Notes under the pieces: model-generated | What the model was told of the DNA's origin: nothing | What the model saw: only the letters and a program-made list of their open reading frames with translations | The model's database searches: none | Shown: positions 1 through 64,000 of the stretch, in pieces | How the letters are laid out: each line of letters opens with the position of its first letter | Position numbering within the stretch: position 1 is the first letter of the stretch | Made by a program: the position numbers and the translations under genes | From: Capsaspora owczarzaki ATCC 30864 | Lineage: Eukaryota > Opisthokonta > Filasterea | Assembly (NCBI RefSeq): GCF_000151315.2 | Contig: NW_011887293.1 | Coordinates: 2,356,946 to 2,420,945 of the forward strand | Direction of reading: 5' to 3' | Length of the DNA: 64,000 bases

Positions 1-65
1 TCAAAAACTCACACAACAATACACTAACAAAAAAACTAAAAGTCGAAAGCTCGAAAGACACCCCT

Positions 66-3000
66 TCACCGCTGCTCCTTGTTCAGGAAACGAAGGGCAA
101 AGTAGGTCAGAATGCGGAAGCCTGCCCACCATCCCAGGAGAATGTAGACATTGTCCCAAGGATTGGCGATGACAAGGTCGTAGGTCTGTAGAATCACATA
201 ATTCACCTCCTGCTGCGTCAAGCCGTCCGTGGAGAGGGTTCCGTTGACGATTGGTGGCGCGACTGCATCCGTGAACTCGGCCTTGACGAGACCAGAAAAC
301 CCAGCGGACATGTACGAGGCATAGTATGCCCAGGTCCAGTAGTTGGGTAAGTTGGGCAAGGTCTGAAAGCAACCGGCAAAGAGCATGGCAAAGGTGTTGT
401 ACGATGCAGCGCCCATGTTGGCTCCCTCCGCTGTCGATGCAGCCGCACCCACCAGCGACACAAAGCTGATGCCGACGTTAATGAAGATGACAATCACGAC
501 GCAGTAATACAGCAGATCTTGCTGGAATCCAATCATAAAGTAGCAAATGATGGCAAACACCAAGCCACTCAGCGCGTACTGTGGTGTTTCGTTCACGACT
601 CGTGCGGCGAGATAGGCACTCGTGCGGTATGCTCCCGCGGCCCGTTCGCGTAGAAACAAGTGACGTTCTTCCACAACTATTCGGCATGGCGAGTAACAGG
701 TGAGTCTGTGACAACATCCAAAAAACCATCCATCACCAGGCAACAACAGCAACAACAACATCAACATCAACCACCCTTACGCAGCGGAGCCACCAGGAAG
801 CTTTCAACACCAAGAAATACAGGAATGTAGTAAAGTGCCATGACAATCGAACGCTCTTTGTCTTGGTTGAGCGAGGCCCAGATCGAACCGGTGATCACAC
901 CAAACACAATGTTGATGATAAGGCCGGCAGCAAACATGAAGGGGTTGCGCAGGGTGGTAAAGAACATGCGACGCGACAGCAGCGCGAATTGGACAAGGAA
1001 GGAAGTGGCGTACGTGGCGCCATAGGTGGTCGTGATGGCTTTCACCTCGGCATTCGAGTCTACAGCAGTATCGGCTGCTTTGCGCGTGCTCTGGAGGGCC
1101 TGGCGAGTAGCAGCATACTGTGCCGAGCTCATGAAAGAATTGACAAGAGCTTGCACAGACTCGTCGGTGGGCGCGCCGCTCTTGTCCGCCGATTGAGACG
1201 ACGAGTAAGTGAGTCCTGAGGCATCTGTGCTAGCAGAGACTGTGCTGAGCCGTGTGCTTGCGGTAGACGGGTCGGGAGTTGCCACATGAGCAGCTTGACC
1301 AGACAACGGCGGACGAACCGTCACCACATCAAGTATAAAGTCGGCAATGTTAAAGCCAGCTGGGCACTCATACCCCTGCTGTGCAAAGTAGCGCCCAACT
1401 GAACTGGCAGATCCGTAGTACACGGGCGAGCCTTGAGACATGAGCAAAAGCTGGTCAAACATATGGAAAATGTTGGATCGAGGTTGGTGAATAGTCGTGA
1501 GCACTGCTCGTCCTTGCTTGGCAAGACCCATGATTGTCTCCATCACATTGAGGGCGTCAGTTGCGGAAAGGCCGCTTGTAGGCTCATCTGCGCGATTCAT
1601 TCAGGTCAAAGTGAGGAAGAGCAAGCGGCATTGGAGTTTACCATCAACGGAAGGCAAAGATGAGCCGTCAAACCAACGCAGACAATGCAAGCAAACCCAA
1701 GCAACCCAAACAACCACAGAGGTATAACAATCATCTCCGACGTACCAAGGAACAGAATGGATGGCGATGTCAACAGCTCAGTTCCAATGGAGAGGCGCCG
1801 ACGTTCGCCGCCAGAGATGCCTCGAAGGAGCTTGCCGCCGATGCGTGAATCTTTGCAGCCGCCGAGTGTCAACAAGCGGATGATTTCGTCGACTCGAGCA
1901 TTCTTGCGGACGTTGGCGAGGCTTTGGGGCAGTCGCAGCTGTGCAGTGTACCACAGCGACTCGCGCACGGTTAACGTTTCCGGCAAGACGTCGTCCTGCG
2001 TCACGTAGCCAGACATGCGGGTAAAGAAACGACCAAACGATTCGCGTGGCTTGTCGTTGATGAGGACTTGGCCTCGAATGTCACCGCGCGTCTTCCTGCC
2101 CGCAAGAATGTCCAGCAGCGTTGTTTTGCCACAACCGCTGGGGCCCATGATTGCGAGCACTGTACCAGCCTCCACAATCACGGACACGCCCTTCAGAATC
2201 TCTTTTCGGATCGTAGGAGGCGCGCGCGGTTGTTTGGCATCCGGATTTTTGACCTGGAAAGTGCCGACGGTATCAGAATACAAGTCAATGACAACCGCTT
2301 TCGCAACAAAAAATCCAATCTATCGACACTGGTACCTGTACTGTAAATCGCAAATCATCGCAAGAGACTTTGGTGTTGACGCGAGGCGGAAGCGCGGCCG
2401 AAAAGGCCTCGGAAAAGCTGAGCACTTCGTCGCGCTGCATCAAGACCGACCATGTTGCGCCAGACTGTCGAGAGGCGTCTGGAATAAACAGTGGCATGTT
2501 TGCGGCCGTGATTTCTGCAGAATCAGGAAGGTTGATGGAAACGTGGGACTCCAAAGGCTGCTCCAAATCGCGCAATGAAGCATTGAGCGATTGGCCAATC
2601 TGCTGAGCCTCCAAGAGATCTTTGCGATCAACGTCTTCCTGCTCGCGGGAAGGTTTCGGCTTTTTCATAATACCCCGCGTGGGTGTGAGCTTTGACATTG
2701 GGATGGCTTCGGGGTGGCTGGGGGACGTCGAGGCTTGGGCTGCAGTCGAGGCGGCGGAATTGGCATGTTCGCTAGTGTCGATTCGAGGACGAGGCGTGAC
2801 TGCAGCCAAAGTGGCGACCATGCTAGTCAGAGCATGGATCTCAATCCCGAACTGCGGATGGCCAAACTGGCCTTCGCGAGTTCGTTCAATAATCACTCGC
2901 GAACACGTTTGAACATGCTCGACGAGCGGACCGCGCGAAACTGGGTCGTACTGCTTGGCAAATTCTTTCAGCTCGGCCAACGCCTCCTTCCACGCGTTGG

Positions 3001-3738
3001 ATATCTCTGAGGTCGAGTTGGTCGTTTCCCAGACGGAGAGGGCAGCTCTGAGCAACTGAGCAATTCGTGCCTGCTGTTTTCCTTGTGGCGAGTGCGGCGA
3101 ACCGATCATGGAGCGGATTCTCCCCTTGAAGCTGGCAACACCGACGCTCAAGCGACGGCCAATTGACTCGTGGCGGTGCGCGCCCACAAATCCTGCTGAG
3201 ACCGAGTCGGTGCGAAGTCCCAGTCTGTCGTTGCTCTGATTCTCAGCAGAGATTGCGTTCTGCTGCGCTGCATGCTGCTCTGCGTACTCGCGCTTCTGCT
3301 CCCGGGTGAGCGTGAATGACACACTCAGTGGCCTTGCTTTCGCTCCTTGGGCGCCTGCGGCAGCTGCCGTCGTTGCAGTCGCCGGTGGTGTCGGCGTTGC
3401 GGTCGAGACGGGTGCGGTTTGCTGCAATCCCACTTCGCCTTCGACTCTGACGACCACCACGCCCTCTTCGACTGCCGCCGCGTCGTCCGCCGTGGCGAGC
3501 GCTGCAGAATCGCCCTGCTCAGCTCGGGTTGCGGAGGAGGTCGTCCTCGCCCTCGACCTCGAGCTCGCTGTCGTCGTTGTTGTTGTTGTCGCTGTTGTGG
3601 GTTGATTAGCCTGGTTACGAACGTGGCTGCTGCCGTCGTCGTCTTCCGCGTTCCCAGCGGCGTCGGTCACTTTGTCCACCACGGCACCCGTGTGCGCAGT
3701 CGTTGATGCATGCTGGTCCAGCAACGGGGCGCCGTGAC

Positions 3739-3774
<36 letters not shown>

Positions 3775-3802
3775 GTGCCAATCGAGGTGAATGGTCGCTC
3801 AT
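66..3802 (-). CDS. ABCG-family half-transporter with long N-terminal extension
   Basis: Predicted ATP-driven membrane transporter of the ABCG (White/ABCG1) type, NBD before TMD. Four exons fit with GT-AG introns: 3802-2336, 2253-1746, 1587-781 and 676-66, giving 1130 aa. Residues 1-489 are hydrophilic, Ser/Thr/Ala-rich and contain a poly-Ser run. The nucleotide-binding domain has Walker A GPSGCGKTT (about 525), signature ISGGERRR, and Walker B ILFLDEPTSG, which is built across the second intron. A H-loop lies in TTIHQPRSN. From about residue 850 there are hydrophobic segments and the ABCG hallmark FLRERAAGAY, then a short C-terminus ending NKEQR. The ABC half is a normal length for a half-transporter, which must dimerise. 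The 489-residue N-terminal extension is not typical of the family. The substrate cannot be read from the sequence. The third-intron acceptor (GAATAG at 682-677) was chosen because it keeps the conserved EERHLFLRE frame. Confidence 0.9.
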
Positions 3803-4434
<632 letters not shown>

Positions 4435-4436
4435 AT

Positions 4437-5636
4437 GTGCAACGAGCACGCCTCGGTCGCATTGATCTCCAGTGCGATTTAGCAGACCCGCTGTCTGAAG
4501 GGTGCTTCACCTCGAACTTTGCAAAGTTTCGACCCCCTTTGGCTCAATATACAACATACGATGGCCCGGTGGCAGCGCACATTATCCCGCTGTTGTGTGG
4601 CTCGGAAGGAAAGCCGCTCGCTCATTGCTTGTTTTCCATCATGGCGACCGCCACCTCGTTGTATTACGAGTACAATGGTTTGGTGGATTTGTACTTTGTC
4701 GTTGACGAGACCACCGACACTGCACTCCGCCAGACCTGGCGCAATGTCGATCCAGCGTTTTTCGTGCCGGACGAGAATCTCGACGGCTGGCATGCACGAC
4801 GACCCTTCTATACAATCATTATGCCGTCTGCCCTCGCAACTCTACCCAGCTTTGGGCGCAATCCGGTCTGGTTTAAAAAGTACTACGCGCTCGATCTGCT
4901 GGCTCGCGCGTCGCTTGGCGAGACTTGGGCGCTGCCTTTCAACGTGCCGACGTACGAGTATTTTATTGTGACCGACGTGGAAGTTGTCTGGAGCAGAGGC
5001 GTGTTGAACACTGCATCGACAACCGCCTCCGCCTCCGCGGTCAATCGGCGAGCCGCACTGCGGGCAGCCCTGGCCGCCAACGACCACCGAACACACTTCT
5101 TTGGCGTCACAATGTTCCCTGGCCATCCACCAGTGTTTGACGATATCATGAACGCATCTGCCGACTTGATCCGTCGGACGGACGATGCCGCTTACCAGCA
5201 GCTGCGCCGCAAGACAGCCAACTTGTCGACATACACTTGGTTTAACGACATGCCTGTCTTTCCAGCCATGTATGTGCCCGAGTTTCTTGCACTCATTGAC
5301 ACGTCACGCAGACACGAGGAGGTGACCTGGTTCTGGTTTGACCATCTTGTTTTCCAGTACTGGCTGCTGGCCTTCAAAGACAAGCAGATGGACATTCTCG
5401 ATCACTTGGTCCCGGCACAGGGTGGTGTTCGTGCTCAAAGTTTCTCACTCGGGGAGGCCTCTGCTTACGACGAGGTGCTATGCGATGTGGCCCAGCCACT
5501 TTGGACGACGGTCTCCAACCGATGCGCATCCACACTGATGTACACGCAGATAGATCGCTCAAACAGCTTTTGTGCAGTCCCTGCGCCGTATCCCAGTTTG
5601 GAGTACATCCCGCTGTGCTATCCCAAAAAGGACTAG
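4437..5636 (+). CDS. Glycosyltransferase-like protein, function uncertain; 5' end unresolved
   Basis: An open frame of 399 codons ends in TAG at 5634-5636 and has the codon bias of this genome. The frame starts with GTG. Its first in-frame ATG is at 4641, but the protein-like sequence begins earlier, so an upstream exon probably supplies the start. One candidate acceptor is the AG before TGCGATTTAG at about 4469. The protein has a central segment with WFKKYYALDLL followed by YEYFIVTDVEVVW, where the TDxE resembles the acidic metal-binding motif of nucleotide-sugar transferase folds. WFNDMPVFPAMYVPEFL and a cysteine-containing C-terminus follow. This order resembles uncharacterised glycosyltransferase-like families such as DUF6492. 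No membrane anchor is visible in the part present. The coding call is firm; the function is inference. Confidence 0.6.
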   Translation: MQRARLGRIDLQCDLADPLSEGCFTSNFAKFRPPLAQYTTYDGPVAAHIIPLLCGSEGKPLAHCLFSIMATATSLYYEYNGLVDLYFVVDETTDTALRQTWRNVDPAFFVPDENLDGWHARRPFYTIIMPSALATLPSFGRNPVWFKKYYALDLLARASLGETWALPFNVPTYEYFIVTDVEVVWSRGVLNTASTTASASAVNRRAALRAALAANDHRTHFFGVTMFPGHPPVFDDIMNASADLIRRTDDAAYQQLRRKTANLSTYTWFNDMPVFPAMYVPEFLALIDTSRRHEEVTWFWFDHLVFQYWLLAFKDKQMDILDHLVPAQGGVRAQSFSLGEASAYDEVLCDVAQPLWTTVSNRCASTLMYTQIDRSNSFCAVPAPYPSLEYIPLCYPKKD

Positions 5637-6234
5637 CCCTGAGCTTTGTGCGCCGTTGATTGTTGTTTGTTGTTATTTATTCTCAAACCTTCGTGCGAGC
5701 GTTTGCCTTTTGTTTTTCCAATACATTTGTGCTTTGACGAACTATGTAAGCTCCAAGATTTGATATTGGGCAGACCGTTGCCGTGATCTCGACCCGCTTT
5801 GCTCTCAGCAGTACTATCGTATTGATGGTTAAGAACAAATCGGCATTCTGGAAGCGTTTGCAAAACTACCTGTTCGTTCGAGGGATGGTGGCACTCATTT
5901 TGAGTTCTTCAGAGCTCTACAATACTGTACAAGCTCAAACTGGGAACCATTCCGGCTTTGGTTCACGCTTCGGGGTAATCCACAGGTTGATCACAGCACC
6001 TTAATTCATGTTTGCACGGTTTCATGATGGAAAGGTTGACACTCAACGAAGTACTTGTATTTGTCAAGCCATGCAAGGTAAAAACACACACTCACAAACA
6101 AACAAACAAAAAAACTACGTCTACAAAACTCCCCGAACTCAAACACAATCTGCTCCCTCGAAGTGAGCAAAAGTCATCATCAGAAGAAAACACAGCAACA
6201 CACCACCAGAGAAAAGGAAGCGAGCGTTCTTTGG
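5637..6234. other. Convergent 3' flanks
   Basis: Two genes point toward each other here. The sequence is AT-rich and includes an A-rich CAAACAAACAAA patch near 6095-6110. I see no gene in it. Confidence 0.5.
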
Positions 6235-9200
6235 TTAATTCGGCGGTTGATTCTCGCTCAAGCTGTTCCAAGTGAGAAAGCCATGCCGTCAAACAGTAAG
6301 TACCACGTGCATACACGACAGAATCAGCATCAGAGAAAGGGACCATACTTGAGCCAGTCAAGTGCAGAATTCTGGTTGAGTGCGTTGTCCAACGCAAGCT
6401 CTCCGGCTTCCCCGATTTCGTTATACCACAAACTGTTTGCATTGGAGTGAGCAAAAGCACTGCAGAGCAGCACGTACACACATTCATTGCTGATCTCAAT
6501 CTGGTTCTATACCTGAGCCCCTTGAGCGTGGTATTCCGCAGGAGCGCTTCTGCCAACCTTTCGGCGCCAGCATCGCCAATATGATTCTTTCCGAGACTTT
6601 GGATAACGCCGTGAGTAACATGCAGCTTGTTCAATTACCAATGCGATACGAAGCAGCAGAAAAGCGAGAGGAACATACTCGAGGGTTGTCAGTGTTGTGT
6701 TCTGCGAAATCACTGCCGCCATCGCATTTGCACCACTATCGCCGATAGAATTGCGGGACAGGCTGCTCTCAAAAGGTAAGTACCGCTATCACTGTTCATT
6801 CAACGACATGCTCAGCATGCAAGGTAGCAAGCGAACGGAAACGTACTCGAGCGACGTCAATCCCACGTTGTGCTTCAGTTCCTCCGCCAGCGCCTGCGCT
6901 CCTGCACTGCCAATCCAACACTCGCGCAGGCTGCTCAAAGTGTGAGTATCATCAGCGCAGCGCAACAAGGCAAGGGCGCAACAAGGCAAGGGCAGAAATA
7001 GCCATTTCGTACTTTAGAGTGGTCAGTGTCGTGTTCGCCCTGAGTGCCTTGGAAATCGCCTCCGCTCCTGCATCTCCGAGCAGAGTGGAACTCAGACTAG
7101 AGCCATGTCGTGATTGAACAAACCCCCGACATGGTCGAGCAGCGATTAGCTGACAACGCCAAGAACGACAACAATCAGCAAGGCAGCGCGATGGAAAGAC
7201 AACATACTTGAGTATAGTGAGCTTGGTGTTCTGCGTCAGCGCTTCTGCAATCGCTTGGGCTCCAATCGGGCCAATCTTATTGGAATTCAGACTGTTTGTT
7301 GTCACGCGGTGAGTACTTGCATCAACGTGTCCACCGCCTCTCCCCCGAACGAAGCAAATCAGCGAGAGAAGCAAACATACTCGAGCTCGGGTCATCCAAG
7401 AATTCTGCTTGAGCGATGTTGCAATGACTTGCGCTCCAAAGGAGTCAACGCCAAAGGGAATCCTAAACAGTGTCGTGAACAACCATCAAATGTAGCTTCC
7501 AATGAAAGAGATAAAACCAACCAAGCACGAAAACTTACTCAAGCTTGCTTGGCTTGGTCAAACTCAGAACCTCTTGAATCACTTGCACTCCAGCAGAGTC
7601 AACAATGTTCTCACGCAAGCTGTCCGCATAAACTGAGTTACTTATATCCATCGAAAGAAGCATCACATGCGTCGACGTCATAGAAGGGGGAACAACAGGA
7701 GAAGGGAGAAGGAACATACAAAAGCCTGGAAACCCGCGACAGGGCTTTTTCGAGTCCAAAATCATGCGGATTACGCACCTGCGGCAGCAGACTGTGACCA
7801 CACGGTGACAAGTTGCGTGAGCGACCACCTTTGGCCACTTCAGAGTTAATGTCAACTGCAGGACAACATACCGCTCTGTGGTCAATGGTTCTGACATTTC
7901 ACGCTCGAATTCAGGATCGTAGTTGTTCCAATCTCGCAATCTGGAATAACGCCGTGAGTAATCGCAGCAGAAAGAATCATTTTATGCGCACAATTGAGAC
8001 TTTGACCGGCACGAGGGAGTATAACCTACTTGAACGTGGTCAGCGTAGTGTTGTGTTTGAGTGCGGCTGCGATTGTTTGCACTGCACAGGCAACAAAGCT
8101 AGCCGACAGCCTGTGATGTCATCACGGTGAAGAACACGAACAACCAAACCAAAAAACGAACAATGAATCATCAATTAGCACTTTGGTATCACTTTCGGAG
8201 CATCAAACGACACACAATGAAAGGTGACCGTACTCGAGGGTGGTGAGCTTGGCGTTTTGCTGCAGCACAGTGGCAATCGCGTGCGCTCCGGCTTTGCCAA
8301 GCACGTCGTTCCCTAGTCTAATCCCAGAAACAGTGTCAGTTTCAGTGAATCAAGCATCGAGGCATATCGGCATGCGACTTGGTACGTACTTGAGCGAGGT
8401 TAGAGTCGTGTTCTGAACAAGTGCGGGTGCAATTGCCTGCGTCTCAGCATCGCCAATGGAATTGCCATCCAACCTGCTCCCACATAACAAGCAAAGTGAT
8501 TACAGTGAGGCATGACACCAATCACCGCGGAAGATTGAACATACTCGAGCGTGGTCAGCGCAGTGTTCACTTTGAGCGCCTCGGCAATAGGTTTCACACC
8601 AGCAGTGCCAATGGCATTGTTATTCAGACTGCAACCACATGTTAAGTAAGAATACCAACAAGCAGGTCGTCCGCCTTCAGGTGTGACATCAATCAGCAAA
8701 CAAAGAACGTACCGCAGCGTCGTCAGAGTCTTGCTCTGCTTCAGGGCCTCGGCAATCGCCTGCGCTCCAACAGCGCCGATAGGGTTGAAGGCAATCAAAC
8801 CACGATCATTGGACGATAAACTGATTGAGCAATGCGGTGAGCAATAGAACGATCAAGGAACAGCAATTGTGTATGAGTGACAGAAAGCCCTTACTCGAGT
8901 GTCGTCAGCGCCGTGTTCTGCTTGAGAGCTTCGGCAATCTCGTGCACTTTAAAACGAAGTTGACTGCAACTCAGACTGTTGGCTGATCGTGAGTAAATGC
9001 AGCAACAACCAGTTCCACAACAACCAGCTCCACAACAACAGGAGCATAGAACGTACTCGAGAGTGGTCAAACTGGTGTTCGACTTCAGCATTTCGGCAAT
9101 GCTGTTGGCTCCAACATCGTCAATCGGGTTCATTGAAAGACTGTGTTTTCGAGTGGCAAGGAAAAGTTTCATCAGAATATAGCTTCGCTCTCTACAACAG

Positions 9201-12200
9201 CACTCCCAAACGTACTTGAGCGTGGTCAACGTGTTGTTCTGCGCGAGTGCTCCACCGATCGCTTGGAGTCCAGCAGTGCCAATCCTGCAGTCTTTGAGAC
9301 TTGACACGTGACAAGCAATACAAGCAAGGTTAATCTTTGGCCTTTGCAGACGAGAAACGGGCCAATGCGGCTGAAAAACATACTGCAGAGTGGTAAGCGT
9401 CTTGTTCTGCCGAAGAGCATCCGCAATGGCCTGCGCGCCGGCATCACCAAATCGACTGTGGTCCAGACTGTGATCAAGCAGTGAGAATTTCAAAGCACCC
9501 TGATAATCAAGAGTGATAGCGTCGAACCGGCATGACAGATTGCAAACATACTTGAGTGTGGTCAGTGTGGTGTTGCTCTTGAGTGCTGTAGCAATCGCCT
9601 GCGCTCCGGCTACTTCCATTGCGTCACGCGCAAGTCTATTCCAAACCGGTGAGTCATACCATCGGATACCACAATACAGCACAACATTCATCAACACAAA
9701 GCGAAGATCTCGTACGAGAGTTTCGTGAGAGAAGTATTTTTCGCGAGCGCTTCTGCAATTGCTTGGAATCCAACGCTGTTCAATCTATTGTCGCCCAGAC
9801 TATAATCAACGTGTGAGCATGCGGTATTAGGCAGCCGTGATTGCCTCGATTTTCGTTCTCTTCATCTTTCTGCTTTTTGTTTGGGGTGGGGGGATAAAGG
9901 TAGGAGCTGTCACGTACTCAAGCTCAGTCAGCGTCGTGTTCACTTGGAGCATCCGTGGTATCGCCGCCTGCGCACCTGAGCCGAGAGTGATATTGTTTTT
10001 CAAGCTGCGAGCATTACAGTCAGCGACAGGGCAAATGAAACAGCACTTGCAGTTACAAAGACATGGATTCAGTCAAAATGAGAAGGGAGGATCATACTTG
10101 AGGGAGGTCAACGTCGTGTTCTGCTCGAGCGCGTGGACAATCGCTTCAACTCCAGCATCTCCAATCGAACACCAATAAAGCCTGTGGCAATTGATGTCAG
10201 CGATGGCATAACAACGCAGCAGTAGAACCCAGAGTCACAACATCCATCCGGCAGAACGTACGAAAGCGTGGTCAGCGTCTTGTTGCACACCAGAGCATCA
10301 GCGATCGCAAGTCCACCAGCTTCGCCAATCTTGTTTTTATCCAAACTTTTACAATGAAGTGAGCAACACATACCACAGCAGCTCCAATCATGACCTCAAG
10401 CAATGATTCAGCACGACAGTGACACTGACACAAGCGTAGTCAATGCCGAGTTGGTCTTGAGTGCCTCTCCAATCGCTTGCGTTCCAGCGCTGCCAATGTC
10501 GTTGCCGAGCAAGCTGGTGACCATGCAATGAGAATCAATAATTCAATATGCGATTCAACTTATCAGCGAACAAGCAACTAGCAGACGAGGAAGAGAGTGG
10601 TGGAATCCTACCGGAGTGCAGTCAAAGTGGTGTTTTGTTTCAGCACTTTTCCGATCGCTTGAGCTCCAAAGTCTCCAATTCGAGGACCATACAACCTGAC
10701 CCAACATACAGACATGGTTAGATTGATGTTTGCAATTAGACGCGGTAGTGGTCAGCATGAGAGGAAAGAAGCATACTCTAGGGTGGTCAGTGACGTGTTT
10801 TGCTTCAGGATGGCGGCAATCGCGTTTGTTTCTGCCGGGCCGAATTTACCCCAGCCCACACTGTTACCACACAATGAGCGACGCCATCGAAGCAAACAGG
10901 AGCATTTGCAATGGTTCACTGGAATGCAAACAAAATGCGAAAATGGTGCGTACTAGAGCGTGGTCAACGTGGAGTTCTGCGTCAGTGCCTTTGCCATCGA
11001 TCGCGCTCCATTGGCATCGAGGTAACCTCTGTCGTTACATGGTGAGCCAATTACCTCGCACAAAGCAACACGGGCAAATGGTGCAAAAACAACTTACGAG
11101 AGTTCAGTCAGTGTGGTGTTTTGCGTCAGTGCATCGGCAATCACTGCGTCAGTGTAATTTTGAGTCCTGTTATCATAAAGTAAAGCAGTGAGCGAGTGAG
11201 CTTTGTACAGCTGCCATTACCATAGGCAATGGATCCGGCGTTGCATACCGGAGTGTCGTCAGCGTTTTGTTCTGCGCTAACGCGGCCGCAATCGGCTGCA
11301 TTCTAGCATTCTTGAAGTCAATCACCCAATCACCCAAGCTGATACCATACGGTGAGTCAAGGCATCAAACAAACATGGAGTTAGCAGAAGCCGACAAGTA
11401 CATACTCGAGTGTAGTCAGTGTGGTGTTTTGCAGGAGTGCTTCACCAATCGCTTCTTCCCTGCTGAGCTTCTTGCTGTCCTGGTTGTCGCCAGCAGTGTC
11501 GTCCTCGCAGTCCTCGTAGTCGCCGTCGTCAGCATCGTCAGCGTCCGTTTGACGAGCCTTCCTCTTGTTCTTCTTGGCTGTTGAGGTGTTCTTCCCGGCC
11601 ATTTCAGCAGCCCGACGCTTGCTGCGGATGGTCGTGGGGGCGCCATTACTGGAAGTTGAGCTCGTCTTGCCAGTACGCGCAACTGCAACCTGAATGGGTT
11701 TGCGAGCACGAAGACTGTAGCTCACAGCCTGAGATCCTTGGTTGGTTGGTGCAGTGGCCTTCTTCTGAGCGGTCTGGCGTTATGTGAAAAATCAAACAGT
11801 AACAAAATCACGAACGAAGCAAACAAGATGTCAGTGACGAGCTTGTGGACTGGCATTACGTCTCACAACTCTTGGGCACAAGCGGCACCTTGCTGAGCGG
11901 CTCTGAGATTGAAGTGGCAGGGACCGGTGCGGCTGCCTTGCTGGTCCTGCCTCGCGGAGCAGCAATAGTAGTACTAGCCACTTGCACTGCTGATGTGGCA
12001 GCAGTAGCAGCAGTGGCAGCAGCAGCAGCACGGGCAGCAGCTCGCTTGGGTTTGGGTGGATCGACCTCCATTGGCGCGACCACACGATCGTCTTCCACTG
12101 CGTCGGTGCTACTGAGGCGACTGCTGGTCTTTGGCTTGGTGGCTCTTGTAGTGCGCATGGGAGTAGGAGCAGGAGCAGCCGAGGGTACCGCCTTCTTTGC

Positions 12201-12203
12201 CAT
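6235..12203 (-). CDS. Large leucine-rich-repeat protein, one exon per repeat
   Basis: The ATG is at 12203-12201 and the stop (TAA) at 6237-6235. Exon 1 (to about 11865) encodes a basic/Ala/Pro-rich segment beginning MAKKAVPSAAPAPTPMRTTR. Exon 2 (about 11774-11407) adds a Lys/Arg-rich stretch, the acidic run DADDADDGDYEDCEDD and the first LRR end. About thirty small exons follow, each encoding one ribonuclease-inhibitor-type repeat with the pattern LxxNxIGxxGAxAIAxAL then NTTLTTLE. Examples of exact 84-bp exons are 8628-8545, 8473-8390, 7291-7208, 7096-7013, 6930-6847, 6763-6680, 6596-6513 and 6432-6349. Each enters with one base and leaves with two (phase 2). The last exon (6262-6235) encodes LSENQPPN and stops. 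There is no signal peptide or membrane segment, so it is probably cytosolic or nuclear, and a protein-binding scaffold is likely. The exon 1/2 junction is uncertain, and repeats near 7.4-7.9 kb are degenerate. Confidence 0.8.
6349..11475 (-). repeat. Array of about thirty phase-2 LRR exons
   Basis: On the plus strand each unit reads as TAC, then an exon starting TCGAG/TTGAG, and ends just before CTG (reverse of CAG). Exon length is usually exactly 84 bp, that is 28 codons. Introns are about 75-120 bp. Longer or shorter variants occur: the exon near 8712-8820 has a seven-residue insert, and those near 10955-11025 and 11100-11165 are shorter. Because all junctions share one phase, any single exon can be lost, gained or skipped without shifting the frame. 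Confidence 0.85.
7381..7938 (-). other. Degenerate LRR block with a frame problem
   Basis: The unit at 7381-7462 aligns with the LRR consensus, but the distance from its acceptor to its GTATGT donor is 82 bp. It would exit in phase 0 instead of phase 2, which breaks the frame into the next exon. Reading straight through the following 89-bp intron restores the frame, and there is no stop in it. The units at 7550-7630 (27 residues), about 7718-7780 and about 7871-7942 keep only the start of the repeat and splice-like borders. Either this is local decay, the intron is retained, or there is an indel in the sequence. Confidence 0.5.
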
Positions 12204-12419
12204 TTGAGAACCGCAAAGATTGTTACAGATTTTTACACAATAAACAATCAACAAGAAGATCAAAAACAAAGACTGATTGTTTCGAATACGATGCCATCGT
12301 CGAGCCAGCTCTAGCGTGCTTGTCCCTGCATTTTCTTTTGTTTGTTTGGTTGGTTGGTTGTTTGTTTGCCGTTCTGTGTTGCTGTCCTCCTGACTGTCAA
12401 GCACCCGAGTCTGGAAAAA

Positions 12420-12770
12420 TTATCTTGCGCGAGACTTGAGCTTGTCGAGGAGACTTGACTGCTCATTGCTCACCTTACCGATTGTGTGGGTTCTGACCAA
12501 ACGAGGTGTCCAGATACGCCACAGAGAAACTCGGCAGGGTCGAATTGCAAACGTGGTGCTGAAATATTGCACAAAACTGAAAACCTTATTCGCCCAAAAT
12601 CCACCACTCCCGTCTTGCGGATTTGGCCGTGAGCCACTTGCCAGGATGGTGTGGATGAGTGCGTCGTACGCCAGCCACAGAAACACGTAGAGCTCGACGC
12701 GCGGCATGTGCGAGGCGAATCGACCGTCGAAACCAGCGACCCGATCGTGACGGCGTGTTTCCTCAAACAT
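12420..12770 (-). CDS. Small hypothetical ORF, doubtful
   Basis: An ATG-started frame of 116 codons lies just upstream of the LRR gene on the same strand. It contains one moderately hydrophobic stretch (VELYVFLWLAYDALIH) and a basic C-terminus (DKLKSRAR). I recognise no family. Codon use is not clearly like that of the neighbouring genes. It may be a genuine small protein, part of a spliced 5' exon, or chance. Confidence 0.25.
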   Translation of the reverse strand: MFEETRRHDRVAGFDGRFASHMPRVELYVFLWLAYDALIHTILASGSRPNPQDGSGGFWANKVFSFVQYFSTTFAIRPCRVSLWRIWTPRLVRTHTIGKVSNEQSSLLDKLKSRAR

Positions 12771-13583
12771 GGTGGAGTGCAACCGCTACAAATAATGAAG
12801 ATTGAATACAGAGAATTTTATTTAGACGCTGGATTTTTTGGAAAGCGGTCGAGACAGCAATTCGCAATGAAGATTTGCAAGCATTGAAAACCTGAAAAAC
12901 TACGGGTTCCCAAATGGTCGACAGCGACCAATGCTAGGACGAAAGAAACACCTCAACACGTCGCCTCTTCACTAAAATAATGTTGTAAATATTATTTTCT
13001 CCCTGGATTCGAGCCTTGTGGTGGTGAATTGTGGCGTCAAATGTCGGCATTTGCCGCACGCGCTGGCGGACTGAAAAGCCGTGTCAACCCTGTGGGCTCG
13101 TTCAATGCTCAAACGTGAGACTATAATAGAAGTGTTACTTGTATCATATTATTTGGCGTTAGACATCGTGTAGGGCAGGATTTTCTTTCGGACTGAGTGT
13201 AATCAATCTGAATTGAGCACTCAACGCTTAATTGCAAAGACCCATGTTTACTCAACATTGCGTCAACTTGGTCCGATCACCTCGCACTCGCTACCAATAA
13301 TAAAAATATAGATCACAACATTTTGACGCCAAAATAGCTCGGGTTGAAAGGTCAGACCTCGATAGCAACTGCCAGAACAATTTCGACGCAAGCGATTTCG
13401 CAGTCTGGAGGTACTGAGAGCAAGAAGACATTCACCAGACCGACACAATTTGCTTGAATACAACGCATCGAATATTTGCGAGACTAGCGTGTCACTTCCA
13501 ACCTCATCTCGTGCGATCTGCCATTTCCCGACATTTCGCTTTGCCGCTTTCCTGTCAACTCCTGTTTCGCCCAATGCCGTCCC
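12771..13583. other. Intergenic region upstream of the tRNA genes
   Basis: About 800 bp, AT-rich in its middle. A B-box-like GGATTCGAGCC lies near 13003, but I could not fold a tRNA around it. A minus-strand frame at 13263-13589 has no recognisable content. Confidence 0.4.
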
Positions 13584-13655
13584 TCGCAAATGACGCAGTG
13601 GCAGCGTGCTTCCTTTGCAAGGAAGATGTCGGGGGTTCGATCCCCCCTTTGTCCA
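13584..13655 (+). tRNA. tRNA-Ala (TGC), copy 1, weak acceptor stem
   Basis: The 72-base body is the same as copy 2 from TGACGCAG onward. The D stem is ACGC/GCGT, the anticodon stem CTTCC/GGAAG with loop TTTGCAA (anticodon TGC), the T arm is GGGGG-TTCGATC-CCCCC, and the 3' acceptor strand is TTTGTCC followed by A. The 5' strand is TCGCAAA, so pairs 1-72 (T/C) and 2-71 (C/C) do not form, while the alanine identity pair G3-U70 is kept. A T-rich Pol III terminator follows at once. This copy could be impaired or a pseudogene. Confidence 0.7.
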
Positions 13656-13745
13656 GCGATTTTTTTTGGCTTTTCATTTTTTTTGGTTTCGAGGTTTGTG
13701 CGTCGATGCGGCCTCTCAAAACGTGAGTCGCCCAAAGTCAGTCTC

Positions 13746-13817
13746 GGGCAAATGACGCAGTGGCAGCGTGCTTCCTTTGCAAGGAAGATGTCGGGGGTTC
13801 GATCCCCCCTTTGTCCA
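13746..13817 (+). tRNA. tRNA-Ala (TGC), copy 2, intact
   Basis: A full cloverleaf can be drawn. The acceptor strands GGGCAAA and TTTGTCC pair at all seven positions with a G-U wobble at 3-70, the classic alanine identity element. The D stem is ACGC/GCGT, the anticodon loop is TTTGCAA (anticodon TGC, reads GCA), the variable loop has five bases, and the T arm is GGGGG/CCCCC with TTCGATC. The B-box GGTTCGATCC is present. The discriminator base is A and CCA is not encoded. A long T-run follows as terminator. Confidence 0.92.
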
Positions 13818-13821
13818 GCGT

Positions 13822-13900
13822 TTTTTTTCGTTTTTTTTTTTTCGGTTTTTTTTTTTTCGTTTTTTTTTGTTTTTTTTTTTTTCGTTTTTTTTTTTTTTTT
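13822..13900 (+). terminator. T-rich tract after tRNA-Ala, Pol III terminator
   Basis: Multiple runs of 8-14 T separated by CG or G directly follow the second tRNA. The first run is enough to terminate Pol III. The rest looks like expanded low-complexity DNA. Confidence 0.7.
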
Positions 13901-14271
13901 GTTTGTTTGTGCACACTCTACTCTCCCCTTCTGTCAACAAGGCAACACATGCTTTCTTTTGATCGGTCGATGGAATATCTCATGCAACAGGGACTGGACT
14001 GAACGCGATCGCAAAACCTGCACTTTCACTTCCATGCCCTTGCAGATGGCTTCTTTGAAACAAAGCTCTGGCGCTCAACCCTCTTGCTGCAGCCACGAAG
14101 CAACAAAGTACATGCTCCATCCCGTAATCCCCCCTTGTCGTCGTGCTGTACGGCAAACTCGTGCACAAAGAAACCAAGAAAAAGTATCATTTCATTCTAG
14201 CAAACAAAACGACAACCGGAATTTTCATTGCAAGATCGCAAAGAAGTGAAACAAAACAACTGGCAAGTCGC

Positions 14272-14917
14272 TTAGATAATGCCAATCTTGTTGGCAATCT
14301 CCAAAGCCTCCTGGTCGGCAGCAAGCTTGACGTATGCCTTCTTGAAGCCGTCAGGTCTGAACGATTGACAAACAAGAGGAATGGCATGGACAAATAGTGA
14401 GCCTTCAAAGAAGCAAATGCTACAAAAAGAAAAGGAGGAGAAGACAAGGCGGACAAAACGCCTGAAAAGCATCTTTCGTTTCCCCTCCACCTCTTCACAA
14501 ACAGACAAGAAAAAAACCGTAGACTCACCGGACAAGGGTGTTGATGCGGGCAGCCTTGATGTCGTAGAGGCTGTGAACGGCATCCTTGATCTGAGCCTTG
14601 TTGGCACGGACGTCGGTGATGAAGACGAGGGTGTTAGTGTCCTCGATCAGCTTCATGGCGGACTCTGAAGTGAGGGGGTGCTTGATGATGGCGTAGGCAT
14701 CAAGGGCGTTGGTGCGCTGAGCCGAGCGGCGGGGGTACTTGGGGGCGCGGGGAAGAGCAAGAGTCTTGGGGCGGTGGAAGGTCGAGGTGGTGCGGATCTT
14801 GCGCTTGGCGACGCCGTTGGTGCCCTTCTCGTTGGCCTTGCGAGCCTTGAGCGCCTTGTCGGCGGCGGGGGTCTGGCCCTTCGGCTTGGACGTGGCAGTT
14901 GCGGTTGGCTTGGCCAT
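14272..14917 (-). CDS. RPL23A: 60S ribosomal protein L23a (uL23)
   Basis: A component of the large ribosomal subunit near the peptide exit tunnel. Exon 1 is 14917-14529 and exon 2 is 14356-14272, joined through a phase-2 GTGAGT intron, giving 157 aa, a normal length for eukaryotic uL23. The N-terminus is the usual Lys/Ala-rich tail. The conserved core includes [40 protein letters not shown] and [13 protein letters not shown], and the end is [20 protein letters not shown]. Upstream of the ATG on the sense strand, a pyrimidine tract followed by CATTGCAG (acceptor at about 14929) suggests an additional intron in the 5' UTR, as is common in ribosomal protein genes. The identification is certain. 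Confidence 0.97.
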
Positions 14918-16175
14918 TTGAACAAAGGCTGCAATGAAGAGAGAGAGAGAGAGAAAAAAAAAAGTGAGAATTCATGTACGACCATGACTGCTACAAGCAA
15001 CGACGAGTCGTTTCGCATCGACCCCGTGAGGAGTGTTGGGGAGGGTGAACAAGCGCGCACCGTCTGTTCCTCACGCGAAGAGGGAAGATGGAACCAAGCC
15101 ACAAAGAAAACGAAAAAAAAAAAATAAAAAAAATCCAAACTCCACGCTCCATCGAGCACGCGAAAACCTCCAGGGTGCTTGCACTTCTCACCAACACACG
15201 AGTCTGATGAAGAGCTCAACAAGAACTACATGGCTTGTGCGGCGGCCCAAGGAGGGCGACGAGGGCCAGCGAAACGAATCAAGCAACTCGTCCGAGCTTC
15301 AGCAACCTTGATGGTTGAAGCAGTCCACCCAGCGGCCGCCCTGCCCCACTACGACGACCTTCCGAGGTCCCAGTTGCTACGCCGAGTACCACAACACAAC
15401 CCCCGAGGTTGGCGTGCCGACAGAGGTGCCAGGCCGACGCACAGGACGCTGAAACGGATTGCTGTTGGACTTCATCTCGCCGCTCAACACTGCCGCCCTC
15501 TCAACCCCGATTCCGAGCCTTCTTCCATTGCACCACCCTCTCCACACCACGGAATCGGGTAGAGAACTTCATTTCGCAACGGATTCGATCAGGGGATGCG
15601 GCGGCGGACAGGCGGATCAACTTGGCTTACACAAGGAAAAGGAAGAGAGCGAGCAAACTAAACCGAGAAAAGTTGACAAGTTTTTTTTTTTTGTTTCAGT
15701 TTAGAATTTTTTTTTTTTTTTTTTTGTAATTTCTTGACGGATCATTCAGTTGCAAAGTTTGGCAACAGACCCAGCAGTGCGCAACAGCACTTTGGCACAC
15801 ACATGTTGAGTTCCATGCTCTACAACCTTATTTTGTTTGCAAGCGAACATGGCGGCGATTCTCGGGGCATAACCAATTGCAAGCCGAAAACACCGCGAAC
15901 ACGACCAATGATAAACATCCTATTATTAATCACATAATGCACAACCAGCACACCACACACATACACACATACTCACACACACACGCACACACGCATGCAC
16001 ACACACATTCACAACCCACGGCGCTTTCCACACCAAAGGCCGACAGCGCCTAAAAATATCGATTGTTCTCACAACCGCTGAACACTGTTTGAACGACAAC
16101 AAAGCAAGCAAAGCGCAGAGTAAGTGACAACAACGCCCAGTGTACAGACCAAACAGCAGTGCTGCATCTCACATA
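14918..16175. other. Intergenic region upstream of RPL23A
   Basis: About 1.25 kb. It holds the probable 5' UTR intron and promoter of RPL23A, then a GC-rich stretch (about 15230-15650) in which several overlapping frames are open but none looks like a protein. T-runs lie at 15680-15725, and a CA-rich low-complexity patch at about 15950-16010. The 3' end of the ArfGAP gene is at its right edge. Confidence 0.45.
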
Positions 16176-17140
16176 CTAGTTGGACGGGAAGATTTTCTTG
16201 TCCTTGCCATTCTCCAGACGACCAACGCTCCAGCCGTCATCTTGGTCTTCGTACACTAGAATAATATCGCCTTTGCGGAAGGAAAGCTCAGTGTCGTCCT
16301 CACCCGAGCAATCGTACAGTGCGATGGCACGCTGTCGGCTGGCGCGGGCTGCAGGAACAGGAGATGCCGACACTGCCGCCGCCGAGGCCGCGGGTGCTCG
16401 GGCCGCCGGTACTGGACTTCCCGTCGTCGCCTGCGGGGTGAATGACTCTCCAGGCTTTTGGGCAATGGTGCGTGGCCGTGGTGTAGGCTTGACCGAATCG
16501 GCATCATCGCCCGTGGCGAGTGCAATCAAGGTTGCCGTGTCAACAGAATCAGCGACGGCGGCCTTGCTTGCACCGCGCGGAACCGGCACTGGCCGACCAG
16601 CAGCGTTGGGGTTGGGCGGCGTGGTCGCCGCTGGCGTTGCCGCAGCTGCTGCAGGTGCTGTCTGGGGTCGTCCTGGAGCTTGGTTGCGACTGGTCGTGCT
16701 GGCTCGCGAAGCCACAGCCGGCGTGGGGAACTCGATGGTGGGCACCGTGTACCAGTCTAGCAAGCCATCCTCAATGGCCATGTCGAGCAGGCGCGCTGTC
16801 TCCTCGCTGTAATTGGTGCGCGCGACCTGCAGAGGAACGCACGACTCGGCAGTCTTGCACTCGGACATGGCGCCACTTCGCAGCAGCACGCGAGCGCAGT
16901 TAATGTGGTCGTAATACGCAGCAAGGGTTAGCGGCGTATAGCCCTGGCGATCGACCAAGTCAATGCGAGCCATGTTGTGTGCCATGAAATCGAGCGCAAG
17001 CACGGAATCTTCGGCAACTGCGCGATGCACGGCATACGTCTCGATGCCGTCTTGTGTGATGGACTGGTTGAAGTCCATTCCTTGGGCCTTGAGCTGCAAA
17101 ATAGTGTTCACGCGACGGTCATGGATGGCAGCGAACAGTT

Positions 17141-17197
<57 letters not shown>

Positions 17198-18199
17198 GGC
17201 AAAGGGAGAGAGTTTGCAAGGGGAAGGGGTGGTGGTGAGAAAACAACGTTCGAATGCGAGTGTCTGTACGTTAAGGTTTCACGCCGTACTGTGAGCTCGG
17301 AGTCGGGAGGATAGACAGCCCGAACATAGGCGCGGTCACGATACTTGGCATAGATGAAAGTCTTGCGGTCATCCATGGAGGACTGCGGGCTGGGCTTGGT
17401 CGCGCTGAGGGCACTCTCGTAGATGACGTTGACTGCCGTGTTTCCGAGCGACTTGAGAATCAGCAGCTCGGATGGGTTGATGTTATCCAGAACAAAGGAC
17501 CTGACTTTGGAAATGTGCACACCAAGCTCGCGGTGCACTCCAGAGCAGTCAATGCACATCATGATACCAAGGTTGAGGGATGCCCACTCTGGATCTGTTG
17601 CATTGCGGTGGTCGCGATTGAAGCGAAATAACATAAAATTAGATGTAACAAAAAGCCTTGCCGCTCCTCTCCAAATTCCATGGCGAGCGGCGACACCAAA
17701 TACATACCGGCCGCATCGCAGTCCACACAGCGGTTGTTTCCAGGAAGGGCGCGAATATCAGCAATCCATTCCACCAATTTGTCCTTGGCTTGTTGAGCGC
17801 AAGCGGCCGCATGCGGACCCAGAGGCTGACAGCACGACGACAGTCATTTCGTAAGACTTTGGTCGTCCCACTCTCACACCACAAAACCGCTCCTTACTGT
17901 ATCGTCCGCAGCTGGTCCTGAAATAGTGTGCTCAAACTGCTCCTCAATCGAGTTTCGAATGACAGCAATCCACGCCGACATGCCCGACTCGCTTTCAGCT
18001 TGGAAGACATAGGTGCGGCCCTGAGTGATGAGATAGAAGCAGAATCGACGGTCGCCAACATCGCTTGCAGGAGGATTTTCGCGAATCGAGGCAGTCATGA
18101 GATTGAGGTTGACAGTGGGTTCGGTTTCCTGGACGATGCATGAGCATGCATGAGCATGCATGACGAGAGCAAGTGACACACTCAGCAAAGATGGAGCCC

Positions 18200-18238
<39 letters not shown>

Positions 18239-19494
18239 CAATGCCACAAAAAAAACAGACCACCGAGAAGCAGAGTGCACGTACAGGTGAATGAGAAAGT
18301 GACAGAGTGCCGTTTCGCACAACACACCAGCGCTTTTGCCACGCTTTGACGACATTTTCGCTGCGCTTTTGCAGATAGCCGCTTCGTTCCGTTCCTTTGG
18401 TCTTGTCAGATTTGGGTGCAGCCAGCAGCACGGTGCCGCTAGGAGTTCCGCCAACCTGTCCAGAAACGCAAAAAAAAGAAAAAAAAAAGAGGAAGAGTGA
18501 AAAGAGTCAGCTCAAACCGTTCCTCGCCTTCCTCGAGCCGCAAACAATTCCCGAACAAGAAAAACCTCACCTTGTCAGCGGGCAGCGTGTTGCGAATGTT
18601 GTCCCGAAGAGTTACAAGAACCTTCTTTTCTTCTTCGTGCTGGCTCTTCCACTACATTCAAAAACAAAGGAGGGGGGAGCAAAACACGGTGAGCCCCAGC
18701 ACGCTCGCACGCAAAGCTCAGCCGATTAATAAAACACCTCCAACTTGTACCTCTTGCGCTGCACCGCTGATCGTCTCGACGAACGAATGAATATTCTCAA
18801 GGGTTTGCTTGGCTTGTTCAAAGTAGGAGAACTGAGCATGGTAGTATTCGGTGAGGTGGCGAACAAACTCAATGTCCTTCTTGGCCTTGAGCTCCTTCAT
18901 CTTGATCAGATAGTCGCACGTCTGGATTTGGAGCATGCGCTTGCCTCGATCGGCGTCCTGCTCGGCATCCACACGTTCAGCCTCGTCCTTGAAGTTCTTC
19001 TTCTCGCTCTTGGCCTTGAGCGACTCGTACACGGCAAGCTGTCGCTCGTACTGCTTTTTGAGGTCGGCAGGCGATTCTGCCTTGAGCATGGCATCGAGCG
19101 GGAAGAGCAGAATGTTGTTCATCTTTTTGTGCAGGTCCGCCTCAAGGTGGACGAGCTCTTTCGCAACGACCGAGAACTTGAGGAAGGACATGCCGACATG
19201 CGATGCTGTCTCGTCGTCGCGCGCCATTTCCAAGTCGCCAAACTCATTCAGGCACTCTGCAAACGTTGTTTCCAGCTGCACATGCTGCGGGGCCGACTGG
19301 AGAATCGACTTGACGACCTTGGCGACCTTCTTGAGGTCGTGCCGCTCCTTTTCGACGCGCTTTTCGAGCGGCTGGAACGACCCGCGCAAGACGGGCAGCG
19401 CGTTGTAAAAGGTCGCCGAGTTGGGCGTATCCAAGTCGGAATTCACCTCGCGCACAAAGTCGTCCTCCACCAGGGACGTTGACGCTGGGCGCAT
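16176..19494 (-). CDS. ASAP-type ArfGAP (BAR-PH-ArfGAP-ANK-SH3)
   Basis: A GTPase-activating protein for Arf GTPases, expected at membranes and adhesion or endocytic sites. Seven exons join in frame: 19494-18751, 18651-18571, 18455-18285, 18128-17898, 17825-17708, 17594-17290 and 17141-16176, giving 871 aa. Residues 1-275 form a BAR-like coiled coil. A PH domain starts at RSGYLQKRSENVVKAWQKRW and ends near FQAESESGMSAWIAVI. The ArfGAP zinc finger is CVDCDAADPEW then CIDCSGVHRELG, with the catalytic arginine in HRELG, and two or three ankyrin repeats follow. A Pro/Ala-rich linker leads to a C-terminal SH3 (ALYDCSGEDDTELSF, GDIILVYEDQDDGW). The domain order is that of ASAP/AMAP proteins; ACAPs lack SH3. 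The protein stops at IFPSN, right at the end of the SH3 fold. One intron carries a long CA repeat beside its acceptor. Confidence 0.93.
17143..17192. repeat. (TG)n microsatellite, about 25 units
   Basis: A pure TG/CA dinucleotide run in the last intron of the ArfGAP gene. On the sense strand it reads (CA)n and ends in the acceptor CAG itself, so it occupies the place of the polypyrimidine tract. Confidence 0.95.
18201..18237. repeat. A37 homopolymer in an ArfGAP intron
   Basis: A pure run of 37 A on the plus strand (T37 on the sense strand) inside the intron between the third and fourth coding exons. Confidence 0.95.
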
Positions 19495-20258
19495 GATTGT
19501 TTGTAGACGGAGAGATTGCAAGCGCGCTTCAGAAAGAGAGGGCGGAAAAATAAAGCCCGTCAAAAGGATATTGTACCTAGACATGTCATGACAAACAAGG
19601 TGAGCTGCGTTCGAGTGCGTTGGAGTGTGTTTTTGGGAGTGGGTGGCATGAGCTCCAACAAAGTTTGTGAGACGTAAACACACACAAATCCTTCAATCCA
19701 AAAAACAAGCACACAGTGACACAGACACTCGTGATCGCTACACGTCCAAAACTCTTGCCAAACCGGCTGCTCGCATTGGGAACAGCAAGTCAGAACAGAA
19801 TCAAACCAAATCCAAATCCCAAAAAAAAAAAAAAAAAAAAAAAAGGCTGCTGTTTTGGTTTTTGACTGGCAAAAAAAAAAAAAAAAAAAAAAAAATGAAA
19901 AAAAAAAAGAGGAGGAAAACGTCCGACTTTTTCCAGCTTGTGCTCGGCCGAAGTCACTCTCAAAGAGTCCTCCTGCGACCCAGTCACTGATCAACGCGTC
20001 CTCATCAGTGCTGCAGCGGGAGCAAACGGGGGGGGGAGAACGGGACCGTCCGACCCACCGAGTGAGTTGGAATGAACATCTACCTCCCCTTTCCCCTTGC
20101 GACGACCGCCTCAAGTCTCACCAGGTCCTCAGGGGTGCGATGGGGTGGGGTGGGGGCTTTTGACACGAAGCAGCACTTGTCCCAGTCACACGTACACTCA
20201 ATGCGTCCATCCATTGTAGCATCGCTTCCTTTTTTTTTTTTTTTCAAAATTCAGAACG

Positions 20259-20291
<33 letters not shown>

Positions 20292-20886
20292 AGGATTGTG
20301 TCTGCACAGCGAGAACTGAAGGGGCTAAGAAGGGGGAAAAGAGGGGGAAAAGCAAGGGGCGGAGGTAGCAAAGTCTACCCAACGCATGGGGGAAACATGA
20401 GGGAAATGGGCGAAAAGCGAAGCGTCAAAAATGCACAATGCAAAACCAACCAAAAGGCAATTGGAAAAAAAAGAAAAAAAGACTGAAATTCAATTTTATT
20501 TGTATTATTTTGTATTCTTGTTTTTTGCAAGACGAAAGACTTTGACAATCTCAGCTTTTAGCATGGTTGGGCGATGATATGCACTGGTAATACCAGCGTC
20601 GAGTGAACCGGTGTTTGGTCGACGGCGAGAAAGTACAGTGCCTGGAGCCTGAATCGTGCAACAAACAAACGCCAAAGCCGTCGCTGAGCCCTCAAGAAGG
20701 CAGTCCAACAACGAGTGATGAACAGTTTGAGCCAGCGTTCCAGAACAACTCACTTTGAGATTGTATTGAGCTCACTCTCTCCGTTGTTTGTGTGTGAAAA
20801 CCGGCCAAAAAGGGGTCGCAGTTCTCGATCGTCATCCGTTCCAACCCAAACCCACCCAGCCAGCCAGCCACCCCTCCGACTCCAAC
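19495..20886. other. Intergenic region between divergent ArfGAP and BtpA genes
   Basis: Promoters of both neighbours should lie here. It contains A24 (19821-19844), A25 (19871-19895), and two T-runs (about 20230-20245 and 20260-20284). No convincing coding frame or RNA was found. Confidence 0.5.
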
Positions 20887-21943
20887 ATGAGCAAGCTTCA
20901 ACGGTGGCTGTCTCTCTTCGGCATGGCCGAGTCGGTCGGTGCGACGGGCGCTTCGAGCCAGCTGCTGCCACGGATTATCGGCATGGTCCATGTGCCCGCG
21001 TTTCCAGGCACGCCGGCCTCCGCCATGCCCATGAAGACCATTATCGAGCGATGCGTCACAGATGCACGCGCCCTGATTGCAGGCGGCGTCGACGGATTGC
21101 TGGTCGAGGTACTTGCATGTTGAGATTGGTCGCCCGAGTTGCTCAGCAGCAAAACAATAACAACAACAACAACAACAACAACAACTTACCTTGATTCATG
21201 TCGGATTTCCTGTGGTGTGCTTTTTTGTCTTGTTGGTCTGACAGAACGCAAATGATGTGCCGTATGTGAACGCATCTCGGCACCCACTGGGACCCGAAAT
21301 TGTTGCTGGAATGACTGCCGTTGTCGCCGCGATCAAGGGCGATGCTTCGTACAAGCGAACGGCTGCACGACCATTGCCGATCGGCATTCAGGTACTGGCA
21401 GCCGCAAACAAGGAGGCTCTGGCGGTTGCGCTTGCGACAGACTGCCAGTTTATTCGCGCCGAAGGGTTTGTCTTTGGCTCGGTTGCCGACGAAGGATACA
21501 TTGATGCCTCGGCACCCGAGCTCCTCCGTGCTCGCAAGATGCTGGGGGCCTCGGACATTCAAGTCCTGACTGATATAAAAAAGAAGCACTCCTCCCATGC
21601 AATCACGGCAGACTTGAGTGACGCAGACACGGTCGAAGCGGCTCGGTTTTTCAACATTGACGGCGTCATTCTCTCTGGCAAGACCACTGGCCACGCAACC
21701 GAGCCGGCTCGCGTCGCAGATGCTGTCCGTCGCTTTTCCACCACGACTCTCGGCGCTCAGGCCACGGAGCTTCTTCCTGTGCTCGTTGGGTCTGGCGTGA
21801 CCTCTGAAAACATTGCCGGGTACAGCCACGCGCACACGCTGATTGTTGGCACCACTTTCCGAGTCAACGGCCTCTTGAGTGCACCGATTGACGAGGCAGC
21901 CGTCCGACGTCTGATCCAAGCTCGCGATGCGATTCGGCGGTAA
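20887..21943 (+). CDS. BtpA/SgcQ family TIM-barrel protein
   Basis: Exon 1 is 20887-21108 and exon 2 is 21245-21943, with a phase-0 intron, giving 306 aa. The sequence shows the family signature IIGMVHVPAFPGTP near residue 30, then GGVDGLLVEN across the splice, a central LPIGIQVLAAANKEALAVA, FIRAEGFVFGSVADEGYIDA, and near the end LPVLVGSGVTSENI and IVGTTFRVNG. This is the BtpA domain (PF03437), named for cyanobacterial photosystem I biogenesis but also present in non-photosynthetic bacteria and some animals and protists, where its role is unknown. The first 25 residues could be a weak organelle-targeting or membrane segment. The intron contains an (AAC)n run. Family assignment is strong; the reaction is unknown. 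Confidence 0.9.
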
Positions 21944-22190
21944 TTTTTTTGTTGGTTTGTTGTTTAGACTGGCAAGCCCCTCTGATTCACAAATACACGT
22001 TCGGCATTAAAAAAAACAAACAAACAAAACAAAAAAACAAAAACAAACAAAAAAAACAAACAAACAAAAAAAAAAACTTTCATACACGCATTAATGAAAC
22101 GCGTTTCTTGCTCAATTCCTATCAAGCACGCTTCGCAGTCCCCAAAATCTCGTAGCAGTCCAGTGTTTTTTGTTTTTGTTTTCCGCGCCA

Positions 22191-22946
22191 ATGCCATGGC
22201 TTGGGACTCGGTTTGATGGGAAACGAACTCTGCTCATCACCGCACATCCCGACGACGAGTGCATGTTCTTTGGGCCTGGTGTCACGTGCTTGCTGGCCAA
22301 GTCTGAGATGTTCGTCCTGTGCCTCTCCACGGGAAACGCCGACGGTCTCGGCTCCGTCCGCGCGCGCGAACTGGTCGGCGCATGCACGGCCTTGGGACTG
22401 CCCGCGTCGCACGTTTCGGTTGTAGATCGCGAAGACGCGTTTGCAGATGGACAAGCCAACCTGTGGCGAGCGAGTCATGTCGCGGACTGCATCACAGAGC
22501 ACGTCGCTCGCTGGAAGATTGACACGCTGCTCACGTTCGACGCACACGGCGTCTCTGGACACGCCAACCACATTGCAGTGTGGCACGGCGCCTGTGTATG
22601 TCTGGACCGCGAGGAGCAAGTTGGCACTGCAGCAGGCTGCTTGACGCTCTGGTCGCTTCAGTCAAAGCCACTCTGGCGCAAGTACATGATTCCCATCGAC
22701 CTGGCATTGTCGTGGTGGGAAGTGTATGATGAAACCACCTCCAGATCCGCAGCATCGCCGTCAGCGGCAGCCCGCTCCAATGGTGGGCTGGCAATGGCGC
22801 TCTCCACACCCAGACAAATCCGAACAACCTGGCGTGCCATGCTGCAGCACCGCTCGCAACTCGTGTGGTTTCGATGGCTGTACTTGCTGTTTGCTAGTTT
22901 CATGCTGCTGAACACGCTCGTACGGCGGCAGCCACCCCGATCTTAG
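22191..22946 (+). CDS. PIGL: N-acetylglucosaminyl-phosphatidylinositol de-N-acetylase (PIG-L)
   Basis: Catalyses the second step of GPI-anchor synthesis at the ER, removing acetate from GlcNAc-PI. The single-exon frame from ATG 22191 to TAG 22944-22946 encodes 251 aa, the usual length. Metal-binding motifs are present: TAHPDDECMFFGP near residue 20 and GVSGHANH near residue 128. CLSTGNADGLGSVRARELVG is the conserved segment between them. Human PIG-L has an N-terminal membrane anchor. Here the N-terminus goes straight into the catalytic domain, and a hydrophobic segment (WFRWLYLLFASFMLLNTL) lies at the C-terminus. The gene converges on PIGT with 107 bp between stop codons. Confidence 0.95.
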   Translation: MPWLGTRFDGKRTLLITAHPDDECMFFGPGVTCLLAKSEMFVLCLSTGNADGLGSVRARELVGACTALGLPASHVSVVDREDAFADGQANLWRASHVADCITEHVARWKIDTLLTFDAHGVSGHANHIAVWHGACVCLDREEQVGTAAGCLTLWSLQSKPLWRKYMIPIDLALSWWEVYDETTSRSAASPSAAARSNGGLAMALSTPRQIRTTWRAMLQHRSQLVWFRWLYLLFASFMLLNTLVRRQPPRS

Positions 22947-23053
22947 ATCAATACATCCGCTTTTTGTTTTTGAATTTCCGACAGAGGGTTTTTTTTTTTT
23001 GTATTTTTTATTTTCGGTCTTTAAGGTCATCGTTGGTCTGACTGTTCCTGTAT

Positions 23054-25494
23054 TCATCCAGTTTGAGAGGCTTCTGGAGGTTCGGGAGCCGCCTTGCCAA
23101 GGCTGGGCGTGGCTGCAGCACCCTTTTTGACTTTTGGAGACTTGAGCCCCATTTGGCGGGTGGTTGCATTGAAGATGGAGCTGAACGCCAGCGCAATCAC
23201 CGTGCTCGTCATGCACACCACATTGTACGGCATGCTAAAGTCTGGGATGGGTAGGCTCACCAGCAGCGCATTTGTGTGCATTTGTCGAATGGGCGCAGAG
23301 CTGGATGCCGCTCGGAAGAAGATGGTCGCCGGTCTTAGCGTTGCAAGTTGGTGAGTCGTCGCCATCTCAGCTGTCATATAAAATCCAATGGCAGTCTCAT
23401 TTTTCGGCAGCGGCTTACCCAATATCAAACCCACGACTGGCATCGGCTGGGTACTCGGTAAAGTGCAAAAATGCGCGGTCGCACGGAACGGAAATGATGG
23501 TAGTCGAGTTGGCGGGCAACACCAAGCTCAGCTCAATCACCGTGGGTCGGCCGCGTAGTTTGCTTGGGCGAATTGACTTTTGAACCAGAGCTGGATGACA
23601 CAAGCGCGAGTCGGTTCGAGTTTGTTGATGGATTCTCAAACAAGCCACTCACCCGCGGAATGCGACCTTACCTGTCAAATTTGCCATCCCGTTGACACTG
23701 TAGGTCGTTACCTCCAAGCCATACGAGTACAGCGGCAAAAACCAGGGCACAACGTCTTGGTACAAGACTGAAAGTGGTGCAGAATCGAGATTGCTCAGCT
23801 GCGTGACCAAGTGACCCGGGCTGTTCACCGACCCACGGAGAAAGCGCTGAGTGCGGATGGGGACGGGAAGCGAGACTATGGACAAGCAGGCATTATTTAG
23901 TGTTTAACAAAACCAAAAGAAGACAAAAAGCTCTGGAATGAATCGACCTGATTTTCACAAATACCTACCCCATGCGTTCGCATTGACCACGATGCGTTCT
24001 TGGAAGGCTTTGGCAAGGAAACTCGCTCCAGACACGTTGAAAGTAGAGGACACAATCGAAGATCTGGCAGCAGGACAAGCGCGAATGTTACTCGCGTTGG
24101 ACAGAGCAAACAATTTGGACCGGCTTGGATCAATGACAGCTAGAAGCGTTTGCTCGAGCGTGAGTCGACGCTGAGTGCACGCAGTATTCTACAACAAATC
24201 AACCATCGGAAGCAAATGAGCCAATGACCGACCCGAAAAACGAACACAACCCATCAAAAACAAGGGAAAGCCCATCCCGTCGACAAACCAAGCAAGCCGT
24301 GGACAGTTCAACGCTTATGGAAGTGTATAGCGTGTCGACAACCGGAATACCGCTAATCAAGGATGCGAGACTAGCCTGGCACACACACGCACACGCACAC
24401 AAAGCAACAAAAAACAAAAGTGAAAACAACAACAAAATTTAAAAACAAACAAACGTGAACAAAGCTCGACAAGCAAAAAAGAGAACACGTCCTGGCATCA
24501 TACCTGTGAGCGACAGGGAAGCAGTTTTCGCCATGGTGTCAAATTCTCCGTGCACACTGTCTCATGCGACAACACACCACGCAGCGTCCGAATGTCTTGA
24601 CCGAACTTTGTTGACGCGTGCGAGAGGACAGCGGGTGTGTGTGTGATTGACTCATCGATAGAGTTGAGCGATGCACAAAGCAGTCCTGCAAGTGCGTTTC
24701 TGAGGTAGGCCCATCGCTGGTTGACGATGCTACGTGAAAACAGAGCGGCGGATTTCAAACCAAATTTCACAAGCAGCAAGCCAAAGACAGCGTTGAGCGG
24801 GGTTTCAAAGCGATGCGGACGCGCAGAGGCGGCAATCTGTTCCCCAATCCATGCTTTACCTGTCCTGCTGAGGGGTAGAAAGGTTGGCTGAGACATAAAA
24901 GCTGGCTTGGAGCTCTGCGCTGGGAGCAAACAGTGGCGAGTGATTGGCCTCCAGTCCCCAGTTGTCAAACTGCCAGCGCCCCTGGGTAAATCCAAGTCTC
25001 AGGGATTGGACTCCCAGCGTATGAGCAATCTGCCCAACGACACGCGGAAACGCAGAGTAATCATCGACCAGCTCGGCGCTCTCTGCCTCTGAATCTGAGG
25101 AGCGGCTTGGCAGCAATGCATCGCTCGAGGCGGCTTCTCCTTGGCTCGACCGCTGGGTAGATGTACTCGTCGCAGTATCACTCTCGTAGCGCATTTGGTT
25201 GAGTTTGGCTCCTGCTTGGCTGGCATCATCGTCCTCGTTTGCAAAGTGGTTGTGCGTCAGAGTGAAGTGAAATTTGGCTGCGACAGCGCGCTGACCAGAC
25301 GACTCTTGCGCGGTCAAGTCATGCAGCACAAGCTCTTCGTCAAACGTGTCGGCAGCCAGTCGCCCTCCGCGGGGTGCTGCACGCGCCACGGCAATCGACA
25401 ACGACAGCAGCACCAGCAGCATTGACGCCAATGCGAATCCAGCAATTGTCAGTCTCGGCCAGCCAGCGAAGGTGCGCTGCTCAGTCAACCGCAT
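23054..25494 (-). CDS. PIGT: GPI transamidase subunit PIG-T (Gpi16)
   Basis: PIG-T stabilises the GPI transamidase, which attaches completed GPI anchors to proteins in the ER. Seven exons join in frame: 25494-24860, 24729-24504, 24375-24289, 24188-23969, 23875-23672, 23590-23419 and 23333-23054, giving 607 aa against about 580 in human. After a signal peptide (ASMLLVLLSLSIAVARA) come the family segments RLGFTQGRWQFDNWG, NQRWAYLRNALAGLLCASLN, TVCTENLTPWRKLLPC, DVVPWFLPLYSYGLEV and LHFTEYPADASRGFDIG. The membrane-proximal LPIPDFSMPYNVVCMTSTV then leads into the single C-terminal transmembrane helix and a short basic tail. Several N-glycosylation sequons are visible. The third donor (GTTTGT) is the least certain junction. 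Confidence 0.95.
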
Positions 25495-25911
25495 CTCAGT
25501 CCTCCCTTTGCGAAACGACACTATGAACAACAACAACAGCGATTAAAACAAGGGAAATCTCAGAAAATGGAGCGGATGTCTGAGATGTTCAGAGTTCCCA
25601 CACAAGGGAGTGAAACAGCGACTGAGCGCGAATCCAGCATACAGAATGTTACGTGTGACTTCTGGCATCATACAATCGTGTGAAATGGTGAGGAATTCGG
25701 TCGAAATTTATGCTAGATGTATTCAACAGGCTACAACATCGCGTGTCAAAGAACAACAAAATTGCCGCTCAAGCACTGTCGCAGTTTGCGTGTGCATAGC
25801 CCAGTCCTGTGCCTTCATAGTTTCACACTTTGTTGAAACATGGCCAGCTCGTGGCGGGTTTGGCAACTTCTTCCGTCGATATCCTTGGTGCTTGCGGTTT
25901 GCAGCGGAACG

Positions 25912-26181
25912 TCACTCCCATCGTGCGGTGATTGTTCCGCAACGAGGCTCGACAAATTGCTGGCAGGCGTAATCTTCGCCAAACCTCTTGGCTAGCGAGG
26001 CACGCATGCGGGCTTCGACCATAAAGCTGGTTTTGGCGTCGACATCATCGAGCTTCTTGCTGACATCAGTCCTGAGGCTCTCGATCTGCTGGGTCAAGTT
26101 TGTCTTCTGCTCCTCGAAGAGAGCTTTGATTTCTTCCAAAGTTGCCATGTCAAACTGCCGAATAATCGGAATTAGTGCCAT
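25912..26181 (-). CDS. Small coiled-coil hypothetical protein
   Basis: An 89-codon frame with ATG at 26181-26179; a second Met lies 11 residues in. The sequence is strongly heptad-like (MATLEEIKALFEEQKTNL, then QQIESLRTDVSKKLDDVDAK) and ends without a membrane segment. I do not recognise a family. It may be complete or the first exon of a longer gene, although no good donor was found. Confidence 0.45.
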   Translation of the reverse strand: MALIPIIRQFDMATLEEIKALFEEQKTNLTQQIESLRTDVSKKLDDVDAKTSFMVEARMRASLAKRFGEDYACQQFVEPRCGTITARWE

Positions 26182-29044
26182 TTTTTGCCTTCCAAAACGA
26201 AAAGACCACTCCTCATTTTTTTTTTTTCAGTTCCGACGCTTCCTCCACCCTCTCCAAGAGCTTCCTGCGCCTCACCGTTTGTGCGGTGGTTGTAATTGAC
26301 AAACCTGCTAATCGTGGGTCGTGGAGCAGTTGTGCAGTGACACTTGAATTGGGAAAAGTAGTTAAAAAAAAAAAGGAAAAAAAAAAAAAGAAAACAAAGA
26401 AAAAAAAAAAAGAAGACTGGGCGAATTAGAAACTGTTATTTTGTAATTATTATAATGATTATTATTATTCTTATTCATATTTCACAGACTTTGCACTGAT
26501 TTAGGACCTTCCGATCAAAGATTGTTGGGTTTGTTGTGCAAGTCGAGCTAGAGTTTCGAGCGAAAAAGCGCACAAAAGGCACCCGAATTATTCACCATGT
26601 TGGAAAACTGAATTCTCATCCAATCTGGCTCTTTCTCTCCCCTAAATCTAATCCATATAACACTGAGGATGAACATCAATCCAATCTCCAAGCGTCTACA
26701 GTATTTCCCAAACAAGACCTGAGTGACGGCATACAAGAAGCACGGGAAATTCCCTGTCTGGACGTTTCATCACCAAATGGCGCGATATCCACATCTTCAC
26801 AGAAAATATTGAAAAGCTAGTACTTCAAATCTAGTCCGACCCCCCCCCCCCATGAAAATCGTTTTGGAAACTTGTTTGATCAAGCAAACACAGCAAGTCA
26901 GGCGAGATGTAGCCAGAACCGCGTGACAGGCATGCTGCAGCCTCTTCCAGGGGTTCGGGAATGACTGGGCAGCAACGGATGCGGAGCTGCACTGCACTGG
27001 AGGTGGCGGCGACGTTGGCGGCATGCGGCGGCGTTGGCGGCATTTGGCGGCGTTTTGGCGGGGGTTTGAACCACTTCGTCGATTCCAACGCCTCCCAGCG
27101 TCCTGCACAAAGGTTCAATCTCCACATTGCATGAGACGAGCAAGGTGAATCGTGGGTGCGCGAACAGACAAGTTGAAAAGGCCGACCTGCGTTCGCCTCC
27201 ACAACCAGCTTCTACTTGCTTTCTTGAATCCAGACTTTCTGAACGCTGCAGCACCAGCAGAGCGACTCCGAGTGCGTCTGTCATGATTCCAACACATCAT
27301 CATCGCGTCTTTACGACAGGGCTACTGACGAATCCGGACCGGAAGCACGGGGAAAGGGAGGCTGCTGCCCAGGAACCAAAGACGGGCGGCCAAGTGGGTT
27401 TTGGCGCGCGACTGCCGAGACGCATCACGAGCAAAACGTCCCCGTACAAGCGGTAAAACGCGGGAAATCGAGACCTCGGACACTCTCCAATGCAGTCCCA
27501 TCCTTCAGCGATTTGAAATCGGCCGCCAAGGCCCGTGGAGTGGAAGGCGACTTTAACATTGCGCGTTTTTGTCTTCTCTGTCCGAACGTAACGAAACCAC
27601 TTTTTACCACACAATTTCAGCAACAACAACATCGACCCGTGCCGAAACATCAACCCAAAAACACCATTCATACAAACAGAAAGATTCAACTCGACCTCGT
27701 TCGTCGCGTCATACAGGCGGAATCGAGCAGTCTTTCTCTTTGCGTTGACTGCAAAACGAAACGACGCGCGCAAACCACCGACCTGAGACGACCACGCGTG
27801 GACGATGATTGCAGATATCATTCTGAGCGCGTAAGAGTTACCAATGGATTTGGGTGGCGAGAGTGAGCGAGCGAGCAAGCGCGAGAGAGAGAGAGAGGTC
27901 ATTGTGCTAGCTCACCTTCGCTGACTCACTTGCTGAACAGGACACTCATTGCCAACGCAGGCGCCATCTTGAACTTTAAGCTGTAAAGCCTTCTGAGAGT
28001 CTGCTTCGTTGATGAAGAGTGATTCCGTGGAGCGAGGACAACGGGGAAGTGTGGAGGTCACTTCACCTCTGTGCTCAGGGCTTTGTGCTTAACATGATGG
28101 TTGGTTCCTCAAAGCCTCACTCGAGTGCAACCAATGTTGGATTTTGATTGGATGGCGAACAGAACGAAAAAGCAGCCCGACATTGATTCATTCGAGCAAG
28201 TTGATCAGAACGCCAACAAGGAATCGTTAGGTGAGAGGATGTTTCAAGAATTTGAGCGACAAGAGAGCGAATCTCGCTTGGTACCAACGAGCGTCGTTGA
28301 ACAACAATTCAAGAGAGCATGCACAAAGAGTACTCACTTGTTGATTGGTGGCTGGACCAGCTGAACGTTTCCGCGAATTTTTGCTCAATCTTCGCTACTT
28401 GCGAATCTTTATTGGCGTGTGGAATCTAGTGGTCATCTTCTTGATGCTCGTGTACGTGATTGTTTCCTTGCTCTGGCAATGAGCAATGTTGAGTCGTTTG
28501 TTTGCAGTGGATGGTGGTATTGTAGTGACTGACCACTCAACACGCTTGCTTTTGAATCTGGCAGGTTTTTCAGCGCTTAAATGCATGTGCTGTTTTTCTG
28601 CTGTTCGCTTTGTTTTATTGCGCTTTGTGTTTGTGACGAGTGTTGATATTTGTGGTGTTGCTTCCCAGCAAATCCATCTCGATCGGTCATTGTACTACAG
28701 CCTTGTCAGGTTTTACTCCATCCATTGATTGCACCGAGCGTGTTACGACCTGACCGCAACATCGCCCGCATCATTACTGAAGAACAGATGCACTAGAGAA
28801 GGTTTGTCTCATGTACTCGGGAGCTGAGCGAGCCCAATTGCGCTGCTCAGAATCGCCCCTTTGTCTGTGATTATTTCTTTTCGTTTCTTTTCGTTTTGGG
28901 GTTTTTGGCGATATTTGCTGTTTTGCATGTATTCCATCCCAAGTCCAAAAACCTCACTCTTCTTCTATACGTTTTCTCAGTTTCTTGTTTCGAAATCCAG
29001 CTCCCAATTTTGTTCTTCTGAATTCTTATTTCCGCACCTTCACA
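26182..29044. other. Long gene-poor interval
   Basis: About 2.9 kb without a gene I can support. It contains an A/T-rich part (26350-26480); a GC-rich segment with a GGCGGCGTT/TTTGGCGG repeat (27000-27065); a minus-strand open frame of 200 codons (27300-27902) that is not protein-like; and a plus-strand frame at 28101-28364 that is hydrophilic and weakly coding-like but matches nothing I know. The promoter of the downstream dehydrogenase is in the last few hundred bases. Confidence 0.4.
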
Positions 29045-29998
29045 ATGCAAAATTCCGCACTTGCAGGAAAGTCCGCGCTCGTCATTGGCGGCACGAATGG
29101 CATTGGCCGTGGCATGGCCGAGTGGCTGGCACAGCAGGGCGCCTCGGTGACGGTTGCCGGGCGGAGCGCCGAGCGGGGTCGCGAGGTTGTCGAGCAGATG
29201 CAGCAATCTCACTCGTCCAGCACGACTGCCGGCGCTGGGGCTGCAACGACCTCGGCTGGCTCGAGTGCTCCGACGTACGCGTTTGCTCCAATCAATGCAC
29301 AGTCCATTGCGGACGTGGGCAAGTTCTGCGCAGAGTACCTCAGAACGCACGACCGACTCGACTACCTGGTGCTCACTGCGGGCATTGCGACCATGCAAGG
29401 GCGAACCGAGACCGACGAGGGCATCGACCAGAAGCTGGCCATTCACTACTATGGCCGCGTTGCTGCCATCCAGGGTCTGTTGCCGCTGCTCGAGGGCACC
29501 GCCAAGCAGCCAAACGCCGACGTGCGTGTCCTCTCGGTGTTCTCGGCGGGCGTGCACTCGGCGTATGCCAATTACCGCACCGATCCGGAAGTCCGCGAGT
29601 ACTCGCTCCAGCACGCTGCCAACGCTGCTGGATTTTACAACGACCTTGCGTTGGACGCGTTGTCGCGCGAACACCCGACGGTGACGTTCGCGCATGCTGC
29701 GCCGGGCTTTGTCTCGACCGCCTGGGGCACCGAGCTCAACCCAATTTTGCGCGGAGTTGTCCGAGCGATTCAACTGTTTGCCAAGAGCCCAGAAAAGTGC
29801 GCCCAGCTGATTGGTGCCGCGCTCATCGCGCCAGAGCTCAAGGGCGGCTTCCACCTCGTCAACCCGAACGGCAAGCCCGCCAAGCGGACTCCTCAGCACG
29901 ACGAAGCCCGTGACTTTGTTTGGCAGAACACCAAGGAGATTCTTGCCAGAGCGTCAGCTGCTGGTATTGCAGCGAATGCCGCCAAGGGCAAGAAGTAA
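29045..29998 (+). CDS. Short-chain dehydrogenase/reductase-like protein, atypical active site
   Basis: An NAD(P)-binding Rossmann protein of the SDR superfamily, 317 aa and intronless, with ATG at 29045 in a good context. The cofactor-binding glycine motif is GGTNGIGRG at about residue 17. DYLVLTAGIATM stands where the NAG strand would be, and VLSVFSAGVHSAY supplies the active-site serine strand. PGFVSTAWGTE follows. The canonical YxxxK pair is not evident: the tyrosine after the serine strand reads YSLQHAANAAGFY with no lysine four residues on. A Ser/Ala/Gly-rich insert (QQSHSSSTTAGAGAATTSAG) lies after the first helix. It may be a divergent fungal-type SDR with changed chemistry or an inactive member. 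The substrate is unknown. Confidence 0.85.
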   Translation: MQNSALAGKSALVIGGTNGIGRGMAEWLAQQGASVTVAGRSAERGREVVEQMQQSHSSSTTAGAGAATTSAGSSAPTYAFAPINAQSIADVGKFCAEYLRTHDRLDYLVLTAGIATMQGRTETDEGIDQKLAIHYYGRVAAIQGLLPLLEGTAKQPNADVRVLSVFSAGVHSAYANYRTDPEVREYSLQHAANAAGFYNDLALDALSREHPTVTFAHAAPGFVSTAWGTELNPILRGVVRAIQLFAKSPEKCAQLIGAALIAPELKGGFHLVNPNGKPAKRTPQHDEARDFVWQNTKEILARASAAGIAANAAKGKK

Positions 29999-30681
29999 AA
30001 ACGAAAAAAAGAAAAAAAAAAAAACAAAGAAAAAAAAAAGCTGTCGTTGAAGCTCACTGCGCGAGTCTTCCATGGATTGTTGATAGCGAGAGGTGTTGTT
30101 GTTTTGATTTTTATGTGGCTTTTGGCAGGATGCTTGGTACTTTGTGCTTTGCACAGGTGTTTTGTTGATGTTTTTCGTTGTCGTTGAATTTTGATTTCGA
30201 TTCTCGTTCTTTAGCGGCTGCACAGTGTCCGAGAGTGTTCCACGAAGTGTTTTGTCACTTCAGACCAAGCAACAGCCTTATGCGCCTTGTGTTGCCTCCA
30301 TCGCATCGTGGTCTGAGACAGCAAGAAGTCCAGATTTGCAATGGGACTTTCACTCCTCTCGCCGCCCTAATCCCCGCCGCCCCAATTTATTCCTATTTCT
30401 CTGAATGCATGACTTTTTCTTTTCCCGCTTCGCTTCCCGCCGAGCGTTGTTGCTTTTTCAACCATCGATTTACAAATCCAACTCGATTCTATTCTTTTTT
30501 TTTTTTCTTTTTTCTTTCTTTTGGTGAGTTTTTTTTTTTTTTTTTTTTTTTTTTTCTCGCTGCAATGCATTTTCGCTGGCTCTCCGTTTTTATCGGTCGT
30601 TCGTTCCACAATGACTTTGCTCAAAGAGCGAGCGAGCGAGAGAGAAAGACACACACATACAGAGAGTGTGTGGCTGTGCGT

Positions 30682-30719
<38 letters not shown>

Positions 30720-31367
30720 GAGAGAGTCGGCCCGCCACCCCACTCTGTTCCCATTTCGCCCTTTCCCCCCTATTGGCGTCGTTCACCCAAACACCGCTCC
30801 CTCGGCTCAAACACCAAGCTTGACCCTCTCACATTGCAACAGCGCGTTTGTTTCTGAGTGACCAATGCGTGTGGGGATGACCAACGCTCGTGTGTGTTTG
30901 TGTGGAGCTGCAGCTGCGGTATGAGAATGGAGGCAAATCAAGCGCCAAAAAGGTGATCCCCTCCACTCCACTCCACCCCATTTCTCTGCTGCTCTCCTTC
31001 AACATGCTCAACGCTGTGAAAGTCCGCTGAGCGTGTTTGAGTCACAGAACGAAGGACAACTCAAAGAAGAGCAAAAAAGCCAAAAAAGCAACATTGAAAA
31101 ACTAAAAAAAAAAAAAAAAAAAAAAAATCATTGAATTTTTTCATTAATTGGTGGAAAAAAAACAACAAAAAGCGTTGGTCGAGTGAATCGGTTTCGTAGC
31201 AGCTCGTCGTTTTTAGATGAATATTAACGCATACTCACTTGCTCACTATTTTTTAATTGACAGGCTAGCATCTCTCCTTTTTGATCTTCTTTCTTCTTGG
31301 TACACTCAGCATTTTTTTTCCCCCACCTCCCCCGCCTTCCTCCACACAGAGTCGGACTGCGCACAGA
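29999..31367. other. Intergenic region with low-complexity DNA
   Basis: It holds the 3' end of the dehydrogenase gene, T-runs (30496-30507, 30531-30555), a (GA)n microsatellite (about 30681-30726), an A24 run (31104-31127) and the promoter of the giant gene. No convincing coding frame. Confidence 0.5.
30681..30726. repeat. (GA)n microsatellite
   Basis: Near-perfect GA dinucleotide run of about 46 bases with one interruption (GGG) near 30708. Confidence 0.9.
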
Positions 31368-34300
31368 ATGCCCCTCGCTGCGCAGTGGCACACTCGGTCG
31401 CGAGCGCTGGCTGCTGGATTGTCCATGCGTCTGCTGCTGCTGCTGCTGGTGCTGGCGCTGATCTTTGCTGCCTCACCAGCCAACGCCGCAGTCAACACGC
31501 TCTGCACAGACTGCAGTAAGTCCTTGCTTCTTGGTCTTTCTGCGCTGACCTGTCCAACGCAATGCGTCGGTGGCATCGGGCGTTTGCCGAATTCTTTCCT
31601 TGCTTTCCTTGTGTTCGCTGCACACTCGTACCCCCTCTCAACCCCTCCACAAAAATAACCACCCTTCACACACACACAGACGCATTGCCTACGGCACGCC
31701 GGCGGACCAGCACGAGTGCTGCGTCGCGGCAAACAATGCTCGATACACTTGCTACTGGAACGCCCCAAACCAGATTCGGGCGTCCTGGATTACTTTGCCA
31801 ACTTTGATGTGACGCTCATGGAGTCTGCCTGCCAGCCCTTCCGAGTGAACTGGCAGGACCAGAGCGGAAACATTGCCGTCGGCCAGCCCGTTTCGCAGTC
31901 GTCCGTCATCCAAGGCCGCGGAGCGTCCCAGGCCGTCGACGGCTTCACCTCTGCGTCCTCTTACACGTACACGGCGCTGGACACGAACGCGTGGTGGCGA
32001 CTCGATCTCGATTCGCCCGCCACCGTCAAGTCTGTCGTCATTTTCAACATTCTGGACAACAGCTGCTGCACTGGCTGCACTGTTCGTGCGTGCCAGCAGC
32101 GTCTTGTGCCCTTCACCGTGACTGCTCTCACTGCGGACGGTTCCACCCTGGCATCACAAACGTTTGCTTCCGTCCAAGCCACGTACAACTGGATGCCGAC
32201 TGGCGCCATTCCGCTGAACAACGTCGACCACATTGTCATCTCGGCACCTGGCCGCCAGACGTACCTGCATCTCAGCGAAGTCCAGGTGTACGGCTACTTT
32301 GAAGCCCCGCTTGACGCTTTGACCAACGTGACCATGTGCACCCTGGTCAACGGCGTCCCCTCCGTCATGGCGCTCGGCTCCGAGGGTGGCTGGCAGCACT
32401 GCCAAATCGAGTGGACTGCCGGTGCCAACATGACGGTCGCGCTCACGCGCGGCTCGCAGACATCGCTGGCAGACGGTTGCAATCCCGACATTTACCTTCG
32501 TGCTGGTGTGGTCTCCACCTCCTCCAAGTACTACTCTCGTCAGCTTGCTGCCTTCTACTATGGCGCAGTGTCCACGCAAACTGTCACGCTCGGTCGCAGC
32601 ACGTACTGGTGGGCACCGCCTGCCGACTATGGCACGTGGTTTGTTTCCGTCTATGTGCCCCCGCTCAAGTTGGCCACGTCCACCTGCCGCGTCAGCGCCT
32701 TGGTGTCCTTCACCCCGCCAACCCCGACGCTGGTGGATTTCCGCTACGAGCTCACAGCAGGCCCCAGCACCGACACCAAGATTTTTGACGACGGCTTTGG
32801 CAGCGCCGACTACCCGGGCTCGCTCACTGGGCGGTATCTCATGGTGTCGGATGCCAATTCGATCATCACGCTGCAATTCTCGTCGTTTTGCACCGAGCGC
32901 CTTGGGCACGCTTGGAAGGACCGCGTTTGCTTGTACGACGGCAACTCGACTCAAGCGCGCTCGCTCGGCTGCGTGTCTGGCTGCGACGCCCATCCCGTTG
33001 GTAGTGACACGAGTCTCGTGAGCTCGTTGGTGGGCGTCGTGGGCTCTGATGGCCATTTCAACTCGAGCGTGTACGTCCGATCGTCCTCCAATGCCCTGCT
33101 TCTCACGTTCACGTCCGACGCCAACAACGAAATGGCTGGCTGGCTCGTGCAGGCCGAGCAGCAGGTCATGAACCTGACGCAGCGCTGCGTGCAGTGGTAC
33201 AACACCTCCGATCCATACTTTTCGTGGGTCAACGTTCCTGCTGGCACCCAGTTCCGCAACACGCCGTACGCAATCACCTACTCTGGCACTTGCAACGGCG
33301 CGGGCACCCATCCTTGCTCAGTGCTGGTCACCAGCGGCGATTACTACTCGGTCCAGTCCTGCTTTGGCGGCTCTTGCAACGCTGGCGCGTGCCAGGATCA
33401 ACCTGCGCTGACCATTTCCTCGCCCGTGCCCCAGCAGGCCGTGCTGCGTCCGCAAAACAGCGCCGTTTACTCGCTCCAGGTGCGGTACAATGTGGATTAT
33501 TTTGACGTCCCGCCAAACTATGTCTACCTCCGCGTCGACAGCTCCCCGTTCCGCGAGGCCATGGTGCAAACGCTCTCGGCCAAGGCCGGCTCCTTCCTTG
33601 CCGACCTCCTCCCTGGCCTTCACGATGTGACTGTTCAGCTTCGCGAGTATCGCGACAGTACAGTGATGCGCGTCTCCAAATCCGTCGAAGTGACTGTTCT
33701 GACCCCGTTCGTCACCATCTCCCATCCGATGCCCGGCACCGCCTTCAACCACTCGCGGCTCGAACCCGTTGCTATTGACGTGGTCTTTAACGTTGGCAAC
33801 GCCACCATCAGCGCCGAGGTGGCTCCTGCTGGCGTGTACGTGCAAGTCCTCGTCGACAGCACCACGGTGGCACAGCGCTTCAATGTCTCTGCTGGCACCC
33901 TGACCTTCCCGCCAAAGCTCGTCGTGTCTGGCCTGGCTCCTCGCTCAACCAATTATCTGCTCACCGTGCAGGTCCGCCAGCTCGATCCAGCAACGCTGGT
34001 CGACACGCTGATTGCTTGGGCCGACGTGGATGTTGGCGTCGTCCCCGTGGTTGTTCCGGGCTGCACGTACCCGCTCGCGGATAATTTCGACCCCCTGGCC
34101 AACTCAAACACTGTGCCCTGCACCATTCCGGCGATTGTGGGCTGCTCCGACCCGACTGCTGCCAACTACAACCGCACTGCCGAAGTCGCCGGCCGCGGCA
34201 CCTCTGAAGCATGCACCCCGCGTCATGCGACGCTCGGATGGCCCTGCTGCATCCCGCGTCCACTCAACCCCAACTACAACCTCAATCCGATCCCCGGTTG

Positions 34301-37300
34301 CACCAACCCCACTGCCTTCAACTACAATTCAAACGCCAACCAAGACGACGGCTCGTGCGTCTACATTGTGCCAATTTTCGGCTGCACCGACCCAAGCGCC
34401 ATCAACTTTGACATTCTGGCCAACCGTGACAATGGCATGTGCGTTCAGCGCGTTCTCGGTTGCACGGCACCGGCAGCCCTCAATTTCAAGCCCACGGCGA
34501 ACGTGGACGATGGTTCCTGCGTCGCCAAGAACTTTGGCTGCATGAACCCTCTCGACGATGCGTACAACGCTGCTGCCAACGTGCACCAGGCGTCGTTCTG
34601 CACGGGATCCATTGGCTGCACTGATCCTCTTGCCTCGAACTTTGATCCGCGCGCCACCATCGATGACGGCCAACAGTGCATTCCGCCGTTTGGCTGCACC
34701 GCTTCCTATGTGACCATGGAGGAGATTGGCAATCGGTTTGTTGGCCGCGTCATTGTCGCCGTGCGCAACACCCCCGCCACCCTGTACAATTGGACCCTGG
34801 AGCACCGCTTGTCGAACGACTCGTTCATTGAGCAAGCCTCCGACCTCAATGTCGCCCATCGCCGCAGCTACCTGCCATTGTCGCAAAGTGCTCTCACGCT
34901 TCGACAGTTCCTCATCTACACGGACTTGGCCGATCGCGTCAATCTCGACAGGCACCTGGAGAACTATGTCTCCGACTCGGCTCGCGACGACGGCTCTTTC
35001 TGCGTTCCCTGCTCGCCACCGAATGCCGATGCCAATGTCGACGGCTTGGTTCGTTCGCTGACGCTTCGTTTCAACGGTGACGTCGACGCCGAGATCAAGG
35101 TCGTTCATCCGCGGTCTGGGCGCGTCTTGTTTGCCAATCACGTCCACGCCGGCCACACTTTCACATTCAACCAGACTTCGTACGTCGGTGCGCCCGATAC
35201 TGCGTCGCTCGTCACGTCAGACCCGGACACGGCCGCGTCGGTTGTCACACTCACCTCTGTGGTGCAGGCCGTGTTCTTGATTGGCCCGGAAGTGCAAGTT
35301 TTTGTGGATGACCGTCTCGACGTGACCATCCCCACCGCCTGCCAGAGCCCCATCGGTCCCGGCTCGGCATTCGGCTCGTTCACCGTCGTCCGTGGCGCCA
35401 CTGTCAGCTATGGTGACTTGTGCTCTGTGCGCGACATTTACCCGCACGACACGTCCGCCCCGTCTGGCACTTTTGTTGCCGTCACGCCCACACGGGACTG
35501 CCAAGAGATTGGCACTTCCGGTTCGTTCGAGTACCTCTTCATTGGCCGTCGCATCAACGGCGCCACTGTCACCACCGCCACCGACTTTGTGCTGAATGGC
35601 AAGCGATGCGGTGCGACCACGTACTGCGCACTCGACTGCAACGGCCGAGGCTCGTGCCGTGACACGGCGTGCGTCTGTGACCCCGGATACTCTGGCGAGG
35701 CGTGCGAAGTAGACTGCACCTCTCCCTGCAACGGCGTTGGCACCGTGTGCGACGTTCGCAATCCTGGCATCTGTGTTTGCGCCGACGGCTTTACGGGCGC
35801 TCAGTGCGAGTACTCTTGCCGCGGTGTTTGCAACAACCAAGGCACGCTCTGCAATGCCACGGCGTGGACGGCTGCAGCCTCCGCTCAGCTGCATCGTCTC
35901 ACTGGTCTGTCGGACTCGACCGCCGTCTCGCCCTGCTTGTGCGATGATGGCTTTTACGGCCCACGCTGCGAGTTTGACTGCCATGCATCGTGTGGTGGCG
36001 TCGCTCGCGGCACCTTGTGCAATCCTTCCAATCTTGGCGAGTGCGTTTGCAACTCGCCCTACACTGGCTTCCAGTGCGAGCACTTCCTCTGCGACGAGGT
36101 CGATGACTGCTCGGGTCACGGTTCCTGCACTGGCAACAACACGTGCACCTGCAACACCAACTGGTCTGGCCCGTCCTGCTCCAACTGGACGAGCCCCAGT
36201 GTTCGTCCTGGTCGCGTGTTTGACGGCCCCGCCGAGCTCGTGGATATTGACTTCCAGACCCACTTGACCGTGTGCGGCAGCTGGGAGCACTTCCAGTCGC
36301 CCTTGTCCAACAGCGCTGCTGGATTCTCTGCGCCGTCGTTGGCTATTGATCGCTACCAGTGGGCCATTGGCGACAACTCTACTCACCTGCCCGACTCTAT
36401 TCTTGCTTGGCAAGATGTGAGTCGCCTCACGACGACGGCTTGTACTACGCTGACCAGAGCCCAGATCGGTTCTGGCTCGCCGGCACTCGTCATCACGTTC
36501 AATGTGCGAGCAATCCAATCTCTCGCGACGTTCGGGCGGCCGCTGTCTCTGGCAGGCACCGATGCGTCCGTTCCGTCTGCCGTCGCTTCTTCGAACGGCA
36601 TTCAGATTGATCTGAGCCCGCCCGTGAGCAGCGATTCGACCGTCCGCATTCTCCACGCACTCACCAACGAGGACTCTGCCTTCCAGATTGCCGGTGAATT
36701 GGATGTGCAGTTTGCCACGTGCTCCGACCCCGACACGCCCGTGGTGGACGTGCAGGTTGCCGTGGGCACCAACCCGCTGCGAGATGATGTTCTTCCCTGG
36801 TTTTCGCTGCGGCCGCCCATGGTGGCGCTGGTGACCTCCTCGTTCCTGGCTGCGCCTGTTTCTGTCGCCGTGACGGAAACGCGAGGACTGATGACTGCCC
36901 CCTATGCTCGCTTCCGCGGCGCGCAAGCGCCTTCTGTCGGCGCGGCGCAGTTGCATTTGCCCTTCTCCGTCTCCACCGAGAGCAACATTTACGTGTCTGT
37001 CCGATGCATCAATGCCGCCGGTCTCAACTCTACCCGCACCTCGCAGCGCGTCATTATTGACAAGCGCCGTCCCAACTTTGGCCCCATCATGGACGGGTTT
37101 GGCATCTCGCCCGACAACTCGCGTCGCGACACTGACTTCCAGTTTGACCAGACAGCTGTCTGGGCCTCGTGGGGCAATGTTGTGGATTCGAACGGCGCGG
37201 TTCGACGCCTGCAGTGGTCGCTCGGCACGTCGTCTTTCGCGACTGACGTCAAGGCGTGGTCGGATTTGAGCCTGTCCCAGCTTCGCACGCTTGCCTCAGA

Positions 37301-40300
37301 GTTCCCCACGGCGCTTTCTGCGCGCAATCTCGCGCTGTCAGAGCAGCGTTACTACATTGGACTCCGTGCAACGGACGCTGCTGGCCTCACACGCACCGTG
37401 AGCACGAACGGCTTTAACGTTCGCAGCGATCCCGATCATTGCGACAGCATCCTTCCCACCAGCATTTACGCAGACGGTGCTATTGCGGCTGACTTTGTCG
37501 TGACGGATGCGACTGGCAACGGCGTGACGATGGCTGATGCCACAACCTTTATGGGCGCGTCCGGCTCGTCCATCTCGTTCGTGCCGTACAACCACTCGCT
37601 CATCATTTCCGTTTCGGGCAACAAGGCCTTCCCCAACCCCATGTTGCATGACGCGATCGAGTTCCATGTGCACACTGGCGTCAATGCAACCGGCGGCCAG
37701 ATGCTGCAATTCACGGCTGTGGTCGACGGCAAATTTGCGGGCGTCTGGCCACTGGCCGACATGCTCGTGGCGGACGGCCTCAATGGCCGTCTCGCGAATG
37801 GCAGCTGGACTCGCGTGGTTGTGCCTTTCGAAAAGCTGGGCTACCGTGTGCTGAACGAGCCCGTCACCTATCCTCGCGCCCGTTCCCTCACCTTTGCGAT
37901 CGAGGGCATCAATCAAGGCGCCGACGGCGCGACTGGCGTCAACAGCCAACGCGTGTACTTGGACGAGCTGCGCTACGTGCGCTCCAGCTGTTACGGCTGT
38001 GACAATGTGGCGTACTCTGGCAAGGTTTTGGATTCGTGCGGCCGCTGCTCAGACCTTGGCTCCACCTGCTGCGGCCATGGAGGCGTCACTCCCAAGCGTG
38101 TCTTTGACGATACCCTTTTGGGCGACTTTTCTCTTCCTTTCACGGGCGCAGTCGCCATTTCGCCCGCGTTTGCACGCCACGGCGCCACCTCGCTCAAGTT
38201 CAGCCCCACGAGCGACGTCGTGGCCATTCAGGCTCGCCGCAGCACTGTGGACCCGACCCAGAGTCACTATGCCGTCTACTACCTGGGCCTGACTTCTGTG
38301 GACAGCACCTTGGCCAGCAACACTAGCATTGGCGGAACCGTCAAACCCGCAGCGCAAAAGCCCGCAGATTGCGCTGTTTGCAGCGGCGGCGTCACGCAAC
38401 TCTCCTTTGTCATCAACTCCCCCGACGCATTCGGCCTGCAGAACGTGCTCATTCGCTCCATGGACGACTCGGTGACCTTCCTCAACTATGTCGGCACCAT
38501 CGTGCCCAACCAGAATTTCACTGCGAGCGCTGGTCTGAGGACGGACATGACGACAGCGCGCCGCGCGATTGACGACAGCGCCTTGCAGGTTTTCGGAACG
38601 TCCGTCAAGATTTACGTGGGTCTGACCAGCGGTCCTGGCGGTACAACCGTGCCCAAGTACCACGCCACCCTCAACACAAACTGTCTGTCGCCGGTCGGTC
38701 CTGGCCTGAAGGTCGGCTTTTTGCAAATCACTGGCGGCTATTCCCTCTTTGGTGGCAAGCTTTGCCCTCTTGCTTGCAGCACGTGCGCGGGTGGCGTTTC
38801 CTACCTGCGGCTTCGGTACACTGGCAGTGCCGCGCTCAGCGATGTTGCCGTACGCGCACAGGCGTACCTGAAGGATGGCACCAATCACAACCTCTACCGC
38901 GCGAGCGTCAGCCAGGGTCAGGTGATTGAAATTGTCACGGACAACCCAGCCAAGAGCCTTGGCTCCATGATTTGGATTTGTGACTGCACAGCGGTTGGCT
39001 GCGATTCGACACCAGGGTCGTGCCTGTTCAACAACGATGCTGACTTTAGCACCCACACGTTCGGCGGGCGCCGGGAGTGGAATTTGGACACTACCTGCAC
39101 CGCAAAGGTCGGACCTGGCTTCCAAGTGCCGCTCAACCCTCTCTTTGAAGTCGTGGATGCATTCTCGACCGCGGGTGGCGAGACCTGCGAGAACACTTGC
39201 TCTCCGTGCGGTGGTGCCATTTCTCGCGTCTCATTCCGATTCACCAATCCCACGACGCAGACTGTCAAGTTTGCCCAAGGCGAGACCAATCTCAGGGTCT
39301 TCCGCATGGACACTGGCGCCGAGCAGCCTGGGCCGTTCGTACCGCTCGCCTTCAACACGGATTACTACGTGCTGGCATCTCCCTCGGCTGGCAACATCAT
39401 TCAAGCAACCCTGCAAGGCTCCGGCCTGGTTGTTTGGCGATTGTTTGGCGCCGATTGTAGCTCCAGCAGCATTGCTCCTGCAGCCGAGCCGCTTTTGGAG
39501 GGCTACACCGAGGACTTGCGCACCACCCAAGGCAACTTCCGTCTGCTCGACCCCATCTTTTCCACGGAAGGTGGTCGCGTCTGTCCCCGCCCAACAGGCC
39601 AGTGTGTCGTCGGCCAGGGCATCGACAAGCTTGTGCTAAAGTACTTGGGTGCTGGCCCAACCAACCTTCAATTCCAGCAAACGGGACAAACGGTGCCCTT
39701 TGCCGCCGTGAACGCAAACAGCGAAATTCTACTTTACACGTATGTGCATGGCAACGTTGCAGCCTTTGGCGGCAGCATTGTGCTCACTTCGTCCCTGGAG
39801 GGTCGCACCACGACCATCCACACGGACTGCTCCCGTGCCATCGGCGTGGGCACCGTGTTTGACAGCCTGTACGAGGTAGTGGGCGGCGCCTTCCACAATG
39901 GCGGCCCGATCGGCCCGCTGACCTGCTCACCGTGCCGCGGCGGCTTGTCCTCTCTGGAGCTTCGCTTTAAGGGAACCAATCCGACATGGATTAACGTTTA
40001 TGATACCTTCAACGGCGAGCAAGTCTTTGGCAGCATGGTGGATCCCAGCACCAACATGGGCAAATTTTCTGTTCACCCAGGCGGCGGCAAAGCCACCTTC
40101 AACGCCAGTCTGGTGGTCGATGCCGCGCACTTTGGCATTGTCAAGATTGACACGACCTGCTCCACTGCGATCGGCGTTGATCTGGACCTCGGCATTTTTG
40201 AAATCTCTGGTGGCGAATCGTATCATGCCGGCCCCCTGTGTCGCATGCACTGCGACACTTGGACGGGCTGCACAGGCACACGCAGCGTCCAGTTTAAGTA

Positions 40301-43300
40301 TGTTGGTGCGAACAATGCCGACATTCGCGTCTTTGGCGGCGCACAAGCGCGGTCGGACTTTGGAACGGTCGAGCAAACTTCGCAGTCGCTCCTGGTCAAC
40401 ATGAACAACGTGGCTCCTGGCACGCCGTTCACTGTTACACCGCTTCGCAACGAGCAAACGCTGGGCAGTCTGCTGACATTGACTGTGGACGGCGTTCGCC
40501 ATGCGGACGTTGTTGTTGACTGCACGCACGCGATCGGTCCGCACTACCGTCCAGGCACCGCCTTTGAGGTCATGTCTGTGACGAACAATGCCGGTTTGCC
40601 CCTGTGCGATGTTGCTGGCGACGACTGTCTTGCTGCTGGTACGTGTGGCGAGTGCGTCGGTGCTGTGACCCGTCTCCGCCTCAAGTACGTTGGCCGAACG
40701 CTGGGCAACGCGAGCGCGCCCGCCGACATCTACAACTCGGCCATGGTTGAAATCTTCCAACAGTCTTCCCCTTACGAGAACAATCGCGAAGTGTTCTCTG
40801 GCCGCTTGAAGGAGAATGAAGAGTTTGCGCTTGTGGCACTGCCCGGCGAAACGTTGGAGCGCTCCTTGATGGTCTTTGTGAATGGCGAACGCCATGTGGT
40901 CATTGATACTGGCTGCGTGCACAAGTTTGGCATTGGCATGCAACGCGGTGATTTCGTTGTGACGGACGGCTTTAGCAGCGCCGGTGGTGTTCTCGGCCCG
41001 TACGTCTGTGACGAGTGCAAGGGCGGCATCAACCGGCTCTTGTTCCAGTACGAAGGCACCGAGTCGCCAGTGCGCGTGATTGTCATGCGCCACTCGTTCA
41101 GTCAAAACGCAGACACTGGTATTGCCTTCAACGACACCATCCGCACCGGCGACCTCGTTCACCTCCACGCCGGCCCTGACTTGGCCAATGTCTTTGGCGA
41201 GAGCGTCCAGCTCTATGTCGACGGCCACTTGCACGCGACCATCTTTACCGACTGCACCCGACTCATTGGCCCTGGCGCACGCACGGACGATTTTGTCCTT
41301 CTCGAAGCAGCGTCCATGACGGGCGGTCTGCTTTGCCCGCCTGAAGACGAGTGTCTGCTGTTCAATCCCGTTCCTGTGGCGCCGACAGCCGCCTTCTCGC
41401 CGACCTTGTACAACGAAATCCAGTTCTACCTTCGTGGCGCATCTCCCGCTGCCGTCCGCGAAAACGCCACAGACCTCCGTCTGAGGCTGGTTGGCCGCGA
41501 TGGTCTTGCCTTGGGCGAGGGCGTGTTTGTGGACGATTTCATGGACCGCTCGGCTGTCGCGACCGCTGACGACTGGACCAAGGTCGTCGTTCCTTTCAGC
41601 GCGCTGCTGACCGAGTCGTACTTTATGCTCCAGAACAAGGGATCTGGCCGCTGCCTCAGCGCACAGCAAGTCAATCGTGTTGGAGATCACGTGCAGCAGT
41701 TCAAGTGCGACCACGCCAACACCTACCAACGGTGGGTGTGGGAGCACGGCGATCCTCTCGCCACGTACGCCATGCTGCTCAACGTCGGCACGGGCAAGTG
41801 CGCGTCGCGCTCTGGCGTCGAGTCACTCTATGACGCTCAGGGCCCCAACAAGAACATTCCCATCTGGATTGTGATTGCCGAGTGCAACCCGAACGATTCG
41901 CGCCAGCGCTTCCGCTGGTACAACGATCTGATTATCAACTCGGACTGGCACGTGTCAATCACGGTCGACTCGTCAGATTCCACCGCCGTCAACAAGGACG
42001 GAACGGCCATGGTGCTCGAGTCTGTCATCAAGAGCACGGCCAAGTGGACGTACTACACGGATGTCACGTACGGTGGCACTGCCAACGGCCTGCCCTGCGT
42101 CTTCCCCTTCACCTACAAGGGTGTCGTGTACACGCAGTGCACCAACGTTGACAACCATCGCGACTGGTGCTATACCGACCCGGATTACGCGTCGCGTCGT
42201 CGCTGGGGCTTTTGTCTCGCCCAGTTCCAAACGTCGGACGACTCGCTTGTTGCCGGCATTTCCCTGCAGGCGGAAGCTCCTTCCTCTCTCGTTGGCCCGT
42301 ACACGAACGCCCACCCGGACATTTACCTCGACGATGTGGCATTTGTCAACCGCCAGTGCGACGGCGCCGAATCCTCGCTCAACATTGCCTATCACAAGCC
42401 GACAACGTGCTCCTCCTTCTACGGACCTCAGTACGAGTGTGACATGATTGTCGATGGCATCAAGACGAACTACTCTCGTCGCTGGGCGTCCGCAGTTTCG
42501 CCGACGTTCAGCGCCGAGTGGGTTGCGGTTGACCTCGAGTTTGATCACCGTGTCAGCCTTGTCCGCATTTACTGGGCAGCGCCTGCCACGACCTTCTCGG
42601 TGCAGCTGCTGGCACGCTCCGACCAAGCGTCCAGCTCGTCCGAGCTGGTCTGGACGACGGTCGACTCTCGCACGGAAAACACTGCCTTTGTTACCTATCA
42701 CCAACTGCCCACCGCGGTGACGGCACAGCAAGTGCGCATTGCCATGGACGGCTCGTCTGGCCAAGGAATTTTCTCCATTTACGAAGTCGAGGTGGAGGGC
42801 GAGAACATTCGCGCCATGATTGCCAGCTCGCAATGCGCCTTTGCCTTTGGAGGCTCGTGCTACTCGCTTTCCGGCTCGCAAATCGCAACCAAACCACAGG
42901 CGCGTACGCTGTGTGCCGCACAAGGCGGTGCACTCGCCGTCCTTGCTGGTGAAGAGCTGCTGCATGTCAACCGTCTGTTTGGCACGACTCCGCAATACTG
43001 GGTCGAGTCTTGGGATGGTAGCGGCGACGTCAACATGCCATACACGTACACGCAAAACGGCGCCGATGGCATTCCGATCACGTCGACCATCCTGGTGCTG
43101 CAGTGCGCCTCGCGTAATCTGACCGCCACCACTCTCAACCAATGCGCCGGCACCCGCTTCCCCTTCATGTGCAAAATCCCGATTGACGTCCAGTCCTTTG
43201 TGGCTGGATACTCGTCGAGCAAAATGTGCAGCTCGGACAATTGCCCCGCGTCTCCGTTCAACGCTGCTCCGGCCATCCACGCTGCGCCGGATGTGTACGT

Positions 43301-46300
43301 GAACGAAGGCTTTGAGTTTAAGCTGCCCGTGTGGTTTACCGATCGCGACTCCTCCGAGTTCTTTGCGCTGGTCGACTGGGACGATCAGTCTGCCGAGCGT
43401 GTCGAAGTCCCGGCGTCAGGCGCACTTGGCTTTACGCTCGTCCATTCGTACACCCATCCCGGCGTCTACCGCGCCACCATCTCCCTGGCTGACGACCAAG
43501 GCGGCATGTCCACCGTTTCCGTGAGGGTGCACGTCTACAATGTTGCTCCGCGCGTGAACGCTCCGCAGACTGTGAACTGCTACGAGAACTCTCTGTGCTC
43601 GTTTGCTGTGCCGTTTGCGGATGATGGCTCTGGCGACAGCCACTCGTTCTTTGTCGTCTGGGAGGACGATCTTGGCCTTGACGCTGCCATTGATCCGGCG
43701 CGCATCTTTGCCACGTCCGAGTCTGGCGCAACCATGTACGACGGCGGCTCTCCCACGTCCTCGTCGTTCGTCCCACCGCACACGCAGTCATACCATACGA
43801 ATGGCGGTACCAACCAAGTGACGATTTCTCACACATACTCTGACGCCGGCGTGCCACGCACAGGCCGCGTTCGTATTACCGTGACGGACTCGCAGGGCGC
43901 CAACGCCACCCAGACGGTTCAGGTTCGCATTGGCACTTCCCGCCTGCAAACCCTCGTTTCCTTCGCCGAGCAGGTCAAGGCTGTGGTCAACGGCACCAAT
44001 GGCGCCAATCTGACCTTTGCCTTCCTGACCAGCTACGGCGGCCCTGAGCTGGCTCGCTTTGTTGCGACGCATTTGAACTGGGTCCAGGACTCGACGTTGC
44101 AGCTCGTAAACGTGACCATGACCACCATGGACGCGACCTTCCCTCGTTCGCCACGCGTCGCCTTGAACGGTCGTGCGCGCTGGATTAAAGAGATGGGCTT
44201 CCTGACGCCCGTCGATGTGAGCATCAACTTCTTTGGCCTCCGCGAGCCTTACACGACGAATGAGATTGCCGTTGTCATTGCTGTGCCCGCCACCGTTGCA
44301 CAGACCGAGCTGTCTGTGGATGGTGTGACCTACCTTGCCGTTCAGCGTGCCTGGCGCCCCGACTTCTCCTTCCCCAATACGACCGTGTTCACGTCGTGGC
44401 TCGGCAGCTTTGATTTCGCCGCCAACACCAGCATGCTGGTCAGCTCCATCTCGCTCACGTCCCAATCGGCTCAGGTTCTCTTTGGCGACTCGCTGCATCG
44501 CGTTCTCGAAAGCGCGCCGACGCCTGCCACTTCGGTGGGCTCGGCCGATCTCTACGCCAAAGTTGTGGGCTCGACCGTGGCGTCCACGAGCTCCATGTTT
44601 GGTCAGGCCGTCACGTCGGAGATTATTCTGCAGGGTGTCAACCTGATTGGCTCTGCCACGTTCAATGGCCGCGTCGTTGGGTTTGACTCCTTTGCCAAGC
44701 TCCTTGCTTCCATTCCGCAACAGGCGCTCAACGCTTCCGTCACGCCCTTCGCGACCGCTCTGCCAATCTGGGGTGGATTTATGCTCGATCGCGGCTACGC
44801 CCTCGGCCAAAAGCCACCGCTGAACGCCACTTTCGGTCAAGTCGTCTCTGCCTCCTTCCACATCAACACCTTGTCCCCGATCGACTTGTTCAGCGAGGAC
44901 GCGCCCCAGTTGTCCGGCCCGCTTGTCTCGGGCAACGTTGTTGTCGACATTCGCGATTTGAGCGCCAACCCGTTCGCCTCCAGCTTCACGCCCAACCGCG
45001 CGTCCGTTGTCTTTTTGAGCTTCCTGCTGTCCATCTATCCGCAGTACTTCTCGCCCGCGACGGCCGTCGTTGAGAATGCTCGCTACGTTGTGGAGCGCAA
45101 CGGTCACGGCACTGCGCTCTTGTCCGGCTTTGTCGTTGAACCCACCAGCTGGCCTGCGTACAATCGCGATTGGATGAGGCTGTCCCAGCTGATGATCTCG
45201 GCGTCACTTGCGACCTCCAACTTGGAACGCCTGGGCTCCATTCGCATGGATGGCATTGTCGAAGTCGACACGCCATGGGAGCCTGTCGCGTCGTCCTCCA
45301 AGGTGCCGGTCGTTGTGGTCTCCAAGCTGAACTCGGTCTTGTATCGCAACAGTGCTGGTAAAGTGGTGAATGTGACGCGCAAGCTCGAGACTGCGCTCCG
45401 CACCACTCCTGCGCTCCCGCTGCGTGTGACTTCCATGGGCAACCTCACGTCGTTCCTGTGGTATGGCAACCCGCTTTCGGCTCCGAGCCGTGCTCGTGTT
45501 GAGCTCGATCAGCGCTCGCAGCGAGGTGTGGACTTTGCCATCGCCACCGCCGACTTCCCCGATCTTGGTCTGTCGGAGGGCATTACGCTGGCGTCTGCCG
45601 GCACGTTGCAAGGCTGGTTGCGCGACGAGCTTGTTGGCTTTGGCGAATCGCTCAATCTTGCCTCTGCCATCCCGTACAATGCCACCCTGCGTTTCCCCTT
45701 GTTCTCCCGCACACTTGGAGACAACCGCACCTTGTGGCTCACGCTTGTTCCGACCGCGTACAACCTCATCGAGGGCGGTGCCTTCCGTGTCCACTCTGCC
45801 ACCGTACTCGTGTCCTTCTCGCACACCACTGGCACGCCGCTGCCTCGGTTCCAGTACATTGCCGACACTGGCATGCAGATCTCTGGCAACTCTTGGGCCA
45901 ACCGCATCCGCTTGATCATGAAGGCAACGTGGTCCACTGGCGAGCCCATCACCTTGTCGGGCTCTTCAGCGTCTGCCTGGCGTCCGTTCGCCGAGCCGTG
46001 GATCTTGCTCGACAATCTGCAAGTGCGCATCGCGATCGGCGCTGGCTGCTTTGGTTATGCCGGCACGCTGGAGGCCTGCGCCGCCGCGTTGCAGCCGACC
46101 TACGCCCGCTTGTTCAACCTCGAGGGCACGTACCGTCTGACCATTGGCGAGGATTTGCCGGTTGTCCTTCCCGTCGACATTAAGGTCTCGCGCAACCCCG
46201 TCACCCTTGGGCTGGACGCGCTCATCCTGCCTCGCCTTCCGCTCTTGCAGGACGCCAACTCGGTTTTCCGCCGCATTGTGCGCTCCATTTTGGCCGACCG

Positions 46301-48080
46301 CGTGTCTCTCGAGGCGTCTGCCTTTGATGACGTTCTGAATGCCGTGTACATTTCTGGTCCTTCTGTTGTCGTGCCGCCTGGCGTGCTTGATCTCGTCAAC
46401 GCAAAGGCCGCGCTCCCCGGCGCCGGAGGTGTCTTGCCCGAGCCTGCCCTTGCCGACCCCTACCTCGAATACCCGACCCCGATTGTTCCCGACCTGAGCA
46501 ACGCGTTTATGACCGCCAGTATGCAGCCGTACGTCTACCTGCTGCTGTCGTCCTCCACCATTGCCAAGGGCACAAACGTTTTCCAACGCGGCATCACTGT
46601 GTTTGATCGCGTCGTTTTGCAAGACCCGCTTGTGTCGGACTATCTCGCCTACCTGCCCAACAATGCATTGGCTGCTCCGGCAACGGCCACGGTGCTGCTT
46701 CACGTGCCCTTCACGCGCTTTGCCACCTCGACCTCGCCCACGTCGGTCATTCTGAATGCCACTTCCGCTTCCAAGGCTGTTCTTGAAATTTCTGTCGGCT
46801 CCACGACCGCGACCAGCCAGCCCATCCTCAAGGTACGCTCGGCCGAGACCTCCCTTGAGGTGTGGCAGATGGCCTCGACGGTCGTCGTGCGCGGCTCAGC
46901 CTGCCCCATCTACAAGTTCAATTGCTCGCGTGCAGTGTACGTCTCGAGCGTCTCGTCCCCCGACTACGACTCGACCATTCCCGGCATGCACGTCGAAGTC
47001 CTTCGCGAGGATCCTCTTGAGCTGTTCATTGAGGATTGTCGCACATTGCCGTGCGTCACGCAGCGTCGCTCCTTTGATTGTGCACCCTGCCCGGCAGGCT
47101 TTACGGGCTCCGCAACCACTGGCTGCATTTCGTCCCTCAACCCCGTGTGCAACCCGTCCAACTGCCACAACGGCACTTGGGATGCAAATGCCATGAGCTG
47201 CGTGTGCAGCACGGGCTGGATGCACGCAGATCGTCGCACCCCTTGCTCTGTCTGCGACCTTGGCTTCTACCCCGAGGTTCCTGGGCAAACGCACGGTGTT
47301 TCTGGCGCAAGCAACTATTGCGGCACGTTCTGCGATGCCACGACGTGCAACGGTGTCTGCGACAAGATGGGCATTTGCCGCTCCTGCGGACCCAATGGTT
47401 TCTGGAATGGCACTCTGCACGGCGAACGCGGTGTGCAGTTTGATTCGTTCAACTGCTCGTGCATTGAATCGCGAGCGAACGGTCCTGATGGCCCATGCAC
47501 CATGTGCTCGGCAGATTTCTACCCCAAGACTGCCAACGATCCCGCTGGTGGCATTCTCAACCTCACTGCGAGCGTGTACTGCTCCGTGTTCTGCTCCCCA
47601 CTCAATTGCAACGGCTCGTGCGCGCTCAACGGCACGTGTCTCCCTCCGAGCAACGCGACGGTCGTTTCGCCCTTCTCGTTGTTCTGGGACTCGCTTGACA
47701 TTGTCACGCAATGCAGCGACGCGGCCGACAACATTATTGGGTTGTATGATGCGGTCAATTCAGGTCCCCGTCCGTTCTCCCGAAGCGATCTCGTCAACAA
47801 CTGCTACAACACGCCCGGTTACGATGCTTGGAACATGCAATTCCGCTACTGCGCACACAACTCGACCTCTTACCCCGACTATGAGACGTACACGCTCGAT
47901 CCGCCGTCTGCAACCGCCACCAAGTTCTACCAGTGCATGGTTGCCGCTCAGGCCTATCTGGATGCCGAGCAGGCCAAGGTGTCCAAAACCGCGTCCATCC
48001 AGTCTGTCATGTCGGTTGCCTCTGCCCAGTACGAGGCTTCGACGTCCTCTGTCGCTGCTGCCGCCGCCACCCCAACTTGA
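31368..48080 (+). CDS. Giant secreted multidomain adhesion/lectin-like protein
   Basis: Exon 1 (31368-31515) encodes a signal peptide (MRLLLLLLVLALIFAASPANA) and ends at GTAAGT. The second exon carries an open frame to 48080 with no further intron, so the protein exceeds 5,400 aa. Domains in order (nucleotides): discoidin/F5-8C (31866-32300), CUB-like (32775-33165), seven GCTDPxAxNYN repeats (34057-34690), a Cys-bounded beta module (35020-35425), five EGF-like repeats (35626-36190), a CBM-like jelly roll (37436-37990), eight more beta modules (38370-41355), a second CBM-like domain split by a ricin-B-type lectin and a fibronectin type II domain (41370-42350), a second F5-8C (42376-42810), C-type lectin (42826-43185), two PKD domains (43264-43940), a long unassigned region, and a Cys-rich C-terminus (47030-47640). 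There is no transmembrane helix or GPI signal, so it is probably released or matrix-bound. The intron 1 acceptor is uncertain. Confidence 0.9.
31866..32300 (+). other. Domain: discoidin/F5-8 type C, first copy
   Basis: Within the giant protein. NIAVGQPVSQSSVIQGRGAS, then AVDGFTS, WWRLDLDSPATVKSVVIFN and the closing LSEVQVYG match the carbohydrate- or lipid-binding F5/8C (fucolectin-like) fold. Confidence 0.85.
32775..33165 (+). other. Domain: CUB-like
   Basis: Within the giant protein. FGSADYPGSLTGRYLMVSDA, ITLQFSSFCTE, DRVCLYDG and ALLLTFTSDANNEMAGW follow the CUB pattern, including the late TFTSD segment. Confidence 0.7.
34057..34690 (+). repeat. Seven GCTDPxAxNYN...DDGSC repeats
   Basis: Short Cys-bounded units of about 30-40 residues, with starts such as GCTYPLADNFDPLAN, GCTNPTAFNYNSNANQDDGS, GCTDPSAINFDILAN and GCTDPLASNFDPRATIDDG. 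From general knowledge, this motif is common in secreted proteins of Bacteroidetes and some marine algae and protists. Confidence 0.9.
35626..36190 (+). other. Domain: five EGF-like repeats
   Basis: Six-cysteine units of tenascin/teneurin style, e.g. CNGRGSCRDTACVCDPGYSG, CVCADGFTGAQCEY, CLCDDGFYGPRCEF, CVCNSPYTGFQCEH and CTCNTNWSGPSC. Confidence 0.9.
38370..41355 (+). repeat. Eight tandem Cys-bounded beta modules (a ninth at 35020-35425)
   Basis: Each module is about 105-140 residues. It opens with CxxCxGG(I/V)xxLxLRYxG, has a strand with a 'VDG/VNG' turn, and closes with a DCxxxIGPGxxxGxFxVxxG pattern and GGxLC. Examples of starts are CSTCAGGVSYLRLRYTG, CSPCRGGLSSLELRFKG and CDECKGGINRLLFQYEG. 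The pattern resembles DUF7467-type modules; I cannot confirm the family without a profile search. Confidence 0.75.
41370..42350 (+). other. CBM-like domain interrupted by ricin-B-type lectin and fibronectin type II domains
   Basis: The first part (LYNEIQFYLRGA to WTKVVVPFSALL) and the last strand (HPDIYLDDVAFVNRQC) match the two ends of the uninterrupted domain at 37436-37990 (DAIEFHVHTG, WTRVVVPFEKLGY, VYLDELRYV). Between them lie a beta-trefoil lectin (FMLQNKGSGRCLSAQQVN, LLNVGTGKCASR, RFRWYND) at about 41625-42030 and a fibronectin type II domain (PCVFPFTYKGVVYTQC, WCYTDPDY, WGFC) at about 42046-42220. The lectin domain is a sugar-binding fold only; no toxin catalytic domain is present. 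Confidence 0.75.
42376..43185 (+). other. Domains: second F5-8C followed by C-type lectin-like
   Basis: NIAYHKPTTCSS, MIVDGIKTNY, WVAVDLEFDHRVSLVRIYW and IYEVEVEG define the F5/8C. GGSCYSLSGSQIATKPQART, LCAAQGGALAVLAGEEL and PFMCKIP define the C-type lectin-like fold. A canonical EPN/QPD sugar motif is not evident. Confidence 0.75.
43264..43940 (+). other. Domains: two PKD-type Ig-like repeats
   Basis: FFALVDWDDQSAERVEV with HSYTHPGVYRATISLADDQG, and FFVVWEDD with HTYSDAGVPRTGRVRITVTD, are the PKD signature (WDFGDG-equivalent and HxYxxxGxY strands). Confidence 0.8.
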
Positions 48081-48341
48081 TTTGTGTAGCATTTTGAGTT
48101 TTGCTGCTGCTGTTTGATTCTGATTCGCTTCTCTCCCCTTCACTTTGTTCTGATGCTTGTTTGTTTTTGTTTGGTTTTGCCATTTTGTTTTTGTTTTTGT
48201 TTTTGTTTTGATGTTGTTATTACTCCTGCTGTTATTCTGAGCTCTTGTTGATTTCTCTTATCTCCTGCTTGTGTGCAATTGTTGCTCTTTTGCACGCAGT
48301 TGACTTGCCTTTTGTGATATTTTACATAAACGGTGTTTCAG

Positions 48342-48383
<42 letters not shown>

Positions 48384-48428
48384 CCCAACTTTGTTTCATT
48401 GTTCACGCAAAGATCAAACTCATTTCCA
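48081..48428. other. Intergenic region with a T40 run
   Basis: Pyrimidine- and G/T-rich (TTTTG repeats at 48188-48212). A pure run of 40 T (48344-48383) ends 45 bases before the next start codon. No coding frame. Confidence 0.6.
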
Positions 48429-50464
48429 ATGCTGCCTCACCACGGCGGGACCAAGCGACCAGCACCACAGGACCAGCAGAGCGCAAACAGCAACAACCAG
48501 AACAACAAGCGCGTGGCGCTGTCTGAGAATTCGAGCGCCGCTGCCACCCCCTCGCCAAGCTCAAGTCGCCCGGCTCGGTCGCCTGCAACCAGCACGACCG
48601 GTGCTGCTGCTCCTTCAACGCTGGTGCAACCCAAGCCCAAGGCAGGGGGCGGGCTGCTGGACTCGATTCGCGCGGGCAAGTTCATCCGCACGAGCAACGG
48701 TGCTTCCTCGGCTGCTGAGAGCGGCGACTCTGCGTTGGCAAGCCCGAGTGCAGCGATGGCACGAGCGAGTGCAATGACGCCGAGTAGCTCGGCTGCCACG
48801 CTTGCCGCTGCTGCCAAGGCGAGGACCGAGTACCAGGTGGTCTTCCCGTCAATGGGATCGATTGTGCCGCCATCCAACCGACACACTGTGCTCAATCGCT
48901 TTATTGTCGAGCTGCAACGCATCTACCCGAACGACAAGGACGCTGGCTACAAGGAAGCCCTAGCATTGGAGCAAAAAGTGTACAGCGCTGCCAACTCCAA
49001 AATGGGTTACACGAATGGAGCAGCGCATGCGCTCGGATCGCTCAAGGAGCGTCGACAGGGCCAGGCACCAATCGTACATGCAGACAAGTATGCAATGGAG
49101 CAGAACATTGAAAAGTACCTGCTGACGCGGGAGCAATTGCTTGAGAATGGGTTTCTTCTCAGCTCGGCGGACCATGTCCAATCCGAGACCACTGCGGCAG
49201 CACCCCGTGTATGCGAGCGATGCGACACGTTATTGGACATGGATGACGTGCATACATCGGGGGTCGAGCCTGATCCATCATCGTCCGGCAAAGTGCCATT
49301 ACTTTCGACATGCCAGCACCATCCTGGTCGGGTTTGGCAACGTCGTCGAGGTAACGCAGCAGCATTGCTCGTTCTATTGCATAACTGGTGGTTTGTAACA
49401 CTTTTTTGGTGCGACATCTGGTTCATCGCTGGCTGTTTGGCTGATCGGAACAGGCAAATGGGTTTGCGGCGAAATGGCCTTCTACTCTTGCTGCGAGGCC
49501 GCTCCCTCCGCAGTGGGCTGCAAAACCGCAGCGTTTCATGTGCCACGCGCACCCGAACTGACAGTTCCGGATTGTATGGATACGGGAAAGGATTCGACGT
49601 GCACGCCTTCCAGTGCCATTCGATGCTTTGGCGTGGATTGTGAAATGGTGCGTCTCCGTCTTGTTCAGTTTTGTTGGTGTTTGCTTGGTCAGGCCTCTTG
49701 CATTCTCAACGGCGGTACGCTGTATTGATCCGGGGTGAATTGCAGGTCTCGACTACGAATGGCACAGAGCTAGCACGGGCCACAGTGGTCGATTGCAACA
49801 AGCATATTGTGCTTGACGAATTGGTCCAACCGCAGCATCCTGTGTTGGACTACAATACCGAGTTTAGCGGCATCACGGCAGCCAAGCTAGCGCCTGTCAA
49901 GACCACGTTACGCGATGTTCAGCAAAGGCTGCTTGGCTTGCTGGACGCCCGCACCATCCTCCTCGGCCATTCCCTCGAGAGCGATCTTCACGCGTTAAAG
50001 GCAAGCATTACGTTATGTTGAAAAACAATGATGAAAGAGCGAGGTTGCCGTGCGCACCTGAGGCGCTCGTAGAAACGGCCCTGCCAGATGCCGCACGTTT
50101 TCTCACGACTATTGCGTCTGCTCCTGTTCTGGAGCAGCTTATTCACGCTCGAGTGGTCGACACAAGCGTCTTGTTTCCCCACCCCAAGGGATTTCCGTTC
50201 AAACGGGCGCTCCGTTCGCTCAGCGCGGACATTCTCGGCCGTGCCATCCAACTGGGCGCGCTTCAAGGCGGCGGCCATGATTCTGCCGAAGATGCGAGCA
50301 CTTGCATCGATCTGCTCAAGTGGAAGATTCGGCACGACATTGACTATGAGGGTCCTAGGACGACCGTGACTGCGGGTGCAAGCGAGAGCCTGCTTCTCGA
50401 GAATCGCGGGATTCCCATCCAACGCCTCAGTCGTCGGCTGCGAGAAGAAACGCCGCCCGAGTAG
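48429..50464 (+). CDS. REXO1-like RNA exonuclease (DEDDh)
   Basis: A predicted 3'-5' RNA exonuclease, probably nuclear. Four exons are 48429-49350, 49454-49647, 49746-50000 and 50138-50464, giving 565 aa. Residues 1-140 are a disordered Ser/Ala/Pro-rich tail. A REXO-type Cys/His cluster follows: CERCDTL, CQHHPGRVW, then YSCCEAAPSAVGCKTAAFHV. Exo I is RCFGVDCEM at the end of exon 2. Exo II is LLGHSLESDLHALK at the end of exon 3. The last exon opens with LIHARVVDTSVLFPH, and Exo III is GHDSAEDASTC, giving the full DEDDh set. The conserved KRALRSLSADILGRAIQ lies between. The last intron begins with GC instead of GT (50001 GCAAGC; acceptor GGAGCAG at 50131-50137). The CDS ends 101 bp from the convergent MPP6 gene. 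Confidence 0.92.
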
Positions 50465-50565
50465 TTGCATGCATCAGCATCCGTAGTCTCGACCAGCCTG
50501 GTTTGATTTTAATGTTATTTATTGCACATTCATCGACATTTTTTGATAGCCTTTTCTTTTCGAGT

Positions 50566-51870
50566 TTATGAAAGCTGGCGACGTTGTGACTGATTCGCGG
50601 CCATTGTTTGGGACATTTCGGCTGCTGATATGGTCACTGATTCCTCGTCGGCTGCATTCAGAGTAGCTTGCCTGTGCGTTTCCTTGTTCAGTTTCTGCGC
50701 ACAAGGGAAAGCCGATCGAACAAGTTGGGCACACACACAAACCAGAATGTTCAGCATGTGCCGAGCTCTGGCTCTCGCCGCACAAGACTTCTTTTTTCCA
50801 TAAAATGGAATGACACTCACATCAACTTGTGGATTAAAGCTCTGGTATGACCTTCGGCCAGTCGCCGACAAGTCCTCGCAACCTGCAAAGCTGTCCTCAA
50901 ATTCCACCTGTTGCGTTCTGCAGCGTTTGACGTTTGACGGGGGATGGATGCAAGGCCCCAAACACGGTGAGCATTTGCAGCAACGACAACAAGTCGCTCA
51001 CTACAGCAATGAATGCAAGACATCAATGCGTTACAATGGAGTGGCATCATGCGGCAACGTCCAGTGTGACGCGTCCACCACTTTTCGCTGTTCCTGCTCC
51101 AGTCGTTTGCGCAGGTCTGACTCTTGCCTCCGCTGCATAAACTGTGACACACACACACACACACACACACGCAACGAGTCGCAAACGTCAATCACCGTGA
51201 GTCTTTGCGCAATGTCGAGCAACAAAAAAAAAAAAAAAAAAAAAAAAGCTCGTTTGGGCGAGAGATTGAAACTGCTCAAAACAGCTCAAAACAGCTCAAA
51301 ACAGCTCAAAACAGCTCAAAACAGCTCAAAACAGCTCAAACAGCTCCAATGGTTTGCACGGCATGGCCAAACCTTCATCTTCATGAGGTTTCCTGACAGC
51401 GCGGCGTTCTTGTCTCCATCTGCGTTGGTCGCTGGCACTGGATTCGCATTGGAGGAATCTTGACCGGACTTGGCCGTTGCCCGCGCGACCACGTCCGCCT
51501 GGTCATCGTGCGATGCCCGTCTCCGGTCCTTTGCTTCACGGCCATCGCGGTGCTCTCGGCCGCGGCTGCCTGCGTCGTCGTCCTGCTTGATGCGCTTCCC
51601 ATGCGGCCCTTGAGCTTGGCCCCGGCGCCGTTCATGCCCATCATCGCCAGCGCTGCTACCACCAACGCCACTGCCACTGCTGCCACTGCCACTGGTGCTG
51701 CGCGCGTCACGGCCGTGCGATGGCTTGGCGGAGGACTCGGTGCCTTGGGTTGAGCGCATGTGCTTGGCGATCGCCTTGCCACTCGACTGCACCCCGCCAT
51801 GGTGATGACTGCGAGGACTACTACTACTACTACTAGTACTACTACGACTACTACTGCTGCTGCTGGACAT
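50566..51870 (-). CDS. MPHOSPH6: M-phase phosphoprotein 6 homologue (nuclear exosome cofactor)
   Basis: MPP6 tethers the Mtr4 helicase to the nuclear RNA exosome. Exons are 51870-51373, 51141-51059, 50917-50821 and 50694-50566, giving 268 aa. The conserved core is LSGNLMKMK joined across intron 1 to FMQRRQESDLRKRLEQEQRK, VVDASHW, then EDSFAGCEDLSATGRRSYQS and FNPQVD, which match the MPP6 'KNLLxMKFMQR' and 'GRxSFxGFNPxVE' motifs. An N-terminal extension of about 155 residues is rich in Ser, Gly, His and charged RD/RE/RR runs and is absent from the short animal and yeast proteins. An in-frame ATG 51 bp upstream (51921) would add 17 mostly hydrophobic residues; I prefer 51870. The gene upstream, UPF0538, is on the same strand 332 bp away, with nothing recognisable between them. 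Confidence 0.88.
51269..51350. repeat. Tandem 10-bp repeat (CAGCTCAAAA), about eight units
   Basis: Lies in intron 1 of the MPP6 gene, next to an A24-type run (about 51224-51247). Units are identical except at the ends, which suggests recent expansion. There are no spacers, so it is not CRISPR-like. Confidence 0.9.
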
Positions 51871-52202
51871 GACTGGATTTACTAAAATGTGAATGAGGAA
51901 TGGCAACGATGGACAAAACATGACAATTGCTGAAACATGCTCCTGTATTGCATCACACGAAAACAGACAAAGACAAACAGCTCACAAGGCGGTGATAAAG
52001 CAAAGGAAAAGGCATCGTCAACGAATTAATTCACAGCGCCGAGAGCAACGGTAGAGAAAAGCCAAAGCAGCGAAGAGTGCCAGTCCGACTTTGGATTCAG
52101 AAACCAACCCCCCTCGTAAAGCCGCTCGCCGGTTGCCCCCCAAACACAACGCAGCTGATTGAGCACAATGCCAGTAGTTGCACATTGACGCTATCCGCGC
52201 CA

Positions 52203-52701
52203 CTACCAAACGGTGGACGGATGGGCCTTGTACGTGTTGTAGTCCTCAAGCCGGTACATTGAGAGCTCTGTCTCGTGCTTGACACCTTGCTCGTGCAGCG
52301 TGCGTGCGGGATCCAGCACCCAGTCGTCGTGGTCTAGATTGATAATCGGGTTGTTGGTCTTTGCGCCAAACGCTTGGCTGTGAATCTTGATTGTATCGTA
52401 CGCAATCGCTCGAAACGGGGCAAACCCGGGCGCTGTCTGAATCCCTGTGTGACAGACCAACCAGCAATAACAAAGCAGTTCGTCAGGCCATTACAAAAAA
52501 AAAAAAAAAAATTCACACAAGCTATCTTCATTGAAAAATAGTCAAATGTTCTGATCTGATTTTGTAGGAGCACGTACGCTGCTTGACGAGGGCCATGAGG
52601 TCGCCGCCGGACGTGTGCGCGAGGTCGACGCCGTGCAGCACGAGCGACTTGAGTGCGCGGTGCTCGAACGAGCGGATGCAGCGCACAGTGATAATCACAG
52701 C

Positions 52702-52734
<33 letters not shown>

Positions 52735-52785
52735 CTGTTGAGCGCTGGGCTCGGACTCGGTCGCTGCTGGCTCTGTGCTGGACAT
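52203..52785 (-). CDS. UPF0538 family protein (C2orf76 homologue)
   Basis: Two exons, 52785-52578 and 52444-52203, with a phase-1 GTACGT intron, give 149 aa. The family signature VRCIRSFEHRALKSLVLHGV is followed by AIAYDTIKIHSQAFGAKTNN, a DHDDWVL segment and the conserved C-terminal end LEDYNTYKAHPSTVW. The function of the family is unknown. An N-terminal addition contains a glutamine run (CAG repeat, about 52701-52735). Family assignment is strong. Confidence 0.9.
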
Positions 52786-53227
52786 GTATCAGTATGAAGG
52801 AAGGTTAAAGGACTGACAACCACAGCCCATATGCAACTCGTATTTCAAAGTCGGGTGGGGGTAGAATTCAGCACACAAAATAATACGAGCAATGGATTTG
52901 TGTGAATGCGAGTCGTGCGGTGGAGCGAGCGGAGCGGATGGTGGTGATGATGGAGCGAGCGAAGGCAATGGCGTTGAATACTGCTCACTGAAAGCTCGAA
53001 TGTTGAATCAATAGCAATAGAGACAGATTCAACTATTGTATCAAAGCTTGTATCATTGCGTTCTGCTCTTGAATGTTGAATGGAGCTCAATGGATCACCA
53101 CTGCATTGGATTTTCCATTGAAGCCCCCCTTTTCCCGATTTTCCATCCATCTTTTCTCAGTCCAAGTTTTTTTTATATTTCGTTATTCATATTATTTCTT
53201 ATTTCCCAATTTCTCAGACTCGCACTC
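52786..53227. other. Intergenic region between divergent genes
   Basis: The UPF0538 gene (minus) and TMEM19 gene (plus) diverge here. The sequence includes GATGGTGGTGATGATGGAGC-type low complexity near 52935. An open frame runs into the TMEM19 start, but nothing convincing precedes the ATG. Confidence 0.45.
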
Positions 53228-54604
53228 ATGACGCTCGACGTTTTTGGGCATCAGCCTCCGACCGCCGCTGCGCATCTGACGGCCGTCCTCGTGTCGTCCG
53301 CCGTTGCAGGATATGGCTTGAAGCGCAACAGTCTATCGCGATCCGGTGCTGCGCTGGCCATGTACGAACGTCTATGCGGCGCTGCTCACTCCTGCGCTTC
53401 CAATGCACTCTCAGTCATCACTCTTGCAACCTGTCGTTCGTACATCTCAAAGCCCCAAAATGTTCCTGTTGCTCATGCTCACCGACCCTTGTATTGTATT
53501 CTTTGCCGGTTTGATTTTCTTAGGGTTGTCGGATACCTGACTTCGCTTGCCGGGTTTCGGTTTTTCGCCGTGCTGCTCTTCTTCTTCCTGTCGTCGTCCA
53601 AACTCACCAAGTTTGGCGCCAAGCAAAAGCAAAAGCTCGAAGACGGATTTGTTGAAGGTGGTCGTCGCACCGCCATGCAGGTGAGGCCAAAATCGATTTG
53701 GAAAAGGTCTTAGAATCGCTGGTGGTTCCGACTTTGAGGCGACATTCACGCGTTTCGTCCTGTAGGTGTTTTGCAACGGCGGTGTGGCAACAATGCTTGC
53801 ATACTGCTATGTGGTGTTTGTTGGCGGAGACCAGCCGTGCCTGGATCGCGCTCGTTTCCCGCTGGAAACGGCCATCTGCGCTGCTTTCGTTGGACATTAT
53901 GCTTGCTGCAACGGCGACACCTGGGCCAGCGAACTTGGCATCCTGAGCAAGACTCCGCCGAGGCTGATTACGACCTTCAAGCCTGTATGTACCACGAGCA
54001 CCACACACACAACAGGGCTGAGGCAAAAAATACACCTGTCCGCTCATTTCTGTTGCGTTTGGCTCGCTCTGCGTAGGTTCCCGCTGGTACAAATGGTGGA
54101 ATTTCGCTGCTCGGTACGGGCGCAAGTGTTGCTGGTGGCGCATCCATCGGTGCTGTCATGTGGCTGGCTTGGCTGCTGCGAAATCTCGTGTACGAACAGC
54201 TTGGCCACCACGAGCTCGTCCGCGCGACAGACCAATGCCCGCCACAGTGGCCATTGATTGTGTTGGGCCTGGTCGGTGGGCTGGTCGGCTCGATTGTCGA
54301 CTCGCTGCTCGGCGCCTTGCTCCAAATTTCCTTCTACGATTCCAAAGCGAACAAGATTGTTGCTGCATACAACGACTCGACCAAACACATTTCGGGTATT
54401 GATGTGTTTGACAATCATCAGGTGAGGTGGAGGGGGCAGAGTTTGCCAAAGGAAGGAAGGAAGGAAGGAAAGAAGACAGGTCCAGCAGAAACTGAATTTT
54501 TCATTGCGTCGACCTTGGACATTGTTGTTTTGTTGCAGGTGAACTTTCTTTCAGCATTCGTTACAAGCATGTGGATTGCATACGTTGGGCTATTACTGTT
54601 TTGA
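53228..54604 (+). CDS. TMEM19: TMEM19 homologue (DUF92 membrane protein)
   Basis: An integral membrane protein of the DUF92 family. Relatives include a plant and bacterial phytyl-phosphate kinase (VTE6-type); the activity of animal TMEM19 is not settled. Five exons are 53228-53361, 53524-53680, 53766-53984, 54077-54421 and 54539-54604, giving 306 aa. Family hallmarks are [53 protein letters not shown], the Gly-rich [12 protein letters not shown] and [20 protein letters not shown]. It ends [20 protein letters not shown]. About six hydrophobic segments alternate with short polar loops. The intron before the last exon contains a GGAA repeat. Identification is strong; catalytic role is inference. 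Confidence 0.9.
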
Positions 54605-54870
54605 GCACGACGGGCTTTGTTGTTCTTGTGTTGTGCAGAACGGTTTGTTTGCAATTTGAAGGCTGTAGTTATGCACGCAAGCTTTGGGATTTGGCAATGG
54701 CGATACTCCGAGAAGGGAGATGGGGGTACTGCCTGGAACTGCAGCTATGCGAGCATCCACGCTGAAACTGCAAACGCGAGCGTTTTGTTGGACGACCTAT
54801 TTTTCTTGTTTTTATGAGTTTTGATGCGAATGACAACGAGCACAAAGCAAGACAAAACAATCTTCCAGTC

Positions 54871-55533
54871 TCAATGGTGATCAATGTTATGCGGCGATCC
54901 ACACTCAGGACATGGCAGTAGATGGTTGACCGCAAAGTGATGGAACATGAGCATGTCTTCGTACGATGGTTTCAATCGCGAGCTGTCATCCGCTTGAGCC
55001 ATTGAGCTGTCGACACATCCTGCTTGTGTCTCTGCAGCAGCAGTTGTATGATCCACGCCTGTCAGGTGGTGGTGGTGGTGGTGGTCTTGATCTTGATCGC
55101 TTGGACCATGGTTACTGGTGCTGAAACACTCTGATCCAGACGGCTGCCAATCCGCGTCAGTGGCTGCTGCACCAGCGCCAGTCCAGTCCGCCTGGTGCGC
55201 TGCATGCACTGCTTCTGCTTGGATCTGTGCTTGAGCGTGTGCTCCAGCATGTGCTTCATGTTCTAGCCCAGCGGCGACGCTCGCGATTTCGAATCCAATG
55301 CCAAATCCACCAACAACGGAGGTGGCGTCGTCGTCGTACTGTGCTGCTCCTGCTGCCATCAGCTGCTGGATCTGCTCGTCGATGACCGGTGCCGAGTCGT
55401 AGTGCGCACCATCGCTCGGATTGCACTCGTCATCAGCGTCGTGCCTCGCTCGCTTGGCTCCTCCGATTGCCGCCAAGTCTGCTTGTTCGTCGTCTTGCTC
55501 CTCCGCCGATCGCTTCCATCGACGCGGTATCAT
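54871..55533 (-). CDS. Orphan acidic, His-rich protein with a C-terminal CPEC motif
   Basis: A single-exon frame of 220 aa from ATG 55533-55531. The N-terminus is basic (MIPRRWKRSAEEQ, then KRAR), suggesting nuclear import. The middle is Ala/His/Asp-rich with a run of six histidines. The C-terminus reads MLMFHHFAVNHLLPCPECGS followed by PHN and DHH, where two cysteines and several histidines could bind metal. I do not recognise a family. Codon use is like the neighbours, so the coding call is reasonable; function is unknown. Confidence 0.6.
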   Translation of the reverse strand: MIPRRWKRSAEEQDDEQADLAAIGGAKRARHDADDECNPSDGAHYDSAPVIDEQIQQLMAAGAAQYDDDATSVVGGFGIGFEIASVAAGLEHEAHAGAHAQAQIQAEAVHAAHQADWTGAGAAATDADWQPSGSECFSTSNHGPSDQDQDHHHHHHLTGVDHTTAAAETQAGCVDSSMAQADDSSRLKPSYEDMLMFHHFAVNHLLPCPECGSPHNIDHH

Positions 55534-55751
55534 CGCTCCTATTATTCTTGTTATTAATTCACTATTACTACTTCTACTACTTCTACTACTTCTTCTGGTA
55601 TTCACAACTAAGCGAGAGTCGTTCGAATGCTTTGACCAAAAACAACAAAGACTGACTATTGTGTTTTCTTTTTTTTTTTTTTTTTTTTTTTTTTGGGCAA
55701 AGTTCAGTCCATTTTGTATTATTATCCGTTGATTCATAATTCTACTTCACT

Positions 55752-58700
55752 ATGGCTGCCAATCTCGTTCTCGACGAAGCTGCCCTCAAGAAGGCGCCTG
55801 AGGAAGTGTTTGACGTCCTCGAAAAGCTCGGCGAAGGGTAAGGCACGACGAGCAACGGAGGAGCAGGAGGGAGCAACAAGGCAAAACCAAAAAAAAAGAA
55901 AAAAAGAAAAAAAAAAAGAGCCAGCTTTTTTCAATCCGTTCCCATTTCACGCGTCCCGTCCTCGCCCGTTTCGCCCCCCTCCACTTCGTGTTCGTGTTCG
56001 TGTTTCTCGTCTCCAAAGCCGAGTGTGGCACGGTGCACTCGAAGGGAGGCAGCGCGCAAAACGACAAAGGTGGACGAAAACAAACAGAGGACGAAAAAAA
56101 AAACTTCAAATTATTATTTTTTATTATTATTTTTTTATTTATTATTATTCTTCGTCAGTCGATCGTTTGCTTTGCTCGGCCCACACTCTCCTTTCCGCCC
56201 GACCTCGCTGCTCGTCTATTGTCGTGTGTGACGTTACACACTCGTCCGACATCTGACGTGGCAGCCGCGAGCGGTCACTTTAGCGCAACGACCTGCGATT
56301 TTGACTGTTATTGCTTAAAACAACAACAACAAAAAAAAAAAACACCTTAAAAAAATAATAAAAAAAATCGTCAGTGTGGCAGGAACTGCAATCCCCTCAC
56401 AGCAGGCCCAGCGGGCTGCATCCATCGCTCTTCCGCCAGCGTCAGGTGCACCTGCTTCTGCTGATTGGCTTGAGCGTGTCGCGGAGAGCAGCAGAGTCAA
56501 CGTGGAGCGAACTCACACAAAAAGCGCCAAAAATCGCAACCAAACATCGACTCGCTCCAAAAAAAAAAAAAAAAAATCCACTGTTTCTTTTTTTATTTGA
56601 TTATTTTTTGTTTTTATTTTTATTTGGAAATCGCCGTTGTTGTTGAGTGGCTGGCTTTGCAGAGTGCCAACGCAGCAAGCCGCCTGTTGAGAGGTGGGGG
56701 GGGGGTCGCCGTTGCCTCCACACGTTGCACTTTCATCATGCACTGCGTCAGAGCAACAACAGAAAAAAACCAAACAAACAAAAAAAAAAAAAAAAAAAAA
56801 AAGGGATCGTTTGATTTTTTTTATTTTGTTGTATTTTTTTTTGAATCATTTTGGATGGAAACAAAAACAACAAACAAAACAACAAACAACAACCACAAAA
56901 ACAACAGCGAAAACGAAAAGGAAAGAAAAGAGAAGAAAAATCGACTTTCACTCAGAAATTTAAACTACAACTCAACAAGAAACACAACTGTGGTGGTGAA
57001 CAAAATCGCAATTCACTCACTCAATCCTTGTCTCCCCCCTTTCCCGCCTCGTCCCAACAACAGCTCGTACGGCTCGGTCTTCAAGGCTCGCCACAAGGAC
57101 ACCCAGTCCATCCTCGCCGTCAAGCAGGTGCCCCTTGAGAACGACCTCCAGGACATTATCAAGGAAATCTCAATGATCAAGGAGTGCGACTCGCCCTTCA
57201 TTGTCAAGTACTATGGCTCGTACTTTAAGGACACAGACCTCTGGATTATCATGGAGTTTTGCGGCGCTGGCTCGGTTGCCGACGTCATGCGTCTCCGCCG
57301 CAAGGTCCTCGAGGAGCCCGAGATTGCCTGCATTCTGCAGCACGCCCTCAAGGGTCTCTCGTACCTGCACAGCAAGCTCAAGATCCACCGCGACATCAAG
57401 GCTGGCAACATTCTCCTCAACCACGAAGGCGTTGCCAAGCTCGGTGAGTTTCTCGATTTTCGGTTGATTCTGTGCTAGTTTTGTGTTTTGTTTTCTGTTG
57501 TTCTCACTTTTTTTTTTTTTTTTTTTTGGTCTTTTCCCCACTTTGTCGTTCTGACTCGGCAGCTGATTTCGGCGTGGCTGGTCAATTAAGCGATGCGATG
57601 GCCAAACGCAACACGGTCATCGGCACCCCCTTCTGGATGGCACCCGAAGTCATCCAGGAGATTGGCTACGATGTCAAGGCTGACATTTGGTCGCTCGGTA
57701 TTACTGCCATCGAAATGGCCGAGGGCCGACCCCCGTATGCCGAAATCCACCCGATGCGCGCCATCTTCATGATCCCCACCAAGCCCCCGCCGACCCTGTC
57801 CGAGAAGGACAAGTTCTCCGAGTCGTTCAACGACTTCCTTGCCAAGTGCCTCAAGAAGAACCCCGCAGAGCGACCAACGGCTGCCGAGCTGCTCGAGCAC
57901 CCCTTCATCAAAAACGCCCCGCCAATTTCCGTCCTCAGCAAGGTCATGACCGAGGCGCTCGCCCTGATTGCCGAGAAGGGTCTCAACCCAGACGACGACG
58001 AAGACGCCTCTGGCGAAGCTGGCACTGTCATCCCCGGCACCACCAAGTCGTACGTCGACGCCGCTACCCTTGTTGATAGCGGAACGATGGTCACTGGCGA
58101 CTCCGGCACGATGGTCATGGGCGAGGACGGCACCATGAAGCGTTAGTCAACGAAGCAATGTTGCTTTTTTTTTTCTATCTGCACAACCGCTCACCGGGTG
58201 TTTTTGTTGCATGTTTGTCTTTTTTGCTCTTGTTTGGATTGGGGGTTTTTGGGGCTTGTCTGGCTGCCTTTTTGCCTGATCGACCGCTCGTTCACTCGGC
58301 TCCTCTGATTTCCGCGCTTAATTTCGTCGGGACGTTCCCGTTCAACTCGATCGATGGACTGTCAATCCTTTAGTTTCCTCCGATGGAACGTACAAGCCCC
58401 AGTTCCTCTCGCGCTTTGGCAAGAAAGGTCTGTCCGAAAATGTCCCCAGCTTAGAACAAGTAATGCCCATTGTGTCTATTTTTTTTTCTCTTTATTTCTT
58501 CACTTTTCTTTTATTCTCTTCCCGTTCTCTTCTCTTGCTTCGTTCAAAGACGGCGTGGGGAGGGTTTGGGAGGTCGAGGATGTGGCGGTTGAGCGCTTTT
58601 TGGGAGCTTTGCATGCTGTTTCCTTCGCTTTATCCTTTTTCAACTCTGCAGTTTCTTTTCTCGCACGGTCACTCGGAAGGCTTGGGAGGGAGGGGATGTG

Positions 58701-58947
58701 GTGGAGTGTCGAGAAACCACCAACATTGACTCATTGACTCACTCTTCTTCTTTCGGTCTGACCTTGCTCCTTCTCAACAAAACAGCTTAAGGCTCTTGAC
58801 TTGGATCAACTCAAAAAGAGCCTCGAGTCACTCGACCCTGCAATGGAACAAGAAATTAGCGAGATTAAGGATAGATACGAGGGCAAGCGACGACCCATTT
58901 TGATGGCCATCGATGCAAAAAAGGCTCGAGAGATGCAGGCCTCTTAA
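55752..58947 (+). CDS. Hippo/MST serine-threonine kinase with C-terminal SARAH domain
   Basis: The upstream kinase of the Hippo pathway (MST1/2, Drosophila Hpo). Five exons are 55752-55837, 57064-57443, 57563-58141, 58374-58459 and 58786-58947, giving 430 aa. Intron 1 (1.2 kb) splits the glycine loop ([12 protein letters not shown]). Catalytic features are all present: the lysine in [50 protein letters not shown] and [16 protein letters not shown] linker ending EDGTMK, a conserved MST motif, precedes exon 4 ([15 protein letters not shown]). The last exon is the SARAH helix, [20 protein letters not shown] then [19 protein letters not shown]. The length is slightly shorter than human MST1/2. 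Reading past the donor at 58142 gives an immediate TAG, so a kinase lacking SARAH would result from intron retention. Confidence 0.95.
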
Positions 58948-59281
58948 TGTTCTCTACTCCCTCTATCAAGTTAGTTTCTTTTTGCTAGTGCCTGTGTTCT
59001 GTGTTGTGACTGCGTGTGGTTTGTCAGTTTTGCGTCTTTGTCTTTGCGTCTTGCGAAACAAAAAAAAAAAAAAGTTCATCTCCTTGCTCTTGTGTAGTCC
59101 TCTTCCTCTTCCTTTACAAATATATTTTTTTGTTTTTTTTTTTCGTATTCCTGTTCGTCTGCTGTGGTTGTGAGCGCCGAGGAGTAACACTTTGGGTCAG
59201 CAATGCATATTTGACCATTTCCAAAAGAGTTCGCCGGTGAGCAGTCTTTAGTTTTGCTGCATTGATTCAGCGTGCTTCCAA

Positions 59282-61898
59282 ATGCTGTCGTATCAGGATA
59301 TGACTGAAAAACAGCAACAGTTGTTTGACGAGGTCAAGCATGCGAGTCAACAGCTCGAGTAAGCAAAAGCTGAATTTATTAGAAGGTGTAAGCGTGTGTG
59401 TTGACGATTTGAAGCACAGCCTGTGCAAGCAACAGATTGGCAACGCAGAAGCGAAGGCGATTGCTGAAGCTATCAAAGTGAACACGACAATGACTGAGCT
59501 CGAGTAAGGCATCTCATGTTGACCGACACGTGTGAGTGGATGCTTCGTGCTCACTGGTGGAGGGGACGAGCAGTCTAAGTGGCAATCTGATTGCCGATGT
59601 TGGAGCGCGGGCGATTGCTGAGGCTGTCAGAGCGAACTGCACTTTAACAGTGGTCGAGTAAGGCATCTGACGTTTACCCATGCATGTAGACGGGTGATCC
59701 AGCAAAGTGTAATTGAGCGTGCTCACTGATGGAAGCGAGTGGACAGTCTGACAGAGAATCGGATTGGCGATGCTGGAGCGCGGGCGATTGCTGAGACACT
59801 CAAAGTGAACAAGACCTTGATCGATCTTGAGTACGTCATCTCTCTTTGACTGGCGCATGTGAGTGGAGGATTGAAGCAGAGGGAATTTAGAGTTTCTCAC
59901 TGAGGGATGGACAGTCTGAATGATAATCAGATTGGCGCTGCTGGAGCGCAAGCGATTGCTGATGGACTCAAAGTGAACAAGACGCTGATCGAGCTCTCGT
60001 AAGGCATCTTGCATTGGCTGTTGCGTGCCAATGGGTGATTCACTGCACAGAACAATGAGAGCACTCACTGATGGAGAGGACCGGACAGTTTGGCGAAGAA
60101 TCCGATCGGCGATGATGGAGCACAGGCGATTGCTGATGCACTCAAGGTGAACACGACGCTGACTGAGCTCTAGTAAAGTCGCTCAAACTTACTAATGGAT
60201 GCAAGTGGGTGGTTTCAGCAAAGGACATGCAGAGTGCTCACTAATGGAGGGGACGGACAGTCTGTGGGAGAATCAGATTACCTGTACTGGAGCGCAGGCA
60301 CTTGCTGAAGTACTCAAAGCGAATACGACGCTGACCGAGCTCGAGTAAGTCGCTCGTTTCGACAGAGGCATGTGAGTGGGTGACTTCCAGAGAGTAGATT
60401 CAGGGTGCTCACTGATGGATGGGACGAGCAGTATGGGTTCGAATCAGATTGGCGATGCGGGAGCGCGAGCGATCGCCGAGGCACTCAAAGTGAATGAGAC
60501 GCTGACTGAGCTGGAGTAAGTATTGGGTTGTTTCAGTATGCGCAATCGCTAGACTCATGCTACATTCTGCAATGTGACCGACAACAACAGTTTGAACGAG
60601 AACTTCCTCACAACTGACGGAATCGCTACATTCAGGCAAACAGGCAATGCAATTTGTGACGTGGAGTAAGACTTTGCATATTTCTTGGATTCTTTCGTGA
60701 AGGAAATTTCGAACTGCAAAGCCATTCACTTGCTTTGGCGCCATTGGTTTGTTTTGGTAGCCTTGACGACCAGCGTGCTCCTTCGAATGTTGAGTTGGCT
60801 CAGATTTTTGCTCGTACCAGCGCCGCGATCACTCGGGCTACCACCCTTGAGGCCGAGAACCAGAAGGTCCGCTTCGAGCTGGCTGCCAAAGACCAGGAGC
60901 TGCAACAGCTTCGCTCCGATCTCGCTGCCAAGGATCTTGAACTGAAGTCAGCACTTGATCGGATTGACGTGCTGGAGCGCAACCAACCAGGTGTTGGCTC
61001 GGCAGCGAACTTTGAAGGACCCATCCCGCGAGTTTCTCTCGCAACGCTTGTCACAGCCACAAACAATTTTGCCGCTGATGCTCTGCTCGGCGAAGGAGCG
61101 TTTGGTCGTGTGTACGGCGCCAGTTTGCCTGGCCCTCGCGTTGCCATCAAGAAGTTGTCTGCCGAATCCAAGCAAGGCTCTGCCGAATTCAAGTCGGAAC
61201 TGCACTCGTTGGCGAAATTCCGCCACCCGAATGTTGTCGCTATTCTGTCGTATGCAGAAGACGGTGACGAGCGATGCCTGGTCTACGAGTTCATGCCCAA
61301 TGGCTCTGTTCGCGATCGCTTGAATCGCAAAAACGACACCCCTGCACTGACCTGGTCCCAGCGTCATCGCATTGCGGCTGATGTTGCCCGTGGCATGCAC
61401 TACATCCAGGGAGCCTTCTCTGACAAGCCACTGTTTCACTTCGACCTGATGACCGACAACGTGCTGCTGGACGCGCATTTCAACGCGAAAGTGTCTGATT
61501 TTGGTCTCTTCCGCGCCCAACACCTCGATGAGAAGAGCTACATTTTCACCCAGCTTGTGCAAGGCGCAGTTCCCCAGTTGGTGCAAGGCGCAGCTCCTTA
61601 CATGTGTCCAGAGTTCTTAGTGGAAGGCCGCATGACCAACAAGACGGCTGTCTACGCGTTTGGCATGATTCTGCTGGAACTGCTGACTGCAGAAAAACCC
61701 AGCACCAAGCTGAAGTCAAAAGCGCGCAAAGCGGTGACAAACCAAGCCATCGCTGGCATGCTGGACTCAACACTCAGGCCAACTGAAGCTGAACGTCAGG
61801 ACATGAGTGAAATGGGCTCTCTTGCACTTGACTGTCTTGATGAGGCTGCTGATGAACGTCCGTTCTTTGGTAGCATCCTCACTTTGTTGGATTCTTGA
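59282..61898 (+). CDS. LRR - coiled-coil - protein kinase of RLK/Pelle/IRAK type
   Basis: Ten exons join in frame: 59282-59358, seven 84-bp LRR exons (59420-59503, 59574-59657, 59747-59830, 59915-59998, 60089-60172, 60261-60344, 60432-60515), 60591-60665 and 60761-61898, giving 625 aa. Each LRR exon has phase-2 borders and encodes LxxNxIGxxGAxAIAxALK-type repeats. A coiled coil (LEAENQKVRFELAAKDQELQ) then leads to a kinase domain. Its start, VSLATLVTATNNF, resembles the conserved lead-in of plant RLK and animal Pelle/IRAK kinases. Motifs are GEGAFGRVYG, VAIKK, HFDLMTDNVLL in place of HRDLKxxN, SDFGL and PYMCPE. The catalytic Asp, Asn and DFG are kept, but the HRD Arg is Phe and the following Lys is Met. 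There is no signal peptide or membrane helix, so it should be cytosolic. Ligand and substrate are unknown. Confidence 0.88.
59504..60590 (+). repeat. Tandem exon-plus-intron duplications in the LRR kinase gene
   Basis: LRR exon starts are spaced 154, 173, 168, 174, 172 and 171 bp apart. Intron 3' ends are also alike, variants of CTCACTGATGGAGGGGACGG ending in ACAG or GCAG. The duplicated unit therefore includes the intron, which indicates fairly recent amplification. Confidence 0.8.
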
Positions 61899-62392
61899 TG
61901 ACTCGCGGGATGTGTTGTATTCGTGTTTCAATCTGTGGCGGGTAAATTCGCTTCGTCGAAGAGCTGTGTGGAAATTACGTGCCGCGCACTAACAACGTGC
62001 TCTTTCGGCGAATTTTACAGTCCCAGCTGCTTCCTGCCTTGTTTGTTTCCGTTTGAGATGTACTGTATTTTTGTTTGATTCTTGCCCAAAAGGATCTCGC
62101 GGTGTGTGTGTGTGTGTGAATAAGGCTGTGAAAATTCACCAAATATGCAATTCCGCAACCGAATCAATCCTTGCTCTCTCTCCAGCTCTCTCTCCAGCAA
62201 CTTCCCCACCCCCACACCCGCTCTCTCTGAACCATGCCGGGTTTTCAGGTGTCGGATTTTCAATGGAACGACCTGCTGCCGCAAACCACAAAACGGCGAC
62301 CAGATTAGTGACTCCAACTTGAACGGCAGTCCATTTTACCATTTTACCGTAGTTGTTTTTGTATTATTAATTTTTCCAATCTCTCACACATA
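61899..62392. other. Intergenic region
   Basis: The 3' flank of the LRR kinase and the promoter of the next gene. Contains a short TG run (62102-62117) and CTCTCTC pyrimidine stretches (62170-62230). No coding frame supported. Confidence 0.5.
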
Positions 62393-62546
62393 ATGTCGGA
62401 TCTCCCGCCCTCCATTGCCGATGGCACTGGCACTGGTAACTCAGCCTCTCCCGTCTCTATCTCTTGCTCACATCTCTGTGCCATCTCGCTGCTCTCCTTT
62501 TGGCCTGCCTTTTGCCTCTTCCTCGAGAGAGTGGCTTTGATCTGGG

Positions 62547-62579
<33 letters not shown>

Positions 62580-64000
62580 TTCTTGGACTGCATTTTCCCT
62601 TTGAGTCCCACCACCACCGCAAGCGGCTGACCACGGATGGCATACACAGGCAGTGTGGAGCAGCTGCTTGCCACCCTACGGCCACAGGTCGCAGCACAGC
62701 ACTCCAAACACCCGCCCCAGCCAGCCATCCAGCAGCCATTCCAACGATTATTATTATTATTATTTTTTTTTTTTGCGGCTTCAATTTGGTTTTTTTTTTG
62801 TTGAGCTTGCATTACTAACGTGATGATGACATTTTGTTTGTTCGACTGCATAATGTTTGACAGTGCGACGTGTGTGGAAAAACCGCGTCATTGCCGAGTC
62901 CGATGCGACGTACGCCGAGCAGCTGCAGGAAGACGAAAGTAAGCGCTCAAATTGAATGGAAATTTGCCATCAAAAAAAAAAAAAAAAAAGTCATAAAAAA
63001 AAAGTCATAACTTTCTCAGATTTTTACGACTTTGGTTTTGGTTTTCGGATTTGTTTTGTCATCCACAATGCCTGACGAAACGACAAACACTTTGAAACCT
63101 GTTTGGACAGTTGCTGAAAACCGCGAGTACTTTGGCCAAATCCGAGAGGCCGAGCTGGCCAGTTTGCGCGCTGCTCAGGCGCTGCAGCAGCAGGAGCACG
63201 CCCGGGTCCAGCGCCAGCAGTCGCTCAACCAAGATGCCGCGGCCCGCGATGCCGCGTTTGCACAACAGCTCTTGCGCGAGGAGGCGCTTGCGCTTCAGCG
63301 GCAGCGGGATGCCGAGGCACGCGCCAACGCCGAGGCTATTCGCGCCGCGGCCACCGAAGAGCGCCGCGCTGCTGCGTTTGCGGCACATCAAGCGCAACAA
63401 TCCCAAGCTCAGGCCATCAGCTCAGTCCAGTCTCAACATTCGCCGGCGGTTCGCGCTGGCAGTGCCCCGCTGCCTCAACGCACCGGCTCCAGTTCCAATC
63501 TTAACACTCCCCCTGCCTACAGCCCCATCGCCGGCAGTGCAGGCAGCAGCAGCAGCGGCGGCAGCAACAGCAACATTACCGTGACCATTACAACGCAGTC
63601 GCCGCTGCAACGCCAGGCGACCGATCCAGGCTTGTAAGTTTTTGGGACCGTTCACAGAACGCAGTTCTTTTTTTTGGTTGGGCATCCACTCACCCTCTCA
63701 TCACTTTTGAACTTGCCTCCACCATTCGCGCGCTGCAGCCGACAAGGAAGCCCGGTTGTCCACACTAGCGTGGTCGTTGGGAACCGTGCTGTGGTAAGAA
63801 AATTTGGTGCCCTCATTGCCAGTGCTCTTGAGGCTGTAGAGTTTTCAGGTGATGCACCTCACTGTCGAATGTGAACATCTCCTCGTGTTGTCAGCCGACA
63901 CCTGCTTCCATTCGCTACATGGTGTCTGTTCCAGAAGCGAAGAGCAGCAAGGATGTTATGATTAAAAACCAAAAGTTTCAAGACGCGTACGGCCTCGAGA
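62393..64000 (+). CDS. Coiled-coil protein, 3' end beyond window (partial)
   Basis: Five exons connect in phase: 62393-62435, 62864-62938, 63111-63633, 63739-63793 and 63895 to the window edge. The protein starts MSDLPPSIADGTG and continues VRRVWKNRVIAESDATYAEQ. It then has an Ala/Glu/Gln-rich coiled coil (REAELASLRAAQALQQQEHA) followed by a Ser/Gly/Pro-rich region and a short strand-like segment (VVHTSVVVGNRAV). I chose the acceptor at 63110 because it matches the incoming phase. An alternative is a separate start at the in-frame ATG at 63068. I do not recognise the family. Confidence 0.6.

Follow-up and report, generated by a model that had tools for sequence, protein, structure and literature searches.

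The DNA analysed here, a window of 64,000 nucleotides from Capsaspora owczarzaki ATCC 30864, contains a gene in which leucine-rich repeats (LRRs), encoded one per exon, precede a protein kinase resembling those of plant receptor-like kinases (RLKs) and animal IRAK/Pelle proteins. The questions that this locus raises are whether such a gene stands alone in the genome, what kind of receptor it encodes, and what the repeats and the kinase may be doing in it.

Structure of CAOG_01933

The gene lies exactly at the coordinates assigned to it by the first-pass annotation, and its translation of 625 residues matches the public record CAOG_01933 (P0001) with 100% identity, a match that also confirms the host as a unicellular relative of animals. 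The splice model coincides with this single-gene record and supports the proposal that the LRR exons and the kinase belong to one gene. It comprises ten exons separated by nine introns of 61-95 bp, all of them GT-AG and all in phase 2. Exons 2 to 8 measure exactly 84 bp each and encode one 28-residue LRR apiece, in agreement with the phase-2 repeat exons originally described (Table 1). The repeated unit at the DNA level is a 133-nt segment formed by the exon and part of the following intron, which is present in seven copies spaced 154-174 bp apart and with 60-77% identity to the reference copy.

Pfam finds both LRR_6 (E 1.1e-43) and a protein kinase domain (E 4.2e-41) in the one protein, a combination that is far above chance. 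The lead-in to the kinase reported for the locus (ATNNF...LGEGAFGRVYG) is found in the translation, and the coiled coil expected before the kinase corresponds to a single helix (residues 256-321) in the AlphaFold2 model, which is predicted to form a coiled coil from a reading of its sequence. The model has a pTM of 0.54, and the placement of the LRR relative to the kinase is unsure in it. N-terminal caps resembling that of exon 1 occur in many of the paralogs whose N termini were compared.

The other array to which this gene had been likened also exists: on the minus strand, between positions 6847 and 10513, lies an LRR gene with at least seven strict phase-2 repeat exons of 84 bp. Besides the LRR exons, the strict 84-bp exon scan of the window gave two non-LRR chance matches, both on the plus strand (9539 and 23241). 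Directly upstream of CAOG_01933 (about 57070-58947, plus strand), a further gene encodes a protein kinase that has an Mst1 SARAH domain at its C terminus (Pfam E 4.4e-17), and because of this pairing of domains we read it as a STE20/MST (Hippo) kinase.

Table 1. Coordinates in the window of the features of CAOG_01933, with the evidence on which each is based.
Feature	Position	Strand	Evidence
Whole gene CAOG_01933, 10 exons, 625 aa	59282..61898	+	Splice model; identity to P0001
Exon 1, 26-residue N-terminal cap (MLSYQDMTEKQQQLFDEVKHASQQLD)	59282..59358	+	Splice model
LRR exon 2, 84 bp, phase 2	59420..59503	+	Splice model; exon scan
LRR exon 3, 84 bp, phase 2	59574..59657	+	Splice model; exon scan
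LRR exon 4, 84 bp, phase 2	59747..59830	+	Splice model; exon scan
LRR exon 5, 84 bp, phase 2	59915..59998	+	Splice model; exon scan
LRR exon 6, 84 bp, phase 2	60089..60172	+	Splice model; exon scan
LRR exon 7, 84 bp, phase 2	60261..60344	+	Splice model; exon scan
LRR exon 8, 84 bp, phase 2	60432..60515	+	Splice model; exon scan
Exon 9, degenerate last repeat (LRR cap), 75 bp	60591..60665	+	Splice model; modelled strand 245-247
Exon 10, linker, long helix, kinase and stop, 1138 bp	60761..61898	+	Splice model
Long helix, residues 256-321, predicted coiled coil	60786..60983	+	AlphaFold2 model; sequence reading
Protein kinase domain, residues 353-621, RLK/Pelle clade	61077..61883	+	Pfam; PDB matches; tree
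Catalytic loop HFDLMTDN, non-RD, Lys to Met (codon 61449-61451)	61437..61460	+	Sequence; 55 other loci
24-bp tandem duplication in the activation segment, +8 residues (QLVQGAVP-QLVQGAAP)	61549..61596	+	Repeat analysis

The description of the repeats as NLR-like is supported by the structural comparison, in which residues 8-252 correspond to a predicted LRR horseshoe of the NLR/ribonuclease-inhibitor fold and, of the 50 fold matches listed, those to LRR proteins are all to NOD2 (5irn, 5irl). The protein differs from NLRs in that Pfam gives no NACHT, CARD or Death domain match in P0001, and in that its LRR occupies the N-terminal part and is followed in the same chain by a kinase. NOD2 recruits a separate kinase, RIPK2. 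Because of the missing NACHT match, we do not consider CAOG_01933 an NLR.

The kinase family in the Capsaspora genome

A reading of the locus as a single odd gene is rejected, as about 81 loci of this kinase family, some of them fragments, are present in the genome. The search returned 113 rows, 85 of which were kept and, after joining split frames, gave 81 kinase-domain loci on 18 contigs; the remaining 28 (lower-scoring or generic kinases and small pieces) were excluded from the family count by judgement. According to their identity to CAOG_01933, 47 loci (itself included) are at 60% or more, 29 are at 43-59%, and five are lower. The number of working genes is smaller than 81, because five of the loci are short pieces (<800 bp) and a few contain stop codons (five in one locus, one in another). 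One open frame of 1101 aa (G000:C2:2630238-2633438, minus strand) encodes three successive family kinase domains, two nearer to clade A and one to clade B, and all three are included in the count. Two pieces that are 91-92% identical to CAOG_01933 lie about 5 kb apart on opposite strands (G000:C14:899248-899997, plus; C14:905035-905481, minus) and are perhaps one gene split by an inversion.

The 57 annotated family records, which contain variants of one gene (e.g. P0010/P0011), include 56 with a kinase, 48 with LRR_6, and 12 with a RING domain according to Pfam, and the LRR and the kinase are found in one gene model in at least 47 of the 57. All the RING-bearing records fall in the second group of the family, and in some of the LRR-kinase fusions the RING lies at the C terminus. 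Single relatives have an SH2, MSP or COR-B match in place of the LRR. As to the last, P0057 is an SH2-kinase-RING protein with a kinase of the RLK/Pelle clade, P0054 has the kinase cassette together with a COR-B match and two RINGs, and the kinase cassette of P0041 is degenerate and joined to an MSP domain. It is the family, and not CAOG_01933 itself, that is the finding.

A cytosolic location had been suggested for the protein, and the hydropathy profile, on which this point depends, agrees with it: there is no plausible membrane helix or hydrophobic N terminus in CAOG_01933 (maximum 1.16). By the same measure, 60 family records show no plausible membrane helix and no N terminus of strong hydrophobicity; values above 1.6 appear in six of them, each time inside kinase or LRR sequence, and no N-terminal 12-mer reaches 2.0. 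Three plant controls give 2.49-2.95. A membrane receptor is therefore rejected by hydropathy. Plant LRR-RLKs and RLCKs (BRI1, SYMRK, Pto) share with CAOG_01933 the RLK/Pelle kinase and, in the case of LRR-RLKs, the LRR sensor, but CAOG_01933 lacks a signal peptide and a membrane helix by hydropathy, and its kinase belongs to a separate lineage. The LRRs of plant LRR-RLKs are also of a different type. The Kinase TLR and Kinase TIR proteins of choanoflagellates, which are also single-celled relatives of animals, likewise combine a kinase with LRR, TIR or both, but they have a TIR domain and, in Kinase TLRs, a membrane helix, whereas P0001 has no membrane helix by hydropathy and no Pfam match to TIR; according to the available text of the same source (PMC6040629), choanoflagellates yielded neither an IRAK nor an NLR.

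Outside Capsaspora, plants are the only named organisms with relatives in the best 120 of 249 rows and the best 120 of 1160 rows of our searches, and the rows without an organism name in these two sets score no better than the plant rows. Since the searches score only the candidates that share most words, distant holozoan relatives may be missed. No description of this LRR-kinase family of Capsaspora was found in the titles and abstract beginnings of the literature searched. With respect to NLR components, NACHT has no match among 25 of the 27 families listed for the 57 family records. Four NACHT matches are present in the genome (G000:C1:1592302, C2:1760360, C13:748810, and C8:102569; best E 1.6e-8), none at a family locus, and Capsaspora may have NACHT proteins apart from the LRR-kinase family.

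Amino-acid change in the repeat exons

The repeat set came from a stretch of 1.5 kb preceding each of 57 kinase exons of the family, in which 84-bp LRR exons are found at 41 of the loci and none at the other 16, and it comprised 163 exons, or 160 after overlap removal. Among the 27 whole codons, entropy exceeds 3.5 bits only at positions 2, 3, and 26, with the others at 2.04 or below. The same three are the only whole-codon positions where pN (0.624, 0.609, and 0.658, respectively) is above the global pS of 0.442 over 12,720 pairs, as obtained by Nei-Gojobori counting, and not by a likelihood test, on paralogous repeats whose pairs are non-independent and among which recombination is likely. 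Position 28, whose codon is split by the intron, has a pN of 0.522 in the 100 exons where this codon could be built. The class formed by positions 25, 26, 2, and 3, which was derived from the LRR motif xxLxLxx and named after the entropies had been seen, has pN above pS in every one of 60 bootstraps over loci, but position 25, which is also within the motif, is not raised by itself (0.328). At the exposed helix positions 12, 16, 19, and 22, pN is below pS; the exon finder filtered residues from about 5 to 16, which lowers pN there and not at positions 2, 3, 26, and 28.

When ratios are binned by pS, the concave class falls below dS in the highest bin (ratio 0.34). We prefer the unbinned result because the binned ratios are biased upward by the picking of low-pS pairs. 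Pairs matched by similar introns show the same pattern of raised positions. The modelled strands correspond to positions 26-28 in exons 3 to 8 and to positions 24-28 in exon 2, which places positions 26, 28, 2, and 3 on or beside the strand of the concave face. The excess of amino-acid change is thus limited to four of the 28 positions, on the concave face of the LRR. Together with the conservation of the kinase exons (dN/dS about 0.18), this pattern characterizes a recognition receptor that is diversifying. The binding surface of the repeats seems to evolve unusually fast, as in receptors of this kind.

A similar profile has been described in the brown algal LRR-ROCO genes of Ectocarpus and Saccharina, which also carry one phase-2 LRR per exon (seven of 84 bp in CAOG_01933) and are under diversifying selection at four concave positions (14, 16, 18, and 19), and whose proteins are proposed immune receptors (available text of PMC11378527, where Zambounis 2012 is cited). 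By our reading of the motifs, these positions would be the counterparts of 26, 28, 2, and 3 in the present repeats. The two systems differ in that the algal exons are of 72 bp and encode another LRR type, in that the algal partner is a ROC-COR GTPase instead of an RLK/Pelle kinase, and in that the lineages are unrelated (PMC11378527, in the same part); Pfam gives no match to the ROC-COR module in P0001.

Exchange of repeats between genes was evaluated as shared blocks of at least 93% identity over at least 150 bp among 56 loci. Two matches were obtained, one in the LRR exons (L022/L027, 849 columns at 93.5%, versus 85.7% in the kinase exon) and one just upstream of the kinase (L054/L055), so that, with one clear shared LRR block at these thresholds, exon shuffling between genes is weakly shown. 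The introns that follow 140 of the 160 LRR exons seem more alike between genes than the synonymous sites of the exons (e.g. 0.161 versus 0.352), in part because gapped alignment biases the intron distances downward; constraint or homogenisation of these introns is possible.

We consider it fairly probable that CAOG_01933 is one of many soluble receptor kinases, restricted to Capsaspora in the data searched, whose concave face binds varied ligands. In the mechanism that we propose, this face would bind intracellular ligands that are varied and change fast; molecules from bacteria eaten or met, microbial or otherwise non-self, are the most likely ones, and self/non-self labels are less likely. 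Binding would cluster the kinases through the LRR or the long helix and activate the non-RD kinase, which would then phosphorylate itself and a target, and in the RING-bearing relatives of the sister group the signal would also be passed on by ubiquitination. As the repeats are exon-sized and in phase, their number can change without breaking the frame, and skipping one 84-bp exon would remove one repeat in frame.

An immune role of the family is plausible from its sequence features. More tentatively, and as a possibility for which we would not claim an even chance, the family may represent a diversified set of intracellular recognition receptors that connect an exon-modular LRR of NOD2-like type directly to an IRAK-clade kinase and, in the sister group, also to a RING domain. 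If this is true, a single chain would unite sensing, phosphorylation, and ubiquitin signalling, which in animals are divided among several proteins (NOD2/RIPK2 or TLR/IRAK/TRAF6), and gene duplication, unequal exchange, and the regulated skipping of in-frame repeat exons would vary specificity.

The same receptors could instead serve self/non-self recognition, the sensing of nutrients or prey, or the control of stages such as aggregation and encystment, in which case the variation of the concave face would track partners, prey, or kin labels. The anatomy of an LRR-kinase suits any recognition function, and Capsaspora forms regulated aggregates and has a regulated exon skipping that is enriched in protein kinases (available text of PMC3870316). 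Nothing was found, however, that links the family to these functions, and the terms "LRR" and "TKL" are absent from the main text of that article; we regard a non-immune role as unlikely, while still a serious alternative to the immune one.

The kinase and the place of the family in Capsaspora

The sensor-effector layout attributed to CAOG_01933 stands in one respect, as sensor and kinase are in one chain, but the term effector is doubtful for this gene because the catalytic-loop Lys is lost. The protein keeps the ATP-binding Lys of the VAIK motif, the alpha-C Glu, the HxD Asp, and the DFG Asp, and has Met at the position of the catalytic-loop Lys, which is kept in 54 other loci and replaced by Asn in the near relative L012 (56 loci); P0041, an annotated relative outside this set, has Thr. 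This loss suggests that catalysis would be weak or absent, and CAOG_01933 may be a pseudokinase. The HxD motif is never HRD in the 56 loci read from DNA, 40 of which have HLDLKTDN, and its Asp is gone in a single case (HLN in L064); HRD is present in two annotated records outside the set (P0036 and P0039). Non-RD kinases have been tied to innate immune signalling (available text of PMC8463890).

The 24-bp duplication in the activation segment is common to CAOG_01933, L010, and L011, has a variant form in L031, and is absent from L012; L010 and L011 keep the catalytic-loop Lys. The Lys is also retained in CAOG_03051 (P0002), a relative at 90% identity. In the kinase exons of 30 clade-A loci, dN/dS is about 0.18 in 422 of the 435 pairs, versus 0.40-0.73 in the nine closest pairs, of which the six listed all fall within the subclade of CAOG_01933. 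The raised values fit relaxed constraint, and we conclude that the kinase is constrained across the family, but perhaps not in CAOG_01933.

These data bear on whether CAOG_01933 is a decaying or non-functional copy, with the interest residing only in its relatives. The lost Lys, the duplicated activation segment, the raised dN/dS, and the close relative found in two halves on opposite strands of C14 all point in that direction, but the frame is open across the ten exons with every splice signal intact, and the other four catalytic residues are retained, so that we find such an explanation doubtful, though worth keeping in view. Within the family of receptor kinases that we favor, CAOG_01933 would more likely be either a pseudokinase that serves as partner or decoy, or a copy on its way to being lost.

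The ancestry of the kinase was examined in a tree of 58 domains: 22 from the Capsaspora family, 22 labelled as plant (four of them, P0133, P0145, P0147, and P0162, without an organism name), 11 TK/TKL outgroup rows, and three human IRAKs, with Capsaspora as the only named protist. The IRAKs group in one clade with the plant RLKs and the Capsaspora family, apart from the 11 TK/TKL rows (100/99), and the 22 family rows constitute a single Capsaspora-only clade (100/100). The kinase of CAOG_01933 thus falls inside the IRAK/RLK clade in the phylogeny on which the first-pass annotation had staked its RLK/Pelle assignment, which the PDB matches also support. The order within the clade is unsettled: the best tree groups Capsaspora with plants (72/35), and the p-AU values are 0.212 for Capsaspora with IRAK and 0.394 for IRAK with plants, with only three human IRAKs represented. 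Given the strong joint clade and this unsettled order, we refer to the kinase as RLK/Pelle and take "IRAK" as just a label. A recent plant origin is rejected, as the Capsaspora rows are not nested within the plant rows, and the position in the tree also rejects a tyrosine kinase or a RAF/RIPK-type kinase.

The annotation had further likened the kinase to IRAK, and CAOG_01933 would in this case be the Capsaspora ortholog of animal IRAK/Pelle, feeding NF-kB. It shares with these proteins the kinase clade and fold and has no membrane anchor, the public database labels it TKL/IRAK, and IRAK4 is among its top fold matches (best 50 listed). The defining feature of IRAKs, however, is an N-terminal Death domain, and they act after recruitment to a receptor, whereas CAOG_01933 has an LRR in the same chain as the kinase; Death has no match in P0001, nor among 25 of the 27 families listed for the 57 family records. 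Capsaspora does have NF-kB, with upstream inputs unknown and without TLR, IL-1R, or TNFR homologs (available text of PMC8677719). As the grouping of Capsaspora with IRAK was not recovered, though not rejected either, and the 22 family rows of the tree form a clade of their own, we judge orthology to be distinctly improbable.

It is still less probable that the hypervariable positions of the repeats are merely unconstrained surface sites in a neutrally expanding and contracting repeat. In favor of this reading, change may be tolerated at concave positions because of their exposure, recombination occurs among short repeats, and position 25 is not raised; against it, the exposed helix positions stay below pS, and an excess of pN over pS at concave positions is not produced by relaxed constraint alone.

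Whether and how Capsaspora recognizes microbes, and what feeds its NF-kB, are open questions (PMC8677719 and PMC9621439, in their available text). With their NLR-like sensor, IRAK-clade kinase, and diversifying binding face, the roughly 81 kinase loci offer a concrete candidate, which may be linked to the NF-kB of Capsaspora. Transfection and genome editing have been published for this organism, according to the literature available in part. The family would add to plant receptors and brown algal ROCO genes another instance, arisen independently, of diversifying LRRs, and it would fuse sensor and kinase directly, in some members also with a RING domain, where animals assign these steps to different proteins.
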